A stretch of 64,000 bases of DNA, from contig NZ_JANHGR010000001.1 in assembly GCF_026616205.1 (NCBI RefSeq), positions 1,240,001 to 1,304,000 on the forward strand. Direction: 5' to 3'. The stretch is from Halolamina litorea (GTDB taxonomy: Archaea > Halobacteriota > Halobacteria > Halobacteriales > Haloferacaceae). Position numbers and translations under genes: made by a program. The notes below the pieces were generated by a model. That model did not search any database. It had not been told where the DNA came from and saw nothing but the letters and a program-made list of their open reading frames with translations. Shown here piece after piece: positions 1 through 64,000 of this stretch. Within the stretch, counting starts at the first letter, position 1. The number at the start of each line of letters is the position of its first letter.

Positions 1-1736
1 ACGAACCGCCCCGGCAGCGAGTCGTCGTCGCCGTCGAAGCCGGCGAGGTTGTTGTAGTAGCGTTCGAGGTTGTAGACGCGCTCGCCGGCCTGCATCAACT
101 CCTCCTCGCCGACCGAGCGGCCGGTCATGCCGTTGTACTGGTCGATGTACTCCTCGACGCCTTCCGCGAACGCGTTGAACTTGCAGATGTCGAAGGAGTC
201 AGAGATGGCGTGGAGGTCCTGGAACGTCGCCGTGAGTTCGCCCTTCCCTCGCCACTCGGTGGGGTCGACCTTCTCGGGGATCCCGAGAATCTCCGCGGCC
301 GGGGTGTACCCGCGGAGGTGGCAGCCGCCGCGGTTGGAGGTGGCGTAGGCGATGCCCATCCCCTTCAGTCCGCGTGGGTCGTAGGCGGCGATGGACTGGC
401 CCTTCACGTCGAGGCGGCAGTCGTGGGCGTCGAGGGTCTCGGCGGCCCGTTTCTGGCCCTCCGCGAGCACGTCCGCGAGGTCGGTCTCGCGGTGGGCGAC
501 CTTCCCGAGCATCTCGACCATCTCCTCGACGTCGCCCCACTCGAGGGTCTCGTCGAACTCCTCGAGGTAGCCCTTCTCGGCGGCCTCCATCGCGAACGCG
601 AGCATGTTCCCGCCGTCGATGGTGTCGATGCCGTAGTCGTTACAGCGATCCATCATCATCGCGATCTTGTCCCGGTCGTCGTTCATCGAGTTCGGGCCGA
701 GCGCCCACGCCGACTCGTACTCGTAGGACTCCATCCGGACGTTCAGGTCCTGGCCCTTGTGCTGGACGTCGACCTCGACTTCCTTCTTACAGGCGACCGG
801 GCAGGAGTGACAGGTCGGGTCGTTGATCAGGATGTTCTGCTCGACGCTCTCGCCCGAGACCTTCTCGGAGTCGATGTTCGGCTCGCTCGGGTCGTTCTCG
901 GCCTCGGTGCTCGTCGACGTGAAGCGGCCGTTCCGTGTGGGCAGGCCGTCCATCTCCTCGGCGAGGTTCATCAGGACGTTCGTCCCGTACACCGAGAGGC
1001 CGCCCTCGTTGGGAGCGGTCACGTCGGACTCCTGGATCGCCCGCATCGCGGCCTTGTGGCCCGTCATGAACGTCTCGCGGTCGGCGGGCTTGGGCATGTC
1101 CGTGCTCGCCTTGATCACGATTGCCTTGAGGTTCTTCGACCCCATCACTGCGCCCGTGCCGCCGCGGCCCGAGGCCCGGTCGTCCTCGTTGAGGATGCAG
1201 GCGTAGCGGACCTGGTTCTCGCCGCCGGGGCCGATGGCCATCGTCGAGAGGTTCTTCCCGTACTCGCCCTCCACCTCGCTGTCCAGTTCGTCCATCGTGT
1301 CGTGGACGCCGTAGCCCCAGATGTGGCTCGCGTCCCGGAGTTCGACCTCGCCGTCCTCGACGACGGCGTAGACGGGGTGTTCGGCCTTCCCCTCGAACAG
1401 CAGGCCGTCGAAGCCTGCCCACTTCAGCCGGGCGCCGCTCCAGCCGCCGTGGTGAGAGTCGGTCACCGTGTCGGTCAGCGGTGACTTCGTGACGACGGCG
1501 ATGCGGCCGCTCATTGGTGTCTGGGTCCCGGTCAGCGGCCCGTTCATGAACGCGAGGAGGTTCTCCTCGCTCAGCGGCTCCACGTCCGGCCCGTTGTCGA
1601 ACACGTACTTCACGCCGAGGCCGCGCGCGCCGATGTACTTGTGCGCGTCGTCGTCGTCGATGCTCTCGTAAGCGGTCTCGCCGGCGGTCAGGTCCACCCG
1701 CGCGACGCGGTCGTTGAATCCTCCGAGGTCAGTCAT
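1..1736 (-). CDS. aor: Aldehyde ferredoxin oxidoreductase (AOR family), 3' end outside window
   Basis: Cytoplasmic tungsten/molybdenum pterin enzyme family that oxidises aldehydes to carboxylates with ferredoxin as acceptor. The ATG at 1736 opens a frame with no stop to the window edge, so about 578 N-terminal residues of a protein usually near 600-650 are present. The N-terminal AOR fold and the GPGGENQ pterin-domain segment are readable. Residues about 307-314 carry CxxCxxxC (CHSCPVAC) and a fourth Cys lies near 517 (DICKFN), the usual [4Fe-4S] ligands. It stands alone on the minus strand, with a palindrome upstream. The family is certain; the substrate and W versus Mo cannot be told from sequence. 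Confidence 0.93.
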   Translation of the reverse strand, partial: MTDLGGFNDRVARVDLTAGETAYESIDDDDAHKYIGARGLGVKYVFDNGPDVEPLSEENLLAFMNGPLTGTQTPMSGRIAVVTKSPLTDTVTDSHHGGWSGARLKWAGFDGLLFEGKAEHPVYAVVEDGEVELRDASHIWGYGVHDTMDELDSEVEGEYGKNLSTMAIGPGGENQVRYACILNEDDRASGRGGTGAVMGSKNLKAIVIKASTDMPKPADRETFMTGHKAAMRAIQESDVTAPNEGGLSVYGTNVLMNLAEEMDGLPTRNGRFTSTSTEAENDPSEPNIDSEKVSGESVEQNILINDPTCHSCPVACKKEVEVDVQHKGQDLNVRMESYEYESAWALGPNSMNDDRDKIAMMMDRCNDYGIDTIDGGNMLAFAMEAAEKGYLEEFDETLEWGDVEEMVEMLGKVAHRETDLADVLAEGQKRAAETLDAHDCRLDVKGQSIAAYDPRGLKGMGIAYATSNRGGCHLRGYTPAAEILGIPEKVDPTEWRGKGELTATFQDLHAISDSFDICKFNAFAEGVEEYIDQYNGMTGRSVGEEELMQAGERVYNLERYYNNLAGFDGDDDSLPGRF

Positions 1737-1790
1737 AGGTAATGCTCGTCCGTTACATAGGGCTCGTTTGCTGTTAGTTGTTCACATGGA

Positions 1791-1814
1791 GGGGTAACCA
1801 CTAACGATTACCCC
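1791..1814. promoter_or_regulatory. Perfect inverted repeat upstream of AOR
   Basis: GGGGTAA (1791-1797) and TTACCCC (1808-1814) form a perfect 7-bp inverted repeat with a 10-nt spacer. It lies about 55-78 nt upstream of the AOR ATG and about 100 nt before the opposite gene at 1914. The spacing suits a dimeric regulator near the AOR promoter. Binding is inferred, not shown. Confidence 0.4.
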
Positions 1815-1913
1815 CGTGCCGACGACTCCCCGTAGAGTCGGCGAGAACCCCGTCGATGTCGGGCGGTTTCCGTCGCCGGGAGCTTTATGCGAGTCGGTGT
1901 GCCATATCCGACC

Positions 1914-2297
1914 ATGGAGCCGGTCTCACTCGGCGTACCCGAACCGATCCTCGACTCGCTGCCCGGCGACGACGACGGCCGTGCCGACATGCGTGAGGCC
2001 GTCGCCGGCTGGGAGCGTCGGCTCAACGCCGCCATCGAGACCGCCGACGACGACGCCGAGGCGGCGGGTGCGGCCGCCGACGCCGTCGAGCGCTTCGAGT
2101 CGCGGATGGAGCGGTTCGACGAGTTCGTCCCCGAACTCCGGGCGTGGGGCCAGTCGCCGATCTACGCGATCGCGTGGCGGAACCTCTACGCCGAACTGAT
2201 CGCCCAACTGTACGACCACGACGGCCTCGCCGAGGCGCTGGACCGCGAGCGCAACCAACGGCTCGTCGAGGACGGCATCCGGTTCGGGGGCCGATGA
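1914..2297 (+). CDS. Uncharacterised haloarchaeal protein upstream of SAMP3
   Basis: A 127-residue, acidic, mainly helical soluble protein with no signal peptide or membrane segment. I do not recognise a family. ATG 1914 is chosen because a TATA-like element (gctttatgc, near 1882) sits about 30 nt upstream; an in-frame ATG at 1887 overlaps that element and is unlikely. Its last codons overlap the ATG of the ubiquitin-like gene, so the two are translationally coupled. The coupling suggests a role linked to sulfur carriage or protein conjugation, which is inference only. Confidence 0.75.
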   Translation: MEPVSLGVPEPILDSLPGDDDGRADMREAVAGWERRLNAAIETADDDAEAAGAAADAVERFESRMERFDEFVPELRAWGQSPIYAIAWRNLYAELIAQLYDHDGLAEALDRERNQRLVEDGIRFGGR

Positions 2298-2572
2298 ACG
2301 TCGAACTGCGCTTTTTCGCGACGTTCCGGAGCGCGGTCGGGCAGAAAGTCGTCGAGCGGGAGTACCCCGAGGGGACGACCATCGGCGACGTGCTTCGGGA
2401 CCTGGAGGCCGAGTACGAGGGGCTCGCCGGCCAACTCATCGAGGGCGGCGACCTGCGCCCCCACATCAACGTCCTCAAGAGCGGTCGCGAGGCGCTGCAC
2501 CTCGACGGGATGGCCACCGAACTGGAGGACGGCGACCGCCTCAGCGTCTTCCCGCCGGTGGCCGGCGGCTGA
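2294..2572 (+). CDS. samp3: Ubiquitin-like small archaeal modifier protein SAMP3 (MoaD family)
   Basis: A 92-residue beta-grasp protein ending in FPPVAGG; the terminal Gly-Gly is adenylated by UbaA/E1-type enzymes and then joined to protein lysines or used as a sulfur carrier. Length, the opening ELRFFATFRSAVGQK and the internal HINVLKSGRE...LDGMATELEDGD pattern match what I know of Haloferax SAMP3 better than SAMP1 or SAMP2. It overlaps the preceding gene by 4 nt and the following one by a single base, forming a three-gene operon. Cytoplasmic. Assignment to the SAMP/MoaD family is firm; the SAMP3 orthology is likely. Confidence 0.85.
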   Translation: MNVELRFFATFRSAVGQKVVEREYPEGTTIGDVLRDLEAEYEGLAGQLIEGGDLRPHINVLKSGREALHLDGMATELEDGDRLSVFPPVAGG

Positions 2573-2838
2573 TGCGCCGGCAGAAGGAGTTCCGCGGGAT
2601 CTCGGTCCGCCTCGCGCGTAACTACCTCGAGAGCCTCGGCGGCGAGGCCGTCGGCGACGACGCCGTCGAGGGCGACGGCTGGCGGGCAAGCCTCTCGGCG
2701 GAGAAAGTCGGGATCGGTCCCACGCTCGAACTCACGGAGGTCACGGTGGTGTTCGAGGCCGACGACGCCTTCGGCAAGGAGCGCTTCGAGACGCTGATCG
2801 CGGACTTCTCGCGGAAAGCGATGCGGGCCGGGGGCTGA
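2572..2838 (+). CDS. Small protein coupled to SAMP3
   Basis: An 88-residue soluble protein whose ATG overlaps the SAMP3 stop (TGATG). The middle reads as an alternating beta/alpha fold (LELTEVTVVFEADDAFGKERFETLIADFSRKAMRAGG when followed along 2735-2835). It resembles the small C-terminal domain found fused to or beside some archaeal MoaD proteins, but I cannot confirm that. The tight coupling suggests it acts with SAMP3. No catalytic residues are evident. Confidence 0.75.
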   Translation: MRRQKEFRGISVRLARNYLESLGGEAVGDDAVEGDGWRASLSAEKVGIGPTLELTEVTVVFEADDAFGKERFETLIADFSRKAMRAGG

Positions 2839-2845
2839 GGTCGGC

Positions 2846-3223
2846 TCACCCCGGGAGGCTGTCGAGCACCCGCCCGGAGAAGGCCGTCTCGCTCAACTCC
2901 CCCGCTTCCAGTGCTTCGAGCCAGTCGGCCTCGGCACGCCACGTGCCCAACTCCCGGCCGTCGAGGTCGGTGACCGTCGCCTCGATGTCCCGGACGGGCC
3001 AGTCGCGCTCGTCGTGCAGCGCGCGGAAGACGTTCACCACGTCGCCGACCTGTTGGTGGGGGATCTCACCGTGTTGCTCGGCGGCGGCGGACTCGTAGGC
3101 GAGTCGGTAGGCCCCGTCCACGACGGCGACCGAGCGGAGGTAGCAGCCGTGGTTCGTGAGCCGTGATTCGAGTGCGAACGCGCGGTCGTCGTCCATCGGA
3201 GGGTAGTGGACGCCGCGGGGCAT
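2846..3223 (-). CDS. Uncharacterised haloarchaeal protein
   Basis: About 125 residues, acidic and soluble, with no recognisable domain. The frame extends to an ATG at 3256, but that codon sits inside the AT-rich promoter element shared with the sulfur gene. ATG 3223 (MPRGVHYPP) or 3196 (MDDDRAF) is more plausible, and I use 3223. It is convergent with the SAMP3 operon (7-nt gap) and divergent from sufS. No function is proposed. Confidence 0.65.
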   Translation of the reverse strand: MPRGVHYPPMDDDRAFALESRLTNHGCYLRSVAVVDGAYRLAYESAAAEQHGEIPHQQVGDVVNVFRALHDERDWPVRDIEATVTDLDGRELGTWRAEADWLEALEAGELSETAFSGRVLDSLPG

Positions 3224-3256
3224 AGGCGTTGTCCCGTCGTCACGGATTCCTGCCAA

Positions 3257-3265
3257 GATTTAACA
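3257..3265. promoter_or_regulatory. Shared TATA-like element between 2846-3223 and sufS-sufU
   Basis: The AT-rich patch gatttaaca lies 26-30 nt upstream of the ATG at 3289, as expected for a leaderless haloarchaeal transcript. It is also about 35 nt upstream of the opposite ATG at 3223. Confidence 0.45.
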
Positions 3266-3288
3266 CGGCCCGCACGAACTCTGCGCGC

Positions 3289-4929
3289 ATGTCCCCCGAC
3301 GTTGCCGCCGTCCGCGACGACTACCCCGTCCTCGACAGATCGGTCAACGGACAGCCGCTGACGTACCTCGACAACGCCGCGACCACCCACACCCCACGGC
3401 AGGTGTACGAGACCTTCGAGTCCTTCTACGCCGGCTACAACGCGAACGTCCACCGCGGTATCCACGAACTCAGCCACGAGGCGTCGGTGGCCTACGAGGC
3501 CGCCCACGACCGCGTCGCCGAGTTCGTCGGCGCCGACGGCCGCGAGGAGATGGTGTTCACCCGGAACACCACCGAGAGCATCAACCTCGTCGCCCACGGG
3601 CTTGCCCTCCCCGAGTTCGGCCCCGGCGACGCCATCGTCACCACGGAGATGGAGCACCACGCCTCGCTGGTCACGTGGCAGCAGGTCGCGAAACGAACCG
3701 GCGCCGACCTGCGCTTCGTTCGGGTGACCGAGGACGGGAACCTCGACGTCGAGCACGCGAAGTCCCTCATCGACGCCGACACGGAACTGGTGTCGATTCC
3801 GCACGTCTCGAACGTGCTCGGGACGGTCAACCCCGTCCGGACGTTCGCGGACCTCGCTGACGACGCCGGCGCGGTGCTACTCGTCGACGGCGCCCAGTCG
3901 GCGCCGACGCGGCCGGTCGACGTGGACGCGATGGGCGCGGACTTCTTCGCGTTCTCGGGCCACAAGATGGCCGGGCCCACGGGTATCGGCGGGCTCTACG
4001 GTCGGACGGGGCTGCTGGAGGAGATGGAGCCGTTCCTCTACGGCGGCGAGATGATCCGCCACGTCACCTTCGACCGATCGACGTGGAACGGCCTGCCCTG
4101 GAAGTTCGAGGCGGGTACGCCGCCGATCGCGGAGGGGATCGCCCTCGGCGCCGCCGTCGACTATCTCGACGACCTCGGGATGGACTGGGTTCGCGACCAC
4201 GAGAACCGCCTCGCCCAGTACGCACTTGAACGGCTCTCGGCCCGCGAGGACGTGACGACCTACGGCCCCGGCCTGGGCGAGGAGCGCACCGGTCTCGTCT
4301 CGTTCAACGTCGACGGCGTCCACGGCCACGACCTCTCCTCGATCCTGAACGACCGCGGGATCGCCGTCCGCGCGGGCGACCACTGCACGCAGCCACTCCA
4401 CGACCGGCTGGAGATCCCCGGCTCGGTCCGGGCGTCGTTCTACGTCTACAACACCGAGGCGGAGATCGATCGGCTCCTCGACGCCATCGAGGACGCCCGG
4501 GCCAAACGCGAGGCCTACCTCGCCTCCGACCGCTACAGCGACCGGCTGTACGACCACCACCTCCACCCCCGGAACGGCGGCGGCCTCGAGGACCCCGCGC
4601 TGGTGAAGTCCTCCGAGGAGACCGCCTGCGGCGACGATGGGGAGTTCCACGTCGACATCGCCCCCGACGGCACCATCGAGCGCCTCGCCTTCGAGAGCCA
4701 GTCCTGTGCGGTCAGTCGGGCGGTGGCGAGCCTCATCACCGAGTACCTGGAGGGGCGGACCGTCGCCGAGGCCGCCGAGATGGAGGGCGAGGTGGCGTCG
4801 ATGCTCGACGGCCAGTTTCCCGACCTGCGCCGGGACTGCGTGGTCGGGCCGGAGGACGTGATCAGGGAGGCGGCACAGGAGTACTTAGCGGGCGACGACG
4901 AGGCCGAGGGCTCGACATCGGCGGCCTGA
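3289..4929 (+). CDS. sufS: Cysteine desulfurase SufS fused to SufU-type scaffold/sulfur-transfer domain
   Basis: A 546-residue fusion. Residues 1 to about 410 are a class V PLP-dependent cysteine desulfurase: the PLP lysine is K226 (SGHK) and the catalytic Cys is C366 (RAGDHCTQP). Residues about 415-535 are a complete SufU/IscU-like domain with HPRNGG, ACGD (C447, D449), QSCAVSRAVASL (C473) and RRDC (C517), the metal or cluster ligands of the family. SufS releases sulfur from cysteine as persulfide and SufU accepts it; here donor and acceptor are one polypeptide. Cytoplasmic Fe-S assembly. ATG 3289 is chosen over upstream in-frame starts because the TATA box lies 27 nt before it. No sufBCD is adjacent. 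Confidence 0.92.
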   Translation: MSPDVAAVRDDYPVLDRSVNGQPLTYLDNAATTHTPRQVYETFESFYAGYNANVHRGIHELSHEASVAYEAAHDRVAEFVGADGREEMVFTRNTTESINLVAHGLALPEFGPGDAIVTTEMEHHASLVTWQQVAKRTGADLRFVRVTEDGNLDVEHAKSLIDADTELVSIPHVSNVLGTVNPVRTFADLADDAGAVLLVDGAQSAPTRPVDVDAMGADFFAFSGHKMAGPTGIGGLYGRTGLLEEMEPFLYGGEMIRHVTFDRSTWNGLPWKFEAGTPPIAEGIALGAAVDYLDDLGMDWVRDHENRLAQYALERLSAREDVTTYGPGLGEERTGLVSFNVDGVHGHDLSSILNDRGIAVRAGDHCTQPLHDRLEIPGSVRASFYVYNTEAEIDRLLDAIEDARAKREAYLASDRYSDRLYDHHLHPRNGGGLEDPALVKSSEETACGDDGEFHVDIAPDGTIERLAFESQSCAVSRAVASLITEYLEGRTVAEAAEMEGEVASMLDGQFPDLRRDCVVGPEDVIREAAQEYLAGDDEAEGSTSAA

Positions 4930-4935
4930 CCCGGC

Positions 4936-6009
4936 CTACTCGATACCTTCGATCGGCTCGGGCTCCCGACGGTAGCGACCGTAGAGGGACGACAGGAGCG
5001 CCCCAAGCCCGAGCAGCAGGACGATGAACTCCGCCAGCCCGCCGACGATCGGGATCAGCCCGATCACCAGGAAGCCCAACACCCCGGCGAACAGCGCGAC
5101 CCAGCGGCTCTCGGACTCGGTCACCGAGAGCGCCCAGCGGCCGACCGCGTACTGTCCGTAGACGCTCCCGACCCAGAGCGAGAGGGCGAACAGGACGATC
5201 CCGACCAGCGCGAACGGGATGCCGACGATGGTGATGAGCGCGATCACGAGCAGGATCGGCACCCCGACGAGCGCCACGAGGCCGATGACTCCGGCACTCG
5301 CCGCGCCGTCGATAGTGCGGTCGGCGACGGTCTCCGAGAACCGCGGGAACGCCAACAGGAGGACGATCCCCAGCACCAGATCGGCGAAGAAGCTGTACAC
5401 ATCGTCGACCCACGACGGCACCGAGATGCTGACGAACCCGTCGGTGGCCCCGCCGAGGCTGGGGTCCCTCACGACGCCGCCGGCGACCGTCGCGCCGGGG
5501 CCCCGCTCGAACGTCTCGGCGTCGTACCGGAACTCGCCGCCCACGTCGGCGTTCGGCCCGATCCGTACGGAGGTCCCGGCCGCTTGCACGTCGCCCTCGA
5601 CCGCGCCGTCGACGGTGACGGCGCCGGCGCCGACGTCGAGGTTCCCGACCACGGTGCCGGTGTCCGTCAGGTCGAACGAGCCGGCGCCGACCTGCACGTC
5701 GCCCTCGACGGTGCCGGCGACGATCACCGTGCCGGCGGCGGCCTGCACGTTCCCCTCGACGGTCCCGGTCTCGGTGATCCGGATCGTCCCCGCGGCGCCG
5801 GATACGTCGCCGGTGACGGTCCCGCGAACGACGATGGTGCCGGCGACGCCCTCGAGGCCGTCGACGGTCTCACCCTCCGCGACGACGATGGTGTCGCCGA
5901 ACTGCCCGGTCTGGGCGGCGGCGACGCCGCTCACGAGCGAGAGCAGCACGACGAATACCGCAGCGATGGACGCGATACGACGCGTTCGGTGGCTTGCGCG
6001 GGGGAGCAT
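4936..6009 (-). CDS. Secreted bactofilin-like beta-helix protein with C-terminal membrane helices
   Basis: A 357-residue protein. Residues 1-31 are a signal peptide ending near AAAQTG. Residues about 34-170 are short glycine-rich repeats (G-T-V-x-G-D/N-V) typical of the polymer-forming bactofilin (DUF583) right-handed beta-helix. Residues about 190-350 hold four or more hydrophobic helices. This suggests an extracytoplasmic beta-helix anchored in the membrane, perhaps self-assembling at the envelope. ATG 6009 is preferred to 6063 because it starts at the signal peptide and has an AT-rich element about 30 nt upstream. Convergent with sufS (6-nt gap). Role unknown. Confidence 0.75.
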   Translation of the reverse strand: MLPRASHRTRRIASIAAVFVVLLSLVSGVAAAQTGQFGDTIVVAEGETVDGLEGVAGTIVVRGTVTGDVSGAAGTIRITETGTVEGNVQAAAGTVIVAGTVEGDVQVGAGSFDLTDTGTVVGNLDVGAGAVTVDGAVEGDVQAAGTSVRIGPNADVGGEFRYDAETFERGPGATVAGGVVRDPSLGGATDGFVSISVPSWVDDVYSFFADLVLGIVLLLAFPRFSETVADRTIDGAASAGVIGLVALVGVPILLVIALITIVGIPFALVGIVLFALSLWVGSVYGQYAVGRWALSVTESESRWVALFAGVLGFLVIGLIPIVGGLAEFIVLLLGLGALLSSLYGRYRREPEPIEGIE

Positions 6010-6132
6010 CTTACCGAGAGGATATGCACCATGACATATTGGTACTTTGTGATTACGCGCCACCGGCGACCCAGCGGCGCCGCGGTCGGTAGGTCGTGTC
6101 GGTACGGTCTCCTGCGGTAGTAGGCCGCGTTT

Positions 6133-6422
6133 TCAGACGCCGTTGTTCGGTGGGGGTTCGACTTCGACGACCCCCAGGCCGTGTTCGAGGAACTGCGCGA
6201 GGTCTGTCCGATAATGCACGGGACGACCTACGACGCCCTCGGCCCGGATCGGCCCCGACGACGGTGGCGACGCCGCGGACGACTGCCCGATCGGGACCGG
6301 GCCTGGCTCCTTCCTCGGGCGGTCGCGCCGATGTCCGAGCCGACCGTGTCGACGATCACCTCGGGGTCGTACTCGTCGGTGTCTTTGTCGAACACCCGCT
6401 CGTCGTCGGCGCGGCACCCCAT
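6133..6422 (-). pseudogene. Small haloarchaeal gene with an apparent frameshift
   Basis: From ATG 6422 the minus strand reads MGCRADDERVFDKDTDEYD onward to about GSDIGATA in one frame. Around 6305-6320 the GC-rich third-position pattern moves to another frame, which continues as EPGPVPIGQSS through RPVHYRTDLAQFLEHG to a stop at 6133-6135. Joined, they would make a protein of about 95 residues. The original frame instead becomes an Arg/Ser-rich run, typical of out-of-frame reading. This is either a broken gene or a sequencing error. I do not recognise the family. The rest of 6010-6536 shows only weak promoter-like AT patches. Confidence 0.5.
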
Positions 6423-6536
6423 TGGAGAGTGAATCTCTGTCGGGAGGGGGACTCTGAGAACCGAAACTACGGAAAACGGGACTAAAGCGTCGCCACTCCA
6501 GTTCGGAGTACCCTTCGCATACCGCGAGAATACGGA

Positions 6537-6608
6537 TGGACTCGCGGGGATTTGAACCCCGGGCCTTCCCCGTGCCAGGGGGATGATCTACCACTGATCT
6601 ACGAGCCC
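6537..6608 (-). tRNA. tRNA-Ala (anticodon GGC)
   Basis: The reverse strand folds as a cloverleaf. The acceptor GGGCTCG pairs with CGAGTCC and includes the G3:U70 wobble that identifies tRNA-Ala. The anticodon stem TCCCC/GGGGA encloses the loop CTGGCAC, giving anticodon GGC (plus-strand 6574-6576). The T arm contains GTTCAAATC. The discriminator is A73, no CCA is encoded, and no intron is visible. Confidence 0.95.
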
Positions 6609-6636
6609 GCGAACGCATCCTTCCGTACCGCCGTCC

Positions 6637-6646
6637 GGTTATTAAG
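6637..6646 (-). promoter_or_regulatory. TATA-like promoter of tRNA-Ala
   Basis: CCTTAATAAC on the minus strand, centred about 33 nt upstream of the tRNA 5' end, in an otherwise GC-rich gap. Position and composition match haloarchaeal TATA boxes. Confidence 0.5.
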
Positions 6647-6851
6647 GGCTTCGATGCGGCCGCGCCTCCGGGAAACGTTGTCACCGTCGCTGTCGCGGAT
6701 GGAAAGCCATTAAGCCCCTCGCCGGCCACGCTCCGGTGGGAACAGCACGGCCGCAAATCTGACTCGCTCGGGCCGCCCGAGCTCTGAGATTGCGGAAGTG
6801 TACCGACGAGCAGTCGGTCTTTTCGCGGTCAGTGCCGTTCCAACTCAACCA

Positions 6852-7316
6852 ATGGCACGAATGCACACCCGTCGCCGCGGGTCGTCCGGTTCGGACAGCC
6901 CCGTGGCAGAGGAGCCGCCGGAGTGGAGCGACGTCGACGCCGAGGACGTGGAGTCCCGCGTCGTCGAACTCGCAGAGCAGGGTCACGATCCGTCTCAGAT
7001 CGGCCTGAAACTGCGCGACGAGGGCGTGAAGGGCACGCCCGTCCCGGACGTCAAGCTGGCGACCGGGAAGAAAGTCACCGAGATCCTCGAGGAGAACGAC
7101 GCCGACGCCGACCTCCCCGAGGACCTCCGGAACCTGCTTTCGCGGGCCGTCCGCCTGCGCAAGCACATGGACCGTAACCCGCAGGACGCCCAGAACAAGC
7201 GCGCCCTGCAGAACACGGAGTCGAAGATCCGTCGCCTCGTCTCCTACTACCGTGGCGACGAGCTCGACGCCGACTTCGAGTACGACTACGAGACCGCAGA
7301 GGAACTGCTCGAGTAG
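6852..7316 (+). CDS. rps15: 30S ribosomal protein uS15
   Basis: A 154-residue archaeal uS15. It opens MARMHTRRRGSSGSDSP, has the archaeal N-terminal extension with PPEWS, and a core of helices containing GLKLRDEG...PVPDVKLATGKKVTEIL and the rRNA-binding KHMDRNPQDAQNKRALQNTESKIRRL region spread over about 7160-7240. It sits on the 16S platform. It is first in a tight operon: the next ATG follows the stop directly, then RecJ-like, Pcc1 and eS1. Upstream AT-rich patches at about 6708 (attaag) and 6828 could be promoters. Confidence 0.96.
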   Translation: MARMHTRRRGSSGSDSPVAEEPPEWSDVDAEDVESRVVELAEQGHDPSQIGLKLRDEGVKGTPVPDVKLATGKKVTEILEENDADADLPEDLRNLLSRAVRLRKHMDRNPQDAQNKRALQNTESKIRRLVSYYRGDELDADFEYDYETAEELLE

Positions 7317-8426
7317 ATGTCGAGTGCGCGCACGGCCGAGGAGCCACTCGCCGACACCCTGTCGACGGCACCCTTCGTTCGGGTCGCCGCCGCCAGCGAC
7401 GGTGACAGCCTCGCGGCTGCCGGTCTCCTCGCCCGCGCGTGCGCCGAACGCGCCACCCCGTTCCACCTCCGCCTCGACGACGAGGCGGCCGCCGACACCG
7501 AGGACGCCGTCACCGTCACCGTCGGACCGACCGGCGTCGACGGCGACGCGACCCTCGACAGACCGGCGAGTCCGACCGCGTTCGCGGTCGCTCGACGGCT
7601 CGGCGTCGATCCCGACCCGACCCTCGCCCTCGCCGGCACGGTCGCCGCGGGCGAGACGGTCCGGGCCGCCGACGCGGCACTCGACGCCGCACGCGAGGCA
7701 GGCCTGCTCGACCGGGAGCCCGGACTGTCGGTCCCGAGCGACGAGCTGGCGGCCGACCTCGCGGCGTCGACGCTGCTGCACGGCCCGGCTTCCGGGGACG
7801 GCGAGGCGGCGGCTGACGTGGTCGCCGAACTCGACCCGGCCGACGAGGAGTTCGGCCGCCGACTCGCCTCGCTGGTCACCCTCGACGCGGTGACCGCCGA
7901 CGGGGCGACCGAGCGCGCCGCCGAGCGGATCGAACGCGCGCTCCGGCCGTACCGAACGCCAGATGCGCCCTTCGCCACGCTCGGCGGCTACGCCGACGTG
8001 CTGGACGCGACCGCCCGAACGGCTCCCGGCACCGGCATCGCGCTGGTGCTCGGCGAGCAGTCCGAAACGGGCGTCGACGCCGCGCTGGAGGCGTGGCGTG
8101 CGTACGGCGACTCAGTCCACCGAGCGCTGCGTACCGCCGAAACCGCCCGGCACCGCGGTGTCTGGGTCCTCAGCCTCGAGGACGCCGACCCGGCGGTCCT
8201 GCCGGCGGTCGCCCGCCTCGCGCGGGACTTCCGCTCGCCCGAACCGGTCGCGCTGACCCTGACTGGGGGCGCCGCGGCCGCCGCGGGCGAGTCGGGAACC
8301 GGCGACGCCGTCGTCGCCGCCGCCGAGGCGGTCGACGGCACGGGCCTCGGCACCGAGTTCACGGGACGAGCGCGTTTCGACACTGACACCGAACAGTTCA
8401 CGACGACGTTCAGGGAGGCACTATGA
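7317..8426 (+). CDS. RecJ/Cdc45-like DHH-family protein, catalytic motif degenerate
   Basis: A 369-residue protein in the ribosomal/KEOPS operon, the conserved location of a haloarchaeal RecJ homologue (the RecJ4 type). Where an active DHH nuclease carries HxDxDG, this protein reads AASDGDSLAAAGLL (about residues 25-37), lacking the metal-binding His and Asp pattern. It is probably an inactive, structural RecJ/Cdc45-type subunit, perhaps paired with another RecJ or with GINS at the replisome. Ala/Asp-rich throughout. ATG 7317 follows the uS15 stop with no gap, and the end overlaps pcc1 by 4 nt. Family by context and fold pattern; inactivity is inferred. Confidence 0.78.
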   Translation: MSSARTAEEPLADTLSTAPFVRVAAASDGDSLAAAGLLARACAERATPFHLRLDDEAAADTEDAVTVTVGPTGVDGDATLDRPASPTAFAVARRLGVDPDPTLALAGTVAAGETVRAADAALDAAREAGLLDREPGLSVPSDELAADLAASTLLHGPASGDGEAAADVVAELDPADEEFGRRLASLVTLDAVTADGATERAAERIERALRPYRTPDAPFATLGGYADVLDATARTAPGTGIALVLGEQSETGVDAALEAWRAYGDSVHRALRTAETARHRGVWVLSLEDADPAVLPAVARLARDFRSPEPVALTLTGGAAAAAGESGTGDAVVAAAEAVDGTGLGTEFTGRARFDTDTEQFTTTFREAL

Positions 8427-8677
8427 GCGAGGCCTGCGAGGAGCAGCGCCACGAGGCGACGCTCTCGACGACCCACGACGATCCGGGGGTCGTCGCGGCC
8501 GCGCTCGCTCCCGACAACACCGATGCGATGACGACGGCCGTCGACGGCGACGCGGTCCGGACCACCATCGCCCGAGAGGGTGCCGGTGGGCTGGCCGCCT
8601 CCGTCGACGACTACCTCGTCAACCTCACCGTCGCCGACGCCGTCTCCGAGACGGCGCGCGACACCGACAACTCATGA
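8423..8677 (+). CDS. pcc1: KEOPS complex subunit Pcc1
   Basis: An 84-residue protein with the two-strand/helix pattern of Pcc1 (HEATLSTTHDDPGVVAAAL early, then LAASVDDYLVNLTVADAV). Pcc1 is the dimerisation subunit of KEOPS (Kae1-Bud32-Cgi121-Pcc1), which makes t6A at position 37 of ANN-decoding tRNAs. Cytoplasmic. It overlaps the RecJ-like gene upstream and rps3ae downstream by 4 nt each, the usual haloarchaeal arrangement. Confidence 0.88.
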   Translation: MSEACEEQRHEATLSTTHDDPGVVAAALAPDNTDAMTTAVDGDAVRTTIAREGAGGLAASVDDYLVNLTVADAVSETARDTDNS

Positions 8678-9297
8678 GCGAGAAATCCACCACGATCGAA
8701 GGCAAGCGATGGTACACCGTGCTCGCGCCCGAGCAGTTCGACCGGGCCGAACTCGGTGAGACCGTTGCGGAGGAACCGAACCAGGTCGTCGGCCGCACCA
8801 TCGAGACCACGCAGGGCGAGATGGAGGGCGACCAGGGACAGAACAACAACAAGCTCACGTTCAAGATCAACGACGTGGGTAGCGACGCCGCCTACACCGA
8901 GTTCATCAAGTACGAACTCACGCGGGACTACCTGCGCTCGCTGGTCCGCCGCGGCGCCTCGAAGGTCGCCGCCAACGTCACGCTGCTGACGACGGACGAC
9001 TACCGCGTCCAGATGCAGCCCGTGGCGCTGACGACCCAGAAGGCAGACCGCTCCCAGGAGCAGGCGATCCGATCGGTGATGGTCGACATCGTCGAGAACG
9101 CCGCCGAGGAGCGTAGCTTCGAGCAGCTCGTCGACAGCGTCGTCGAAGGCCGAGTCTCCTCGGCCATCTACGGCGAAGCAAAGGAGATCTACCCGCTGCG
9201 ACGCGTCGAGGTCCAGAAGCTCACCCTCGAGGCCCGACCCGCCGAGGTCGCCGCCGAGGAGGAGGCTTCCGTGGACGTCGACGAGAGCGCCGAATAG
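8674..9297 (+). CDS. rps3ae: 30S ribosomal protein eS1 (S3Ae)
   Basis: A 207-residue archaeal eS1. It begins MSEKSTTIEGKRWYTVLAP and contains the family segments GRTIETTQGEMEGD, NNKLTFKINDV, DYLRSLVRRGASK and IYPLRRVEVQKL. It lies on the small-subunit platform near the mRNA exit. Last gene of the uS15 operon. The TAG stop (9295-9297) lies in the loop of a 12-bp hairpin, and the same frame stays open for 22 further sense codons to TAA at 9364-9366, ending in an acidic DEDEVDLE tail, as if the C-terminus had been cut short by an insertion. Confidence 0.95.
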   Translation: MSEKSTTIEGKRWYTVLAPEQFDRAELGETVAEEPNQVVGRTIETTQGEMEGDQGQNNNKLTFKINDVGSDAAYTEFIKYELTRDYLRSLVRRGASKVAANVTLLTTDDYRVQMQPVALTTQKADRSQEQAIRSVMVDIVENAAEERSFEQLVDSVVEGRVSSAIYGEAKEIYPLRRVEVQKLTLEARPAEVAAEEEASVDVDESAE

Positions 9298-9333
9298 GCG
9301 CTCTCGTCTGCCCACGAGAGCTTCGCTCTCGTG
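9280..9333 (+). repeat. Two consecutive, mutually exclusive hairpins across the rps3ae stop codon
   Basis: Arm A GACGAGAGCGCC (9280-9291) pairs perfectly with arm B GGCGCTCTCGTC (9297-9308) around loop gaata. Arm C CACGAGAGC (9313-9321) pairs with arm D GCTCTCGTG (9325-9333) around loop ttc. B can instead pair with C (GCTCTCGT with ACGAGAGC). The segment is bracketed by direct repeats acgtcgacgag (9275-9285 and 9335-9345), exactly 60 bp apart. It could be a palindromic insertion, a terminator or a switch. Confidence 0.7.
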
Positions 9334-9388
9334 AACGTCGACGAGGACGAAGTCGACCTCGAATAAGGCTCCGCAGCGATTCACGCGC

Positions 9389-9401
9389 TTTTCGTCTTTT
9401 T
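9389..9401 (+). terminator. T-rich transcription terminator after rps3ae operon
   Basis: ttttcgtcttttt, downstream of the paired hairpins and before the convergent halocyanin gene. Short T tracts are typical archaeal termination signals. Confidence 0.5.
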
Positions 9402-9444
9402 CAGCCAGCCAGCGACGGCGCCGGCGTTCGCTCGCAGGCTTCGA

Positions 9445-9894
9445 CTACTCCTCGGGCGTCGGCGACGGCGTCGGCGTGCGGTCCTCGACGATCACTGTCC
9501 CCTGCATCCCGCCGGTCTCGTGGGGCACACAGAAGTACTCGTACTCCCCGGGGATCTCGAAGGTGTGCGTGAACGTCTCGCCGTTGCTGATCGCGCCGCC
9601 GGAACTGTTGGCCCACGCGTCCCGGGCGGCCTTCTCGTCGTCGTACCCCCCGGAGGCGAAGAAGGCGGCGCCGTCGGGCAGTGAGGCCTCGTAGGCGGTC
9701 ACCGTGTGGTCACGGGTGCCCGTGTTCTCCCAGACGACCTCCTCCCCTTTCGCAACGGTGATCGTCCCCGGGTCGAACGAGTTCGGGGTCATCCCCACGT
9801 CGTAGCTGCGCTGCCCTTCCGAGAGCCCCAGACAGCCACTGAGACTCAGTGCAGCGCCCGTTCCGACGGCGACGAGGTAGCGTCGTCGATCCAT
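9445..9894 (-). CDS. Halocyanin-like blue copper lipoprotein
   Basis: A 149-residue plastocyanin-fold protein. The N-terminus has MDRRRYL (twin-arginine type) followed by a lipobox LSLSGC, so it is probably exported by Tat and lipid-anchored outside the membrane. Type I copper ligands are visible: a His in RDHTVTAY, then Cys, His and Met in FCVPHETGGM. It ends in a Thr/Pro-rich tail. Family role is single-electron transfer, for example to a terminal oxidase. ATG 9894 begins at the signal peptide. Convergent with rps3ae. Confidence 0.88.
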   Translation of the reverse strand: MDRRRYLVAVGTGAALSLSGCLGLSEGQRSYDVGMTPNSFDPGTITVAKGEEVVWENTGTRDHTVTAYEASLPDGAAFFASGGYDDEKAARDAWANSSGGAISNGETFTHTFEIPGEYEYFCVPHETGGMQGTVIVEDRTPTPSPTPEE

Positions 9895-10025
9895 GGTTCG
9901 GCGTTGGGTACGGAGCGATATAGGCAGCGTGATTCCGCCACGTTTCGGCCCCTCGACAGCCGGGCCACGACGCCGTCGGCGACCGGATGTAAACACGTAA
10001 ACCGGGGCCGGACGACGGTCCGGCC

Positions 10026-10760
10026 ATGCGCTCGCGGTTCCTCGGTCGCCTCGGCCCAGCGGACGCCGTCACCATCGGGAACGCCGGGCTGGGCTTCCTC
10101 GCGGTCGTCGCCGCCTCCATCGACATCGGTCTCGCCGCACGGGTGGTGTTGCTCGGCGCCATCGCGGACGGCCTCGACGGCGTGGTCGCCCGCAAGTATG
10201 GCGGGACGGAGGCCGGGCCGTACCTCGACTCGCTTGCCGACGTGGCCACCTTCGGCGTCGCCCCCGCGTTCCTCGTCGCCGTCGTCGCTCGGCGGGAGTG
10301 GGGGACCCCGGCCTCGCTGCTCTCGGGTATCTCCACCGACGGCCTGCTCGCGCTGGCCGGCGTGCTCGTGCCGGCGCTCTACGTCGCCGCCGCGGTCACC
10401 CGACTCGGTATCTACACCGCCTACCAGACCGACAGCGACGAGACCGTCGGCGTCCCGACGACGCTGGCGGCCACCATCTTCGGCGCGACCGTACTCACGG
10501 GCTACCGGAGCACGGAGACGGTCCTCGTCGGCTTCCACGACGCCGGCTTCCTGCTCGCCCTCGCGGCCGTCCTCACCCCGCTGATGGTCTGGGACATCAC
10601 CTACCCCGACCTCCACGCACAGGACGCCCTCGTCATGGGCGTCGTACAGGCTGGTGCGGTGTTGCTCCCGGGGCTCTACGGCCGCGGGTTCGCGTTCGGC
10701 CTGCTCTACCTCGCGCTCGCGTACCTCATCCTCGGGCCGGTGCTCTACTGGCGCCGCTGA
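10026..10760 (+). CDS. pssA: CDP-alcohol phosphatidyltransferase, probable archaetidylserine synthase
   Basis: A 244-residue multi-pass membrane enzyme. The CDP-alcohol phosphotransferase signature DG-x2-AR-x8-G-x3-D-x3-D is readable in ADGLDGVVARKYGG followed by GPYLDSLAD (about residues 46-76). Around it lie several hydrophobic helices. The family transfers the polar head group onto CDP-archaeol; the PssA subgroup uses serine. The ATG lies about 28 nt after an AT-rich box (cgtaaac), consistent with a leaderless transcript. Serine as acceptor is inferred from overall resemblance. Confidence 0.82.
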   Translation: MRSRFLGRLGPADAVTIGNAGLGFLAVVAASIDIGLAARVVLLGAIADGLDGVVARKYGGTEAGPYLDSLADVATFGVAPAFLVAVVARREWGTPASLLSGISTDGLLALAGVLVPALYVAAAVTRLGIYTAYQTDSDETVGVPTTLAATIFGATVLTGYRSTETVLVGFHDAGFLLALAAVLTPLMVWDITYPDLHAQDALVMGVVQAGAVLLPGLYGRGFAFGLLYLALAYLILGPVLYWRR

Positions 10761-10924
10761 GTCCGACCCCGCCGGATAGGGAGCCGGCTCTCCGTTGAGT
10801 GTCGCCCCAGCCCGTGCGCGGACCCTCCACCACGCTCGGTTCCTCGCGAGCGCCGGCGCGAGCGTCGCCGTGTCGCTGGTCGAACTCTGTTGGCTCGGAA
10901 CTGGTACTTCCTCCGACGGCGTGA

Positions 10925-11293
10925 CTACTCGAACAGTACCGACTCACAGCGTGCCACGAACTGCGAGAGGTTCCGGGCGACGTCGGTTTCGAGCGTGGCG
11001 ACGACGCCCGACTGTGGTCCCTCGTTGAAGTGGACCAGCACCGCCTCGGCGTGGAGCGATATCGAGGCACGCTGGGTGCCGAGTTCTGGGTAGTCAGGCT
11101 CCCGAACCAGCGGTTCGTGGCTACGTGCCCGATCGGCCAGCGCGGGCACGGCGGCTTGGAGGTCCTCGGTCGCCAGGTCGGGGCGCACGTAGAGCGCGGT
11201 CCAGTCGCGCTCGTCGTACTGGAAGGCCGCCCGGAAGTTACGGTCGACGTAGTCGCTGATGAGGCGAACGAGCCGTGCATAGCGGTCGTGCAT
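10925..11293 (-). CDS. Uncharacterised haloarchaeal protein
   Basis: A 122-residue soluble protein starting MHDRYARLVRLISDYVDRNF, with mixed alpha/beta composition and no motif I recognise. A TATA-like gtttaac lies about 27 nt upstream of the ATG at 11293. Monocistronic between pssA (convergent) and the HEAT-repeat gene. No function assigned. Confidence 0.7.
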   Translation of the reverse strand: MHDRYARLVRLISDYVDRNFRAAFQYDERDWTALYVRPDLATEDLQAAVPALADRARSHEPLVREPDYPELGTQRASISLHAEAVLVHFNEGPQSGVVATLETDVARNLSQFVARCESVLFE

Positions 11294-11369
11294 ACTCTGT
11301 GCTCGGCGGTGGGCGGTTTAACGGCGCCGACCGTCACCGACGGCTGCGCGGGAAAACGGGGGCGTCAGG

Positions 11370-12638
11370 TCAGGCTTCGACGGCCGCGGCGTCGAGGGCC
11401 TCGCGGGCTTTCTTCGCCTCGGCCTGTAGCGTGTAGGCTTTGGCGTCGTCGTACTCGGCGGCGGCTTCGAGCGCCTCGCGGGTGCCGATCTGGCGGAGCG
11501 CCCACGCGGCGGCGGTCCGGACGGTCCGGTCCTCGTCCTCGGCGATGGTGTCGGCGAGCGGATCGATCGCGCGGGTATCCCCGATCAGGCCGAGCGCGCG
11601 GGCGGCCAGCGGCCGGACGTTGTCGTCGTCCATCTCCAGTTTGTTCGCCAGCGGCTGGGTCGCCTCCTCGCTACCGATCTCACCCAGCGCGCGGAACGTC
11701 ACCTTCTGGAGCTGCGGGTCGGAGTCGGTATCGACGTACTCGATCAGGGTGTCGACGGCCTCGGTGGCGTCTGGACCCATCTTCCCCAGCGCCTCGATGC
11801 CGGGCTTGTCACGCTTTTGGGCGCGGGCGTGCATCTCCTCGAACGCCTCGGCGTCGCCCATCCGGATCAGCGCCTCCATGCAGTGGCGCTCCATGAACTC
11901 CGAACCCAGCGCGTCGAGCGCGCGGAGGATCTGGTCGACGTTCCCCTGCTGTTCGTGCTCTTTGAGCGCGGCCCACTCGACGGGGTAGTCCTTGTAGTGG
12001 CCGAGCACGTCGTAGAACCCCTCGGCCATCAGCTGTTCGTTGGTCTGGAGGTCGTCCCACTCCTCGGCCTCGTCGAGGCCCGTTTCGAGCGCCTCGGTGG
12101 CCTCGACCAGCGAGGCGATGGTCTCGGCGTCGGCGTCTGCGTCGAGGTCCGCGGCCTCGACGGCGTCGGCGACGGCGTCGAGTTCGTGGGCGAGCGCTTC
12201 GGGGGACTCGTCGTCGGCGGACCCGAACTCCGTGTCGAGGGCGTCGCCGGCGGCGTCGAGGTAGTCGTCGACGGCTTCCTGCGTCTCGGGGGTCCCTGCG
12301 GCGGTCCAGCGGGTCTCGGTCAGGGTCGTCTGGAGTCCTTCGAGGTCGTCGACCACGTCCGCGGCGTAGGGGCCGCGCTGTTCCTCGATTTCCGCGCGGA
12401 GTTCGTCGACCCGGGACTCGACGGCCTCGGCGGGGGACTCCTCGTCGTCGTCCTCCGGTTCCCCGAACTCGGCGGCCTCGAGCGCCTCGGCGACGGCGTC
12501 GACGGTCGCTTCGACGTCGTCGAGGTCCGCCTCGGTCTCGGCGGCCTCGAGCGCCTCGCTCGCCTCGTCGAGGCGGGACTCCATCTCTTCGGCCGAGAGC
12601 TGGAGTGCGTCACCCGTCGGCTCCTCGTCGTCAGTCAT
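11370..12638 (-). CDS. HEAT/PBS-lyase repeat protein with acidic coiled N-terminus
   Basis: A 422-residue protein. Residues 1 to about 210 are extremely acidic, Ala/Glu/Asp-rich and probably helical or coiled. From about 225 a run of HEAT-like repeats follows: QNVDQILRALDALGSEF, LGKMGPDATEAVDTLIEYV, VTFRALGEIGSEEA, AARALGLIGDTRAIDPLAD and AAWALRQIGTREALEAAA. Such repeats usually form protein-binding solenoids. ATG 12638 is chosen over 12647 because an AT-rich box (cttaatc) lies 27 nt upstream. No enzymatic motif; partner unknown. Confidence 0.85.
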   Translation of the reverse strand: MTDDEEPTGDALQLSAEEMESRLDEASEALEAAETEADLDDVEATVDAVAEALEAAEFGEPEDDDEESPAEAVESRVDELRAEIEEQRGPYAADVVDDLEGLQTTLTETRWTAAGTPETQEAVDDYLDAAGDALDTEFGSADDESPEALAHELDAVADAVEAADLDADADAETIASLVEATEALETGLDEAEEWDDLQTNEQLMAEGFYDVLGHYKDYPVEWAALKEHEQQGNVDQILRALDALGSEFMERHCMEALIRMGDAEAFEEMHARAQKRDKPGIEALGKMGPDATEAVDTLIEYVDTDSDPQLQKVTFRALGEIGSEEATQPLANKLEMDDDNVRPLAARALGLIGDTRAIDPLADTIAEDEDRTVRTAAAWALRQIGTREALEAAAEYDDAKAYTLQAEAKKAREALDAAAVEA

Positions 12639-12689
12639 ACCTTTCACTGGGGCCGAAACTGATTAAGGCGTTTCCCTTCCGCGGCAGCG

Positions 12690-14441
12690 TTACCGGCCCG
12701 TTTCCAGCCCCGGATCGGTCACCGCGCCGTCGGCGGCCGAGCCGAACAGCGCGCCGTACTTCGCGAGCACGCCCCGGCCGTAGGCGGGCTCGGGCTGCTC
12801 GCGCTCGGCCAGCCGGCGGTCGAGTTCGTCGCCGTCGAGGTCGACTGCGAGCGTCCGGTCGGGGATGTCGATGGTGATGTGGTCGCCGTCCTCGACGGCC
12901 GCCAGCGGGCCGCCGACGAACGACTCGGGGGCGACGTGGCCGATCATCGGCCCGCGGGTCGCCCCGGAGAAGCGCCCGTCGGTGACCATCGCCACGTCGT
13001 CCTCGTGGCCCTGCCCGACGACGGCAGCGGTGACGCCGAGCATCTCGCGCATCCCCGGGCCGCCGCGGGGCCCTTCGTTGCGGATCACGATCACGTCACC
13101 AGACTGGAGGTCGCCCTCCTGCACGTATTGCATCGCGCCCTCCTCGCTCTCGAACACCCGGGCGGGACCCTCGTGGTGGAACTGGTCCTCGCCGGTGACT
13201 TTCAGCACGGCGCCGTCGGGTGCGAGGTTCCCCTGTAGGATCTTGATCGCGCCCTCCTCGTGGAACGGGTCCTCGACCGGCCGGAGGAAGTCGTGCTCGT
13301 CGAGTTCGTCGTCGTCGGGGAGGTCCAACTGCGACAGCTCCTCAGCGACCGTACGGCCCGTTATCGTCGCCGCGTCGCCGTCGAACAGGCCCGCCTCGAC
13401 GAGACGGCGGATCACGACCGGAACGCCGCCGGCGTCGTGGAGGTCCTTCATCACCCGCGTGCCGCCGGGCTGGAGGTTGGCGATCTTGGGCGTCCGGCGG
13501 CTGATCTCGTCGAAGTCCTCGATCGAGAGGTCGACCCCGGCCTCCGCAGCCAGCGCGAGCAGGTGGAGCACGGCGTTCGTGGAGCCGCCCATCGCGACCT
13601 GCAGCGCGATGGCGTTCTCGAAGGAGGCCCGGCTGAGTACGTCGGAGGGTTTGCGGTCGTGTTCGACGGTGTCGAGGGCGAGTTCGCCCGCACGCTCGGC
13701 GACGGCGATCCGGCCCTCGCTCTCGGCGGGCGGCGACGCGCTGCCCAGCGGGGCGAGTCCGAGCGCCTCGCCGATTGAGGCCATGGTGTTGGCGGTGAAC
13801 ATCCCGCCACAGGAGCCCGCGCCCGGACAGGCGTTGCGCTCCAGTTCGTCCAACTCCTCGCGGCTCATCTCCCCCTGCGCGTAGGTGCCAACGCCCTCGA
13901 AGACGTTCTGGACGGTGACCTCGCGGCCCTCGTGCTGGCCCGGGAGGATCGAGCCGCCGTAGAGGAAGACGCTCGGAAGGTCCGTCCGGATGGCGGCCAT
14001 CAGCATCCCCGGGAGGTTCTTGTCGCAGCCGGCGACGGTAACCAGCGCGTCGAGGCGTTCGCCGAACGCGACGAGTTCGACGGAGTCGGCGATCACCTCC
14101 CGCGAGATCAGCGACGCGCGCATCCCCTCGGTCCCCATCGAGATGGCGTCCGAGATGGTGATCGTCCCGAACTCGATGGGCATCCCGCCGGCCGCGTCCA
14201 CGCCGTCGATGGCGCCGTCGGCGACGTCGTCGAGGTGGACGTTACACGGCGTCACGTCGGCCGCGGGGTTGGCGACCCCGACCATCGGCGACGCGAGGTC
14301 GTCGTCGTCGAACCCCATCGCACGAAACATCGCGCGGTGGGGTGCCCGCTCGGCTCCCTCGGTCACTTCCCGGCTCCGCAGGTCCGGGGACTTCCCCCCG
14401 TTCGGGGCGTCCGCCGCTCCCTCTGTGTCCTGTCGACTCAT
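12690..14441 (-). CDS. ilvD: Dihydroxy-acid dehydratase
   Basis: A 583-residue IlvD. It dehydrates 2,3-dihydroxy acids to 2-keto acids in valine/isoleucine synthesis. Fe-S and Mg ligands are visible: [16 protein letters not shown] and [15 protein letters not shown], plus [10 protein letters not shown] near the C-terminus. Cytoplasmic. ATG 14441 has a TATA-like ttaagt about 27 nt upstream (leaderless). It is divergent from leuA, and the 139-nt gap between them carries both promoters and a palindrome, suggesting shared control of the pathway. Confidence 0.96.
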
Positions 14442-14547
14442 ACCACTTCCCGCGTCCGGGAGCACTTAACTCCGTTCCGACCGCGGGGTGTGTGACCGTA
14501 TCGTATCGTGACGTGGGTTATTAATCGTGATGGTCTGAGCCGACACG

Positions 14548-14580
14548 TTTAACACCTGCTACCCTGTACCGTGGTGTACA
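14548..14580 (+). promoter_or_regulatory. leuA promoter with TGTAC-N6-GTACA palindrome
   Basis: A TATA-like tttaac (14548-14553) lies about 28-33 nt before ATG 14581, so transcription should begin at or near that ATG. TGTAC (14565-14569) and GTACA (14576-14580) form a perfect inverted repeat ending at the base before the ATG. A dimeric regulator bound here would cover the start site and block transcription. The regulator is unknown. Confidence 0.55.
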
Positions 14581-15817
14581 ATGTCTCACGACAACGAGGG
14601 CACGTCGGTATCCCCGGCGGATCGAGTTCTCCCAGGGCACGCTGAAAACTGATTCCGAGTTCGCCACGGCTCGGATCTTCGACACCACCCTGCGAGACGG
14701 TGAACAGTCGCCCCGTACTTCGTTCTCCTACGACGACAAACGCGAGATAGCCGCGGCGCTCGATACGGCGGGCGTCGACGCCATCGAGGCTGGCTTCCCG
14801 GTGAACTCCGACGCGGAGTTCGCCGCGGTCCGGGACATCGCGTCGGCGGCCGACACGACGGTGTGTGGGCTCGCCCGCGTCGTCGAGAAGGACGTCGAGG
14901 CCGCAATCGACGCCGGCGTCGATCTGGTCCACGTGTTCGCGTCGACCAGCGACGTCCAGATCGAGGACTCGATGCACGCCAGCCGCGAGGCCGTGATCGA
15001 GCGCTCGGTCCGGAGCGTCGAGCGCGCCGCCGAGTCCGGGGCCGAGGTGATGTTTTCCCCGATGGACGCCACCCGAACCGACCCCGACTACCTCGCCGAG
15101 GTGGTCGAGGCGGTATCGGCGGTCGGCGTCGATTGGATCAACGTCCCCGACACCTGCGGGGTCGCCACACCCGGGCGGTTCGCGGACCTGATCCGCACCG
15201 TTCGGGAACACACCGACGCGCGGATCGACGTGCATACGCACGACGACTTCGGGCTGGCGAGCGCGAACGCGCTGGCCGGGTTCGAGGCCGGCGCCGACCG
15301 GGCGCAGGTCTCAGTCGGCGGCATCGGCGAGCGCGCCGGCAACGCCGCCTTCGAGCAGGTCGTCATGGCCGCCGAGAGCGTCTACGGCGCAGACACCGGG
15401 GTCGACACCACGAAGATCACCGAACTGGCACGGATCGTCGAGGCACGCAGCGGCGTGCCGACGGCGCCGAACGCGCCGGTCGTCGGCGACAACGCGTTCG
15501 CCCACGAGTCCGGCATCCACGCCGCCGGCGTCATCGAGAACTCGGCGACGTTCGAGCCGGGCGTCATGACCCCGGAGATGGTCGGGGCCGAGCGCGAACT
15601 GGTGTTGGGCAAACACACCGGCACCCACTCGGTCCGCGAACGCCTGCGGCAGGCGGGCTACGACCCGACCGACGAGGAGGTCCGCGCGGTCACCCGCGAG
15701 GTGAAAGACCGCGGTGCCGCCGGCGACGAGATCACCGAGGACACCCTCACGACCGTCGCCGAGGCCAACGACGTGGCCCGAGAACCCGAACGTATCACGG
15801 AGGAACCGGCCCGATGA
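14581..15817 (+). CDS. leuA: 2-isopropylmalate (or citramalate) synthase, N-terminus frameshifted
   Basis: DRE-TIM metallolyase condensing acetyl-CoA with 2-oxoisovalerate (or pyruvate). The catalytic start RIFDTTLRDGEQSPRTSF (from about 14671), the HTHDDFGLA metal motif and NAFAHESGIHAAG are intact in the frame ending at 15817. No ATG exists in that frame before the catalytic motif. The promoter-proximal ATG 14581 opens another frame (MSHDNEGTSVSPADRVLPGH) that stops at 14652. Adding 5 nt at the gagtt at 14624-14628 would give SPADRVEFSQGTLK and join the frames. About 411 residues if repaired, lacking the bacterial C-terminal regulatory domain. Either a deletion, a sequencing error or recoding. 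Confidence 0.82.
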
Positions 15818-15878
15818 TCGCCGCCGAGGACGCCAGCCGCCAGCCACAGCGCTCCCGACCGTGTCACGCTGCAGCATG

Positions 15879-15899
15879 CCGTGAAAAGAGTTATCACGG
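15879..15899 (+). promoter_or_regulatory. Probable ilvB operon promoter within an inverted repeat
   Basis: A TATA-like gttatc (15890-15895) lies 25-30 nt before the ATG at 15920. It is flanked by CCGTG (15879-15883) and CACGG (15895-15899), an inverted repeat around the promoter element. This suggests ilvB has its own promoter separate from leuA. Operator function is inferred. Confidence 0.4.
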
Positions 15900-15919
15900 G
15901 CGACGCCGTGGCTCAGTTC

Positions 15920-15988
15920 ATGACGCGTCGACGCTACACCGGTTCGCCCGGCGTCAGCGTCTCGCTCGTGATTGTAGGGGCTGCCTGA
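15920..15988 (+). CDS. Putative ilvB leader peptide, rich in Val/Leu/Ile
   Basis: A 22-codon ORF, MTRRRYTGSPGVSVSLVIVGAA plus TGA read in two parts: MTRRRYTGSPG then VSVSLVIVGAA. Six of eight consecutive residues (V,S,V,S,L,V,I,V) are the end products of this pathway. They include the codons ATT and GTA, which look uncommon next to the GC-ending codons around them. The ATG is at the leaderless distance from the TATA-like box, and the ORF ends 70 nt before ilvB. This is the layout of a translation-sensing leader peptide. Its expression is unproven. Confidence 0.5.
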   Translation: MTRRRYTGSPGVSVSLVIVGAA

Positions 15989-16058
15989 CCCCTACCACCC
16001 CCTCTCCTCACCCGACTGTCGCATCACCCGACAACCGAGCCTGCAGCAACAGTTCCAC
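15989..16058 (+). promoter_or_regulatory. C-rich, G-poor leader between the upstream ORF and ilvB
   Basis: This 70-nt stretch is unusually rich in C and poor in G, with runs such as cccctaccaccccctctcc. It should be unstructured in RNA, unlike the surrounding coding sequence. Such segments can bind termination factors when ribosomes are absent. No Shine-Dalgarno sequence precedes the ilvB ATG. Confidence 0.4.
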
Positions 16059-17882
16059 ATGAGCGAGCGAGCACATCCGGCGCCACCTGAGGAGGGGACG
16101 GAGCCGGAACGCCACGACCGAACCGAACTGAGCGACGAACAGCCGACAGAGCCGGCGCCGCCGGCGACCGGTGCCGACGCCGCAATCGCCGCCCTCACGG
16201 CGGCCGGCGTCGAGCACGTCTTCGGCGTCCAGGGCGGAGCAATCATGCCCGTCTACGACGCGCTGGCGGAAGCCGACGACGGGCCGACGCATCTGACGAT
16301 GGCCCACGAGCAAGCCGCGGCTCACGCCGCGGACGCCTACGGGCAGGTCACCGGCGAGCCGGGAGTCTGTATGGCCACCTCCGGCCCGGGCGCGACGAAC
16401 CTCATCACCGGCATCGCCGACGCCGACATGGACTCGGACCCCGTCGTCGCGCTGACCGGACAGGTCCCGACCGAGTTCCTCGGCAACGACGCGTTCCAGG
16501 AGACCGACACCGTCGGCGTCACCCGACCGATCACGAAGGAGAACTACTTCGCGGGCGACGCCGACCGGATCGGCGCGACCGTCAGCGAGGCCGTCGAACT
16601 GGCCGGCGCCGGACGACCCGGGCCGACGCTGGTGGACCTGCCGAAGGACGCCAGCACGACCGAAACCGCGGCCGGCCCGGAACCGGGCCGGCTGCCGACG
16701 TACTACGACGTGCCAGACCGCGCCGACGAGTCGGCAATCGAGGCCGCCGCCGCGGCGTTCGAGGCGGCCGAGCGGCCGCTGGTACTGGCCGGCGGCGGCG
16801 TGGTGAAGGCGGAGGCAAGCGAGGAACTCCGGGCGTTCGTCAATGAAGCGGACGTGCCCGTGGTGACGACGATGCCGGGCATCGGCACCGTCCCCGAGGA
16901 CGACGAGCGCTGCCTCTCGTGGGCGGGAATGCACGGCACCGGCGCCGCCAACATGGCGGTGTCCCACACCGACTGCCTGTTCGCGGTCGGCACGCGTTTC
17001 GACGACCGGCTGACCGGGGGCGTCGAGACGTTCGCGCCCGACGCGACGGTGATCCACGCCGACATCGACGCCGCGGAGATATCCAAGAACGTCGAGGCCG
17101 ACCACGCGCTGGTCGGCGACGCCGCCGCCGTCATCGAGCAGATGCACGACGCGATGGCGACTGGGTCGAGCGACGGGAGCGAGACCGACACCGGCAGTGA
17201 CCGCCACGCGGCGTGGCGCGAGCAGTGTCGCGAGTGGCAGGACGACTACCCGATGACGTACGCGGCGCCGGAGGACGAGCCGCTCAAACCGCAGTTCGTC
17301 GTCGAGGCCGCCGACGCGGCGACGCCGGACGACGCCGTCGTCACCGCCGGCGTCGGCCAGCACCAGATGTGGGCCGCCCAGTACTGGACGTTCCGCCACC
17401 CCCGGAGTTGGGTCGCCAGCCACGGGCTGGGAACGATGGGCTACGGCCTGCCGGCCGCCATCGGTGCCAAGCTCGCCGCGCCCGACCGGGAGGTGGTCTG
17501 TTTCGAGGGCGACGGCTCGTTCCTGATGACGCTGCAGGAGCTCTCTGTCGCGGCCCGCGAGAACCTCGACGTGACCGTGATCGTACTCAACAACGAGGCG
17601 ATCGGGATGGTCCGGCAGTGGCAGGACGCCTTCTTCGAGGGGCGCCACACCGCCTCGGAGTACGGCTGGGTGCCCGAGTTCGCCGCCATCGCCGAGGCGT
17701 TCGGCGCGAAGGGGTTCACCCTGGAGACGTACGACGAGGTGGCGGACACCCTCGAAGCGGCGTTCGCCCACGACGGGCCGTCGGTCGTCGACGCCCGGAT
17801 CGACCCTCGGGAGAACGTCTACCCGATGGTCGAGAGCGGCGGCGACAACAGCGGGTTCGCGCTGGCGGAGGACCAGCTATGA
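16059..17882 (+). CDS. ilvB: Acetolactate synthase, large (catalytic) subunit
   Basis: A 607-residue ThDP enzyme making acetolactate or acetohydroxybutyrate, the first common step to Val, Leu and Ile. Features are FGVQGGAIMPVYDAL at the N-terminus, the catalytic Glu in MAHEQAAAHAADAYGQ, SGPGATNLITGIADA, GTRFDDRLTGG (FAD region) and the ThDP motif GDGSFLMTLQEL ending VIVLNN. About 35 acidic and polar residues precede the core. Cytoplasmic. The ATG overlaps nothing upstream; the end overlaps ilvN by 4 nt. It follows a putative leader peptide. Confidence 0.96.
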   Translation: MSERAHPAPPEEGTEPERHDRTELSDEQPTEPAPPATGADAAIAALTAAGVEHVFGVQGGAIMPVYDALAEADDGPTHLTMAHEQAAAHAADAYGQVTGEPGVCMATSGPGATNLITGIADADMDSDPVVALTGQVPTEFLGNDAFQETDTVGVTRPITKENYFAGDADRIGATVSEAVELAGAGRPGPTLVDLPKDASTTETAAGPEPGRLPTYYDVPDRADESAIEAAAAAFEAAERPLVLAGGGVVKAEASEELRAFVNEADVPVVTTMPGIGTVPEDDERCLSWAGMHGTGAANMAVSHTDCLFAVGTRFDDRLTGGVETFAPDATVIHADIDAAEISKNVEADHALVGDAAAVIEQMHDAMATGSSDGSETDTGSDRHAAWREQCREWQDDYPMTYAAPEDEPLKPQFVVEAADAATPDDAVVTAGVGQHQMWAAQYWTFRHPRSWVASHGLGTMGYGLPAAIGAKLAAPDREVVCFEGDGSFLMTLQELSVAARENLDVTVIVLNNEAIGMVRQWQDAFFEGRHTASEYGWVPEFAAIAEAFGAKGFTLETYDEVADTLEAAFAHDGPSVVDARIDPRENVYPMVESGGDNSGFALAEDQL

Positions 17883-18643
17883 GCGACGACGCCGACGCCG
17901 GCTGGGACGACCGACCGACGCAGGCCGACCGGGGCGCGCAACGGGAGGGGCTGGCAGGGCCGGAACCGACCGACCGACCCCGGCCCAGCGGGCGCCGATC
18001 GAAACAGGGGGTCCGGATCGACCCCGAGGCGGAGGCCAGCCACCCGGCCCGCCGGACCACCATCTCCGCTCTCGTGAAACACGAGCCGGGGGTGCTGGCC
18101 GAGGTCGCGGGGCTGGTCAGCCGGCGGCAGTTCGACATCGACTCCCTGACCGTCGGGCCGACGACGAACCCAGAGACCGCCCGGATGACCCTGACCATCG
18201 AGGAGCCCGAGCCGGGGGTCCGGCAGGTCGAGAAGCAGTTGGAGAAGCTCGTGCCGGTGATCTCGGTCCGCGAACTGGGCCGGGACGCCGTCCGGCGGGA
18301 GCTGGCGGTGCTGAAGGTCCACGACGACCGGCCCGCCGCCGTCGAGTCCGTCGTCGAGATGTTCGACGGCGAAGTGCTCGACGCCCAGCCGGGGACGGTG
18401 ACCGTCGAGGTCACCGGCAGTTCGAGCGAGGTCGACCGGGCCGTCGAGGCGTTCCAGCGCTTCGGTGTCCGGGAGCTCACCCGCACGGGCACGGGGGCGC
18501 TGGCCCGCGGGACCGAGTGGACGACCGACGCCGAGGCCGACCGCTACGAGCGACAGGCGAGTTCCACGACCGGGACGACGAACAGCGCGACTGACCGACG
18601 GACCACGACGACGGCGCCTGAAACGCCGACCGACGATGACTGA
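17879..18643 (+). CDS. ilvN: Acetolactate synthase, small (regulatory) subunit
   Basis: A 254-residue protein built around an ACT domain at about residues 58-130 ([34 protein letters not shown]) and the IlvN C-terminal domain ([34 protein letters not shown]). It binds IlvB and confers feedback inhibition by branched-chain amino acids. Longer than the usual 160-170 residues because of a disordered polar N-terminus (about 55) and a Thr/Ser-rich C-terminus (about 45). Its ATG overlaps the ilvB stop and its end overlaps ilvC by 8 nt. Confidence 0.94.
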
Positions 18644-19664
18644 GAACACCATCTACCACGACGACGACGCGGCGCACAGCAACATCGAGGAGAAGACGGT
18701 CGCGGTGCTCGGCTACGGGAGCCAGGGCCACGCCCACGCCCAGAACCTCGCCGAGAGCGGCGTCGACGTGATCGTCGGCCTGCGCGAGGACTCGGCCTCC
18801 CGCCGGGCGGCCCGCGAGGACGGACTCACCGTCGGGACGCCCCGGGAGGCCGCGGCGGCCGCCGACATCGTCTCGGTGCTCGTGCCGGACAACGTCCAGC
18901 CGGCCGTGTACGAACAGATCGCGCCCGAACTCGACCCGGGCGACACGCTCCAGTTCGCCCACGGGTTCAACATCCACTACGACCAGATCGAGCCGCCAGA
19001 GGACGTGGACGTGACGATGGTCGCACCGAAGGGGCCGGGCCACATCGTCCGCCGGCAGTACGCCGCGGGCGAGGGGACGCCCGGCCTGCTCGCCGTGTAC
19101 CGCGACGCGACCGGTGACGCCCACGACGAGGCGCTGGCCTACGCCGCCGCCATCGGCTGCACCCGGGCGGGCGTCATCGAGACGACGTTCCGCGAGGAGA
19201 CCGAGACCGACCTGTTCGGCGAACAGGCGGTGCTCTGTGGCGGCGTCACCGAACTCGTGAAGGCGGGCTACGAGACCCTGACCGACGCGGGCTACAGCCG
19301 CGAGATGGCCTACTTCGAGTGTCTGAACGAACTCAAACTGATCGTCGACCTGCTCTACGAGGGCGGGATGGGCGAGATGTGGGACTCCGTCTCCGACACC
19401 GCCGAGTACGGCGGGCTGACCCGGGGCGAGGTAGTGGTCGATGACCACACCCGCGAGCGGATGGAGACCGTCCTCGAGGAGGTCCAGAACGGGGAGTTCG
19501 CCCGCGAGTGGATCACCGAGAACCAGGCCGGCCGGCCGTCCTACGGCCAGCGCCGCGCCGCCGAGAAGGCCCACGACATCGAGGACGTGGGGGAGGAACT
19601 CCGCGCGCTGTTCGCGTGGAGCGAGGGGAACCGAGAGCCAGCCAACGCGCCCGCTGACGACTGA
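18636..19664 (+). CDS. ilvC: Ketol-acid reductoisomerase (class I)
   Basis: A 342-residue NAD(P)-dependent enzyme that isomerises and reduces acetolactate to dihydroxyisovalerate. The Rossmann motif [13 protein letters not shown] is near residues 27-39. The knotted C-terminal domain has metal-binding residues in [14 protein letters not shown] and [15 protein letters not shown]. Length is normal for class I. The ATG lies inside the end of ilvN. Cytoplasmic, third enzyme gene of the operon. Confidence 0.96.
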
Positions 19665-19668
19665 ACCA

Positions 19669-20007
19669 ATGACCCGACACACCGACGCAGACGACCGATC
19701 GAACCGACGACGAACCGACCGAAGCGAGACCGAGGCCCGAACGATGGGCGAGGTTAGCCACACCAACCCCGAGACCGGCGAGACTTTCGGCGACTCCCAA
19801 GTGTACCAGCGCGGCCGCGTCGCCGTCGTCGACGGCGGTTCCGCGGGGTCGAAGGCCAAAGACGCCGAGGAGGACGCCGACGAGGAACCGATGGGCGAGG
19901 TCGACCACACGCCCCGCGAGGACGCCCCGAGCACGAACGAGGTGTACACGCGGGGCGACGAGGGGGCCGCCGAGGAAGAGGAGGAGGCAGGCGAGGACGC
20001 CGTATGA
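19669..20007 (+). CDS. Small acidic protein with duplicated MGEVxHT...VYxRG motif, between ilvC and leuC
   Basis: Unrecognised 112-residue protein (or 87 residues if it starts at the second Met, 19744). Two copies of a motif are clear: [13 protein letters not shown]...VYQRG (residues 26-49) and [13 protein letters not shown]...VYTRG (75-96), joined by a charged linker and followed by a Glu-rich tail. No membrane segment or cysteine. It starts 4 nt after the ilvC stop and overlaps leuC by 4 nt, so it is fully embedded in the branched-chain operon. A role in controlling or scaffolding these enzymes is a guess from location. Confidence 0.78.
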
Positions 20008-21431
20008 GCGAGGGGACGCTCTACGACGCGGTCTGGGACCGCCACCGCGTCCGTCGGCTCCCCAGCGGACAGGATCAGCTGTTCGTCGGCCTCCACCTCA
20101 TCCACGAGGTCACGAGTCCGCAGGCGTTCGGGATGCTGGAGGAGCGCGGCCTCGACATCGCCTACCCCGAGCGCACGCACGCGACGGCGGACCATATCGT
20201 TCCAACTGCCGACCGCGAGCGTCCCTACGGCGACGACGCGGCGGAGGCGATGATGAGCGAACTGGAGGAGAACGTCGCCGAGGCCGGGCTGACGTTCGAC
20301 CACCCCGACACCGGCCGGCAGGGGATCGTTCACGTCGTCGGCCCGGAGCAGGGGCTGACCCAGCCCGGAATGACCGTCGTCTGTGGGGACTCCCACACGG
20401 CGACCCACGGCGCCTTCGGCGCGCTGGCGTTCGGGATCGGGACCTCCCAGATCCGGGACGTGTTCGCCACCGGCACCGTCGCCATGGAGAAGCAGGCGGT
20501 GCGCCGGATCGAGGTGACGGGCGAACTCGGGGAGGGGGTCTCCGCGAAGGACCTGATCCTCACGATCATCGGCGAACTCGGCACCGACGGCGGCGTCGGC
20601 TACGTCTACGAGTACGGCGGCCCGGCGGTCGAGTCGCTCTCGATGGAGGGGCGGATGACCGTCTGCAACATGTCGATCGAGGGCGGCGCCCGCGCGGGCT
20701 ACGTCGAACCCGACGAGACCACCTACGAGTGGCTCCGCGACACCGACGCGTTCGAGAGCGACCCCGAGACGTTCGCCGAACTGAAGGAGTACTGGGAGGC
20801 GATCCGATCGGGCGACGACGCGACCTACGACGACGTGGTGACCATCGACGCCTCGGCTATCGAGCCGACCGTGACGTGGGGAACGACGCCGGGCCAGACG
20901 GCGGGGATCTCCGAGCCGGTGCCCGAACCGGCCGACCTCCCTCCCGAGGACCGCGCCGTCGCCGAGCGCGCACAGGCCCACATGGGCGTCGACCCCGGCG
21001 AGCCGATGGCCGGCTTCCCGATCGACGTGGCGTTCCTCGGCTCGTGTACGAACGCGCGGCTCTCGGACCTGCGCGCGGCCGCCGATATCGTCGAGGGCCG
21101 CGAGGTCGCCGACGACGTCCGCGGGCTCGTCGTTCCGGGCAGCCAGCGCGTGAAAGCCGCCGCCGAAGCCGAGGGGCTGGACGACGTGTTCCGCGAGGCC
21201 GGCTTCGAGTGGCGCGGCGCGGGCTGTTCGATGTGTCTCGGGATGAACGACGACCAACTCGTCGGCGACGAGGTCTGTGCCTCCTCCTCGAACCGGAACT
21301 TCGTCGGTCGGCAGGGGAGCGCCGACGGTCGGACGGTGCTGATGAGCCCCGAGATGGTCGCCGCCGCGGCGGTGACGGGGGAACTGACCGACGTGCGCGA
21401 ACTCGACGCCGCCCCGGAGGTGGCCCGATGA
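20004..21431 (+). CDS. leuC: 3-isopropylmalate dehydratase, large subunit
   Basis: A 475-residue aconitase-family subunit that isomerises 2- to 3-isopropylmalate together with LeuD. The [4Fe-4S] ligands are C in [12 protein letters not shown] and the pair in [11 protein letters not shown]. Other landmarks are [22 protein letters not shown]-type N-terminus, [20 protein letters not shown] and [11 protein letters not shown]. Overlaps both neighbours by 4 nt. Cytoplasmic. Confidence 0.96.
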
Positions 21432-22108
21432 GCGGCATATCGGACGACGACGGCCACGACGGTGGCGGTGACGCCGTCGACGCCCCCGCGGTCGAGACGG
21501 TCCACGGGACGGGTGTCCCCGTCCGCGGCAACGACATCGACACCGACCAGATCATCCCCGCACGCTTCCTCAAGGTGCTCACTTTCGAGGGGCTGGGGGA
21601 GTTCGCCTTCTTCGACCAACGCTACGAGACCGCCGGCCCGGACGGCGAGGGCGGACAAGTCGCCGAGAACCCGACGGACCACCCGTTCAACGACGACCGG
21701 TTCCGGGACGCCTCGGTGCTCGTGGTGAACGCGAACTTCGGCTGTGGCTCCTCGCGGGAACACGCGCCCCAGGCGCTGATGCGCTGGGGTATCGACGCCG
21801 TCGTCGGCGAGTCGTTCGCGGAGATCTTCGCGGGCAACTGCCTCGCGCTGGGGATCCCGACGGTCACTGCCGACGCCGAGTCGATCGAGACGCTACAGGA
21901 CCACGTTGAAGCCCACCCCGACGCCGAAATCACCGTCGACGTGGCCGAGGAGACGGTCGCGTACGACGACACCGAGATCGACGCCGACGTGGACCCGGCC
22001 CAGCGCCAGTCCCTCGTCGCCGGCCAGTGGGACACCACCGCGCTGCTGGGATCGAACCCCGAGGAGGTGGCCGCCACCGCCGAGTCCCTCCCCTACACCG
22101 ATCCATGA
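21428..22108 (+). CDS. leuD: 3-isopropylmalate dehydratase, small subunit
   Basis: A 226-residue swivel-domain partner of LeuC. Landmarks are [16 protein letters not shown], the conserved [15 protein letters not shown] and [15 protein letters not shown]. An extra Asp/Gly/His-rich N-terminus of about 25 residues precedes the core. The ATG overlaps the leuC stop and the end overlaps leuB by 4 nt. Confidence 0.95.
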
Positions 22109-23082
22109 CCGACGAAATCGCGATTATTCCGGGCGACGGGATCGGACGGGAGGTCGTCCCCGCGGCCGTTCGTGTGCTCGAAGCGACCGAGCCGTCGTTC
22201 GCCTTCACCGAGGCCGAGGCCGGTGACGCCGTCGCCGAGCGGGAGGGAACGCCGCTCCCCGACTCGACCGTCGAAACCGTCGAAGCGGCCGACGCGACGC
22301 TGTTCGGCGCCGCCGGCGAGACGGCCGCCGACGTGATCCTCCCCCTACGGGAGGCCGTCGGCAGCTTCGCCAATGTCCGGCCGGCCCGGGCGTACCCCGG
22401 CGTCGACGCGCTCCGGCCCGAGACCGACCTCGTGTTCGTCCGGGAGAACACCGAGGGCGTCTACTCGGGCATCGAGAGCGACCTCGGCGAGGGCGTGACG
22501 ACGCTTACCCGAGTCGTCACCGAGTCGGCCTCCCGGCGGATCGCGGAGTTCGGCTTCGCCTACGCCGACGAGCACGACGCCGACGTGACCGTCACCCACA
22601 AGGCGAACGTGATGCGGACCACCGACGGGCGCTTCCTCGACGCCGTCGACGCCGTCGCTGCCGAGCGCGGCGCCGACTACGACACCGAACTGATGGACGC
22701 GCTGGCGACGAAGCTGTTGCTCGATCCGACCCAGTACGACGTGGTCCTCTGTCCCAACCTCGCGGGCGACGTGCTCTCGGACCTCGCCGCGGGGCTGGTC
22801 GGCGGGCTGGGCCTGCTCCCCTCGGCGAACGTCGGCGCCGACAACGCGCTGTTCGAGCCGGTCCACGGCACTGCGCCGGACATCGCCGGTGAGGGCGTCG
22901 CCAACCCTGCCGCAGCGATCCTGAGCGCGGCGATGTTGCTCACACACCTGGGCTACGAGGACGAGGGCGCCCGCGTGCGCTCGGCAGTCGAACGAACGCT
23001 CGAGGAGGGACCGCGAACGCCGGATCTCGGCGGGACGGCGACGACCGACGAGGTCGCCGCCGCCGTGGTCTCCCGGCTCTAA
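22105..23082 (+). CDS. leuB: 3-isopropylmalate dehydrogenase
   Basis: A 325-residue beta-decarboxylating dehydrogenase giving 4-methyl-2-oxopentanoate, the leucine precursor. Landmarks are [14 protein letters not shown], the substrate loop [11 protein letters not shown], the catalytic [10 protein letters not shown], and the cofactor/metal region [19 protein letters not shown] followed by [12 protein letters not shown]. Last gene of the operon. It converges with the DUF1405 gene, overlapping at the stops. Its paralogue isocitrate dehydrogenase is longer, and the operon supports LeuB. Confidence 0.94.
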
Positions 23083-23852
23083 GCCGTCGCGTCTTCCAGC
23101 TTCTTCACTCGCGTGGCCAGCGTCAGGAACGTCGCCGTGAGCGTCAGCACCACCGCGCCGACAGCCGCGAGACTGTGAATCCCTGTCGGGTGGGTGAGGA
23201 ACCCGTCGGCACCGATCGTCTGTCCGGGGATCAGCGTGTGGTGGGGCGTCCCGATGACGGGGACGAAGTAGTCGACCACGTCGTTGACCCCGTACCAGAG
23301 CACGGCGACGGCCACCGCTCGCACCGGGAAGTCGGAAACCCGGTGGAGAACGAACGCCTGCACCACCATGGCGAGGTGGCTGAACAGGAGGAAGAGGTAC
23401 ATCGGCAGGGGGTTGACGGCGCGGAAGGCGTCCGAAAAGGTCAGCAGCACGTACGGCGTCCAGAGGCCGAGCTTCCAGCAGCCGAAGAAGGCCAGCGAGT
23501 TCAGGTACTCGCTGTTCCGGCCGAGCGCCCACACGCCGAACGCCAGCGCGATGAACAGCGTCGCGACGGGGCTGTCGGGGATCAACGGCCAGAGAAGCGC
23601 GGGTTCGGCGGCGAACTGCCCGGTGATCAAGGGGTCAGAGAGCGGCAGCGGGTGGAAGCCGTAGTACCAGAAGCCGAAGGCGGTGCCGACGAGGTTGGTG
23701 AGGACGACGATCCAGACCGCCCGCAGGCCGAAGTCCTCGACGGCCCGCGGGAGCGGTGCCAGCCAGCGCGGGAGCGCGTCGCGGTCGGGGAGGCGTGATC
23801 GGGGGAGTAGCCCCGGCAGGGTCATGGGTGTGGGAGTGGGCGGGTGCGCCAT
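23079..23852 (-). CDS. DUF1405-type membrane protein
   Basis: A 257-residue integral membrane protein with about six hydrophobic helices. The pattern [22 protein letters not shown], then [15 protein letters not shown] and [15 protein letters not shown], matches the DUF1405 family of archaea and bacilli. Function unknown. ATG 23852 has an AT-richer patch (gatagc) about 27 nt upstream; ATG 23825 is an alternative. Convergent with leuB, stops overlapping. Confidence 0.8.
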
Positions 23853-23893
23853 AGGGCTGCCGGTGCCGGGCGTGAGCTATCGGACCGGGGGCG

Positions 23894-24307
23894 CTACCCG
23901 TGATCGGAAAGCGACCCTCCATCGGCCCGTCGAACGGCCACCAAATAGCCCGCGACGAGGACCGCAGCGACGGCGACGGTGCCGAGGACGCTGGCGAGCG
24001 GAACGGACACCAGCGGGTCGAGTCCGCCCCCAACGGTGCCGACGACGCCGGCCGAGACGGAGAGCGCCAACACGGCAGCCCACATCCCGGCGATGGCGTA
24101 CCCGAGTTCGTCGAGGTGGTGGGTTTCGACCGCGTGGACGAGCGACGCCCCACCAGCGAGAACTGGCACAGCGATCAGCGGGTGGGTCGGGGACGGGACG
24201 AGGAGGCTGCCGCCGAGGAGGACGGCGAGTCCGTAGACGACGGTAGCGAGGAAGCGTCGGAGGGTGGAAACCACACTCGGGGGATGCACTCGGACCCACT
24301 TGAACAC
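23894..24307 (-). CDS. Small membrane protein of unknown function
   Basis: A 137-residue protein with four predicted membrane helices (for example VVYGLAVLLGGSLL, AIAGMWAAVLALSVSAG and TVAVAAVLVAGYLVAV). No motif recognised. Start uncertain between 24307 and internal GTG codons. Promoter region shared with pdxS on the opposite strand (ttaag at about 24350). Confidence 0.68.
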   Translation of the reverse strand: MFKWVRVHPPSVVSTLRRFLATVVYGLAVLLGGSLLVPSPTHPLIAVPVLAGGASLVHAVETHHLDELGYAIAGMWAAVLALSVSAGVVGTVGGGLDPLVSVPLASVLGTVAVAAVLVAGYLVAVRRADGGSLSDHG

Positions 24308-24377
24308 CCCGCTGGGCGCTTCCGGCCGGACGGGCCGAAGCCACCTCTCTTAAGACCCGTCCGGCGCTAGTACGAGT

Positions 24378-25286
24378 ATGGACGAAGTGGACGATATCGA
24401 GGACCTCAAGCGGGGCACCGACCTCGTGAAGCGCGGCTTCGCGAAGATGCAGAAAGGCGGCGTCATCATGGACGTGGTGAACCGCGAACAGGCCCGGATC
24501 GCCGAGGACGCCGGTGCCGTCGCGGTGATGCACCTCGAAGCCGTCCCGGCGGACATCCGCAAGCGCGGCGGCGTCGCCCGGATGGCCGATCCCGGCGAGA
24601 TCGCCGAGATCACCGACGAGGTGTCGATCCCCGTCATGGGCAAGGTCCGGATCGGCCACCACACCGAAGCCGAGATCATGGAGGCCGCCGGCGCGGACAT
24701 GGTCGACGAGAGCGAGGTGCTCAGCCCCGCCGAGGAGAAGTACCACATCGACAAGCGCGACTTCACCGCGCCCTTTGTCTGTGGCGCACGGAACCTCGGC
24801 GAGGCGCTCCGGCGCATCGACGAGGGCGCGGCGATGATCCGAACCAAGGGCGAGGCGGGCACGGGCGACGTGAACCAAGCCGTCCACCACCAGCGGAACA
24901 TCAAGAGCGCGATCCGCAAGCTCTCGGGGATGAACTACGAGGAGCGGGAGATGTGGGCTCGCGAGAACGAGGCCCCCCGCGAACTCGTCCACGAGACCGC
25001 GGACCTCGGCCGGCTGCCGGTCGTGAACTTCGCGGCCGGCGGGATCGCGACGCCCGCCGACGCCGCGCTGATGATGTACCACGGCTGTGACGGCATCTTC
25101 GTCGGCTCCGGGATCTTCGGCGCGGAGAACCCCGAGAAGATGGGCGAGGCCATCGTGGAAGCGGTGAACAACTGGGACGACCCCGAGGCGCTTCTGGAGA
25201 TCGCCTCCGACGTGGGCGGCGGCATGAAGGGCGACGAGAACGCCAGCCTGCCCGAGGAGGAGAAACTGCAGGGCCGCGGGAACTGA
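24378..25286 (+). CDS. pdxS: Pyridoxal 5'-phosphate synthase, PdxS subunit
   Basis: A 302-residue TIM-barrel enzyme that builds PLP from ribose 5-phosphate, glyceraldehyde 3-phosphate and ammonia (the latter from PdxT). Landmarks are [36 protein letters not shown] (first catalytic Lys region), [16 protein letters not shown] (second Lys) and [16 protein letters not shown]. Highly conserved and full length. The ATG is 24-28 nt after ttaag, so leaderless. pdxT is not adjacent. The product is the cofactor of desulfurases and transaminases. Confidence 0.97.
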
Positions 25287-25331
25287 GCACCGGCGGACGG
25301 TTTTTCCACACGAGCGACGAACGGCCGGGCG

Positions 25332-25688
25332 ATGCCCTCCAACGCCATCCGACTCGGCTTCCTCGCGGCCATCGCCGCCGGGACGCTCCTCGTCGCGTCC
25401 ACACTCGCCGAGGTCCCACAGCTACGTCTCGCGGGTACGGCCATCCCTACACAGTTCGTCGTCGGCGTCGTCGCCGGGGGCGTGACTCTCGTTGTCGCCG
25501 TCTCGATGTACCGCGGTGGCGACCGGCGCTCGGCGCTCCAGTTCGGGCTGCTCGGTGTCGGGGTCCCACTCGCGCTGACTGACTGGCGAGGGCTCGCGAC
25601 CATCGGCGCCCTGCTCACGCTGCTGAGCGTTCCGGTCGCGTGGCGGGTCGACAGTCGAGTCCGGGAACGGGTCGGCGACACACGCTGA
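25332..25688 (+). CDS. Small membrane protein of unknown function
   Basis: A 118-residue protein with four hydrophobic helices, starting MPSNAIRLGFLAAIAAGTLL and ending in a charged Arg-rich tail. No family recognised. Same strand as pdxS, 45 nt downstream. A short T run (gtttttcc, about 25303) in the gap may terminate pdxS transcripts. Confidence 0.65.
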   Translation: MPSNAIRLGFLAAIAAGTLLVASTLAEVPQLRLAGTAIPTQFVVGVVAGGVTLVVAVSMYRGGDRRSALQFGLLGVGVPLALTDWRGLATIGALLTLLSVPVAWRVDSRVRERVGDTR

Positions 25689-25734
25689 CCCCGCCGCCCC
25701 CGGACTATTTGTTCCTCTCCCGAGTTAGCCGGAC

Positions 25735-26337
25735 ATGGCTGACCTCGGGGCGTACATCATTCCCGTCGGACTCCTGTTGGAGATGGCGGGGGCGTTCATG
25801 ATGGCGACCCCGGACGTGCTCGCGGGTCGGTTTTTCGTCACGCCGCCGAACCTCCCCGTTCTCAGACAGGGCGTTCGCGCGACCGAACTCGAGGAGGGGC
25901 GGCGCCAACTGCTCGACACCGGCCGGATCGACAGACAGGACTCACACTTCGAGCAGGTGATGAACGTCGTCGAGGAGCGCTGGGACGGCGAGTTCTCGGC
26001 GGTGCCACAGTCGTTCGTCTTCGACGACCACCCCGGCGAGCAGGACCCGATGCTGTGTGTCCTCTACGTCGCGGACCCGCCGGCGATGTACGCGGACGTG
26101 AGCCTCCGGACTCGCCTCGACGCCGACGCCTTCGACTGGATCGCTGACGAGTCGACGCTGTACGAGTGGCTCGGGGAGGAAGTCACCGCGGCGCGCCGGC
26201 AGACGGAGTTCTTCCGCGGCGCCGGCGCCGGCGTGCTCGCACTCGGGGCCAGTCTGCAGGCCTCGCCGTACGTGCTGGAGATCCTCCGGGGCCTTCACCT
26301 GCGGCTCTCGGACCTGTTGAGCGTGGTGCCGGGCTGA
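25735..26337 (+). CDS. Uncharacterised protein with terminal hydrophobic segments
   Basis: A 200-residue protein with an N-terminal hydrophobic helix (AYIIPVGLLLEMAGAFMM), a soluble acidic middle of about 120 residues and a C-terminal hydrophobic stretch (GAGVLALGASLQASPYVLEIL). The soluble part has no known motif. An AT-rich tatttgt lies about 30 nt upstream of the ATG. Probably membrane-associated; function not assigned. Confidence 0.65.
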   Translation: MADLGAYIIPVGLLLEMAGAFMMATPDVLAGRFFVTPPNLPVLRQGVRATELEEGRRQLLDTGRIDRQDSHFEQVMNVVEERWDGEFSAVPQSFVFDDHPGEQDPMLCVLYVADPPAMYADVSLRTRLDADAFDWIADESTLYEWLGEEVTAARRQTEFFRGAGAGVLALGASLQASPYVLEILRGLHLRLSDLLSVVPG

Positions 26338-26357
26338 GCCCGGCTGAAACGGCCGGG

Positions 26358-26828
26358 CTACAGTTCGACGCCCGGCGGGATCAGGCTCTCCTCGCGGAGG
26401 AACTCCCCGTCCGCGTCGTAGACGAGGAACGTCCCCTTCTCGTAGCTGACCAGTTCCTCGCCGTCGACCGACAGCACGGCGCGGTAGCCGCCGTCCTCGT
26501 CGTTCTCGCCGAACTCGCGGGCGGCGTCGATGAACCGCAACACGTCGTCGGCGGTCTCGTTGAGTTCGAGGACGTACTCGCCGGTCACCCGGTTGGTCAC
26601 GGAGACGACGCCGGGGGCGGGCCCCTCGCCCGCGAGGGGTTCTTGCAGCCGGAACGCCACGTCGACGTCCTCGCCGGCGAGCAGGTCGCCGTCGGCGTCG
26701 CTGAGGCGCTCCCGGAGCATCTCTTCCGGGCCGCTGAACTCGATCTCGACCAGCGGCTGGGCGGGGGCGCCTCCCGCCTCCGCCCAATCGACGTTCGTCA
26801 CGTCAAGTTCGAAGTAGTCGCGCCTCAT
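26358..26828 (-). CDS. Haloarchaeal DUF5793-like protein
   Basis: A 156-residue soluble protein starting MRRDYFELDVTNVDW, with LVEIEFSGPEEMLRERL and DGDLLAGEDVDVAFRLQEPL. I associate this pattern with the haloarchaeal family DUF5793, from memory. No function known. ATG 26828 is supported by a tttagg element about 30 nt upstream. Divergent from the pilus ATPase across a 192-nt gap. Confidence 0.7.
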   Translation of the reverse strand: MRRDYFELDVTNVDWAEAGGAPAQPLVEIEFSGPEEMLRERLSDADGDLLAGEDVDVAFRLQEPLAGEGPAPGVVSVTNRVTGEYVLELNETADDVLRFIDAAREFGENDEDGGYRAVLSVDGEELVSYEKGTFLVYDADGEFLREESLIPPGVEL

Positions 26829-27020
26829 TCGATGGCCGATAGTTAGCGATGAGCACCTAAAACCGTGACGCCCGTGTGTGGTCTCGACCGCGCCGATGGC
26901 GAGCCGGCGGACCGGCCTCCCGGGACGCACGTTGCCCGCCGAAAATTCCCGCCCGGACTGGCGTTCGGCCGGGGCGCACACATTTAAGTCCGCCCCACCG
27001 GTAGCCCAGACAACTACGGC

Positions 27021-28676
27021 ATGTCGGGGGAGCTTATCGACGGGTCCGACTTCGGAGACACGCTATCGGACCTCAGGCGCCGGATCTCCCGAACCGTGGA
27101 GATGCTTCGGGGCTCCGAACTCGAGACCCGGCCGTTCCGCCCCGGCGAGGACGGCCCCCTCGCCGTCTTCGAGGTACCCGAGGGCCACGAGGAGGTCGAC
27201 CGCTACTGGGTCAACGCCCCCTACGCCTACGTCGTCATCACCCACGACCCCGACGCCAGCGAGCACATGTACCACGCCGTCGAACCGGACCTCGACGAGT
27301 TCGAGACGCTGTTGCTGCGCCGTGTCGTCGAGGACATCCGCGACCCGCTGCTCTACCGCGCCTCCCAGACCGACGCCGACGAGGAGACCCTCCGGGAGGA
27401 GCTCTCGGGGCTGCTCGAACAGTACGGCGTCGAGGCGGACATGGGGACGTTCCACTCCCTGCTCTACTACCTCGTCCGGGACTTCCGCGGGTTCGGGAAG
27501 GTCGACCCGCTGCTCAACGACAACCACATCGAGGACATCTCGTGTGACGGCTACGACCTCCCAATCTTCGTCTACCACGACGACTACACCGACATCGAGA
27601 CGAACGTCGTCTTCGAGGCCGAGGCCCTCGACAACTACGTCATCCGGCTGGCCCAGCAGTCCGGCCGCCACATCTCCGTCGGCGACCCCATCGTGGAGAC
27701 AACGCTCCCCGACGGCTCGCGTGCGGAACTCGCCCTCGGCGAGGAGGTCACCCCCCGCGGGTCGGCGTTCACCATCCGACAGTACGCCGAGGAGCCGTTC
27801 ACACCCATCGACCTGATCAACTACGAGACGTTCACTATCGGCGAGATGGCGTACTTCTGGCTCTGCATCGAGCACAACAAGTCGCTCATCTTCGCCGGCG
27901 GGACGGCGTCGGGGAAGACCACCTCGATGAACGCCGTCTCCATGTTCATCCCGCCGCGGGCGAAGGTGCTCACCATCGAGGACACCCGCGAACTCTCGCT
28001 GTACCACGACAACTGGCTCTCCTCGGTCACCCGGGAACGACTCGACGAGGGGACCGACATCGACATGTACGACCTGCTGCGCTCGGCGCTGCGCCACCGG
28101 CCGGAGTACATCGTCGTCGGCGAGGTCCGCGGGGAGGAGGCCGTGACGCTGTTTCAGGCGATGAACACCGGCCACACGACGTTCTCGACGATGCACGCCG
28201 ACTCCATCCAGACGGTCATCAACCGCTTGGAGAACGAGCCGATCAACGTCCCGCGGGCGATGGTCCAGAGCCTCGACATGATCTCCATTCAGGTGCTGAC
28301 CCGGAAGGGCGAGGAGCGCGTCCGCCGCGCCAAGACCATCGGCGAGATCGGGGGCATCGACCAGCGTACCGGCGAACTCGACTACTCCGCGTCGTTCCGG
28401 TGGGAGGCCGACACCGACACCGTCCGTCGACAGGACTCGTCGCTACTCGACGAGATACAGGACGAGCGAGGGTGGAGTCGGTCGGAACTGCTCGAAGAGG
28501 TCCGCAACCGCGAGCGGTTCCTCGAGTTCCTCCAGAAGCGCGGTATCACCGACTACCGGGCGTTCACGGCGCTGATCAACGAGTACTACGCCCACCCCGA
28601 GCGGGTGATGGAGCGCGTCGAGGCCGCCGACGTCGACCTCTCGGCGGGTGACGACCTCGCCGACGCGGTGGAGTGA
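27021..28676 (+). CDS. pilB: Type IV pilus/archaellum-like assembly ATPase (PilB/TadA family)
   Basis: A 551-residue cytoplasmic hexameric ATPase that powers pilin assembly. The Walker A motif is GGTASGKTTS (about residues 291-300), followed by the Asp box TIEDTRELSLY, Walker B region YIVVGEVRGEEA and the His box HTTFSTMHADS. An N-terminal domain of about 150 residues precedes it. The ATG at 27021 lies about 38 nt after tttaag, so a short leader is likely. The stop overlaps the next gene's ATG (TGATG), forming a pilB-pilC pair. No pilin or prepilin peptidase is adjacent, so the pilins are encoded elsewhere. Confidence 0.93.
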   Translation: MSGELIDGSDFGDTLSDLRRRISRTVEMLRGSELETRPFRPGEDGPLAVFEVPEGHEEVDRYWVNAPYAYVVITHDPDASEHMYHAVEPDLDEFETLLLRRVVEDIRDPLLYRASQTDADEETLREELSGLLEQYGVEADMGTFHSLLYYLVRDFRGFGKVDPLLNDNHIEDISCDGYDLPIFVYHDDYTDIETNVVFEAEALDNYVIRLAQQSGRHISVGDPIVETTLPDGSRAELALGEEVTPRGSAFTIRQYAEEPFTPIDLINYETFTIGEMAYFWLCIEHNKSLIFAGGTASGKTTSMNAVSMFIPPRAKVLTIEDTRELSLYHDNWLSSVTRERLDEGTDIDMYDLLRSALRHRPEYIVVGEVRGEEAVTLFQAMNTGHTTFSTMHADSIQTVINRLENEPINVPRAMVQSLDMISIQVLTRKGEERVRRAKTIGEIGGIDQRTGELDYSASFRWEADTDTVRRQDSSLLDEIQDERGWSRSELLEEVRNRERFLEFLQKRGITDYRAFTALINEYYAHPERVMERVEAADVDLSAGDDLADAVE

Positions 28677-30775
28677 TGCTCTGGGTTCTGCCGCTCCTAC
28701 TCGCCGTCGCGGTCGTGCTCCCGTTGGCGCTCGAGCAGGTGAGTCGCCCGACCCGACTGCTCGTCTCCCGGGCCGCGCTCTCGCTGTTCGGGGAGTACGT
28801 CGCCAACGAGAGCCCGCGGAAACAGGACCAGCAGTCCCGACTGCGGGCGGCCCACGTCGAGACGACCCACCGTGTCTACGCCGCACGGACGCTGCTGTAC
28901 AGCCTCCTGCTGGGAGTCAGCGGTAGCATCTTCGGCGTCTACGGCGCCGCCGCGCTCCTGTTCGTGCTCCAGGTCAGCGGCGAGGCGGTCCGAGCACAGC
29001 TACCGGCCGCGCTGGGGTTCCTCTCGGACCTCACTCAGGTGACCGAACTTGCGCTCACGGAGCTGTTCACGCTAGTGTTCGTCTTCAGCGCGACCGTCGG
29101 CACCGCGCTGGCGTTCGGCGTCTACTACTTCCGGTGGGCGATGCTGGACGAGCGCGCCGACACGCGAGCGACGGCGATCGAGGCCACCCTCCCCCGAACG
29201 ATCGCCTTCGTCTACGCGCTCTCGCGGTCGGGGATGGCGTTCCCGGCGATCCTGGACACCCTGACACGGAACCGAGAGGTGTACGGGGAGGCCGCCGTCG
29301 AAATCGGCGTCGCGGTCCGGGACATGAACACGTTCGGCACCGACGTGCTGAGCGCGCTCGACCGCATGGCCAGTCGGACACCCAGCGAGAGCCTGGAGGA
29401 GTTCGGCGAGAACCTCGCGTCGGTTCTGGGGTCGGGCCAGTCGCTCTCGAACTTCCTCAAGGGCCAGTACGACCGCTATCAGGAGGAGGCGGAGGCCCAG
29501 CAGCGCCAGTACCTCGACTTGCTGTCGACGTTCGCCGAGGCGTACGTCACGGTGTTCGTCGCCGGCCCGCTGTTTTTCATCACCATCCTCGTCGTGATCG
29601 GGCTGGTGTTGCAGGACACGCTGGCGCTGTTGCGGGTCGTGGTCTACCTCGGCATCCCGCTGGCGAGCGTGGCCTTCATCGCCTACATCAACAGCACCAC
29701 TAAGACGATCAGCGGCACACTGGGCGGCGAACGCGACGAGATCCCGTCGATCGAAATCAGCGGCGTCACCGACGTCGACGACCCGGTCACTGACGGCGGC
29801 GTCGAGGCGTCGACGGTCGACGACGGCTGGGGGGCCAGCCGCGAGCGCCTCGCCGCCTACGACCGCTTCGAGTCGGTGCTCGGCTGGCTCCGGAGCCCCG
29901 GCGAACTCGTCCTGCGGAACCCCGAGTACAGCTTCGTCCTCACCGTCCCGGTCGGCTTGGTTTGGGTCGGCCTCCGGAGTGGTTCGATCCCGATCGCCCC
30001 GCTCGCGGCGCTGCGAACAATCGACACGCCGCTCGTCGAGGCGACGCTGTTCGGAACCGGCGTGTTCGCGCTCCTGTACGAGATCCACAAACGACGGGTA
30101 CGGGCGATCGAGAAGGTGATCCCGGACTTCATCGACCGGCTGGCGAGCATCAACGACGCCGGCGTCAGCATCGTCCAGAGCATGGAGCGACTCACCCGGT
30201 CCGACCTCGACGCCATGACCCCCGAACTCCAGCGTGCCTGGCAGGACGTCCGCTGGGGCGCCGACGTGCGGGCGGCGTTCCGCCGGATGGAGCGCCGGAT
30301 CGACTCGCCGATGATGACCCGGGCGACGGTGCTGATCACGAACGCGATGGCCGCCAGCGGCGAGATCGCCCCCGTTCTGGAGATCGCCGCCGACGAGGCC
30401 CGGGCGAGCCGTCGGCTCCAACGCGAGCGACGACAGGAGATGCTGACGTACATGATGGTGATCTACATCTCCTTTTTCGTCTTCATCGGGATCGTGTTCG
30501 CGCTCTCCTCGTCGTTCATCCCGGCGATCGACAACGCGGAGCTCGGCGGCGTCGGGAGCGGCGGCGTCCCCGGCGGGGTCACGGGCGGCGTGTTCAGCGG
30601 CCTCGGGACCGTCGATACGGCCGCCTACACGCTGTTGTTCTTCCACGCCGCCGTGATGCAGGCGGTCTTCTCGGGGCTCGTCGCGGGCCAACTGGGCGAG
30701 GGATCGCTCTCCGACGGCGCCAAACACGTCGTCGTCCTGTTGACCCTGACCGTCATCGCGTTCGTCTTCCTGTAG
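28676..30775 (+). CDS. pilC: Type IV pilus platform protein (PilC/TadC, T2SF family)
   Basis: A 699-residue integral membrane protein with two T2SF (TadC) domains, each a cytoplasmic helical bundle followed by membrane helices. In repeat 1 the core is ATLPRTIAFVYALSRSGMAFP near residues 165-185. In repeat 2 it is VIPDFIDRLASINDAGVSIVQ near 480-500. The haloarchaeal PilC has this double structure. It anchors PilB at the membrane. The start ATG overlaps the pilB stop; a GTG one codon earlier is an alternative. Confidence 0.92.
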   Translation: MLWVLPLLLAVAVVLPLALEQVSRPTRLLVSRAALSLFGEYVANESPRKQDQQSRLRAAHVETTHRVYAARTLLYSLLLGVSGSIFGVYGAAALLFVLQVSGEAVRAQLPAALGFLSDLTQVTELALTELFTLVFVFSATVGTALAFGVYYFRWAMLDERADTRATAIEATLPRTIAFVYALSRSGMAFPAILDTLTRNREVYGEAAVEIGVAVRDMNTFGTDVLSALDRMASRTPSESLEEFGENLASVLGSGQSLSNFLKGQYDRYQEEAEAQQRQYLDLLSTFAEAYVTVFVAGPLFFITILVVIGLVLQDTLALLRVVVYLGIPLASVAFIAYINSTTKTISGTLGGERDEIPSIEISGVTDVDDPVTDGGVEASTVDDGWGASRERLAAYDRFESVLGWLRSPGELVLRNPEYSFVLTVPVGLVWVGLRSGSIPIAPLAALRTIDTPLVEATLFGTGVFALLYEIHKRRVRAIEKVIPDFIDRLASINDAGVSIVQSMERLTRSDLDAMTPELQRAWQDVRWGADVRAAFRRMERRIDSPMMTRATVLITNAMAASGEIAPVLEIAADEARASRRLQRERRQEMLTYMMVIYISFFVFIGIVFALSSSFIPAIDNAELGGVGSGGVPGGVTGGVFSGLGTVDTAAYTLLFFHAAVMQAVFSGLVAGQLGEGSLSDGAKHVVVLLTLTVIAFVFL

Positions 30776-30793
30776 CCACCCCTCGATCCAGCC

Positions 30794-31426
30794 ATGACCC
30801 ACGCCGGCCACACCTACGACCGCATCGCCGCGCACTTCTCGAAGACCCGCGAGTACGCCTGGCCCGAGATCGAGTCGTTCCTCGAGGGGCGCTCGGGTGA
30901 CCTCGCACTCGACCTGGGCTGCGGGAACGGCCGTCACGCCGAGACCCTCGCGTCCCACGCCGACCGCGTCGTCGGCGTCGACGCAAGCACGGGGCTGCTC
31001 GCCGAAGCCGCGAGCCGCGCCGCCGAACGCGGGTTCGACCCGGACCTCGTCGCCGGCGACGCCGCGGCGATCCCGCTGCGGACCGACACCGTCGACCTCG
31101 CGGTCTACGTCGCCACGCTCCACCACCTGCGGCCCCGCGAGCGGCGACTGGCCAGCCTGAACGAACTGTCTCGCACCCTCGTGCCGGGCGGCCGTGCGCT
31201 CGTGAGCGCGTGGAGCACCGAACACTCGACGTTCGACGACGAGGATACCGACGGCTCGGGACTGGACACGGAGGTGGACTGGACCCTGCCCGGCGGCGAG
31301 ACGGTGGGGCGGTTCTACCACGTCTACGACCCCGAGGAGTTCGAACGCGACCTGGAAGACAGCGATCTGGAGCTACTGGAGTGGGAGCTTTCGAGCGGGA
31401 ACTGTTACGCGGTGGTCTCGGCCTGA
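30794..31426 (+). CDS. Class I SAM-dependent methyltransferase, Trm9-like
   Basis: A 210-residue Rossmann methyltransferase. Motif I is ALDLGCGNGRHAETL (residues about 38-52), motif II VVGVDAS and motif IV VYVATLHHL. The C-terminal RFYHVYDPEEFERDL resembles the end of Trm9/ALKBH8-type tRNA wobble-uridine methyltransferases, so tRNA is a plausible substrate. That substrate is inferred. 18 nt after pilC on the same strand. Confidence 0.82.
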   Translation: MTHAGHTYDRIAAHFSKTREYAWPEIESFLEGRSGDLALDLGCGNGRHAETLASHADRVVGVDASTGLLAEAASRAAERGFDPDLVAGDAAAIPLRTDTVDLAVYVATLHHLRPRERRLASLNELSRTLVPGGRALVSAWSTEHSTFDDEDTDGSGLDTEVDWTLPGGETVGRFYHVYDPEEFERDLEDSDLELLEWELSSGNCYAVVSA

Positions 31427-31499
31427 TCGGCGTCGACGGAGCGACGGGAGCCCACCGCCGCCGTCGGGCTTTTGGCCCGCTCGCGCCTACGCCCGGGTA

Positions 31500-32183
31500 A
31501 TGGATGCCGCCATCGTGACCGTCGGCGACGAACTGCTCACCGGCGACACCGAGAACACCAACGCGACGTGGCTCTGTGGGACCCTCGACGACCGCGGCGT
31601 CGACGTGGAACGGGTCACCACCGTCCCGGACCGCGTGAGCGACATCGCCCGCGTCGTCAACGAGTACCACGCCGAGTACGACGCCGTGCTGGTCACCGGC
31701 GGCCTCGGCCCGACCCACGACGACGTCACGATGGACGCCGTCGCCGCCGCATTCGGCCGCGAGGTAGCGCCGAACGAGGAGGCTCTCGCGTGGCTGGAGG
31801 CGGAAGGCGGCTACGCGGCAGACGACCTGGCGACCGGCACAGCCGAACTCCCCGTCGACGCGCGGCCGCTCCACAACACCGAGGGTGTTGCGCCGGGCGC
31901 CGTCGTGGAGTCCTGTTACGTGTTCCCCGGCGTGCCCGACGAGATGCACGCGATGTTCGCCGGCGTCGCCGAGGAGTTCGAGGGCGAGCGCACCTACGTC
32001 GAGAGCGTCGAGACCAGCGAGCCAGAGAGCGCGCTGCTCGACCGGCTCTCGGAGGTACAGGAGCGCTTCGAGGTCAGCGTCGGCTCCTACCCGGGGGAGT
32101 CGGTGACGCTGAAAGTGACCGCGACCGAGCCCAGCGAGGCCCGCCGCGCGGCCGAGTGGCTCGACGAGCGCGTCGAAGCTTGA
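31500..32183 (+). CDS. CinA-type molybdopterin-binding domain protein
   Basis: A 227-residue protein with the MoaB/MogA-like fold of CinA: MDAAIVTVGDELLTGDTENTN, VLVTGGLGPTHDDVTMDAVAAAFG and YVFPGVPDEMHAMF. It lacks the C-terminal nicotinamide-nucleotide amidase domain of bacterial CinA, as is normal in archaea. Family members include ADP-ribose pyrophosphatases; the activity here is not proven. A gcttttgg box lies about 27-30 nt upstream of the ATG. Confidence 0.88.
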   Translation: MDAAIVTVGDELLTGDTENTNATWLCGTLDDRGVDVERVTTVPDRVSDIARVVNEYHAEYDAVLVTGGLGPTHDDVTMDAVAAAFGREVAPNEEALAWLEAEGGYAADDLATGTAELPVDARPLHNTEGVAPGAVVESCYVFPGVPDEMHAMFAGVAEEFEGERTYVESVETSEPESALLDRLSEVQERFEVSVGSYPGESVTLKVTATEPSEARRAAEWLDERVEA

Positions 32184-32297
32184 CTAGCGGTAGAACGCCA
32201 TCGTCCACGCCACGACGAACGCGACCGACAACAGGAGTGCGACGCCGCCGGTCAGCGCGGGATCGAGCGAGACACCCTCGACGGAGGTCTGAAGCAT
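32184..32297 (-). CDS. 37-residue single-helix membrane protein
   Basis: MLQTSVEGVSLDPALTGG followed by a hydrophobic helix ALLLSVAFVVAWTMAFYR. One membrane span with a charged C-terminal end. An AT-richer box (gctaag) lies about 30 nt upstream of the ATG at 32297, and the codons end in G/C as in real genes. Convergent with the CinA-like gene. Function unknown. Confidence 0.5.
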   Translation of the reverse strand: MLQTSVEGVSLDPALTGGVALLLSVAFVVAWTMAFYR

Positions 32298-32438
32298 AGC
32301 CCGCGATTGGACCGACCGGCGCTTAGCTTTGGTGGTCTTCTTCGTGCCCCCGTCACGGTCACACGCCGTCGACGGCGCCGCCCCGGACCGTGTCGCCGTC
32401 TCCGGACCCGTTTTCCCACCGCCCCGCCAACGGCCCGT

Positions 32439-33503
32439 ATGCACGTTGGCTTCGTCCTCAACCCCATCGCGGGTATGGGTGGCCGCGTCGGCCTGAAAGG
32501 GACCGACGGGAAGGTCGCGGAGGCCCGCGAACGCGGCGCCGAACCCCGCGCCCCACAGCGCGCCGAACGCGCGCTCGCCGAACTCGCCGAGCGACTGCCC
32601 GACGCCGAGATCTCCACGTGGGGCGACCCGATGGGCGAGTCGGCGGTCCGTGCGGCGGGCTACGAACCCGACGTACTCGGCGAACCCGATGCCGACGAAA
32701 CGAGGTCGGCCGACACCCGCGCCGCCGTCGACGCCTTCCTCGACGCCGGCGTCGATCTGGTGCTGTTCGTCGGCGGCGACGGCACCGCCGCGGACGTGGC
32801 CGAAGCCCTCGAAGGGACCGACACGCCGATGCTCGGGATCCCGGCGGGCGTGAAGGTCTACTCCTCGGTGTTCGCCGTCTCGCCGGAGGACGCCGCCTAC
32901 ATCCTCGCGAGCTACGAGCGCACCGAGCGCCGGGAGGTCATGGACATCAACGAGGACGAATACCGCGAGGGCGAGGTCAACCCCGAACTCCGGGCGGTCG
33001 CGCGGGTGCCCGTCGCCGAGGCGATGCAGTCCTCCAAACAGCTCGGCGGCGGCACCGTCGAGGCGCTCGCGGCGGGCGTCGCCGACGACATCCGCGCCGA
33101 ACCGGAGCGGACCTACGTTCTCGGCCCGGGCTCGACGGTCGGGACGATCAAGGACGAACTGGGCTTCGCGGGCTCGCCGATCGGCGTCGACGTGTGGCGC
33201 GACGGCGAGGTGGTCGCCAAGGACGCCACCGAAGCGGAGATCCTCGACGCGCTTGGCGACGACAACGTCATCGTCGTCTCCCCCATCGGCGGCCAAGGGT
33301 TCGTCTTCGGCCGCGGGAACCCACAACTCTCGCCCGACGTGATCCGGCAGTGTGACGTGACCATCGTCGCCTCGCGGGCGAAACTGGACGGTGTAAGCGT
33401 GCTCCGGGCCGACACGGACGACCCGGAACTGGACGAGGAGCTACAGGGTTGGTGGAAGGTCCGCGTCGGGAAGTTCGAGACGCGGATGATGAAGCTGGTA
33501 TAG
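32439..33503 (+). CDS. ATP-NAD kinase family protein (large haloarchaeal type)
   Basis: A 354-residue protein with the kinase signature FVGGDGTAADVAEAL (about residues 108-122), opening MHVGFVLNPIAGMGGRVGLKG. It is longer than canonical NAD kinase (about 280) and lacks its GSTAY substrate loop in usual form. It belongs to the AcoX/NAD-kinase-like group with GIPAGVKVYSSVFAVSP. The substrate may differ from NAD. ATG 32439 begins the conserved fold, so earlier in-frame starts are rejected. Confidence 0.85.
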   Translation: MHVGFVLNPIAGMGGRVGLKGTDGKVAEARERGAEPRAPQRAERALAELAERLPDAEISTWGDPMGESAVRAAGYEPDVLGEPDADETRSADTRAAVDAFLDAGVDLVLFVGGDGTAADVAEALEGTDTPMLGIPAGVKVYSSVFAVSPEDAAYILASYERTERREVMDINEDEYREGEVNPELRAVARVPVAEAMQSSKQLGGGTVEALAAGVADDIRAEPERTYVLGPGSTVGTIKDELGFAGSPIGVDVWRDGEVVAKDATEAEILDALGDDNVIVVSPIGGQGFVFGRGNPQLSPDVIRQCDVTIVASRAKLDGVSVLRADTDDPELDEELQGWWKVRVGKFETRMMKLV

Positions 33504-33557
33504 CGCGGAACCTATCCGCGCCCGAACACTTACTTACTGACCGACAGTCTCTCGTGC

Positions 33558-33878
33558 ATGGATTGGCAGCCACTCGCACGCGGTGTCCTCCTCTACGGCG
33601 TCGCCGCCGCCGCGGGGCTCACGGTCACGCTGGTAGCGCTGGTGACGGGCAGCGAGCCCGCGCTGTTCGCGCTGATGCTCGGCGGGTTCGTCTGCCTGCT
33701 CTTCGGCTTCGGCGTACGGGACGTGCGACCCAACCACGTCGGCCCCGGTGCCGGCGACGACGTACCGCGTGTCAACGCCCGGTTCCGGCGACAACTGCCG
33801 ACGGACCTGATCCTGGCCTGCTACGGCGTCGGCCTCGCCGTGCTCTCGTTCGGCGGGATGACGGTGGTCGCCGGTTAG
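33558..33878 (+). CDS. Small membrane protein of unknown function
   Basis: A 106-residue protein with three hydrophobic helices: GVLLYGVAAAAGLTVTLVALV, LFALMLGGFVCLLFGFGV and a C-terminal ILACYGVGLAVLSFGG. A polar loop of about 30 residues lies between the second and third. No family recognised. Convergent with the mevalonate gene, overlapping it by 4 nt. Confidence 0.68.
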   Translation: MDWQPLARGVLLYGVAAAAGLTVTLVALVTGSEPALFALMLGGFVCLLFGFGVRDVRPNHVGPGAGDDVPRVNARFRRQLPTDLILACYGVGLAVLSFGGMTVVAG

Positions 33879-34873
33879 AACAGCGCGTCGCTTTCATCCA
33901 GCAGTTCGGCGGGCCCGCCGATCTCCCAGACTTCCGTCTCGACGCCCGTCTCGGCGACTTTCTCCTCGACCACGTCGGCGTACTCCGCGGTCGTGTTGAC
34001 GTACACCGAGGCGCCGGTGTCCGTCGAGAAGTAGACCGGGACGCCGGTCTCGCGCAGTTCGCGGACGGCGTTGAACACGGCGATGGTCTCGGGCTTCCAG
34101 TAGACCCAGCCAGAGGGCCCGGTCATCGTCGTCGCCGTCAGCGAGAGCGAGTCGTGTTCCGCGGTGCCGAAGATGCGGTGGAAGCTCCCCTCGCGGAGCG
34201 CGTCGCGCATCTCGACGAGCTGGTCCTGCACGTGCGCGAGCCGTGCGTCGAACATGTGGCTCGCCTCTGCTTCCTTGTGGGCCTCCTCGGTCTCCTTGTA
34301 GGCGGGGACGAGCGCGGTGACGATCCGGAGGTCCTCCTCGGGGTCGAACCCGTCCTCGCCCTCGCCCGTCGGGAGGCGGTGGGACCGGCAGTCCTTGTCG
34401 TTCAGCCCGGCCGAGAGGTCGGAGTAGGCGCCCGTGACCGCGCGGGCCGCCGACGACGAGCCGCGGCGGGCGATCGTCGAGATCTCGGGCCGGGTGAGGT
34501 CCATCCCGGCGGCTTCGCTGGCGGCCATCGCCAGCGCTGCGAAGCCCGAGGAGGAGGAGCCGAAGCCGACGTTCGAGGGGAAGGAGTTCTCGCTCTCCAT
34601 TCGGACCGCGTGGTCGATGCCCGCGAGGTCGCGGACGTGATCGAGCACGTGGCGGATGCGTTCGGCGCCGCGGCCGTCGACGCCCTCGCCGTCGATGATG
34701 TAGGTGTCGTCGCCGGCATCGGGGAGGAACTCGACGGTCGTCGTCGTGTTCGAGGGGGCGGTACAGACGCTGATCGAGTCGTGGTAGGGGAGGCGAAGCT
34801 CCGTGTCGCGCATCCCGTGGTACTTCACGAGGCCCTGAATGGGGTGGGCCCGCGCGGTGGCTTTGTGGGACAT
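33875..34873 (-). CDS. mvaD: Phosphomevalonate decarboxylase (MvaD family)
   Basis: A 332-residue GHMP-fold enzyme of isoprenoid synthesis. Landmarks are AHPIQGLVKYHGMRD, FPSNVGFGSSSSGFAALAM (ATP loop), RRGSSSAARAVTGAYSDL and YFSTDTGASVYVN. In Haloferax volcanii the homologue acts on mevalonate 5-phosphate rather than the diphosphate, ahead of isopentenyl phosphate kinase, and I apply that here. The product feeds archaeal lipids, carotenoids and menaquinone. Cytoplasmic, monocistronic. Confidence 0.9.
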   Translation of the reverse strand: MSHKATARAHPIQGLVKYHGMRDTELRLPYHDSISVCTAPSNTTTTVEFLPDAGDDTYIIDGEGVDGRGAERIRHVLDHVRDLAGIDHAVRMESENSFPSNVGFGSSSSGFAALAMAASEAAGMDLTRPEISTIARRGSSSAARAVTGAYSDLSAGLNDKDCRSHRLPTGEGEDGFDPEEDLRIVTALVPAYKETEEAHKEAEASHMFDARLAHVQDQLVEMRDALREGSFHRIFGTAEHDSLSLTATTMTGPSGWVYWKPETIAVFNAVRELRETGVPVYFSTDTGASVYVNTTAEYADVVEEKVAETGVETEVWEIGGPAELLDESDALF

Positions 34874-35013
34874 CTCTGTCGGGATTGCTCGGCGCCTCGG
34901 GTTAGACGTGTCGGTGCGGGTCCGCGTCGATGCTGTCGTCGCCCTCGGCGTCGACGGCCCGGCGCTCCGGGAGTCGCCGCCGGCTTGATGAACGCCCGGA
35001 CGGGAGGGACCGT

Positions 35014-35517
35014 ATGGTCGATCCCATCGTCATCGGCGGTGCCGTGGCGACGCTCGTGTTGCTCGCGTGTAGCGCCTTCTTCTCCAGTTCCGAGATCGCG
35101 ATCTTCTCGCTGCCGGTGGAGTCCGACACCGCCGACGAGGGTGGGAACGAACACGTTCTCGCGGCGCTCCGTTCGGACCCCCACCGGCTGCTGGTGACGC
35201 TACTGGTGGGGAACAACGTGGTCAACGTCGCGATATCGAGCATCATTACGGTGATCGTCGCCCGAGCGCTCGACCCGGGTGCCGCCGTCGTCGCGGCGAC
35301 CGTGCTCACGAGTACGCTCGTGCTGGTCTTCGGCGAGATCGTCCCGAAGGCTTACGGGCTGAGCAACGCCGCCGAGTGGTCGCTCACGGTCGCGCCCGCC
35401 ATCTCGCTCGTCGAACGGCTGCTCTCGCCGCTGATCACGGTGTTCGACTGGGTGAGCCGCGTGATCAGCGGGTTCATCGACGGCGAGGAGGACATCGAGC
35501 GCCCCTACATCGAGTAG
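35014..35517 (+). CDS. DUF21/CNNM-type membrane domain protein
   Basis: A 167-residue protein consisting only of the DUF21 membrane domain: ACSAFFSSSEIAIFSL, LLVTLLVGNNVVNVAISSI and LVFGEIVPKAYGL. These are hallmarks of CNNM/CorC-type Mg2+ or Na+ transporters. The cytoplasmic CBS pair and CorC_HlyC domains are absent, so this is a minimal form. ATG 35014 is chosen at the first hydrophobic segment. Ion specificity unknown. Confidence 0.85.
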   Translation: MVDPIVIGGAVATLVLLACSAFFSSSEIAIFSLPVESDTADEGGNEHVLAALRSDPHRLLVTLLVGNNVVNVAISSIITVIVARALDPGAAVVAATVLTSTLVLVFGEIVPKAYGLSNAAEWSLTVAPAISLVERLLSPLITVFDWVSRVISGFIDGEEDIERPYIE

Positions 35518-35550
35518 GAACCGGCCGCCAACGGCCGGCGGCTCGGCGTC

Positions 35551-36789
35551 CTACAGGCGGTCGGAGCCGGAGCCGGCCCACTCGAACCGGCTCGTCTCGA
35601 ACGGCGTGTCGTCGATCCGGGTGGTGCCGTTCTGCCGGCGGTCCCGCTCCGAGAAGTGCCGGAACAGGATCGAGGAGACGAACACCGACGACGCCGCGAG
35701 CACGATCAGGGAGTTGTAGAGGTTCGGCTCGATGATCCCGCGGTTGAGGCCGATGGCGGCCGCCGCGACCGACATCGCGAGCTGTCCGGGCATCACGGAG
35801 GCCAGCAGCTTCGTCGTCTGGCCCTCAAGGCCGAGGGCCATCCCACCGACGACGCCGCCGATGATCTTCGAGCCGATCCCGATGAACAGCACGCCGCCGA
35901 GCATCAGCATGTTGTAGGGGGTGACCTCCGGGATCGCCGCCTGCATCCCCACGTAGAAGAAGAACACCGGCGTCACCAAGTCAGCGACCGGCTTCATGTT
36001 CTTCTCGATGTCGAAGCCGCTACGGTCCTCCGTCGATTGGGCGATGATCAGCCCGGCGAAGAACGCCCCGAGGATTGCGTGGACGCCGATGTACTCGAAG
36101 GCGAACGCCAGCGCCAGCGCGAAGAAGATCGAGAACTTCACCGGGTTGGTCTTGATCGACTCCGGGATGATCCGCCCGATGTAGTCGACGAGGAACACCG
36201 GGACGACGATGAAGAAGAACAACAGCGCGCCGGTGACGATGATCGTCCCACGGACGCGGTTGTCGGAGGTCAGCGTGATCCCGTAGGCGAGTGCGACGAC
36301 CGAGAGAATGTCACAGAGAACCGTGACCGCGAGGATCAGTTGGCCGCGCTCGGTGTCGAGGTAGCCGAAGTCCTCGAGCAGCGGGTAGACGAGCCCGAGC
36401 GAGGTCGTCGAGAGCGTGACGCCGATCAAGAACGAGGCGAAGAAGTTCAGCCCGAGCACCTGGCCGAAGCCGAAGCCGGCGAGGAACGGGAGCAGGAACG
36501 TCAGTATCGCCATGAACCCGACCGTCTTGGGTCGCTCCAGCACCGGCTCGGGGTCCAACTCGAGCCCCGCTTCGAACATGATCACGAGCAAGCCGAACGC
36601 CGCGAGCGTCGTGAAGAACTCCCAGCCGGCGATGCTCTCGTCGACGACGCCGAACACCGATCCGAAGACGATCCCGGCGATGATCTCCACCAACAGGATC
36701 GGGATGTCGTAGTTCTCGAGGAACTTGAACAGATAGCTCGTCCCGTACACCAACAGGAGGACGAGGACGAAGTGAAACTCCAGTGCCAT
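35551..36789 (-). CDS. Cation:proton antiporter, CPA2 family
   Basis: A 412-residue protein with about 12 membrane helices. Landmarks include PILLVEIIAGIVFGSVFG, FEAGLELDPEPVL, GVTLSTTSLGLVYPLLED, an unwound-helix segment HAILGAFFAGLIIAQS, and VFFFYVGMQA. No RCK/TrkA-N domain is attached. Family members exchange Na+ or K+ for H+, relevant to ion balance in a salt-in halophile. Starts at ATG 36789. Confidence 0.9.
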   Translation of the reverse strand: MALEFHFVLVLLLVYGTSYLFKFLENYDIPILLVEIIAGIVFGSVFGVVDESIAGWEFFTTLAAFGLLVIMFEAGLELDPEPVLERPKTVGFMAILTFLLPFLAGFGFGQVLGLNFFASFLIGVTLSTTSLGLVYPLLEDFGYLDTERGQLILAVTVLCDILSVVALAYGITLTSDNRVRGTIIVTGALLFFFIVVPVFLVDYIGRIIPESIKTNPVKFSIFFALALAFAFEYIGVHAILGAFFAGLIIAQSTEDRSGFDIEKNMKPVADLVTPVFFFYVGMQAAIPEVTPYNMLMLGGVLFIGIGSKIIGGVVGGMALGLEGQTTKLLASVMPGQLAMSVAAAAIGLNRGIIEPNLYNSLIVLAASSVFVSSILFRHFSERDRRQNGTTRIDDTPFETSRFEWAGSGSDRL

Positions 36790-36879
36790 CGGATACCGGG
36801 ATCACTCAGAGGATCGCCTTAAGAGTGTGACCCGGGCGTCACGTCGTCGAAGTCGACGACTCCCGGAGGTGTGGCGGCT

Positions 36880-36910
36880 CTCACGGACAGTTCGTGAACG
36901 AACGAGTGAG
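36880..36910 (-). terminator. Hairpin downstream of doxX
   Basis: CTCAC (36880-36884) and GTGAG (36906-36910) enclose GTTCGT (36890-36895) and ACGAAC (36898-36903), all perfectly complementary, about 33-63 nt past the DoxX stop. On the minus strand it follows cgttttct. A terminator is the likeliest role. Confidence 0.45.
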
Positions 36911-36942
36911 AAAACGACGGATTCAGGGAGCGATCGGCGGTC

Positions 36943-37371
36943 TCAGAAGACGCCGACGTTGAGCGCCAGCGGCCACTCGGTGCCACCGAGCGCGAGGAAC
37001 GCGAGCGACCCGCCGAGCAGGGCGGCGTTCTTCAGGAAGTGGGTCATCTCACCCTGGGTGTCCTCGGCGTTCCAGAAGTCGTGGATCGTCGGCGTCGCCA
37101 CGAGGAAGAAGGTGACGAGCGCACCCGCCGCGATCACGGGGTAGACGCCGGCGGCGATGCCGAGGCCGCCGAGGATCAGCATGACGCCGGAAGCGATCAC
37201 GCCGAACTCCGGCGCGGGGATCCCCTTCGCGGCGGCGTAGCCGGACATCCCCTCGATGTCCATGAAGTGGTTCAGGCCCATGAACGCGAGCACGAGGCCG
37301 AACACGAGTCGGGTCAGGAGGAAGATGGTGCCGGCGGCGCCGTCGAGGGTCACGGTCTGGAGCAGGCTCAT
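36943..37371 (-). CDS. DoxX family membrane protein
   Basis: A 142-residue protein with four membrane helices. The DoxX pattern is visible in RLVFGLVLAFMGLNHFMDIEGM, AAKGIPAPEFGVIASGVMLILGGLGIAAG and FFLVATPTIHDFW. DoxX proteins are linked to quinone or redox stress in various organisms; the specific role here is unknown. The promoter lies in the 235-nt gap to tfs, where I see an AT-richer gatactac patch and nothing else. Confidence 0.87.
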   Translation of the reverse strand: MSLLQTVTLDGAAGTIFLLTRLVFGLVLAFMGLNHFMDIEGMSGYAAAKGIPAPEFGVIASGVMLILGGLGIAAGVYPVIAAGALVTFFLVATPTIHDFWNAEDTQGEMTHFLKNAALLGGSLAFLALGGTEWPLALNVGVF

Positions 37372-37606
37372 CGGCGACCCCCCGTGGCGGCGGTCGTGGA
37401 CGATTCGGTGAGTGTGTCTGGTTGCGTCACGATACTACCCAGGGGAAGGATCTACTTCAACGCTCGCGAACCCCCGAGTCACCGGGTTACGACGGTGTTA
37501 CTGGCCGATCGCCTCCATCGAGACCGGGGCGTCGGGACCGGGTCGTCGAGGCCGGGCCGACCCGAACCCCGCCGCTTAAACCGGGTGGGACGCTACGGTG
37601 CGGTCA

Positions 37607-37930
37607 ATGAAGTTCTGCGACGAGTGCGGATCGATGATGAAAGCCGAAGACGACCAGTGGGTCTGTGGCAGCTGTGGCGCCACCGAGTCCCGGAACGAGG
37701 CCGAGGAGTCCGGCATGACCACCGAACAGGAACAGGAGGAGAGCGAGATCGTCGACATGTCCGACGTCGGTGAGGAGGCGATGGGACCGACCACGAAGGT
37801 CCGCTGTCCGGAGTGTGGCCACGACCGTGCCAGCTACGAGATGAAGCAGATCCGCTCGGCCGACGAGTCCGAGACGCGCTTTTTCACCTGTACGGAGTGC
37901 GGCCACAAGTGGCGCGAGGACGACCACTGA
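37607..37930 (+). CDS. tfs: Transcription factor S (TFS/RpoM)
   Basis: A 107-residue archaeal TFIIS homologue that rescues backtracked RNA polymerase. The N-terminal zinc ribbon is CDECGSM...CGSCG and the C-terminal one CPECGHDR...CTECGHK. The cleavage acids are in RSADESETRFF (about residues 83-93), so it should be active. ATG 37607 lies about 30 nt after cttaaac (leaderless). Cytoplasmic, acting in the polymerase secondary channel. Confidence 0.96.
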   Translation: MKFCDECGSMMKAEDDQWVCGSCGATESRNEAEESGMTTEQEQEESEIVDMSDVGEEAMGPTTKVRCPECGHDRASYEMKQIRSADESETRFFTCTECGHKWREDDH

Positions 37931-37978
37931 GACCGTAGAAAACCCCTTTTCGGCAGTTCGGCTCCCGACCGGTGACGA

Positions 37979-38710
37979 CTACTCCTTTCTCGCGAACGTG
38001 AGGTAGCCCGTGTGGCCGACGCCGGCCGTCGACGGCCGGGTGCCGCGGTCGCCCACGTCCATCCGGCGCTGGATCGTCTCGAACGTCCGGATGTCGGTCA
38101 TCCCGTCGCGGGCGGCCTCGACGGTCTCCCGGACTGACTCCACGAACGGCGAGTAAACCGCGACGAACCCGCCGGTGGTCAGGAGTTCCGGGGCGCGCTC
38201 GACGACGACCGGCGAGTCACCGGTGTCGAGCGTGAGCACGTCGAAGGGTTCCTCCTCGACCAGTTCGTCGAGGTGTTCGGTCACGTCGCCCGTTCTGACG
38301 TCGACGCGGTCGGCGACCCCGCCCAGTTCCATGTTGCTGCGAGCGACCTCCGCGAACTCGGCGTCGGTCTCGTAGGTCGTGACATCGGCGCCGGCGCGGG
38401 CGAGGTAGGCGGTCAGCACGCCAGTCCCGGTGCCGGCGTCGAGGACCCGGTCGCCGCCGCCGGCGCCGGTGTGGCCCATCACCAACCCGGCGTCGCGGGG
38501 CATCATCGGCGCGCCGGTGCGCTCGAAGTGCTCGAACAGGTCCGGGCCCCGAAGCTTCCGGACGGTGAAGGGCTCGCCGAGGTGGGTCTCCAGTTCGTCG
38601 CCGTGGCTCACGTCCTCCGGCACGTCGAGCACACCGAGGTCGGTCTGGAGTTCCTCGCCCGGACGGCGTACGTACTCACGGTCGCCGTGAACCAGCAGAA
38701 ACGCACCCAC
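37979..38710 (-). CDS. trmI: tRNA (adenine-N1)-methyltransferase TrmI-like
   Basis: A 243-residue SAM methyltransferase that makes m1A at positions 57/58 of tRNA. An N-terminal beta domain is followed by motif I VLDAGTGTGVLTAYLARAGA and DVLTLDTGDSP. The GTG at 38710, 4 nt after the NAC stop, is chosen because the longer frame runs back into the NAC gene. Translationally coupled to nac upstream. Confidence 0.88.
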   Translation of the reverse strand: MGAFLLVHGDREYVRRPGEELQTDLGVLDVPEDVSHGDELETHLGEPFTVRKLRGPDLFEHFERTGAPMMPRDAGLVMGHTGAGGGDRVLDAGTGTGVLTAYLARAGADVTTYETDAEFAEVARSNMELGGVADRVDVRTGDVTEHLDELVEEEPFDVLTLDTGDSPVVVERAPELLTTGGFVAVYSPFVESVRETVEAARDGMTDIRTFETIQRRMDVGDRGTRPSTAGVGHTGYLTFARKE

Positions 38711-38714
38711 CGGC

Positions 38715-39089
38715 TTACTCCAGCTCCGAGACGGCCGCCGCGAGGTCACCGTCGTTCTCCTCGAGGGTCTTCCGGGCCGTGGACTCGGTGACGCCCGCTC
38801 GCTGAGCGACGATCTCCACGTCGGCGTCCGGGATGCCGCTGTCGTCTCCCTCGTCTGCCTCCTCGATCGCTTCGGCGTCGCCCGTCTCCCGGACGGACGG
38901 CTCGCCGACGATCTGGTAGGTCTCCTGGCCCTGTGCGTCCATCTTGGTGACCTGCGCGCCGTCGAAGTAGAGCTCCTCGTCGCCGGTCCGGATGATCACT
39001 TCCTCGGCGTCGAGCTCCTCGACGTCGATGCCCATCTGCTTCATCATCTGCTGCATCTTGCGCGGGTTCAGTCCGCCGCCTCCAAACAT
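38715..39089 (-). CDS. nac: Nascent polypeptide-associated complex protein (aNAC)
   Basis: A 124-residue archaeal [23 protein letters not shown] is the conserved start. Then comes the NAC beta-barrel ([30 protein letters not shown]), an acidic linker and a C-terminal UBA domain ([32 protein letters not shown] in two parts). It binds nascent chains at the ribosome exit as a homodimer. ATG 39089 matches the conserved N-terminus. Confidence 0.95.
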
Positions 39090-39164
39090 GGGTAAGAGTC
39101 GGTGGTCAGGCGTCAAAAGCGTGGCGAAGAGGCCGCTGAGCGGTGGCATCGACCACCGAGTCCC

Positions 39165-39285
39165 TCAGTCGGCGTCGACGGCCGTCGGGACCCGCTCGTC
39201 GACGGTCTCGGCGCGGACCCGATCGAGCAGGCTCTCGGGGTCGTTGGGAAGGAAGACGACCGCGCTACTGCTGGGATCGCGCCTC
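39165..39285 (-). pseudogene. Coding-like tail out of frame with the DUF2267 gene
   Basis: Downstream of the DUF2267 stop (39265-39267) the minus strand reads DPSSSAVVFLPNDPESLL then DRVRAETVDERVPTAVDAD to a stop at 39165-39167. The frame is shifted by one, and its codon third positions are as GC-rich as in real genes. No start codon lies in this frame before a stop at about 39300. It may be the original C-terminus of the DUF2267 protein after a frameshift, or a remnant of another gene. Confidence 0.35.
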
Positions 39286-39693
39286 CCAACCGCCCGAGTC
39301 GATCACGCCGAACAGCTTCCCCCAGTCCTCGTCCGCCTCGCTCTCCGGCAGCGCGTCGCGGAGCTGTCTGAGGTCCGACTGGGGTACCAGCGAGGCGACG
39401 AGGTCCATGACGACCTGCGAGTGGTAGGCCGCCTCCTGCCCCTCGACGCCCTCGATTTCGCTCACGCGGTCGACGAACTCGGACCAGTCGAACCGCTGAC
39501 CGTGGTCGTGGACCGCGCCGGTCATGTACCACTTGATCTCCATCGGGAGCGACGCGGCGAGGTCCTCCGCGTTCCCCTCAGGGATGCGCTGGCCGAGCGT
39601 CATCAGCGTTGCCCGCGTCGCCCGCACCGCCTCGCCGGTTCCGGGCAGTTCGAGTCGGTGCTGTATCTCGCCGGTGAACTCGTCGAAGTTCAT
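39265..39693 (-). CDS. DUF2267 domain protein
   Basis: A 142-residue soluble helical protein. It starts MNFDEFTGEIQHRLELPG and has AVRATRATLMTLGQRIPEGNAEDLAASLP and WSEFVDRVSEIEGVE, the DUF2267 pattern of two similar helical halves. Function unknown in the family. ATG 39693 starts the conserved part. The C-terminus may be altered by a frameshift (see the coding-like tail that follows). Confidence 0.85.
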   Translation of the reverse strand: MNFDEFTGEIQHRLELPGTGEAVRATRATLMTLGQRIPEGNAEDLAASLPMEIKWYMTGAVHDHGQRFDWSEFVDRVSEIEGVEGQEAAYHSQVVMDLVASLVPQSDLRQLRDALPESEADEDWGKLFGVIDSGGWEARSQQ

Positions 39694-39853
39694 CGTTCCG
39701 GGCAGTTGGTGACGGACTCGCAAAGTTAGCTGCCGGCTACGCTGGGTAGGCATCGACGGCGTCGACGCCGAGAAACTGCCTCGGGCAGCCGGTCCCGGCG
39801 ACGGTGTTCGCCGGCGAAGGTGGCTTTAGGTTCCCGCCGCTCCTCGACCGCGT

Positions 39854-40645
39854 ATGTACCTCGCCGACCACACGTGGCCCGACATCGCGACCGCCGACGC
39901 CGGCCCCGTGGCGTTCGTCCCGCTCGGGTCGACAGAACAGCACGGCCCGCACCTCCCGCTCTCGACCGACCACGTGATCGCACAGGGGTTGGCCCGTGCG
40001 GCCGCCGAGCGAACCGGGTTCGTCTGTACGCCGCCGGTGAACATCGGCGTCAGCGACCACCACCGACAGTTCCACGGCACGATGTGGGTCTCGCCCGCCT
40101 CGTTCCGGGACTACGTGGAGGACTTCACTCGGAACCTCACCTACCACGGTATCGACCGCGTGGTGTTCGTCAACGCCCACGGCGGCAACAAACAGCACCT
40201 CCGGGAAGTTGGCCGGCGCCTGCGCGCCGACGGGACCGCGTTCGCGACGCCGTGGATGTGGGACGAGTCGATCCCGGAGTTGGTCGACGAGGTCTTCGAG
40301 ACCAACGGTCCCCACGCCGGCCCGAAGGAGACCTCGATGCTGCTGCACCTCGACCCGGAGACGGTCAAGGCCGAGGAGTTCGAGAACGCCCGCGACGGCG
40401 GCCTGACCGACCTCGGCAGCGCGGGCCACACCCGCCACGGCGCGCGGGTCCACTACGACACGGTCGAGAACTCCGGCAACGGCGCCTTCGGCGACCCGAC
40501 CGACGCCAGCGCCGAGAAAGGCGAGCGCATCTTCGAGGCCGCCTGTGACGAACTGGTCCAGTTGGGTGAGTGGCTCGCCGACCAGCGGTTCGAGCACCTC
40601 ATGCCCCGCGAACACGTCGGCGCCCCGACTGGTACGAAACAATAA
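39854..40645 (+). CDS. Creatininase family amidohydrolase, possibly ArfB
   Basis: A 263-residue metal-dependent amidohydrolase. Ligands and catalytic residues lie in PLGSTEQHGPHLPLSTDH (Glu, His, Asp, His) and VVFVNAHGGNKQHL. In archaea this family includes ArfB, the formamide hydrolase of riboflavin and F420 synthesis, a reasonable role for haloarchaea. Other members act on creatinine or mycofactocin. A tttagg box lies about 30 nt upstream of the ATG. Cytoplasmic. Confidence 0.85.
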   Translation: MYLADHTWPDIATADAGPVAFVPLGSTEQHGPHLPLSTDHVIAQGLARAAAERTGFVCTPPVNIGVSDHHRQFHGTMWVSPASFRDYVEDFTRNLTYHGIDRVVFVNAHGGNKQHLREVGRRLRADGTAFATPWMWDESIPELVDEVFETNGPHAGPKETSMLLHLDPETVKAEEFENARDGGLTDLGSAGHTRHGARVHYDTVENSGNGAFGDPTDASAEKGERIFEAACDELVQLGEWLADQRFEHLMPREHVGAPTGTKQ

Positions 40646-40673
40646 ACTGCCGACAGGACAATCCCGGAACAAC

Positions 40674-42452
40674 GTGTTCCGACCCCGAACGGTCCTTCTG
40701 GTCACCCTCCTCCTGTTCGCGCCGGCGGCCTCGGCCACCGCGGCGGCCGTCGACGCCCGCCCAGTCCCGGCCATCGACGGCGGCTTCTCCGACGACACGG
40801 TCACGAACGGGCAGAGCGGATCGACGACGACACTCGATATCGACACCGACGCGAACACCGTCAGAATCACGGCGACGCGGGACGGTCAGCCCGTACCGGC
40901 TGACACCCTCGTGGGAATCCTCGGCGGCGACGGCCTCGTCGGCACCCGTGACCGGGAAGCTGAGTACACGGTTCCCGGAGACGGCGCGTCGTTCCGTGCG
41001 GAGTTCGCCGAGAAACGTCCCGGCGTGTACAACCTCACCGTCCGCGGGGACGACGGTGAGACGGCGACGGCTTCGGTGACGGTCTTCTCCGTCGGCTACA
41101 CCTTCACGGTCGCGAACTCGGCGACGGGGCGCGGTGGGATCGCCGAGATCACGATCGACACGCCCGGCCCCGAGGATCACGGGACGCTGGTCGTCGGCAG
41201 CGGGGACGCCGGCTACCGAGCGACGGTCGCGTTCGCCGACGGCGGCGACGACCGCGTGACGGTTCGCTTCAACACCTTCGCGGCGGGGAACGACTCCCTG
41301 AACGTCGTCGACGCGGGGAACGCGAGCGACCAGGTCCGCGTGGTGAACCAGTCCGAACGACCGACCTTGCTCGCGCCAGGGGTCTACCGACTCACGGTGT
41401 GGTCGGGGAACGACTCGGAGACGGTTCCGGAGCGAGCAAGCTTCAGCACACTCACTATCGGCGAGCGTGGGGAGCCGCCGGCCCAGAACGTCTCCCTCGC
41501 CGCCGCTCCCGCGTCGCTCCCCCGTTCGGCGGCGAGCGACGTTGCCGGTCCGACGGGGCCGGACGACGCAGTCGCCATGTCCGACTGGACGGTCCTCGAC
41601 CTCCGCGGGCCAGCGGTCGAAGGGATCGTCGACGCCTACGGCGGCCTCGGTGCGGCCGCGGCGTCGTCGGCGCTCCGCCTCGAGGTCGAGCAGACCAACC
41701 CGACCCCGAGTTGTGCTCGGCGGGAGTTGGTACTCGGCGAGACGGACCCGACACTGGACGCGAACCGATCGACGCTGCTCCTCCGCGCGTCGACCACCGA
41801 GTTCGACGCCGACGGCGCCCCGAACGGTGCCTGTCAGGCGGAACCCAGAGCCGGCGACCGCTATGCGGTCCGGTTCGCGGTGACCGACGACCGACTCGTC
41901 GACGCGCCGAACGAGACCGTCCGCGAGTTCGGCTTCGTCGAGGGGGGCGCGAGTCTCAGTCCGGCGGATCGGACGGTCACCCCGGGCGAGAACGTCACGC
42001 TCTCGGGGAACACCACCTACGCTCCCGGGACGACGTTCCGCGTCGCCGTGTCGTCGGTCGAGAACGCGACTCCGGGGTTCGAGCGGCGGACCACCGCGAG
42101 GGTTGGGTCGGACGGGCGCTGGAGCGCGACGTTCGACCTGAGCGCGCGGGCACCGGGCGAACGGGTCGTCGTTCGGTCGATCCGGTTCAACGGCGCCCTC
42201 CACGCGAACGCGAGCGTCGTCGCCCGGTCGACGACGACGCCGACGCCCACGGTCACCCTGACGCCGACAGCTAACCCGACAGCGACTCCCCCACTCTCGC
42301 CCTCACCGACTACCTCGCCGACCGCTAGCCGGACGACACCGGAGACACCGTCGGTCGCTGAAACGCCGACGCGAACCCGTGTCCCGGGGCTCGGTGTCCA
42401 CGCGGCGCTGCTGGCGCTGATCGGTGGTGGACTGGCGTCGAGAGAAAGGTGA
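40674..42452 (+). CDS. Secreted surface protein with Thr/Pro linker and PGF-CTERM-like anchor
   Basis: A 592-residue secreted protein. The signal peptide is at residues 1 to about 24 (LLVTLLLFAPAASATAAA). A beta-rich ectodomain with many N-glycosylation sequons follows. Residues about 520-565 are a Thr/Pro/Ser-rich linker, and the end reads VPGLGVHAALLALIGGG with a basic tail, resembling the PGF-CTERM signal processed by archaeosortase ArtA. GTG 40674 is used as start: an aataaac box lies about 28 nt upstream and the signal peptide begins there. Probably cell-surface; ligand unknown. Confidence 0.78.
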   Translation: MFRPRTVLLVTLLLFAPAASATAAAVDARPVPAIDGGFSDDTVTNGQSGSTTTLDIDTDANTVRITATRDGQPVPADTLVGILGGDGLVGTRDREAEYTVPGDGASFRAEFAEKRPGVYNLTVRGDDGETATASVTVFSVGYTFTVANSATGRGGIAEITIDTPGPEDHGTLVVGSGDAGYRATVAFADGGDDRVTVRFNTFAAGNDSLNVVDAGNASDQVRVVNQSERPTLLAPGVYRLTVWSGNDSETVPERASFSTLTIGERGEPPAQNVSLAAAPASLPRSAASDVAGPTGPDDAVAMSDWTVLDLRGPAVEGIVDAYGGLGAAAASSALRLEVEQTNPTPSCARRELVLGETDPTLDANRSTLLLRASTTEFDADGAPNGACQAEPRAGDRYAVRFAVTDDRLVDAPNETVREFGFVEGGASLSPADRTVTPGENVTLSGNTTYAPGTTFRVAVSSVENATPGFERRTTARVGSDGRWSATFDLSARAPGERVVVRSIRFNGALHANASVVARSTTTPTPTVTLTPTANPTATPPLSPSPTTSPTASRTTPETPSVAETPTRTRVPGLGVHAALLALIGGGLASRER

Positions 42453-42468
42453 GGAGGCGCGTGTCAGA

Positions 42469-42924
42469 TCAGACCAGCGGCTGGGCGAGGTAGCCGCCGA
42501 GGAAGAGCAGGACGACCGAGAACGCCGCGGCCGCACGGACGAGCGTCTCGTTCTCGCGGCCGGCAGTCTGAATGCGACCCGTGTCGAGTTCGCTCTGGAT
42601 CCGGCCCATCGAGACCTCCATCAGGGCGGTCACGACCAACCAGAGGGCGAGCATGCCGAGGACGGCGTGACCCATCGGGTCGCTGAACAGTCGCCCGTCG
42701 CCGTACCTCGTCCCCGCCATGTGCCCGCCGGTGGCGACGAAGACGAGCGCGCCGATCCGGGTGAGCCACTGGAGCCCCGTCGTGATCGACATCGTCGGCG
42801 CGGCGCCGATGTTGCCGTCGACGAGCAGCGGGTGGATCCGCCACGCGTAGAAGATCGTCGCCCCGGTCCAGAGCCCGGCGAACAGCACGTGCAGCATGCT
42901 GAACGTCGTATCGATGAGTGCCAT
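42469..42924 (-). CDS. CopD-like four-helix membrane protein
   Basis: A 151-residue integral membrane protein starting MALIDTTFSMLHVLFAGLWTGATIFYAWRI, with helices around 55-75, 85-105 and 125-148 and His residues in the first helix. It resembles small CopD/DUF4149-type transporters seen in haloarchaea, but I would not assign copper transport. ATG 42924 is supported by a ctttatc box 27 nt upstream. Convergent with the surface protein. Confidence 0.7.
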   Translation of the reverse strand: MALIDTTFSMLHVLFAGLWTGATIFYAWRIHPLLVDGNIGAAPTMSITTGLQWLTRIGALVFVATGGHMAGTRYGDGRLFSDPMGHAVLGMLALWLVVTALMEVSMGRIQSELDTGRIQTAGRENETLVRAAAAFSVVLLFLGGYLAQPLV

Positions 42925-43060
42925 ATCGGAGCCTCGGTCGGACCCCCGATAAAGGCGGGTGACTCCGGTACCGAAGTGCGACCGACGGCGCCGCCGGAGC
43001 GTCCCGGCGGCCGCCGCCATCCCCTCCACGTTTAAGTCCGAACCGCTCCGATTCGGGGCT

Positions 43061-44746
43061 ATGTTCGACGAGGCGGACCTCGCCGAGATTCGCGAGGGGA
43101 AAGAGGAGTGGGAGGCCGAGACCTACGGCCCCACCGTCGATCGGTTCGGCGAGCGCGAAGAGACGTTCACGACCGACACCGGCGGCCAGGAGGTGGACGC
43201 GCTCTACACTCCCGACGACGTGGCCGACCTCGACTACGACGAGGACCTCGGCTTCCCCGGCGAGGAGCCCTACACCCGCGGGGTCTACTCGACGATGCAC
43301 CGTGGCCGACTCTGGACGATGCGCCAGTACGCCGGCATGGGAACCGCCAGCGAGACCAACGAACGCTTCCACTACCTGCTCGATCAGGGTCAGACCGGCC
43401 TCTCGATGGCGTTCGACCTGCCCACGCAGATGGGCCACGACTCCGACGCCGCGATGGCCGAAGGGGAGGTCGGGCGCTCGGGGGTCGCCATCGACTCCAT
43501 CGAGGACATGAAGACCGTCTTCGAGGGTATCCCGCTGGACGAGGTGTCGACCTCGATGACGATCAACGCCCCCGCGAGCGTGCTGCTCGCGCTCTACATC
43601 GCCGTCGGCGACGAGCAGGGCGTCGACCGCGAGGAGCTCCGTGGGACCATCCAGAACGACGTGCTGAAGGAGTACGCCGCGCGCAACACCTACATCTACC
43701 CGCCCGAGTCGTCGATGCGACTCATCACGGACATCTTCGAGTTCTGTGCCGACGAGGTGCCGAACTTCAACACCATCTCCATCTCGGGGTACCACATCCG
43801 CGAGGCCGGCTCCACGGCCGCACAGGAGGTCGCGTTCACGCTCGGCAACGGGATCGAGTACGTCGAGGCGGCCATCGACGCCGGCCTCGACGTGGACGAG
43901 TTCGCCCCGCAACTCTCCTTTTTCTTCAACGCCCACAACAACGTCTTCGAGGAGGCCGCGAAGTTCCGCGCGGCCCGACGGATGTGGGCGAAGATCATGG
44001 AAGAGCGATTCGACGCCGAGAACCCCAAGTCCAAACAGCTGAAGTTCCACACCCAGACCGGCGGCTCAACCCTCACGGCCCAGCAGATCGAGAACAACGT
44101 CGTCCGCGTCGCGTATCAGGCGATGGCGGCGGTACTGGGCGGCACCCAGAGCCTCCACACCAACGGGAAAGACGAGGCGCTCGCGCTGCCCACCGAGAAA
44201 TCCGTCCGAACGGCCCTGCGGACCCAGCAGATCCTCGCCCACGAGTCCGGCGCCGCAGACACCATCGACCCGCTCGCGGGGAGCTACTACGTCGAGAGCC
44301 TGACCGACGGGATCGAGGAGGACGCCTTCGACATCCTCGACGACGTCGACGAGCGCGGCGGGATGCGCGGCGCCATCGAGGACCAGTGGGTCCAGCGACA
44401 GATTCAGGAGGTCGCCTTCGAGCGACAGGAGGAGATCGAGGACGGCGAGCGGATCATCGTCGGCGTCAACGAGTTCGAGGTCGAGGACGCCGAACCCGAG
44501 ATGGAGTTGGAGTCCATCTCCGAGGAGGACGAGCAGCGACAAGTCGACGGACTGGAAGCGCTGCGGGCGGAGCGCGACGACGACGCCGTCGACGCCGCGC
44601 TGACGGAACTCCGCGACGCGGCCGAGGGCGAGGAGAACGTCATGCCGTACATCGTCGACGCCGTGAAGGCGAAGGCGACGGTCGGCGAGGTCTGTAACGT
44701 CTTCCGCGACGTCTTCGGCGAGTACCAGCAGGGCGTCTCTGTCTGA
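43061..44746 (+). CDS. mcmA1: Methylmalonyl-CoA mutase, large (catalytic) subunit
   Basis: A 561-residue subunit with the CoA-binding TIM barrel: [54 protein letters not shown] and [14 protein letters not shown]. The B12-binding domain is absent, so a separate small subunit elsewhere must supply adenosylcobalamin. It converts methylmalonyl-CoA to succinyl-CoA. ATG 43061 is 25-30 nt after tttaag. A CCGAA-N9-TTCGG inverted repeat (43038-43056) sits between the TATA box and the start. The matching epimerase lies 0.8 kb downstream. Confidence 0.95.
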
Positions 44747-45082
44747 TCAGGTCCCACTTCCACCGCGGTCCCTGAGTTCGCCGAACAGGCCGAACAGACC
44801 GCTGAGTACGAACGCGGCGGCCAGTATCCGCCACTCGCCGTCGAGGTACTGCAGGACCCCGATGGCCGCGATAGCGGCCGACAGGAGCGGCCGGTAGAGC
44901 CGGTGGTCCTCCACGCCGGAGACGGCGAACGACAGCAGTAGCGGTACGACGAGTAGCCACAGGGCGACGTCGTACACTGTCGGGGAGCCGAGCCAGACGA
45001 ACTCGACGTACGTGGCGACGACGATGACCACGAGAACCCCGGCCAACAACTTCGGTCGGATGCGTTCGCTGCGTTCGGACAC
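44747..45082 (-). CDS. Small membrane protein of unknown function
   Basis: A 111-residue protein with four hydrophobic helices (LLAGVLVVIVVATYVEFVWL, VALWLLVVPLLLSFAV, LLSAAIAAIGVLQYL, ILAAAFVLSGLFGLFG). GTG start 7 nt after the YbjQ stop, so probably co-transcribed with it. Convergent with the mutase. No family recognised. Confidence 0.68.
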   Translation of the reverse strand: MSERSERIRPKLLAGVLVVIVVATYVEFVWLGSPTVYDVALWLLVVPLLLSFAVSGVEDHRLYRPLLSAAIAAIGVLQYLDGEWRILAAAFVLSGLFGLFGELRDRGGSGT

Positions 45083-45089
45083 GGGCGGC

Positions 45090-45404
45090 TTACTCCAGTT
45101 TCACCGCTGTCCCGTAGGCCAGCATCTCCGCGCCCGTGCCGGCGATCTCGGAGGTCTCGAAGCGCATCGACACCACCGCGTCGGCGCCCAACTCCTCGGC
45201 CTCGGCGATCATCCGTTCCTCGGCCTGCTCGCGGGAGTCAGACAGGAGTTCCGTGTACGCCTTCATCTCGCCGCCGACGATGTTCCGCAAACTCTGGGTG
45301 AAGTCCCGGCCGACGTTCCGGGCGCGGACCGTGTTGCCCCGGACAGTCCCGAGGGTCTCGGCGATCTCCTCGCCAGCGATCGAGTCGGTAGTGGAGGTCT
45401 GCAT
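45090..45404 (-). CDS. YbjQ/UPF0145 family protein
   Basis: A 104-residue protein. Landmarks are TLGTVRGNTVRARNVGRDF, the MKAYTELLSDSREQAEERMIAEAEELGADAVV segment (read in parts) and a closing YGTAVKLE. The family forms pentameric beta/alpha rings of unknown function, sometimes called heavy-metal-binding. ATG 45404 is supported by an attatg box about 27 nt upstream. Confidence 0.87.
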   Translation of the reverse strand: MQTSTTDSIAGEEIAETLGTVRGNTVRARNVGRDFTQSLRNIVGGEMKAYTELLSDSREQAEERMIAEAEELGADAVVSMRFETSEIAGTGAEMLAYGTAVKLE

Positions 45405-45531
45405 GACCGTATGTGGGCGCGACGACAGCATAATCGTGTCGGCAGCCGGACCACGGGAACCGCCGTTCCGGGAGCGAAAGTGCGGGGGCGGAACGGCCTA
45501 CGTTTTTCCCCACCGCGACCCCACGGGCGCT

Positions 45532-45924
45532 ATGGAGTTCGATCACGCCGGCGTCGCCACCGAGGACGCCGCCGAGACCGCCGCGCTGTTTTCCGACCTG
45601 CTGGACGCCGAGATCGTCCACGAGGAGACCGACGAGGAGCGGGGCATGCGCTTCGTCTTCGTCGACCTGGGCAACGGCTACGTCGAGGTGATCGAACCCC
45701 TCGACGACGAGAGTACAATCGCGGACTACGTCGACGCGAACGGCCCGGGCCTGCACCACGTCGCCTTCGCCACCGACGACGCCGCCGCGGCGCTCGACCG
45801 CGCTCGCGACCTCGGTATCGAGGCCATCGACGACGAGCCACGGCCCGGCGCGTGGGGCCACGATATCGCCTTCTTACACCCCAGAGACACCGCTGGCGTG
45901 CTCGTGGAGTTCGTCGAGCACTGA
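45532..45924 (+). CDS. mce: Methylmalonyl-CoA epimerase (VOC family)
   Basis: A 130-residue vicinal-oxygen-chelate protein with paired beta-alpha-beta modules: FDHAGVATEDAAETAALF at the start, VEVIEPLDDES, GPGLHHVAFATDD and a closing VLVEFVEH. The metal ligands are His and Glu residues in these segments. It interconverts (S)- and (R)-methylmalonyl-CoA, feeding the mutase encoded at 43061. Cytoplasmic. Confidence 0.9.
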   Translation: MEFDHAGVATEDAAETAALFSDLLDAEIVHEETDEERGMRFVFVDLGNGYVEVIEPLDDESTIADYVDANGPGLHHVAFATDDAAAALDRARDLGIEAIDDEPRPGAWGHDIAFLHPRDTAGVLVEFVEH

Positions 45925-45984
45925 CAGCGGCGACGGTCGTCGTCGGTGCCAAGAGGCAAGTACCCGCGGCCCTCTTCAGCGAGC

Positions 45985-48339
45985 ATGCAAGACTGGCTGG
46001 CCCACCGGGCGCGGACGACGCCCGACCGGGAGGCCCTCGTCAACGCGAGTTCGGGCAATTCGTGGACCTACGCGACGCTCGACGAGACGGTCGAGGAGAT
46101 GGCCGGGCGCCTCTCGGCGCTCGGCGTCGCCGCGGGCGACCACCTCGGAGCGGTCTTAGAAACCGGCGTCGAGGAGGTCTGCCTGATCCACGCCGCCATG
46201 CGTCTGGGTGCCGTGTTGGTGCCGCTGCCACCGGAGTTCACGCCGCCGGAGTTGGCCGAGCGCTTCGAGCGGGCCGACGTGGACGCGGTCGTCTGTGACG
46301 CCACCACCGAGTCACAGGTCCGCGGCGGGGCCGAACGGATCGATCCGTGGCTCGACGTGTTCACCATCGACGACGCTGACTGGAGCGACGCGACGCCCAT
46401 CGCCGATGCCCGGGCGACGGAGTTCACCCCCGCTGATTGGGAGCGCCCCGACACCCAACTGCTGCTCTTTACCTCCGGCACGACTGGCGACGCGAAGGCC
46501 GTCCGGCTGACGATGGGGAACCTCCTCGCGAGCGCCGTCGCCAGCGCGTTCCGCTTGGGGGTCGACCCCGAGGACCGCTGGCTGGTCCCGCTCTCGCTAC
46601 ACCACATGGGCGGAATCGCGCCGGTGCTCCGCTCGACGCTGTACGGCACCACCGTCATCGTCCGTGAGAGCTTCGACCCCGGCGGCACCGTCGACGACAT
46701 CCGGGATCACGAGGCGACCTGCGTCTCGCTCGTCCCGACGATGCTGCGCCGGATGCTCTCGGCGCGGGGGACCCTGCCCGACAGCCTGCGGTTCGCGCTG
46801 GTCGGCGGCGCCCCCTGTCCGTCGGAACTGATCGAGCGCTGTCGGGACTACTCGGTGCCGATCTGTCCGACCTACGGGATGACCGAGACGGCCTCACAGG
46901 TCGCCACGGCGACCCACACGGAGGCGTACGAACACCCGGAATCGGTCGGCCGGCCGTTGTTCTGGACCGACGTGACCGTCGTCGACGGCGCCGGCACCCC
47001 CGTCGAGCAGGGAGCGACCGGGGAGTTGGTCGTCAGCGGGCCGACCGTGACGCCAGGCTACTACGACGATCCGGCGACGACCGGGGAGGCGATGGGCCCC
47101 TACGGGCTCCACACCGGCGACGTGGGGCGGTTCGACGACCGCGGCCGGCTGTACGTGCTGAACCGCCTCGACGACCGCATCCTCAGCGGCGGCGAGAACG
47201 TCGACCCCGGCGAGGTCGTCGACGCCATCCGGGAGCACCCCGGCGTCGAGGACGCCGCCGTCGTCGGCCTCGAGGACGAGGAGTGGGGCGAGCGGGTCGC
47301 CGCACTGATCGTCCCGACCGGGGAGGGGATCGACGTGGCGGCACTGGAGACGTTCCTGCGTGACCGCCTCGCGGGGTTCAAACTCCCGAGAACGATCGGA
47401 ACCGCCGAGGAACTCCCGCGGACCGTCTCGGGGACCGTCGAGCGTGAGACGGTCAGAGCACTGCTGACCGACGAGGCGACCGAATCGATCGAGCGCGAGC
47501 AGCCCAACGCCCGCGCCGTCGCCGACGCGGACAGCGTCCGCGCGGTGGCTCGGGAGGACGATGATTCGGGGGGCGACACCGGGGAAGCAGGCGCCGTGGA
47601 GGACGAGACGGGACGCAGTCCGATTTCGGGGACCGACGACATCGACGACGATTCCGTTGCCGCCGCCACCGGGGAGGATGAACGGCCCGACTCGATCCTC
47701 GACGCCGGGAAGGATGACCGGCCGACGTTCGACCGCGAACCGGCTACGGAAGCGCAGTCGACCGACGAGGAGACGGACTCCGCGCGGGCGTTGCTCGACT
47801 CGTCGGACGAGTCCGGGGACGACCCCGAGGGCGACGACGGGCGGAGGGTCGACGTGGAGTCGTCGGACGACCCCGACTCGACCGCGCCGATCAACGACGC
47901 CGCCGAGCGAAACGACACCGACGAGGGATCGGATCGCACGGACTCGGGCGAAGATGGATCGACCGACCCGGACGACGAGCGGCGGGGTGGGTCCGCACTC
48001 TCCCCGCGGGAACTGAGCCGGGAGTACTCGACGCCCGGCAGCGGCCGGCTGACCGGCTTCGGTGACAGTCGTGCCGGCGACGACGAACCTGAAGGTGATG
48101 AAGGGGATGAAGGAGCCGAAGCGGACGATTCGGACGACTCGGATGGCTCGGACGACTTGGACGGCTCGGGCGGTTTGGGCGGGTCGGAGTCGACCGACGG
48201 CGATTCCGAGGCAGCGGTTGACGCGAGCGAAACCGAGCAAGACGACGGTACTGGCGACGACGCGGCCGACCCGGACGACGAGACCGGTCGTTCTACGGAG
48301 TCCGGCGGCGACGAGGACCCCGACGCCGACGGGGGGTAG
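45985..48339 (+). CDS. menE: Acyl-CoA/O-succinylbenzoate-CoA ligase (MenE-like) with long acidic C-terminal tail
   Basis: A 784-residue protein. Residues 1 to about 492 are a complete ANL-superfamily adenylate-forming ligase: P-loop LLLFTSGTTGDAKAVRL, ICPTYGMTETASQ, LHTGDVGRFDDRGRLYVLNRLDDRILSGGENV and a C-terminal AGFKLPRTI. The short ligase domain resembles MenE of menaquinone synthesis. The remaining 290 or so residues are low-complexity, Asp/Glu/Ser-rich and presumably disordered; this is not normal for MenE. No other men gene is adjacent. The next gene is an acyl-CoA dehydrogenase, so another acyl substrate remains possible. Confidence 0.82.
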   Translation: MQDWLAHRARTTPDREALVNASSGNSWTYATLDETVEEMAGRLSALGVAAGDHLGAVLETGVEEVCLIHAAMRLGAVLVPLPPEFTPPELAERFERADVDAVVCDATTESQVRGGAERIDPWLDVFTIDDADWSDATPIADARATEFTPADWERPDTQLLLFTSGTTGDAKAVRLTMGNLLASAVASAFRLGVDPEDRWLVPLSLHHMGGIAPVLRSTLYGTTVIVRESFDPGGTVDDIRDHEATCVSLVPTMLRRMLSARGTLPDSLRFALVGGAPCPSELIERCRDYSVPICPTYGMTETASQVATATHTEAYEHPESVGRPLFWTDVTVVDGAGTPVEQGATGELVVSGPTVTPGYYDDPATTGEAMGPYGLHTGDVGRFDDRGRLYVLNRLDDRILSGGENVDPGEVVDAIREHPGVEDAAVVGLEDEEWGERVAALIVPTGEGIDVAALETFLRDRLAGFKLPRTIGTAEELPRTVSGTVERETVRALLTDEATESIEREQPNARAVADADSVRAVAREDDDSGGDTGEAGAVEDETGRSPISGTDDIDDDSVAAATGEDERPDSILDAGKDDRPTFDREPATEAQSTDEETDSARALLDSSDESGDDPEGDDGRRVDVESSDDPDSTAPINDAAERNDTDEGSDRTDSGEDGSTDPDDERRGGSALSPRELSREYSTPGSGRLTGFGDSRAGDDEPEGDEGDEGAEADDSDDSDGSDDLDGSGGLGGSESTDGDSEAAVDASETEQDDGTGDDAADPDDETGRSTESGGDEDPDADGG

Positions 48340-48408
48340 CGAAAAACGGCTCTCCACGGCGGAGAAGTTCTGGGTGGCTTTTTGATGTCGGCGAGCAAGC
48401 CCCGGGGT

Positions 48409-49560
48409 ATGGACCTACTCGACGAGGGGATCGTCCCCGAGCACGCGCGCGAGGCGAAAGCGGAAGCCAGAGCGTTCGCGGAAGCCGAGATCGAACCCGT
48501 CGCCGCCGAGAAGTTCGAAGCCGGGGAGTACCCGTGGGACGTGCTCGAAGCCGCGATGGAGGCGGGGCTGGTCGCCGCCGACCTGCCCGAGGAACTGGGC
48601 GGGCGGGGCTGGGACCTCGAACAGCTGCTCGCCGTCGCCGAGGAGTTCTACCGCGCCGACGCCGGCATCGGGCTGACGCTCATGCTCGCCTCCTTCGGCT
48701 GTGAACTCGTCGAACAGTACGGCACCGAGGAGCAGCACGAGGAGTACCTCCGTCCGGTCGCCCAGAACGACCAGATCTCCGGGCTCGCGGTCTCGGAGCC
48801 CGACACCGGGAGCGACCTCGCGGGGATGACCACCACCGCCGACAAGGACGGCGACGAGTACGTCCTGAACGGCGAGAAGTACTGGGTCGGCAACGCCGTC
48901 GAGGCCGACTGGCTCACCGTTTACGCCAAGACCGGCGACCGCGACGACCGCTACGCGAACTACTCGCTGTTCATCGTCCCGACCGACACCGAGGGCTACG
49001 AGGCCGAACACATCCCCGAGAAGATGGGGATGCGCGCGTCCAAGCAGGGCCACATCGTCTTCGACGACTGCCGGATCCCCGAGGAGAACCTCGTCGGCGC
49101 CGAGGGCGGCGGCTTCTACGCGCTCGCGGACTTCTTCAACCACGGCCGCGTCGTCGTCGCGGGCCACGGGCTGGGCATCGCCGCCGCCGCCATCGAGGAG
49201 GCCGAGGCGTTCGTCCACGACCGCGAGGGGTTCGGCCGCTCCATCAACGAGTTCCAGGCGGTACAGCACATCCTTGCGGACATGCAGACGGAGTTCCAAG
49301 CCGCCCGCTCGCTGACCTGGCGCGCCGCAGAGCAGGTCGCCAACCACGACGGCGCCGGCTACTGGGCGGCGATGGCGAAGACGAAGGCGACCGAGACCGC
49401 CGTCGACGTGGCCGAGCGCGGGATGCAGCTCCACGGCGGCCGCTCCATCTTCACGGACCGGCGGATCGCGCGAGCCTACCGCGACGCCCGCATCCCCGTG
49501 ATCTACGAGGGCGCCAACGAGATCCAGCGCAACCTGATCTACCGACAGACGCCGCGATAG
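48409..49560 (+). CDS. acd: Acyl-CoA dehydrogenase
   Basis: A 383-residue FAD enzyme. Landmarks are AVSEPDTGSDLAGM, GEKYWVGNA, MGMRASKQGHIVFDDCRIP, VAERGMQLHGGRSI and the catalytic-base region PVIYEGANEIQRNLIYRQ, where the Glu removes the alpha proton. It oxidises acyl-CoA to enoyl-CoA and passes electrons to ETF. ATG 48409 is about 27 nt after ttttga, better than the 48382 start. Chain-length preference unknown. Confidence 0.92.
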   Translation: MDLLDEGIVPEHAREAKAEARAFAEAEIEPVAAEKFEAGEYPWDVLEAAMEAGLVAADLPEELGGRGWDLEQLLAVAEEFYRADAGIGLTLMLASFGCELVEQYGTEEQHEEYLRPVAQNDQISGLAVSEPDTGSDLAGMTTTADKDGDEYVLNGEKYWVGNAVEADWLTVYAKTGDRDDRYANYSLFIVPTDTEGYEAEHIPEKMGMRASKQGHIVFDDCRIPEENLVGAEGGGFYALADFFNHGRVVVAGHGLGIAAAAIEEAEAFVHDREGFGRSINEFQAVQHILADMQTEFQAARSLTWRAAEQVANHDGAGYWAAMAKTKATETAVDVAERGMQLHGGRSIFTDRRIARAYRDARIPVIYEGANEIQRNLIYRQTPR

Positions 49561-49907
49561 CCAGTCGCGGTACACGACCGGCGGCAGCCTCCGGGCTGTC
49601 GCTCGGAGCTACGCCGCGGCTGTGTGTAGCCAACCACGGCGCGCGACCCGCCCCGGCCCCGTGCCGGGGCGTCGGAGCGAACGCCGTAGTTTCGAGATAG
49701 CCAATCACGTCGACGACTCCCGGGGTCTATTTGCACCCCGTCGGCGTCGACACCGCCCGAAGCGGCCGTCCCCCCGAACGCGCCGAATCCTCTCCAGTTC
49801 GGACAGGTGACGAGCAAGTTTTTGCTCGATTACTGACGGATTAGCCGCGTGATTCCTGCAAAAATTTATCAAAGGTTCACAAGGCTCGGCCGTTGGAGTG
49901 GCCAGTG
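49561..49907. other. Intergenic region with one hairpin
   Basis: No convincing gene on either strand: short frames here lack good starts and have Arg-rich, shadow-like composition. It contains the hairpin CGAGCAA-gttt-TTGCTCG (49811-49828), a possible terminator for the acyl-CoA dehydrogenase transcript. An AT-rich patch (aaaaatttatc, about 49861-49871) is the likely promoter for the next gene. Confidence 0.5.
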
Positions 49908-50198
49908 ATGCCCGACAGCGCCACGATCGATTCGGTCCGGAGCACCGTGTCGACAGCCACCGCCCGCGTCGCCGCCGCCCTGACGACGCTGGCGGTCGTC
50001 GTCGGCCTCGTGGGCTGGTCGGCGTTCTGGTCGAACCTCGCGCGGCTGAACTACGCCCAAGGCGACCTCCTCTCGGCGCTGTTCACCGCGGCGACCCTCG
50101 TCGCGCCGGGAATCTGGGCGCTCGTCTGGTACGTCGGCGAGTCGGCGGGCGCCGACGTGCCGGCGCCGACGGTCGGCCCGAGCGTCTCGGTCGACTGA
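49908..50198 (+). CDS. Small two-helix membrane protein
   Basis: A 96-residue protein, MPDSATIDSVRSTVSTATARV then a helix ALTTLAVVVGLVGWSAFW, a polar loop and a second helix LFTAATLVAPGIWALVWYV. No family recognised. A TTG codon 5 codons upstream would sit at the leaderless distance from the TATA-like tttatc, so the start is uncertain. Convergent with the MFS gene. Confidence 0.6.
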   Translation: MPDSATIDSVRSTVSTATARVAAALTTLAVVVGLVGWSAFWSNLARLNYAQGDLLSALFTAATLVAPGIWALVWYVGESAGADVPAPTVGPSVSVD

Positions 50199-50250
50199 CG
50201 ACGCCGAACAGCGTTCTTGCCCGGTCTATCGGTGACCGTCCCCTGACTCG

Positions 50251-51546
50251 CTACTCCGTTACTGCCCTCCCGTTCTCCGTTGCAGACAACGTCCGCTCGA
50301 ACCCCAGTAGCCCCAGCGCGAGCAGGCCACAGATCCCCGCGAGCGCGGGCCAGAGCCACGCTGCCAGCCCGTAGTCGAAGAAGAGCCCGCCGGCGAAGGA
50401 GCCGACGCCCATCCCGCCGCGCTTGGCGACTTCGAGCACGGAGAGTTGGGCGCCGCGCTCGCCGTCGCTCCCCAGCGCGCTCATCAGCGAGGTCGATAAC
50501 GGCGAGTGCAGCACCTCGCCGATCGTCCGACTGACGAGGTGGGCGCCGACGAGGGCGACGCCGACGGCGAGCAGCGCGTGCCGGCCCGCGGGTGCGGGGC
50601 CGAAGTCGAACAGGTAGACCGCCCAGACCGCGAGCATCGACGCCGCCCAGAAGCCCGTCGAGAGGGTCAGCCCGCGAGTGCGGCGCCAGCCCGAGACGGC
50701 GGCGACCAGCGGGATCTGGAGGACGACGAGCGTCAGCGGATTGAGGACGTAGAGCGTGCCTATTTCGGCCGAGGAGAGCCCCAACTGCGTCTCGGCGACG
50801 ATTGGGACCGTGGTCTGCATCTGGGCATACAGCACTGCGAAGCCGCCGTTGAGCGCTGCGAGGGCGAGCACGCGGCGCTTGGTGATCGCGTTCCCCCAGT
50901 CGCCGACGGAGTCCCGGAACGCCACGCCGGGCTGGCCGGCGTGGATCCGCGGGACCAGCAGCAGGAGGACGACGGCGACCAGCGCCGAGGTGACGCCGTC
51001 GGCGACGAACACCGCGACCTCCACCCACTCGTACAGCACGCCACCGACGACGAACCCCGTGCCGAAGCCGACGTTGTTGCCGACTTTCAGCAGGGAGTAG
51101 GCGCGATCACGTTCGCCGCCGTCGGTGAGGTCGGCGACGTACGCCTGCCCGGCGGGCGTGTAGAGCCCGTTCGTCGCCCCCGAGAGCGCCGAGACGCCGA
51201 CGAACGCGCCGGCGAGGTCCAGCGGCGTCCCGGCCGCGATCGCGGGGACGAACGCGTAGCCCGCGAGCGTGAGCCCGTTACCGGCCATCGCCGCCACCAT
51301 CACCGGCTTGCGGCCGATCCGGTCCGCCAGGTAGCCACCGACCGTGGTGGCGACGGCGGTGGCGACGTTCCGCACGAGGAGGCCGAAGCCGACCAGCGAG
51401 AGCGCGATACCCACTTCGAGGTGGAAATGGATCGTGGCGAACGGGTAGACGAGTCCGGCGCCGAAGACGTTGAGTAGCTGTCCGGCGGCGACGATGTAGA
51501 CCGCACGGTCGAACCCGCGGACGGCGTCGAGCGAGGGGCGGCGCAC
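50251..51546 (-). CDS. MFS transporter
   Basis: A 431-residue protein with 12 membrane helices. The MFS signature GGYLADRIGRKPVMV lies in the loop between helices 2 and 3, and GATNGLYTPAGQAYVADLT is typical of drug-efflux-like members. GTG 51546 start with a gataaag box 27 nt upstream. Substrate unknown. Confidence 0.88.
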   Translation of the reverse strand: MRRPSLDAVRGFDRAVYIVAAGQLLNVFGAGLVYPFATIHFHLEVGIALSLVGFGLLVRNVATAVATTVGGYLADRIGRKPVMVAAMAGNGLTLAGYAFVPAIAAGTPLDLAGAFVGVSALSGATNGLYTPAGQAYVADLTDGGERDRAYSLLKVGNNVGFGTGFVVGGVLYEWVEVAVFVADGVTSALVAVVLLLLVPRIHAGQPGVAFRDSVGDWGNAITKRRVLALAALNGGFAVLYAQMQTTVPIVAETQLGLSSAEIGTLYVLNPLTLVVLQIPLVAAVSGWRRTRGLTLSTGFWAASMLAVWAVYLFDFGPAPAGRHALLAVGVALVGAHLVSRTIGEVLHSPLSTSLMSALGSDGERGAQLSVLEVAKRGGMGVGSFAGGLFFDYGLAAWLWPALAGICGLLALGLLGFERTLSATENGRAVTE

Positions 51547-51670
51547 GGGGAGGCGTCGGCAGGCCGGGCTTTATCCCTGAGGGTTGCGGCGAGCGATGAG
51601 CACCGCGGCGGGGTGGGCGGGCCTGCCGGCGCCGCGGCGTTCAAACCCGGGCGGCGCCGAGAGGGGGACG

Positions 51671-52150
51671 ATGGTACTCGACTCGCTGACGTTGTTCCCC
51701 GAAGGGATCGCCCACTACCTGCTCGGGGGGCTCCTCATCGGCGCGGCGACGGCCGTGATCTATCTCGGCACGGGGATCGCTGCGGGCGCGAGCACGTTCC
51801 TCGAATCGACGCTCTCGTACGTCTCGAACCGCGAGCGCTTCCAGCAGTTCCGCTTCGTCCAGTCCCGGGACTGGCGGCTCGTCTTCACGGTGGGCATCGT
51901 CCTCGGCGCCGCCGCCTACACGGCGCTCTCCGCTGACCCGTGGTTCGTCACCGAGGTATCGCCGACGCGGCTGTTCGTCGGCGGGGTCCTCGTCGGCGTC
52001 GGCACCCGGGTCGGGAAGGGCTGTACGTCCGGCCACGGCATCTGTGGCGTCGGCTCGCTCGCCGAGGCCTCGCTGGTCAACGTCGCGACGTTCGTCGCCG
52101 TCGCCGCCGGGACCGCCCAACTCCTGTTCGCACTCGGGGTGCGCCCATGA
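51671..52150 (+). CDS. YeeE/YedE family transporter, first half
   Basis: A 159-residue membrane protein with the conserved Cys motif GKGCTSGHGICG near residue 120. YeeE/YedE (TsuA) proteins import thiosulfate or related sulfur compounds, and these Cys residues relay the substrate. Haloarchaea split the transporter into two short proteins; this is the first. ATG 51671; the end overlaps the next gene (ATGA). Confidence 0.88.
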   Translation: MVLDSLTLFPEGIAHYLLGGLLIGAATAVIYLGTGIAAGASTFLESTLSYVSNRERFQQFRFVQSRDWRLVFTVGIVLGAAAYTALSADPWFVTEVSPTRLFVGGVLVGVGTRVGKGCTSGHGICGVGSLAEASLVNVATFVAVAAGTAQLLFALGVRP

Positions 52151-52617
52151 GCCGGGACGAGGGCCAGACCGACAGCGCCGGACACGGGGGCGAAGGGCGC
52201 CACCCGCTGTTCATGCCGTTGGTGCTGCTCGGCGGCTTCGTCTTCGGCGTCGGCCTCGCCGTCTCGCGGATGGCCCGGCCCGAGGTGGTGCTCGACTTCC
52301 TCCAGTTCGAGGACTTCGGCCTGCTGTTCGTGATGGGCGGGGCGGCGCTCGTCGCCGGGCCGGTGTTCCACCTCGCCACCCGGAGCGGGGGACGGGCACC
52401 GTTGACCGGTCGCGTCTATGAACTCCGCCGGAAGACGCTGGACAGCAACGTGCTGCTCGGCGGCGTGGTTTTCGGCGTCGGCTGGGGGATCTCGGGCATC
52501 TGTCCCGGGGCCGCCTACGCCAGCGTCGGGATCGGTAACTGGCCGATCCTCGCGGGCATCGCGGGGATGTTCGTCGGCGCGTACGGGCAGGGCGTGGCGC
52601 GGGAGTTCTTGGACTGA
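52147..52617 (+). CDS. YeeE/YedE family transporter, second half
   Basis: A 156-residue membrane protein with four helices and the second conserved Cys motif GISGICPGAAYASVG. About 25 polar residues precede the first helix. It overlaps the first half by 4 nt, so the pair probably assembles into one sulfur-compound channel. Confidence 0.88.
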   Translation: MSRDEGQTDSAGHGGEGRHPLFMPLVLLGGFVFGVGLAVSRMARPEVVLDFLQFEDFGLLFVMGGAALVAGPVFHLATRSGGRAPLTGRVYELRRKTLDSNVLLGGVVFGVGWGISGICPGAAYASVGIGNWPILAGIAGMFVGAYGQGVAREFLD

Positions 52618-52665
52618 GCCCGTCATCGGAGAAAGAACTACGGTGATCCACCCGTCGGTAGGCGC

Positions 52666-54243
52666 ATGGACGGACTCACCGGCGGCGAGGCGGTCGTCGC
52701 ACAGCTCGAACGCGAGGGCGTCGACATCGCCTTCGGCATCCCGGGTGTGCACACCCTCGAACTCTACGACGCGCTGCTGGACAGCGACATCGACCACGTC
52801 ACGACCCGCCACGAGCAGGGCGCCGGCTTCGCGGCTGACGGCTACGCCCGGACGACCGGCCGGGTCGGGGTCTGCTTCACCATCACCGGCCCCGGGCTGA
52901 CCAACGTCGCCACGGCGGTCGGACAGGCCTACTCCGACTCCTCGCCGCTGTTGGTGATCTCGACGACCAACGCGACGAACGAGGCCGACCGGGGCAAGGG
53001 CCACCTCCACGAACTCAAGGACCAACAGGGCGTGATGGAGTCGGTCTCGGCCCGGAGCTACCACGTCGACCGGGTCGCGGACGTGCCCGGCGTCGTCGCC
53101 GACGCGTTCGACTACCTCGACCGCAACCGTCCGCGCCCGGTCCACATCCAGATCCCGACCGACGTGCTCGAACGCGCCGAACCGGTCGACCTGATCGACC
53201 GCGAGCCGGCGTCCCCGCCCGGGCCGGACACCGCACGCGTCGCCGAGGCGGCAGACAGGCTCGCTGATGCGGAGCGACCGCTTCTCGTGGCCGGCGGCGG
53301 CACCGCCGATGCCGCGACGGCGGTGCGGGCGTTCGTCGACGAGACGGGGATCCCGACCATCACGACCGCCGCCGGCAAGGGCGTCCTCCCCGCCGACCAC
53401 GACTGCTGTGTCGCGACGGCGATGGGCCACGACCCGGCCGAGGCGTTCGTCGCGACGCGCGACCTCGTGCTCGCGGTCGGCACCGAACTCAGCGCACAGG
53501 ACACGGGCGAGACCGAGTTCCCCGACGACCTGATCCACGTCGATATCGATCCGCGGAACTTCGGCAACAACCACGAGACGGCGCTGGGGATCGTCGGCGA
53601 CGCCGGCCCGACGCTCGACGCGCTCCGGGAGCGAGCGGCCGAGCGGGGGCTGACGTTCGACGGCCAAGCCGAGGCCGCCGACGCCCGATCCGACCCGTTG
53701 GCCGTCGATGCGGCGGACGACCGGCACCACCTGCTCGCGGTGCTCCGCGATGCACTGGACGACGACGCGGTGGTCGTCAACGACATGACGAAGGTCAGCT
53801 ACGCCGCCCGGACGGCGTTCCCGACGGGTGCGCCACGGTCGTTCCTGTTCCCGCGGGGGTTCGGCACGCTGGGGTTCAGCCCCCCGGCGGCCTTCGGCGC
53901 CGCCATCGGCGGCGACCGGCAGGTCGTGTCGCTCGTGGGTGACGGCGGCTTCCTGTTCACGGTGGGTGACCTCGCCACCGCAGTCCAGTACGACCTCGAC
54001 GTCCCCATCGTCGTCTGCAACGACGACTCCTACGACATCCTGGAGGACGTTCAGCGCCGGCAGTACGGCCGGACGATGGCCACCGACATCGAGAACCCCG
54101 ACTTCGTGGCGCTGGCCGAGAGCTTCGGGGCGGCCGCACGCCGCATCGAGTTCGACGCCGTTGCCGCGGAGTTGCCCGACGCGCTGGCGGCGGCGTTCGA
54201 GCGCGACCGACCGACGCTCATCGAGGTTCCCGTGACGTTCTGA
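52666..54243 (+). CDS. ThDP-dependent acetolactate-synthase-like enzyme
   Basis: A 525-residue ThDP enzyme. Landmarks are FGIPGVHTLELYDALL, the catalytic Glu in TTRHEQGAGFAADGYAR, TGPGLTNVATAVGQAY and the ThDP motif GDGGFLFTVGDLATAVQYD. It is a paralogue of ilvB at 16059 but lacks a regulatory subunit and the clear FAD-region motif, so it may act on another 2-oxo acid (decarboxylase or carboligase). Substrate unknown. Confidence 0.85.
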   Translation: MDGLTGGEAVVAQLEREGVDIAFGIPGVHTLELYDALLDSDIDHVTTRHEQGAGFAADGYARTTGRVGVCFTITGPGLTNVATAVGQAYSDSSPLLVISTTNATNEADRGKGHLHELKDQQGVMESVSARSYHVDRVADVPGVVADAFDYLDRNRPRPVHIQIPTDVLERAEPVDLIDREPASPPGPDTARVAEAADRLADAERPLLVAGGGTADAATAVRAFVDETGIPTITTAAGKGVLPADHDCCVATAMGHDPAEAFVATRDLVLAVGTELSAQDTGETEFPDDLIHVDIDPRNFGNNHETALGIVGDAGPTLDALRERAAERGLTFDGQAEAADARSDPLAVDAADDRHHLLAVLRDALDDDAVVVNDMTKVSYAARTAFPTGAPRSFLFPRGFGTLGFSPPAAFGAAIGGDRQVVSLVGDGGFLFTVGDLATAVQYDLDVPIVVCNDDSYDILEDVQRRQYGRTMATDIENPDFVALAESFGAAARRIEFDAVAAELPDALAAAFERDRPTLIEVPVTF

Positions 54244-54277
54244 CAAGCCTGAATACCCCCCGCCCGCATCACCACCC

Positions 54278-56059
54278 ATGCGACTGCAGGAGTACTGGGG
54301 CGTCGGCCCGAAGACGGCCGAACTGCTCGAAGCGGAGTTGGGCGTCGAGCGTGCCGTACGCGCCATCGAGTCGGCGGACGTGGGGACGCTGGTCGACGCC
54401 GGACTCCCGCGCGGGCGGGCGACCCGGATCCTCCGGCGTGCCACGGGTGCCGCCGGCCTGGACACCCTCGGGACCGGCGACGCCCGTGACGTGTACGGCG
54501 ATCTGCTCGAACTGGCCGCGGCGGACGCGCTGACCGCCGGCGCCGCCGACCGGATCAGGGTGCTCACGCCGTTGGAAACGCGGGAGGCCGCCGAGGAACG
54601 CCTCGACCGCATCGACGCCGCGACGGCGGTGTGGACGGGCCTCGACGGCGACGAGCGCGAGTCGGTTATCGGGACGTTCGCCGAGTACGACGCCGCCGGC
54701 GCTGGGCGCCGTGCCGCCGTCGAAGCGGCGCTCGCGCTCCGGTCCGTCGGCGACGGCGACGGTCCGTTCGACCGTCTCGCCGACCTCGACGCCGAATCCC
54801 TCGCCGACGCCGTCGACGCGCTCGGGGCCGTCGAGGGCGAGTTCGGTGGCGCGGGGGCCGACCCGGACGCCCTCTCGGTCGGCGAGGGCGCCGACGAACG
54901 ACTCGACTCGCTACGGACGCAGTTGGCCGCCGCACGGCGACTGAACGACGCCGCGCTTGACGTACTCGAGACCGTCCGCGGGCAGGGCGTCCGCTCGTTG
55001 GAGGAGTTCCAGCGTGCCGTGCTCTCCTACGTCGCCGAGGAGACGGGCGTGGCCGCCGGCGAGGTCCGGTCGGTCGCCCCCGACGAGGCGCGCGACGAGA
55101 CCGACTTCGTCTCGGCGACCCTGCGCGCGCTGGTCGCCGAGTTGGAGGGCCGGGTCGCCGACCGGGAAGCCACCGTCGCCGCCGAACTCAGGGACGTACT
55201 GGACGAGGCCGGCGAGTCGGTGGCGGTGGCCGTCGACGCCGTGGACGCGCTCGCGTTCGACCTCTCGTTGGCCCGGTTCGCGGCCACACACGACCTCACG
55301 CGGCCGACACTCGTGGAAGACGGACTCGCCGTCCGGGGCGCGCGGAACCTCTTCATCGACGGGGATATCCAGCCGATCACCTACGGCGTCGGGACCCACG
55401 GCGTCACCGGCGGCGCCGACGAGGCGCCCGACCCGCCCTCGGGCGACCGCGTGGCCGTGCTCACGGGGGCGAACTCCGGCGGGAAGACGACGCTGCTGGA
55501 GACGCTCTGTGGAGTCGCGCTGCTGGCGGCGATGGGGCTGCCAGTCCCCGCCGAGGCGGCCGAAGTCGGTCGGTTCGACGCCGTCGTGTTCCACCGCCGA
55601 CACGCCTCGTTCAACGCCGGCGTGTTGGAGTCGACGCTTCGGTCGGTGGTGCCGCCGCTCACCGGCGAGGGGCGGGCGCTGATGCTCGTCGACGAGTTCG
55701 AGGCGATCACCGAGCCTGGACGGGCGGCTGACCTGCTGAACGGGTTGGTCGATCTGACCGTCGACCGTGGCGCGCTCGGGGTGTTCGTCACCCACCTCGC
55801 CGACGACCTCTCGCCGCTGCCGACGACCGCTCGGGTGGACGGGATCTTCGCCGAGGGGCTGACCGACGACCTCGACCTGCGGGTGGACTACCAGCCGCGC
55901 TTTGGCACCGTCGGGCGCTCGACCCCCGAGTTCATCGTCTCGCGGCTGGTCGCCAACGCCCGCGACCGCGACGAGCGGGCGGCGTTCCGGTCGATCGCTG
56001 CCGCCGTCGGCGAGGAGGCCGTCCAGCGGACCCTTTCCGACGCCGAGTGGGAGGCCTGA
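54278..56059 (+). CDS. MutS-family ATPase with N-terminal helix-hairpin-helix
   Basis: A 593-residue protein. Residues about 1-60 hold an HhH-like DNA-binding segment (YWGVGPKTAELLEAELG). A long helical middle has MutS clamp/lever character. Walker A is GANSGGKTTLLETL (about 397-410) and Walker B LMLVDEFEAITEPG. The mismatch-recognition domain I of MutS1 and the Smr domain of MutS2 are both absent. It belongs to a MutS-like group seen in haloarchaea; a role in recombination or junction processing is possible, unproven. ATG 54278 has a gaatacc box 27 nt upstream. Confidence 0.85.
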   Translation: MRLQEYWGVGPKTAELLEAELGVERAVRAIESADVGTLVDAGLPRGRATRILRRATGAAGLDTLGTGDARDVYGDLLELAAADALTAGAADRIRVLTPLETREAAEERLDRIDAATAVWTGLDGDERESVIGTFAEYDAAGAGRRAAVEAALALRSVGDGDGPFDRLADLDAESLADAVDALGAVEGEFGGAGADPDALSVGEGADERLDSLRTQLAAARRLNDAALDVLETVRGQGVRSLEEFQRAVLSYVAEETGVAAGEVRSVAPDEARDETDFVSATLRALVAELEGRVADREATVAAELRDVLDEAGESVAVAVDAVDALAFDLSLARFAATHDLTRPTLVEDGLAVRGARNLFIDGDIQPITYGVGTHGVTGGADEAPDPPSGDRVAVLTGANSGGKTTLLETLCGVALLAAMGLPVPAEAAEVGRFDAVVFHRRHASFNAGVLESTLRSVVPPLTGEGRALMLVDEFEAITEPGRAADLLNGLVDLTVDRGALGVFVTHLADDLSPLPTTARVDGIFAEGLTDDLDLRVDYQPRFGTVGRSTPEFIVSRLVANARDRDERAAFRSIAAAVGEEAVQRTLSDAEWEA

Positions 56060-56142
56060 TCGCAGCGACGTGTTTACCGAGGGACCAGAACTGCCGACAT
56101 AAAGGCGGTAAGGTAATACGTTCCTTCAACGAACCAACTACC

Positions 56143-57936
56143 GTGGTGGGCCCTCCAGCGCAAACTCGGCGGGTGTTACTCGTTATGGGCCCCGGGAGAG
56201 ACCGCGAACTCATCACCGACTGGCTCACTGAGGCACATGACTACGAGGTCACGACCCTCCGCGAGGCCTCGACGCTCCCGACTGAGTACGACATCTGCCT
56301 GCTCGACGCCGCGGGGATCGACGCCTACTACGACGAACTCTCGGACCGGTGTGCCGACGCCGCCGCGTACCTCCCCCACGTGCTGCTCCTGACCGAGGAA
56401 CAGCACGCCGACGGGCGGGGGTGGTCGATGCCGGATGTGTCGACGGTGGGGGACCCGCTGATCGACGAAGTGCTCATGCTCCCCCTGGAGAAGCAGACGC
56501 TCGCCCGGCGCGTCGAGAACCTCCTCGCCACCCGGGACGCGTCGCTCAAACTGACCGAACGGGAGCGCCAGTACCGCGAGTTGGTCGAACTCACGCCGGA
56601 GGCCATCCTGTTGCTCGACGGCGACCGAGTCGTCTACGCCAACAGCGCCGCCGCCGAACTGTTCGGCGTCGACAAGGACGGCCTGATCGACGGCTCGTTC
56701 AGCCGGTTCGTCCCCGCCGCCTCGGAGGCGGCCATCGCCCGAACGCTCGCGTCGGTTCCCCGGACGGGCAACGGGCCGACCGAGTTCACCGAGCACACGC
56801 TCCGGAACGCCCGTGGCCGCGATATCGAGACCGCCGTCGCCGGCGTCACCGTCACCTACGGCGGTGAGCAGGTCACGCAACTGCTGATTCGGAACCTCAC
56901 CGAGACCAAACGGCAGGCAGAGCGGCTCCGACTGTTCGGCCGAGGGATCGAGGCGGCCGCCCACGGGATCGTGGTCTGTGACGCCCGGTCGGAGGACGTC
57001 CCGATGATCTACGCCAACGAGGCGTTCTGTCGTATCACGGGCTACTCGTTGGGGGAGGTGCTCGGCCAGAACTGCCGGTTCCTCCAGGGGGAGAACACCG
57101 ACCCGGAGACGGTCGATCGGATCAGGACCGCCGTCGAGACGGGGAACGCGATCACGGTCGAACTGCTGAACTACCGGAAGGACGGGACGCCGTTCTGGAA
57201 CCGACTCGAGATCACGCCGATCAGGAACGATCGGGGGGAGTTAACCCACTTCCTCGGGAGTCAGCGGGACATCACCGACCGCATCCGGAACGAACAGCGG
57301 CTCTCGGTGCTCGATCGGATCCTCCGGCACAACGTCCGGAACAAGACCAACGTGATCCGGGGGTACGCAAACACCATCATCGACGAGGGCTCCCCCCCGG
57401 ATGCGGCCGCCGAACGGATCAGGAGTGCGGCGGACGAACTCTACACGATCAGCGAGCAGATCCGGGAGTTCGACGCCGTCGTCCGCGACACGGGCGAGTT
57501 GACACAGACGGTCCCACTCGACGCCGTCGTCGGCGACGCCGTCGCCGCGCTGAGAGAGGAGAACCCCGACGCCGACGTGGTGTTCCGGGCGTCCGGGTCG
57601 GTGCTCGTCGACGCGCACTCGACGCTCCGGGCGGCGCTCACCGACCTGCTCTACCAACTCGGCGACGCCGAACGGCCGATGGCCGACATCTCCCTCAGTC
57701 GGGAGGGCGACAGCGTGGACCTCGCCGTGGTCGACCGTGGCGGCGCCATCCCGCCGGAGGACCTCGACCTGGTCGTCGGCGGGACGGAGACCCCCCTCGA
57801 ACACTTGCAGGACCTCGAACTCTGGCTGCTACGGTGGGCCGTCGAGCAGTCCGACGGCGAGTTCGCCGTCGACGACGAGGGCGGCGACCCACGGATCAGG
57901 CTCCGGTTCCCGGCCGCCGAGCTACGAGATTCGTAA
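56143..57936 (+). CDS. LOV-domain sensor histidine kinase-like protein
   Basis: A 597-residue cytoplasmic sensor. It has a receiver-like domain (residues about 8-125), a PAS domain (about 145-255), then a LOV domain with [13 protein letters not shown] (photoactive Cys 311), [15 protein letters not shown] and [10 protein letters not shown]. The H-box is [19 protein letters not shown] (His 396). The ATPase domain is degenerate: the N-box Asn is missing ([18 protein letters not shown]) and the G boxes are poor. It should bind flavin and sense blue light, but kinase activity is doubtful. GTG 56143 lies about 27 nt after gtaatac, better than later ATG 56185. Confidence 0.87.
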
Positions 57937-58027
57937 CTCGTTCGTCGAGGGTGTTCCACTGACGTGTACAGCGACGACGACGGCCGACCCGCGGGATTCA
58001 AGGTCGTGCCCATCCCGCTCTCAGGTG

Positions 58028-58957
58028 ATGCGTCAGGACCACCTCGTTGCCGCGGGGCAACTCTCCCGGGCGGACGTGGAAGGGCTGCTCGACCGCGCGG
58101 CCGAGTTCGATGCGGCGCTGGCCGAGGGTGGCGGGGCGGCGTTGCCCGCCCGGTACCCCGAGACGGTGCTCGCCCTGTGTTTCTACGAACCGAGCACGCG
58201 GACCAAGATGTCCTTCGAGACGGCGATGAAGCGTCTCGGTGGCCGCGTCGTCGACATGGGCAGCGTCGACGCCTCATCCGTCAGCAAGGGTGAAAGCCTC
58301 GCCGACACCGTCAGGGTGATCGAAGGGTACGCCGACGGCCTCGTGTTGCGCCACCCGCGGGAGGGGGCCGCGAAGATGGCCGCGGAGTTCGTCGACGTGC
58401 CCGTCGTCAACGCCGGCGACGGCGCCGGCCAACACCCCAGCCAGACCCTCCTCGACCTCTACACCATCCGCGAGGCCGCGGGACTGGACGACCTCACGAT
58501 CGGCATCGTCGGCGACCTGAAGTACGGCCGGACGGTCCACTCGTTGGCCACCGCGCTGACGGAGTTCGACGCCCGGATGCACTTCGTCAGCCCGGAGTCG
58601 CTGCAACTGCCCCGATCGGTCCGGTTCGACCTCCACGAGTCGGGCGCGCAGGTCCGGGAACACACCGACCTCGACGAGGTGCTGCCGGAACTCGACGTGC
58701 TCTACGTCACGCGGATCCAGCGCGAACGCTTCCCCGACGAGGACGAGTACCAGAAAGTCGCCGGGGAGTTCAAGATCGACAGCGACACCCTCGACGCCGC
58801 GCGGGACGACCTGACGGTGATGCACCCGTTGCCCCGCGTCGACGAGATCGCCCCCGAGATCGACGACACCGACCACGCCCACTACTTCGAGCAGGCCCAC
58901 AACGGCGTTCCCGTCCGGATGGCGCTGCTCGACCAACTCCTCTCGAACCATGAGTGA
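58028..58957 (+). CDS. pyrB: Aspartate carbamoyltransferase, catalytic subunit
   Basis: A 309-residue enzyme making N-carbamoyl-aspartate in pyrimidine synthesis. Carbamoyl-phosphate motif [56 protein letters not shown] and the aspartate loop [11 protein letters not shown] are all present. Cytoplasmic. The end overlaps pyrI by 8 nt. A gattcaag patch about 27 nt upstream is a weak promoter. Confidence 0.96.
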
Positions 58958-59411
58958 TCACGAACTCCGTATCTCGAAGATCCGCGACGGCACCGTGCTC
59001 GACCACCTCCCGGGGGGCAGCGCGCTCCACGTGCTGGCCATGCTCGGCATCGACGGCAGCGAGGGAACGGGCGTCAGCGTCGCCATGAACGTCCCCTCGG
59101 GCCGACTCGGGGGCAAGGACGTGGTGAAGATCGAGGAACGGGAGCTCTCACAGGCGGAGGTCGACGTCCTCTCGCTGATCGCCCCGCGGGCGACAGTCAA
59201 CATCGTCCGGGAGTACGACGTGACCGAGAAGAAGCGCGTCGAGCGCCCCGAGAGCGTCAGGGGGGTACTCGCCTGTCCGAACAGTTCCTGTATCACGAAC
59301 GCCGGTGAGCCCGTCGAGACCCGTTTCGACGTGCTCGACGACGGCGTGCGGTGTGGCTACTGTGAGGAGATCATCCGCGAAGGGATCGCGGACCACCTCG
59401 ACGTGGCCTGA
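58950..59411 (+). CDS. pyrI: Aspartate carbamoyltransferase, regulatory subunit
   Basis: A 153-residue allosteric subunit with an N-terminal nucleotide-binding domain ([18 protein letters not shown]) and a C-terminal zinc domain with four Cys (CPNSSCITN and CGYCEE). It joins PyrB in the holoenzyme and transmits CTP/ATP control. Overlaps pyrB. Confidence 0.95.
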
Positions 59412-59441
59412 CCGGCCATCGGCGGGCGGTCCGTTTTCGGC

Positions 59442-60761
59442 CTACCGGCCAGTTCCGTTCCGGGCCCGGTCCAACAGGGAGACAGCGACGGGCTCGATCC
59501 GGCGCGAGTACTGCATGAGCGACGTGCCGAGGATGCTCATCACGAGGACGTAGCCCACGGTGAACGCGTAGATCGTTTGGACCGTCGCCTCGGGGATCGC
59601 GCCGCCGGCCCCGGAGAGAGCGAGGCTGGCGATGATCAGCGAGAACTCGCCGCGGGTGGTCATGCCGAACCCGACCCGGAGCGATCGGCGGTCGTCGAGG
59701 CCGTAGATCCGCCCGCCGAGGAAGCCGGTCAGGAGTTTCGTCGGCGTCGTCACGACCACCGCGGCGACGATGGCGCCGACGATGGAGAGCGTGAACAGCC
59801 CCGGGTCAGTGACGAGGCCGATCCAGAAGAAAAACACCGCCGCGAACGCGTCCCGCAACGGCTCGAGTAGCTGTTCCAGGTCGTGGACGTGGTCGGTCGA
59901 GGAGAAGGCCATGCCGACGAAGAAGGCGGCGACGGCCTCACTGACGCCCAGTCCGAGCGCGATGCCGGCGACGAGGATCGTGACGCCGAGCGCACGGAGG
60001 ACGATGAACTCGTTCGTGTCGGTATCGAGGAACCGCTGCAGGAAGCCGGTCCCGAACGTAGCGACGCCGAGCAGCGCGAGGATGACTCCCACCGCGACCG
60101 CGATGCCTCCGGCGGCTTCCCTGACGTTGCCCCCGCCGAGGACCAGCGCGGACGCGATGGCGAGGTAGACGGCGATGAACAGGTCCTCGAAGACGAGCGT
60201 GCCGAGCATCGGTTCGGACTCGTCGTTGGCGATCCAGCCCAGATCGATCAGGGATTTCGTGATGATCGCGCTCGATGAGATGTAGACGATGCCCGCGGTG
60301 AGGAAGGCCGCGAGGAAGCCGCCGAAGACGACGTAGCCGAAGGCGAAGCCGATGCCGAAGTTGACGAGCAGATCGACCGCCCCCGCTCTGCCGATCCGAT
60401 CCCTGCTCGCGATCAGTCGGCTGAGGTTGAACTCGAGGCCGAGGAAGAACAACAGCAGGACGATCCCGATCTCCGCGCCGACGACGATGAAGTCCGTCTC
60501 GCCCAGCGCCAGTCCACCGACCGCGGCGAAGGGGTCGACGCCGCCGACGGTGACTGTCGGGACGGTAACGGTGATCCCGCCGATCCCGACTTGGCTGCCG
60601 GGCAACGCGGGGAGTTCTCCGAGTACGTTCGACCCCAACAACACGCCGGCGACGATGTAGAAGGGGATCACCGACTGGTCGATCCGACTCGAAACGACGC
60701 CGGCGAGGGCGACGGCGACGAAGAGGACACCGACGTCGACGAGCGCGGTTTCAGTCGCCAC
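59442..60761 (-). CDS. K+/H+ antiporter membrane subunit, KhtU-like (CPA2)
   Basis: A 439-residue protein with about 12-13 membrane helices. Landmarks are VIPFYIVAGVLLGSNVLGELP, FFLGLEFNLSRLI, GIVYISSSAIITKSL and VSEAVAAFFVGMAFSS. GTG start with a strong Shine-Dalgarno AGAGGTGA at 60768-60775, 6 nt upstream, unusual among the leaderless genes here and consistent with internal position in an operon. It follows the KhtT-like gene by 32 nt. Confidence 0.88.
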   Translation of the reverse strand: MATETALVDVGVLFVAVALAGVVSSRIDQSVIPFYIVAGVLLGSNVLGELPALPGSQVGIGGITVTVPTVTVGGVDPFAAVGGLALGETDFIVVGAEIGIVLLLFFLGLEFNLSRLIASRDRIGRAGAVDLLVNFGIGFAFGYVVFGGFLAAFLTAGIVYISSSAIITKSLIDLGWIANDESEPMLGTLVFEDLFIAVYLAIASALVLGGGNVREAAGGIAVAVGVILALLGVATFGTGFLQRFLDTDTNEFIVLRALGVTILVAGIALGLGVSEAVAAFFVGMAFSSTDHVHDLEQLLEPLRDAFAAVFFFWIGLVTDPGLFTLSIVGAIVAAVVVTTPTKLLTGFLGGRIYGLDDRRSLRVGFGMTTRGEFSLIIASLALSGAGGAIPEATVQTIYAFTVGYVLVMSILGTSLMQYSRRIEPVAVSLLDRARNGTGR

Positions 60762-60793
60762 CGGAACTCACCTCTGGAGGGAACATCCGGCGA

Positions 60794-61288
60794 TTACCCG
60801 TCGAGCCCGGTCCCGAGCAGTTCCTCGAACCGGTCACAGTCCTCCCGGTGACCGATGGCGACCAGCGTGTCGCCGACTTCGAGGGCCGTCTCCGGCGTCG
60901 GCGGGGAGATGAGTTCCTCCCCGCGCTGGATGGCGACGATGGAGACGCCCGTCCGGTTGCGGATGTCCAACTCCGCGAGGGTCCGGCCGGCGACCTCGGC
61001 GGTCTCGGAGACGTCGTACCACTCGATGTGGGTGTCGTCGGAGAGCACCGTCTCCACCTGATCGGCTTGGACCGGCTGGAAGTACGCCCCCTCGAGGATC
61101 GTGCCGATCTTCCGGGCCAAGCGATCCGACGCCTCGAACAGTTTCTCGCTGTCCGCGTCGGCCTCCGGTTTCACGAACACCTCGCGCTTGCCCGTGTTGT
61201 GGGTCACGATGACGAGGCGGCCCCCGTCGTCAAGTTCGATCTCGAACTTCTTCCCGACGCCGGGGAGATCACTTTCGTAGACGGTCAT
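60794..61288 (-). CDS. KhtT-like antiporter regulatory subunit with RCK_C domain
   Basis: A 164-residue soluble protein. The N-terminal half (MTVYESDLPGVGKKFEIEL) matches KhtT, and the C-terminal half is a TrkA-C/RCK_C domain (AGRTLAELDIRNRTGVSIVAIQRG, TALEVGDTLVAIGHREDC). KhtT senses nucleotides and gates the KhtU antiporter. The ATG lies about 28 nt after atttatc, the promoter of this two-gene operon. Confidence 0.9.
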   Translation of the reverse strand: MTVYESDLPGVGKKFEIELDDGGRLVIVTHNTGKREVFVKPEADADSEKLFEASDRLARKIGTILEGAYFQPVQADQVETVLSDDTHIEWYDVSETAEVAGRTLAELDIRNRTGVSIVAIQRGEELISPPTPETALEVGDTLVAIGHREDCDRFEELLGTGLDG

Positions 61289-61362
61289 TACTCGAAGAAG
61301 CCAAGAGACACTGATAAATCGTTTGCCTCGCCAACCGGCTTCGCCCGTCAGTTACGGCACAC

Positions 61363-62046
61363 TCACCGGAACGACCCGAACGAGGGGCGCCACGAGAGCA
61401 GCGCCACCGTGACGACGAAGACGAGCGTGGAGACGTCGTAGGCGTAGGTCGTCGTCGCCACCGCGACGAACGAACCGCCGCCGAAGACCGCCGTCCCGAC
61501 GGAGGCGACGATGGGCCACGAACAGGAGATACAGGAGAACAGCCCCAGCAACCCCGGAGCGGCCGACCCCGCGGCGTCGAGGACGGTGACGTAGATCAGG
61601 TACGAAAGCGCGAGGTAGCCGACGACCCGTGCGGGCATCAGTACCAGCCGCACGAACTCGCTTTTGAACGTGACCGCCGGCCCCCACCCCGGCGGGAGCC
61701 AGAGCACCGAGAAGCCGGTGGCGTACTCGAACGTCGAGGGGATGCCGCCCGCGACGAGTCCGCCGGTGTACGCCAGCACCGCGAAGTACCCGACCGCGAT
61801 GGCGGCCGCGCGTCGCTTCGTCGAGCGGCCCGCCGCGGGGGCGTCGACGCGTAGGAACACCCACAGGGCGACGTTGATCCAGAGCAGGCCGTAGAGGGCG
61901 AATCGGGGGTCGGTGACGGACGCGGTGTTGCCGAACAGCCAGTAGCCGGTCAGGGCCATCACCTCGACGTAGAGCACGCCGACGGCGAGAAGGATGCTTC
62001 GGGGCTCCGGGAAGGCGTCGACAGTCACGCGGTCGAGTGCGCTCAT
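61363..62046 (-). CDS. Uncharacterised membrane protein beside heme A/O synthesis genes
   Basis: A 227-residue protein with about six membrane helices. A CxxC segment, LFSCISCSWPIVASVG, lies in a helix near residue 170 and might bind metal or be a redox pair. It starts 2 nt after the ctaAB stop, so it is probably co-transcribed with it and linked to cytochrome oxidase assembly; that link is inference. Confidence 0.75.
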   Translation of the reverse strand: MSALDRVTVDAFPEPRSILLAVGVLYVEVMALTGYWLFGNTASVTDPRFALYGLLWINVALWVFLRVDAPAAGRSTKRRAAAIAVGYFAVLAYTGGLVAGGIPSTFEYATGFSVLWLPPGWGPAVTFKSEFVRLVLMPARVVGYLALSYLIYVTVLDAAGSAAPGLLGLFSCISCSWPIVASVGTAVFGGGSFVAVATTTYAYDVSTLVFVVTVALLSWRPSFGSFR

Positions 62047-62048
62047 AG

Positions 62049-63449
62049 TCAGAACACGAGCGTGTCGATCACCACCGCGAGCAACACGCCGCCGAGGTAG
62101 GCGTTCGAGGCGTGGAACGCACGGAACGCCGCCGCCTCGGTGCGCTCGAAGTGGAGTCGGACGACCGCCCAGAGGAACACCGCCGCGAGGGCGACGCCGA
62201 AGGCGACGAACAGCCAGTCGAGGCGGGCCGCGAGCGCCAGCGCGGCCGACGCAGCCAGGGTGGCCCCGAGGTACCACAGGATGTGTCGCCGGGTGGTCGT
62301 CTCGCCGCGCACGACAGGCATCATCGGGAAGCCGCCGGCCGCGTAGTCGTCCTTGTAGGCGAGCGCGAGGTTGTAGAAGTGTGCGGGCGTCCAGAGGAAC
62401 ACGACCGTCGCGAGGCCGATCCCACCCCAACCGATCTCGCCGGTGACGGCGGCCCAGCCGATCAGTGCGGGGAGCGCGCCGGCGGCGCCGCCGATGACGG
62501 TGTTCTGGACGGTGTTGGGCTTGAGGATCAGCGTGTAGACGACGCTGTAGAACGCGATGGCGGTGATCCCCAGCACGGCCGCGAGCAGGTTGATCGAGGC
62601 GAACAGGCCGACCGAGATGGCGGCGAGCACGAGGCCGAACGCCACGGCGTTCCGGACGGGCACGAGGTCGACCGCGAGCGGGCGGTCGCTGGTTCGCTGC
62701 ATCCGGCGGTCCACGTCGCGTTCGAGGACGTGGTTGAACGTGCCGGACGCACCGATCGAGAGCGCGCCGGCGGCGAGCGTCTTGGCGACTACGGGAACGG
62801 TGAAGTTCGCGCCGCCAGCCAGCGCCATCGCCGCCGAGGCGACGAGACAGAGCAGCCACATCAGCCGCGGCTTGGTCAGGCGGAAGTAGGCCGCGAGCTT
62901 GGCCTTCGTCCGGGGCCAGCCCGGATCCGGGAGCTCCGGCGAGGGCGTGTCCTCGACCGGCGGGAGTTCGTCGTCGATGGGGTCCTCGGGCGTGTCGTCG
63001 GGGTCACCGGTGGCCGCCTCCAGGGACCACGCGAGCGCGGCGAGGACGCCGCCGAAGATGGCGACGCCGAGCGCGAGGTGCAGCGTCGAGACGCCGGCGG
63101 TCGCGCTCACGGCCGTCGTGGCGATGATGGCGCCGACGCCCGACTGGAGCGGGAACAGCGCGAGGGCGACGAGGAGTGCGCCCTTGACGCGCCGGGACTC
63201 CCCACGGCGCCACGCGACGGCGGTGGCAGCGAGGAGCAGGAGGCCGACGACGCCCGCGCCGATGCGGTGGCCGAGCGCGAACCAGCCGTCGGCGGAGGTC
63301 GGGAGCGCGAAGCCGCCGCCACAGGCTGGCCAGCCGCTACAGGCTGCCGCAGCGTCGGTGATGGCCGTAGTCGCGCCGACGGCGACGAGGAGGTACACCC
63401 CCATCGCGGCCGCCGCGAGCAGGCCGGCGAACTGGCGGTCGGAAGTCAC
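62049..63449 (-). CDS. ctaB: Heme A synthase-like (CtaA) and heme O synthase (CtaB) fusion
   Basis: A 466-residue membrane protein. Residues 1 to about 150 form a four-helix CtaA/Cox15-like half with CSGWPACGG, GHRIGAGVVG and LHLALGVAI (His ligands). Residues about 150-180 are an acidic Pro-rich linker. Residues about 185-466 are the UbiA-family farnesyltransferase CtaB with NHVLERDVDRRMQRTSDRPL and LWTPAHFYNLALAYKDDYAAGG. It makes heme O (and perhaps A) for terminal oxidase. GTG 63449 lies 27 nt after gataaat. Divergent from coxB. Confidence 0.9.
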   Translation of the reverse strand: MTSDRQFAGLLAAAAMGVYLLVAVGATTAITDAAAACSGWPACGGGFALPTSADGWFALGHRIGAGVVGLLLLAATAVAWRRGESRRVKGALLVALALFPLQSGVGAIIATTAVSATAGVSTLHLALGVAIFGGVLAALAWSLEAATGDPDDTPEDPIDDELPPVEDTPSPELPDPGWPRTKAKLAAYFRLTKPRLMWLLCLVASAAMALAGGANFTVPVVAKTLAAGALSIGASGTFNHVLERDVDRRMQRTSDRPLAVDLVPVRNAVAFGLVLAAISVGLFASINLLAAVLGITAIAFYSVVYTLILKPNTVQNTVIGGAAGALPALIGWAAVTGEIGWGGIGLATVVFLWTPAHFYNLALAYKDDYAAGGFPMMPVVRGETTTRRHILWYLGATLAASAALALAARLDWLFVAFGVALAAVFLWAVVRLHFERTEAAAFRAFHASNAYLGGVLLAVVIDTLVF

Positions 63450-63547
63450 ACACGGAGTTACATACGCGGCTATTTATCGGCTTCGCGTCGGGCGCGCCCG
63501 TGGGAACCGCGCCAGCTTATTTAGGCGATGCCGGAGTTGTTCGCACA

Positions 63548-64000
63548 ATGCGGTCACCCGGCCCGAGGCGACGGCGCGCGCTGCTCGTCACGCTCGTCGT
63601 CCTCGTCGTCGCCGTCGACCCCGCCTTGGCCGGCCCGACGACGACTGCCGACTTGATCAACGAGCTACGGTACAAGCTCCTGATCATCGCCATCCCGGTG
63701 ACGATAGTCGCCGAAGCGGCACTCTACTACGCGATCAAGACGTTCCGCAACAACGACACCCCAAAGCCGACGCTCGAGAACCGCCGGCTGGAGCTGACGT
63801 GGACGCTCGGCACGGCGGCGATCCTGCTGTTCGTCGGGTTCGCCTCCTACGGCGTCATGGCCCAGCCCTCGGTGGTGTACCCCGCCGATAAGGCCGACGC
63901 CGACGGGGATGACGTGGTCGTCGACGTGGACGCCTACCAGTGGGGCTGGGAGTTCAACTACCCCCGACACGAGAACGTCTCGACGGACACGAAGGTCGTC
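63548..64000 (+). CDS. coxB: Cytochrome c oxidase subunit II, N-terminal part
   Basis: 151 residues before the window ends. A basic signal (MRSPGPRRRRALLVTLVVLVV) leads to two membrane helices (LLIIAIPVTIVAEAALYYAI, TLGTAAILLFVGFASYGVM). The start of the cupredoxin domain follows with the conserved AYQWGWEFNYP. The CuA ligands would lie beyond 64000. ATG 63548 is about 27 nt after ttattta, a leaderless promoter facing ctaAB across a 98-nt gap. Confidence 0.93.
   Translation, partial: MRSPGPRRRRALLVTLVVLVVAVDPALAGPTTTADLINELRYKLLIIAIPVTIVAEAALYYAIKTFRNNDTPKPTLENRRLELTWTLGTAAILLFVGFASYGVMAQPSVVYPADKADADGDDVVVDVDAYQWGWEFNYPRHENVSTDTKVV

Follow-up and report, generated by a model that had tools for sequence, protein, structure and literature searches.

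In-frame palindromic insertions in conserved proteins are best known from Rickettsia, and the double-hairpin elements of fungal mitochondria are mobile units of two adjacent hairpins with variable stems. The CGTC-tagged REPs of bacteria, mostly alpha-proteobacteria, have CCA tails, form dimers, lie in part within genes (the copies in genes described with them include Rickettsia RPE-4 and RPE-6) and come without a dedicated transposase (Di Nocera et al. 2013, PMC3733652); the part of that paper available to us mentions no archaeon. A survey of bacterial and archaeal REPs published in 2025 (PMC12306157) contains, in its accessible part, no word beginning with Halo, and a review of MITEs that treats Rickettsia elements in genes (PMC10969869) names no such archaeal case in the sections available. 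Transposase-free, dispersed haloarchaeal elements, some with palindromes near their ends, are represented by the PATEs, SMRs and MITEs of Haloquadratum walsbyi; according to the available part of their description, the SMRs are about 80-110 bp long, possess terminal inverted repeats and often lie within other mobile elements, and the PATEs have a longer body with palindromes close to its ends (PMC3119063). We found no prior report of the haloarchaeal element family described below in the literature searched, which lay mostly outside subscription journals.

The family is exemplified by a feature at the end of the gene for eS1 in a window of the Halolamina litorea genome (the whole stretch of DNA analysed, 64,000 nucleotides, whose positions are used throughout; table 1). 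Judged from sequence, this feature very probably represents a member of a family of mobile palindromic elements of haloarchaea, each about 45-63 bp long, that has inserted into the gene and supplies its stop codon.

Table 1. Features at the 3' end of eS1 in the window.
Feature	Position	Strand	Basis
eS1 (rps3ae); present translation ends VDVDESAE*	8674..9297	+	ORF; Pfam Ribosomal_S3Ae E 7.5e-60
60-bp inserted element of two hairpins (boundaries fixed to within one direct-repeat length)	9280..9339	+	covariance model match 9276-9337, E 5e-13; missing from five congeners
Hairpin 1, 12-bp stem, loop GAATA	9280..9308	+	pairing and folding
TAG stop supplied by the element	9295..9297	+	ORF
Linker TGCC (family consensus TGCCA)	9309..9312	+	comparison of copies
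Hairpin 2, 9-bp stem, loop TTC	9313..9333	+	pairing and folding
Direct repeat ACGTCGACGAG, left copy	9275..9285	+	exact repeat
Direct repeat ACGTCGACGAG, right copy	9335..9345	+	exact repeat, 60 bp from left copy
Relic of the former eS1 C-terminus (DEDEVDLE, TAA)	9340..9366	+	matches uninterrupted VDVDE-EDADLE* of G006
GATTCACGCGCTTTTCGTCTTTTTC, T-rich, 3' of eS1; likely terminator, outside the element	9378..9402	+	similar form at other Halolamina eS1 loci

An earlier note on this DNA had described a 12-bp hairpin holding the TAG in its loop. The stem is indeed perfect, with GACGAGAGCGCC (9280-9291) pairing to GGCGCTCTCGTC (9297-9308) at 12/12 positions around GAATA (9292-9296), but just the T and the A of the stop lie in the loop and its G opens the right arm. 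The second hairpin of 9 bp (9313-9321 with 9325-9333, 9/9 pairs) had been recognised correctly, as had the direct repeats exactly 60 bp apart and the frame that runs on past the TAG (ALSSAHESFALVNVDEDEVDLE*, 22 codons open up to 9366) to an acidic end. Further downstream, the T-rich motif GATTCACGCGCTTTTCGYYTTTTTC (9378-9402) recurs in nearly identical form 3' of eS1 in Halolamina loci, preceded by variable sequence.

The gene for eS1 was found in 193 of the 197 relatives searched. When the eS1 C-termini are aligned, as the earlier note had proposed, two of the seven Halolamina genomes have an insertion at the same place, namely the present one (G000, 60 bp) and G002 (63 bp), and five have none; in G006, for example, eS1 ends VDVDE-EDADLE*, matching the relic VDVDE-DEVDLE* left by the insertion in G000. 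The net change at eS1 is thus a clean insertion, with translation now ending SAE*. The stop-bearing hairpins 1 of G000 and G002 are one base apart, their hairpins 2 are entirely different, and the frames past the stop differ as well. Both genomes fall outside a clade formed by the five empty ones (100% support), the placement of the root being poor (42%). The suggestion that a palindromic element had entered the C-terminus of eS1 and added a stop is thus borne out by one congener filled at the same site, five empty ones and many copies elsewhere; the pattern that the note had named as contrary to it, with relatives sharing stop and hairpins and no copies elsewhere, is not what we observed.

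The genome search for similar elements that had likewise been proposed indeed uncovers many copies beyond eS1. The core of the eS1 hairpin, with <=1 mismatch, recurs in six of the seven Halolamina genomes (the backwards control gave 0 matches), and the same two-hairpin layout occurs at many places in all seven, between genes and also in frame within genes. From inspected copies this layout is (N)TC-[hairpin 1]-TGCCA-[hairpin 2]-GACG, with CGTY as the left end. An exact palindrome search recovered the family only partially, the stems being variable, and BLAST with the whole region was noisy below the best dozen matches; a covariance model was required. The one that we used was built from 17 copies chosen for good stems, in which pairing holds in 98.0% of 306 cells and changes on both sides are seen at 12 of the 19 pairs. 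It finds 39 matches in G000 at E<=0.1 (both strands counted), corresponding to about 18 distinct places at E<=1e-6, and 15 to 147 matches per Halolamina genome (39, 25, 147, 108, 15, 113 and 41 in G000 to G006; 488 summed). Across the order, 282 of 293 genomes have matches at E<=0.01 and about 258 at <=1e-6, the copy numbers being lower bounds as 19 candidates were scored per genome. In a sample of 120 genomes from the phylum, all 19 belonging to the order match; outside it, 10 of 101 genomes match weakly (best 2.2e-6) and none of the 101 at <=1e-6.

Searched with one copy as a query, 72,556 plasmid records yielded eight matches, all haloarchaeal and from seven genera, and the 50,697 records of a phage collection yielded none. 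A pattern search did match 32 viral contigs, but these loci look like chance, because none of the 32 scores with the model at E<=0.001. Two further candidates in the window (18349-18403, E 0.005; 62786-62844, E 0.009) are weak model matches and were taken as chance. Scanning seven loci against Rfam 15 with E up to 5 returned three matches below threshold, all lying outside the element. In G006 (L059, 1452-1561) and G003 (L254), two or three elements follow one another head-to-tail in tandem; the G006 array is in frame, close to where a long frame for a membrane protein ends.

Among 154 distinct copies from the genus, the left end is CGTT in 64, CGTC in 58 and TGTC in 15, and the right end is GACG in 107; among 153 copies the linker is TGCCA in 95 and CGCCA in 28. 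Where a classical MITE has the terminal inverted repeats of a known transposon, this element has just CGTC and GACG at its ends; the search for a parent transposon covered PF01797. Comparison by eye of filled and empty sites suggests that (N)TC^GAC becomes (N)TC-[hairpin 1 TGCCA hairpin 2 GACGYC]-GAC; a short target duplication would be indistinguishable from a GACG end brought by the element, because target and element share letters.

An unpaired CGTC end, a stem of 8-9 bp, a CCA-type tail, dimers, copies in genes and the lack of a dedicated transposase are all shared with the CGTC-tagged REPs, as far as the available part of their description extends (PMC3733652). According to the same source, however, the REPs have the motif at one end (the haloarchaeal element has it at both outer ends), their dimers are mostly head-to-head and rarely tail-to-tail (here always tail-to-tail, with one shared TGCCA), and their stems nearly always start with AT pairs and enclose loops of 4-5 bases, whereas the stems of hairpin 1 mostly start with G-C followed by A-T (position 1 is G-C in 111 of 153 copies, and position 2 of hairpin 2 is C-G in 105 of 153) and loops are often of three bases. 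By analogy with that description, the haloarchaeal element would work like the CGTC-tagged REPs; we do not claim common descent. With the Rickettsia palindromic elements it shares in-frame insertion in many unrelated protein genes that stay intact, with empty sites for four hosts; the Rickettsia elements differ in being bacterial, about 150 bp long for those described, and split into several families (PMC3733652 and PMC10969869, in the parts available). In contrast to PATEs and SMRs, the present element consists entirely of its two hairpins and is often hosted by protein genes. The element shares its two-hairpin plan with the fungal elements, which are mitochondrial.

The use of genes as hosts was surveyed in the same 154 copies, fetched from among the 488 matches of the genus, with a codon score trained on 30 ORFs of the window. 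Clear coding flanks on one strand were found for 17 copies, 15 in register and two (L084, L246) out of register. In every one of the 15 in-register copies the length is divisible by three, the element is in its plus orientation and the same frame is used, roughly DVDES-RLSSANQ-SGDVD. As 94 of the remaining 139 copies are also a multiple of three long, divisibility alone is weak evidence (binomial about 0.003), and the bias in frame and strand says more. Other frames are open in these inserts too (frame +1 in 14, the three reverse frames in 12, 14 and 13), and none of them is used. The use of one frame may reflect the target, since GTC^GAC is normally read as Val-Asp in these acidic proteins, or it may reflect selection for acidic, polar peptides.

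Four host genes of G000 illustrate such insertions. Its ABC transporter reads RFY[DVDESRRLSSANQTQSD]DVDSGAV where all six congeners have RFYDVDSG or RFYDVDDG, and the 17-aa insert also corresponds to a gap of 17 residues in ABC transporters of solved structure. A 15-residue insert in a rhodanese has an empty counterpart in 6/6 congeners; an insert in an amidohydrolase is missing from 6/6, in a variable region, and one in a HAD hydrolase from the 5/5 congeners found. The domains of the host genes are still recognised by Pfam. At the level of sequence, these four cases are insertions into ordinary conserved genes, and for the ABC transporter and the rhodanese the empty sites in congeners prove the insertion. 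A 53-bp copy in G005 (L036, 1470-1524) lies in a frame that looks, by eye, like a glyoxalase-type gene, and would break it. In two Halolamina genomes (L075 of G001, L076 of G004) and in a genome from another family (L123 of G232), the C-terminal part of a MazE/AbrB-like antitoxin gene contains an in-frame copy of almost the same sequence (GVDESRRLSSANQNA.RSGDVD); this near-identity suggests that the gene probably moved between families carrying the element.

The ends of some genes have been struck more than once within Halolamina: those of eS1 (G000, G002), cyclophilin (G000, G006) and DnaK (G001, G003). At the cyclophilin end, G000 has a tandem pair, G006 is also filled and the other five genomes of the genus are empty. 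The stop lies in hairpin 1 at both the eS1 and the cyclophilin ends, and the old cyclophilin stop, TAA in the empty G004, is GAA in the filled G006, which would be expected of a stop that has fallen out of use. Among 392 genomes of the order, exactly three contain the inner 17 bases of the stop-bearing hairpin, namely at eS1 of G000, eS1 of G002 and cyclophilin of G006, with a different hairpin 2 at each; hairpins therefore seem to be exchanged as whole modules. The DnaK stop need not derive from the element, because the end DDES* is also found in another genus (G055). The dnaK stop was also seen within a short palindrome where the full element was not seen (L207 of G000, L213 of G055), which may be a remnant of the element or a separate tendency of acidic gene ends.

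Whether the hairpins matter as RNA can be judged from their stems. In 153 of the 154 copies (one, not divisible into two hairpins, was dropped), the 2944 stem cells comprise 2867 Watson-Crick, 23 G-T, 23 A-C and 31 other. The equality of G-T and A-C argues against upkeep as an RNA fold and fits recent spread or correction at the DNA level; the covariance model scores G-U above A-C, and the detection of copies is thus biased against this conclusion.

It is improbable that the eS1 copy has been co-opted to mark the 3' end of the transcript or to stabilise this RNA. Its position between the eS1 stop and the T-rich stretch would suit such a role, and bacterial REPs, in the available account, are mostly placed behind genes (PMC3733652), but the five congeners without the element keep the T-rich stretch and the stems have no excess of G-T over A-C. 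Very unlikely is the other reading offered by the earlier note, a structured RNA switch in which competing hairpins control termination or readthrough into the acidic DEDEVDLE tail. The region 9270-9345 does fold very stably as RNA (-51.6 kcal/mol, z = -7.45, 0/200 shuffles equally stable), 22 codons are open past the stop, and the middle arms can pair (9300-9307 with 9314-9321, 8 bp), because both hairpins use the letters ACGAGAGC. The hairpins claimed to be mutually exclusive nevertheless have no competitive alternative in isolation: when forced, it reaches -45.3 kcal/mol, 6.3 kcal/mol worse. Against the switch, moreover, most copies of the dispersed element have no stop nearby, lying between genes or within other genes without one, G-T cells are as rare as A-C cells, the frame past the eS1 stop differs in G002, and the old cyclophilin stop behind the element has become GAA in G006. 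Slippage or template switching at repetitive acidic codons, producing a 60-bp duplication with palindromes and no mobile element, would fit the direct repeat, which is common acidic coding sequence, and the joint changes of paired positions, as template switching in a hairpin would cause, but is hardly credible given that the same two-hairpin layout and TGCCA recur at numerous unrelated sites, among them intergenic ones and plasmids from seven haloarchaeal genera. Template switching may be the way in which stems stay perfect after insertion.

We thus favour a mobile element, for which comparison of genomes documents the repeat family, the insertion in eS1, the empty sites and the in-frame host genes. 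Two back-to-back hairpins joined by TGCCA, with CGTC on the left and GACG on the right, would enter (N)TC^GAC sites and bring their own GACGYC at the right end. Harmful insertions in genes would be lost, leaving intragenic copies that are in frame, in tolerant loops or acidic tails. At eS1, a copy entered the acidic tail codons GAC GTC GAC GAG, and the in-frame stop of its hairpin 1 would end translation with SAE* inside the element, making the old tail an untranslated relic; we infer that this change is tolerated rather than useful. Movement would depend on an enzyme acting in trans. The Y1 transposase (PF01797) was rejected as the mover, with no match in G000 and G001 (one in G002, fragments in G003, and 1, 10 and 4 matches in G004, G005 and G006) and no relation to copy number. 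On the Haloferax mediterranei plasmid pHME132 (L379, 1201-1310), two tandem elements extend up to an annotated IS6 transposase gene and overlap its start; IS6 was also set aside as a candidate, this single adjacency not being repeated at the four other plasmid copies viewed. One of these four has an IS1595-type gene about 660 bp away.

A broader scenario, which we put forward tentatively and would not yet back over its alternatives, sees these as selfish, haloarchaea-wide double hairpins that target GTC^GAC, usually in-frame Val-Asp in Asp-rich proteomes. This would pre-adapt them to insertion into genes in a single open frame (roughly DVDES..LSSANQ..SGDVD); at gene ends they would take stop-bearing forms, and whole hairpins would be swapped as modules. 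If true, the elements would add in-frame stretches to archaeal proteins over the long term, with a putative enzyme as their mover. A compact family carries out Rickettsia-like in-frame insertion across the haloarchaea. Close relatives have clean empty sites, and the hosts include a ribosomal protein, cyclophilin, DnaK and an ABC transporter. Short insertions that lack an explanation, and shifts of stop codons, would be accounted for in haloarchaeal proteins by the element, whose culturable hosts offer a setting in which to seek the mover of REP-like elements without a transposase.

Follow-up and report, generated by a model that had tools for sequence, protein, structure and literature searches.

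A short leaderless reading frame rich in valine, leucine and isoleucine codons lies immediately upstream of ilvB in Halolamina litorea, and comparison across the haloarchaea suggests that it very probably serves as a leader peptide whose translation, rather than whose product, matters: the position of the ribosome on it would sense charged tRNA and so control ilvB. The window, by which we mean the whole stretch of 64,000 nucleotides that was analysed, contains a branched-chain amino acid cluster that family matches delimit from leuA to a leuB-like gene, and the leader ORF falls in the gap between leuA and ilvB (Table 1). An earlier note on this DNA had described a leaderless 22-codon ORF with Val/Leu/Ile codons, among them unusual ATT and GTA codons, that ends 70 nt upstream of ilvB ahead of a C-rich and G-poor stretch, and had proposed looking for a conserved counterpart in relatives. 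All of this was borne out. The start of the TTAT box is 29 nt from the leader ATG, the leaderless distance, and the mRNA 5' end is predicted at that ATG or a few bases from it; the 70 nt between the leader stop and the ilvB ATG are 51% C and 13% G. A strict scan of the window for TATA-spaced ORFs with a length of 8-40 codons returned just two, one of them the leader, and this rarity, taken together with class-wide conservation, indicates that the ORF is more than a chance occurrence.

Table 1. Features of the leuA-ilvB region, in window coordinates
Feature	Position	Strand	Remarks
Out-of-frame ORF upstream of leuA	14581-14652	+	Promoter-spaced ATG at 14581; encodes MSHDNEGTSVSPADRVLPGHAEN, then stop; leuA in the +1 frame
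leuA (leuA2 type)	frame from about 14615; ends 15817	+	Followed by a 241-nt gap to ilvB that contains the leader ORF
BRE/TATA-like promoter	15884-15894	+	AAAAGAGTTAT; TTAT at 15891-15894; kept in all congeners; box 29-32 nt from a leader-frame ATG in 79 of 82 haloarchaeal loci
Leader ORF	15920-15988	+	ATG at 15920, stop at 15986-15988; encodes MTRRRYTGSPGVSVSLVIVGAA, then stop; 22 aa, ending SLVIVGAA
Candidate hairpin 1, inside the ORF	15930-15961	+	Arms GACGCT (15930-15935) and AGCGTC (15956-15961)
Control codons ATT GTA GGG (Ile-Val-Gly)	15971-15979	+	GTA invariant
Hairpin 2	15974-15995	+	Arms GTAGGGG (15974-15980) and CCCCTAC (15989-15995); stop TGA in the loop
C-rich, G-poor, mostly unpaired tract past the leader stop	15989-16033	+	Without a T run
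ilvB, acetolactate synthase large subunit	16059-17882	+	TIGR00118, 671.6 bits (cut-off 538); ATG at 16059
ilvN, ilvC			Downstream of ilvB; family matches
leuC	20004-21431		Downstream of ilvB; family match
leuB-like gene			Downstream of ilvB; family match

Conservation, frame and codon choice of the leader

The core of the element, AT[TC] GTA GGG followed by a stop, occurs within 420 nt of ilvB in 82 of 85 haloarchaeal loci and further upstream in the other three (in one of which CGC replaces the Ile codon), and GTAGGG with a C-rich arm behind it is present in all 85. When a promoter-spaced ATG was defined as one located upstream of the core and 22-32 nt downstream of a TATA-like box, a rule set after the first loci had been inspected, such an ATG fell in the leader frame in 79 of the 82 loci and in the other two frames in 2 and 0; the promoter-spaced leader ORFs are free of in-frame stops. 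Within the genus, the promoter, the ATG, the frame, the last codons and the hairpin are all kept among the Halolamina congeners, and the sequence between TATA box and ATG is variable. A covariance model of the leader element covering 59 positions (R1) finds the element in 142 of 145 Halobacteria genomes, mostly as a single match per genome, these being counts over related and thus non-independent genomes. Other classes of the phylum Halobacteriota gave background R1 scores only (best E 0.018), and the element was found in 0 of 20 ilvB upstream regions from Halobacteriota outside the Halobacteria. One genome with no R1 match (G016) still has a promoter-spaced ORF, which ends in SIRVRAAMAH before the stop and keeps the GTA codon. 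Separately, many haloarchaea, for example at loci L034, L092 and L099, have a second ORF between the leader stop and ilvB, also short and often with RYR...T, whose end meets or overlaps the ilvB start (ATGA), with translational coupling a possible role; it is missing in Halolamina.

The codons of the leader are as distinctive as its position. In the leader frame, 34% of the codons at the eight positions preceding the core specify isoleucine, leucine or valine, as opposed to 6-7% in the other two frames (82 loci). At the core itself GTA and GGG are each found in 82 of 82 loci, and the Ile codon is ATT in 65 and ATC in 17; ATT thus reaches 79% at a position for which the same species' ilvB genes use it in 6.2% of their Ile codons, and GTA, which makes up 0.5% of Val codons in ilvB, is yet invariant. 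Of the 73 Leu codons found among the last eight leader positions, 71 are CTC or CTT, although in ilvB CTG supplies 45%. The invariance of GTA is not due to pairing, because its partner TAC is present in only 30 of the 82 loci and because GTA persists without GTAGGGG in G016 and in the hairpin-less valS leaders described below. In its placement and in its enrichment for cognate codons, the presumably translated ORF agrees with what is expected of an attenuator.

Hairpins, proposed mechanism and rival readings

Hairpin 2, which spans the stop codon and does not figure in the earlier note, is the best-supported candidate for an RNA switch. Its GGGG part has a pairing probability of 0.95 (79 loci) and its GGG:CCC pairs are formed in 63 of 63 cases, with one compensatory change from G-C to C-G (L039/L062), covariation being minimal since the stem hardly varies. 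In one clade the stop has shifted downstream and GGGGCG...CGCCCC is retained, which implies that hairpin and stop are separable. By geometry, hairpin 2 and a ribosome on the control codons would be mutually exclusive. There is moderate support for hairpin 1 as a real structure within the ORF: a stem is found in most loci, its arms differ in sequence between lineages with complementarity retained, and the longest Watson-Crick helix at the site measures 6.1 bp, compared with 4.8 in shuffled sequences, at a strength singly significant in only 11 of 78 loci. Past the leader stop, the first 20 nt contain 3-7% G (82 loci). No T run or recognised archaeal terminator follows hairpin 2 in the window, which accordingly has no U-run intrinsic terminator there, and no alternative antiterminator partner for the hairpin 2 arms was found. 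Rfam 15, with its T-box and other cis-regulatory RNAs, gave no match to the ilvB leader region at E up to 1 (window positions 14500-16400), and in none of 12 related loci did any family reach its gathering cut-off. Elsewhere in the window, at 6736-6801 on the + strand, is an S15-Halobacteria ribosomal protein leader (Rfam RF03143, 71.6 bits).

We propose that transcription would start at or near the leader ATG and that a ribosome would load directly on the bare 5' end of the nascent transcript, reading Val, Leu and Ile codons, always including the rare GTA, right before a GC hairpin over the stop. If Val- or Ile-tRNA were uncharged, the ribosome would wait there and cover the 5' arm, leaving the hairpin open; with amino acids plentiful it would reach the stop and leave, and the hairpin would close before the unpaired C-rich tract. 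The open state would favour ilvB and the genes behind it and the closed state would lower their expression, probably by early termination of transcription, a direction of effect suggested by physiology. Translation itself, stalling, the direction of the effect and the transcriptional step are what we infer here; conservation, frame, codon bias, hairpin and the match to the gene rest on comparison. The co-purification of RNA polymerase and ribosomal proteins in Hfx. volcanii (PMC8576121) counts in favour of this scheme, and others have suggested that the ribosome and aCPSF1/FttA compete for the polymerase (PMC8116511). The suggestion of the earlier note that a termination factor might act on the C-rich segment is without direct support, since FttA prefers U-rich RNA (PMC11616081). 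Its attenuation-type reading of the branched-chain leader before ilvB passed the comparison with relatives that it had proposed, given the core in 85 of 85 loci, the in-frame promoter-spaced ATG in 79 of 82 and the cognate valS, pheS and trpS leaders. The second layer that it had added, a promoter-spanning inverted repeat, is not conserved: CCGTGA (15879-15884) and TCACGG (15894-15899) are indeed in the window, but the repeat is intact in none of the six other congener rows. As an operator it was rejected, being intact solely in the window's own sequence among the seven rows.

How far the peptide itself matters can be judged from how it varies. The in-frame ATG shows that the reading frame is preserved, but the body of the peptide is not conserved, since substitutions among closer pairs are spread about equally over the three codon positions (612/692/698); this is how a leader peptide would be expected to behave. 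A conserved functional microprotein upstream of ilvB could account for class-wide conservation of the ORF; the missing excess at third positions, a length that ranges from 18 to 55 aa and the lack of any Pfam or NCBIfam match make it extremely improbable. The peptide end, I-V-G-A/V, is near-constant and the stop comes one or two codons after it in most loci, which would suit a TnaC-like nascent-peptide arrest in which the IVGA end senses a free branched-chain amino acid in the ribosome. We nonetheless consider such an arrest unlikely, because GTA is never swapped for the common GTC or GTG, as peptide sensing would permit, and because the Ile may be replaced by Leu, Arg or Phe and the distance from IVG to the stop spans 1 to 6 codons. 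The pattern is the reverse of a TnaC-type signature, in which amino acids are conserved regardless of codon: here GTA is fixed and the neighbouring residues vary.

The near-palindromic and very conserved GTAGGGG/CCCCTAC repeat could itself be the functional element, as an operator or an RNA site for a regulatory protein to which the ORF is incidental. This is very unlikely when set against the in-frame promoter-spaced ATG, the confinement of the branched-chain bias to the leader frame, the persistence of GTA where its pairing arm or even the hairpin is missing, and the agreement of leader amino acids with valS, pheS and trpS. A different output from the same sensor deserves more weight, and that the leader acts on ilvB translation or mRNA stability rather than on transcription termination is a tentative possibility. 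The window's lack of a T-rich terminator behind hairpin 2 speaks for it, as does the ATGA-overlapping second ORF of many relatives, which could couple translation. However, depending on the locus, the leader stop is as little as about 70 or as much as several hundred nt away from ilvB, no conserved pairing with the region of the ilvB start was seen, and Halolamina has no second ORF.

Cognate leaders at synthetase genes and the start of leuA

The ilvB leader would be one of a set of haloarchaeal leaderless leaders with codons cognate to the gene behind them: Val before valS, Phe before pheS and Trp before a second trpS. A weaker second R1 match was found in many genomes of one family (f4) and in some others, and in all 12 that were checked it lies upstream of a valS frame, identified in those 12 by the DTPPPTVSG..HMGH region and, in G010 and G011, by TIGR00422 at the same places. 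Phe (TTC) takes the place of the Ile codon in 11 of these 12 leaders and Arg (CGT) in one, GTA is kept, and most have an extra Val codon beside it, as in leaders that end TVFVGAP or LVRVGAS before the stop. In another family (f2, L235-L242) valS is preceded by an unrelated leaderless ORF of 9-10 codons with a tandem GTA GTA (MSVGTAVVRV and MRVVAVVRE, each followed by the stop; ...GTA GTA CGT), so that the same principle appears to have originated independently there. In 21 of 29 genomes pheS is preceded by a promoter-spaced ORF with a Phe cluster at its end, most haloarchaeal pheS leaders ending GFGFFF; the Halolamina litorea genome is one of the 21, and its ORF (L282) reads MAPDTAARTHRHAADGRGVGFFFA. 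In many haloarchaea a conserved GCGAAACCG-like motif follows the pheS leader after some tens of nt. The second, better-scoring trpS copy has a W-R-W leader (WRW or WRWW) in 8 of 9 cases.

Under one strict rule, F-rich leaders were confined to pheS (15 of 29) and W-rich leaders to trpS (6 of 30), with neither kind at any of 82 ilvB or 29 valS loci. As negative controls, no Ile leader was found before ileS and no Trp leader before trpE, in 29 genomes each. The amino acid therefore matches the gene, as the specificity of an attenuator demands: Val with valS, Phe with pheS, Trp with trpS, and Ile, Val and Leu with ilvB. A stop-codon hairpin was considered as a feature common to all leaders and rejected, the mean fold z being -0.3 at pheS, -0.6 at trpS and +0.3 at valS of the f2 clade, which suggests that what follows the sensing step may not be the same at every gene. 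In line with the placement of these leaders, dRNA-seq of Hfx. volcanii has placed uORFs with mapped starts, one of 26 aa before pheS and one of 23 aa before a trpS, which may not be the ORFs found here (PMC4983044).

The neighbouring leuA presents a frame problem of its own. In the window its frame has no in-frame ATG, GTG or TTG before the conserved N-terminal part, and the same holds in about half of 48 related loci; the region contains a near-invariant core, CCGGCGGRTCGAGTTCTTCCAGGGCAC. In all 46 haloarchaeal loci that have a promoter-spaced leuA ATG, it is shifted against the leuA frame by one and the same offset, and a sequencing error was dropped as an explanation given that the problem is conserved. 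The start of leuA2 (HVO_1510) is a known open problem for which ribosomal slippage, and also expression only without leucine, have been suggested (PMC8305020), and the class-wide out-of-frame promoter ATG supports the slippage alternative. The constant offset favours a +1 slippage at the leuA start, possibly dependent on leucine. That earlier case belongs to the same gene cluster but concerns the coding start of leuA2, and the main text of its report does not mention ilvB.

Relation to known attenuators

Attenuation through a leader peptide that responds to an amino acid belongs to the textbook mechanisms of bacteria and requires transcription and translation to be closely coupled, and the leaders of E. 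coli ilvGMEDA, ilvBN and leu are such attenuators of branched-chain operons; the Phe-rich pheM leader of E. coli pheST is among those of synthetase genes. The haloarchaeal ilvB leader shares with the bacterial branched-chain attenuators a short Ile/Val/Leu ORF close upstream of ilv genes and a hairpin just behind the control codons. It differs from them in its archaeal host, in its leaderless start at a promoter-set 5' end, in a hairpin that overlaps the stop, and in that no U-run terminator or antiterminator was found. The pheS leaders likewise resemble pheM in being Phe-rich and placed before pheS, in the form GFGFFF, but are unrelated to it in sequence, leaderless and archaeal, with no terminator structure identified. 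A further bacterial attenuator of this type is the uORF of Corynebacterium ilvBNC (PMC10272879, PMC11857589). In archaea there is a likeness to the uORFs in long 5'-UTRs of Hfx. volcanii (Babski et al. 2016, PMC4983044), which are small ORFs too, with mapped transcription starts; those were reported as small proteins only, with no link to cognate codons or attenuation, and ilvB is not in the table. For Hfx. volcanii there are also insertion mutants of ilvB1 and ilvC (PMC4300041). The open-access literature that we searched, outside which most subscription papers lie, yielded bacterial ilv attenuators and no report of leader-peptide attenuation in archaea.

Taken together, we consider it likely that haloarchaea possess a class-wide set of leaderless, ribosome-read attenuators that sense tRNA charging, above all that of the GTA-reading tRNA-Val, and control genes for amino-acid synthesis and aminoacyl-tRNA synthetases. 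These would represent the first ribosome-mediated attenuation in archaea and would have arisen repeatedly, as the two unrelated Val leaders of valS suggest, and a leuA2 start that depends on a frameshift would be another translation sensor in the same cluster. If so, the principle of attenuation extends to a domain whose RNA polymerase and termination machinery are different and whose mRNAs are mostly leaderless, and these leaders would offer a native and, in Haloferax, genetically tractable test bed for the coupling of archaeal RNA polymerase and ribosome and for the control of termination.
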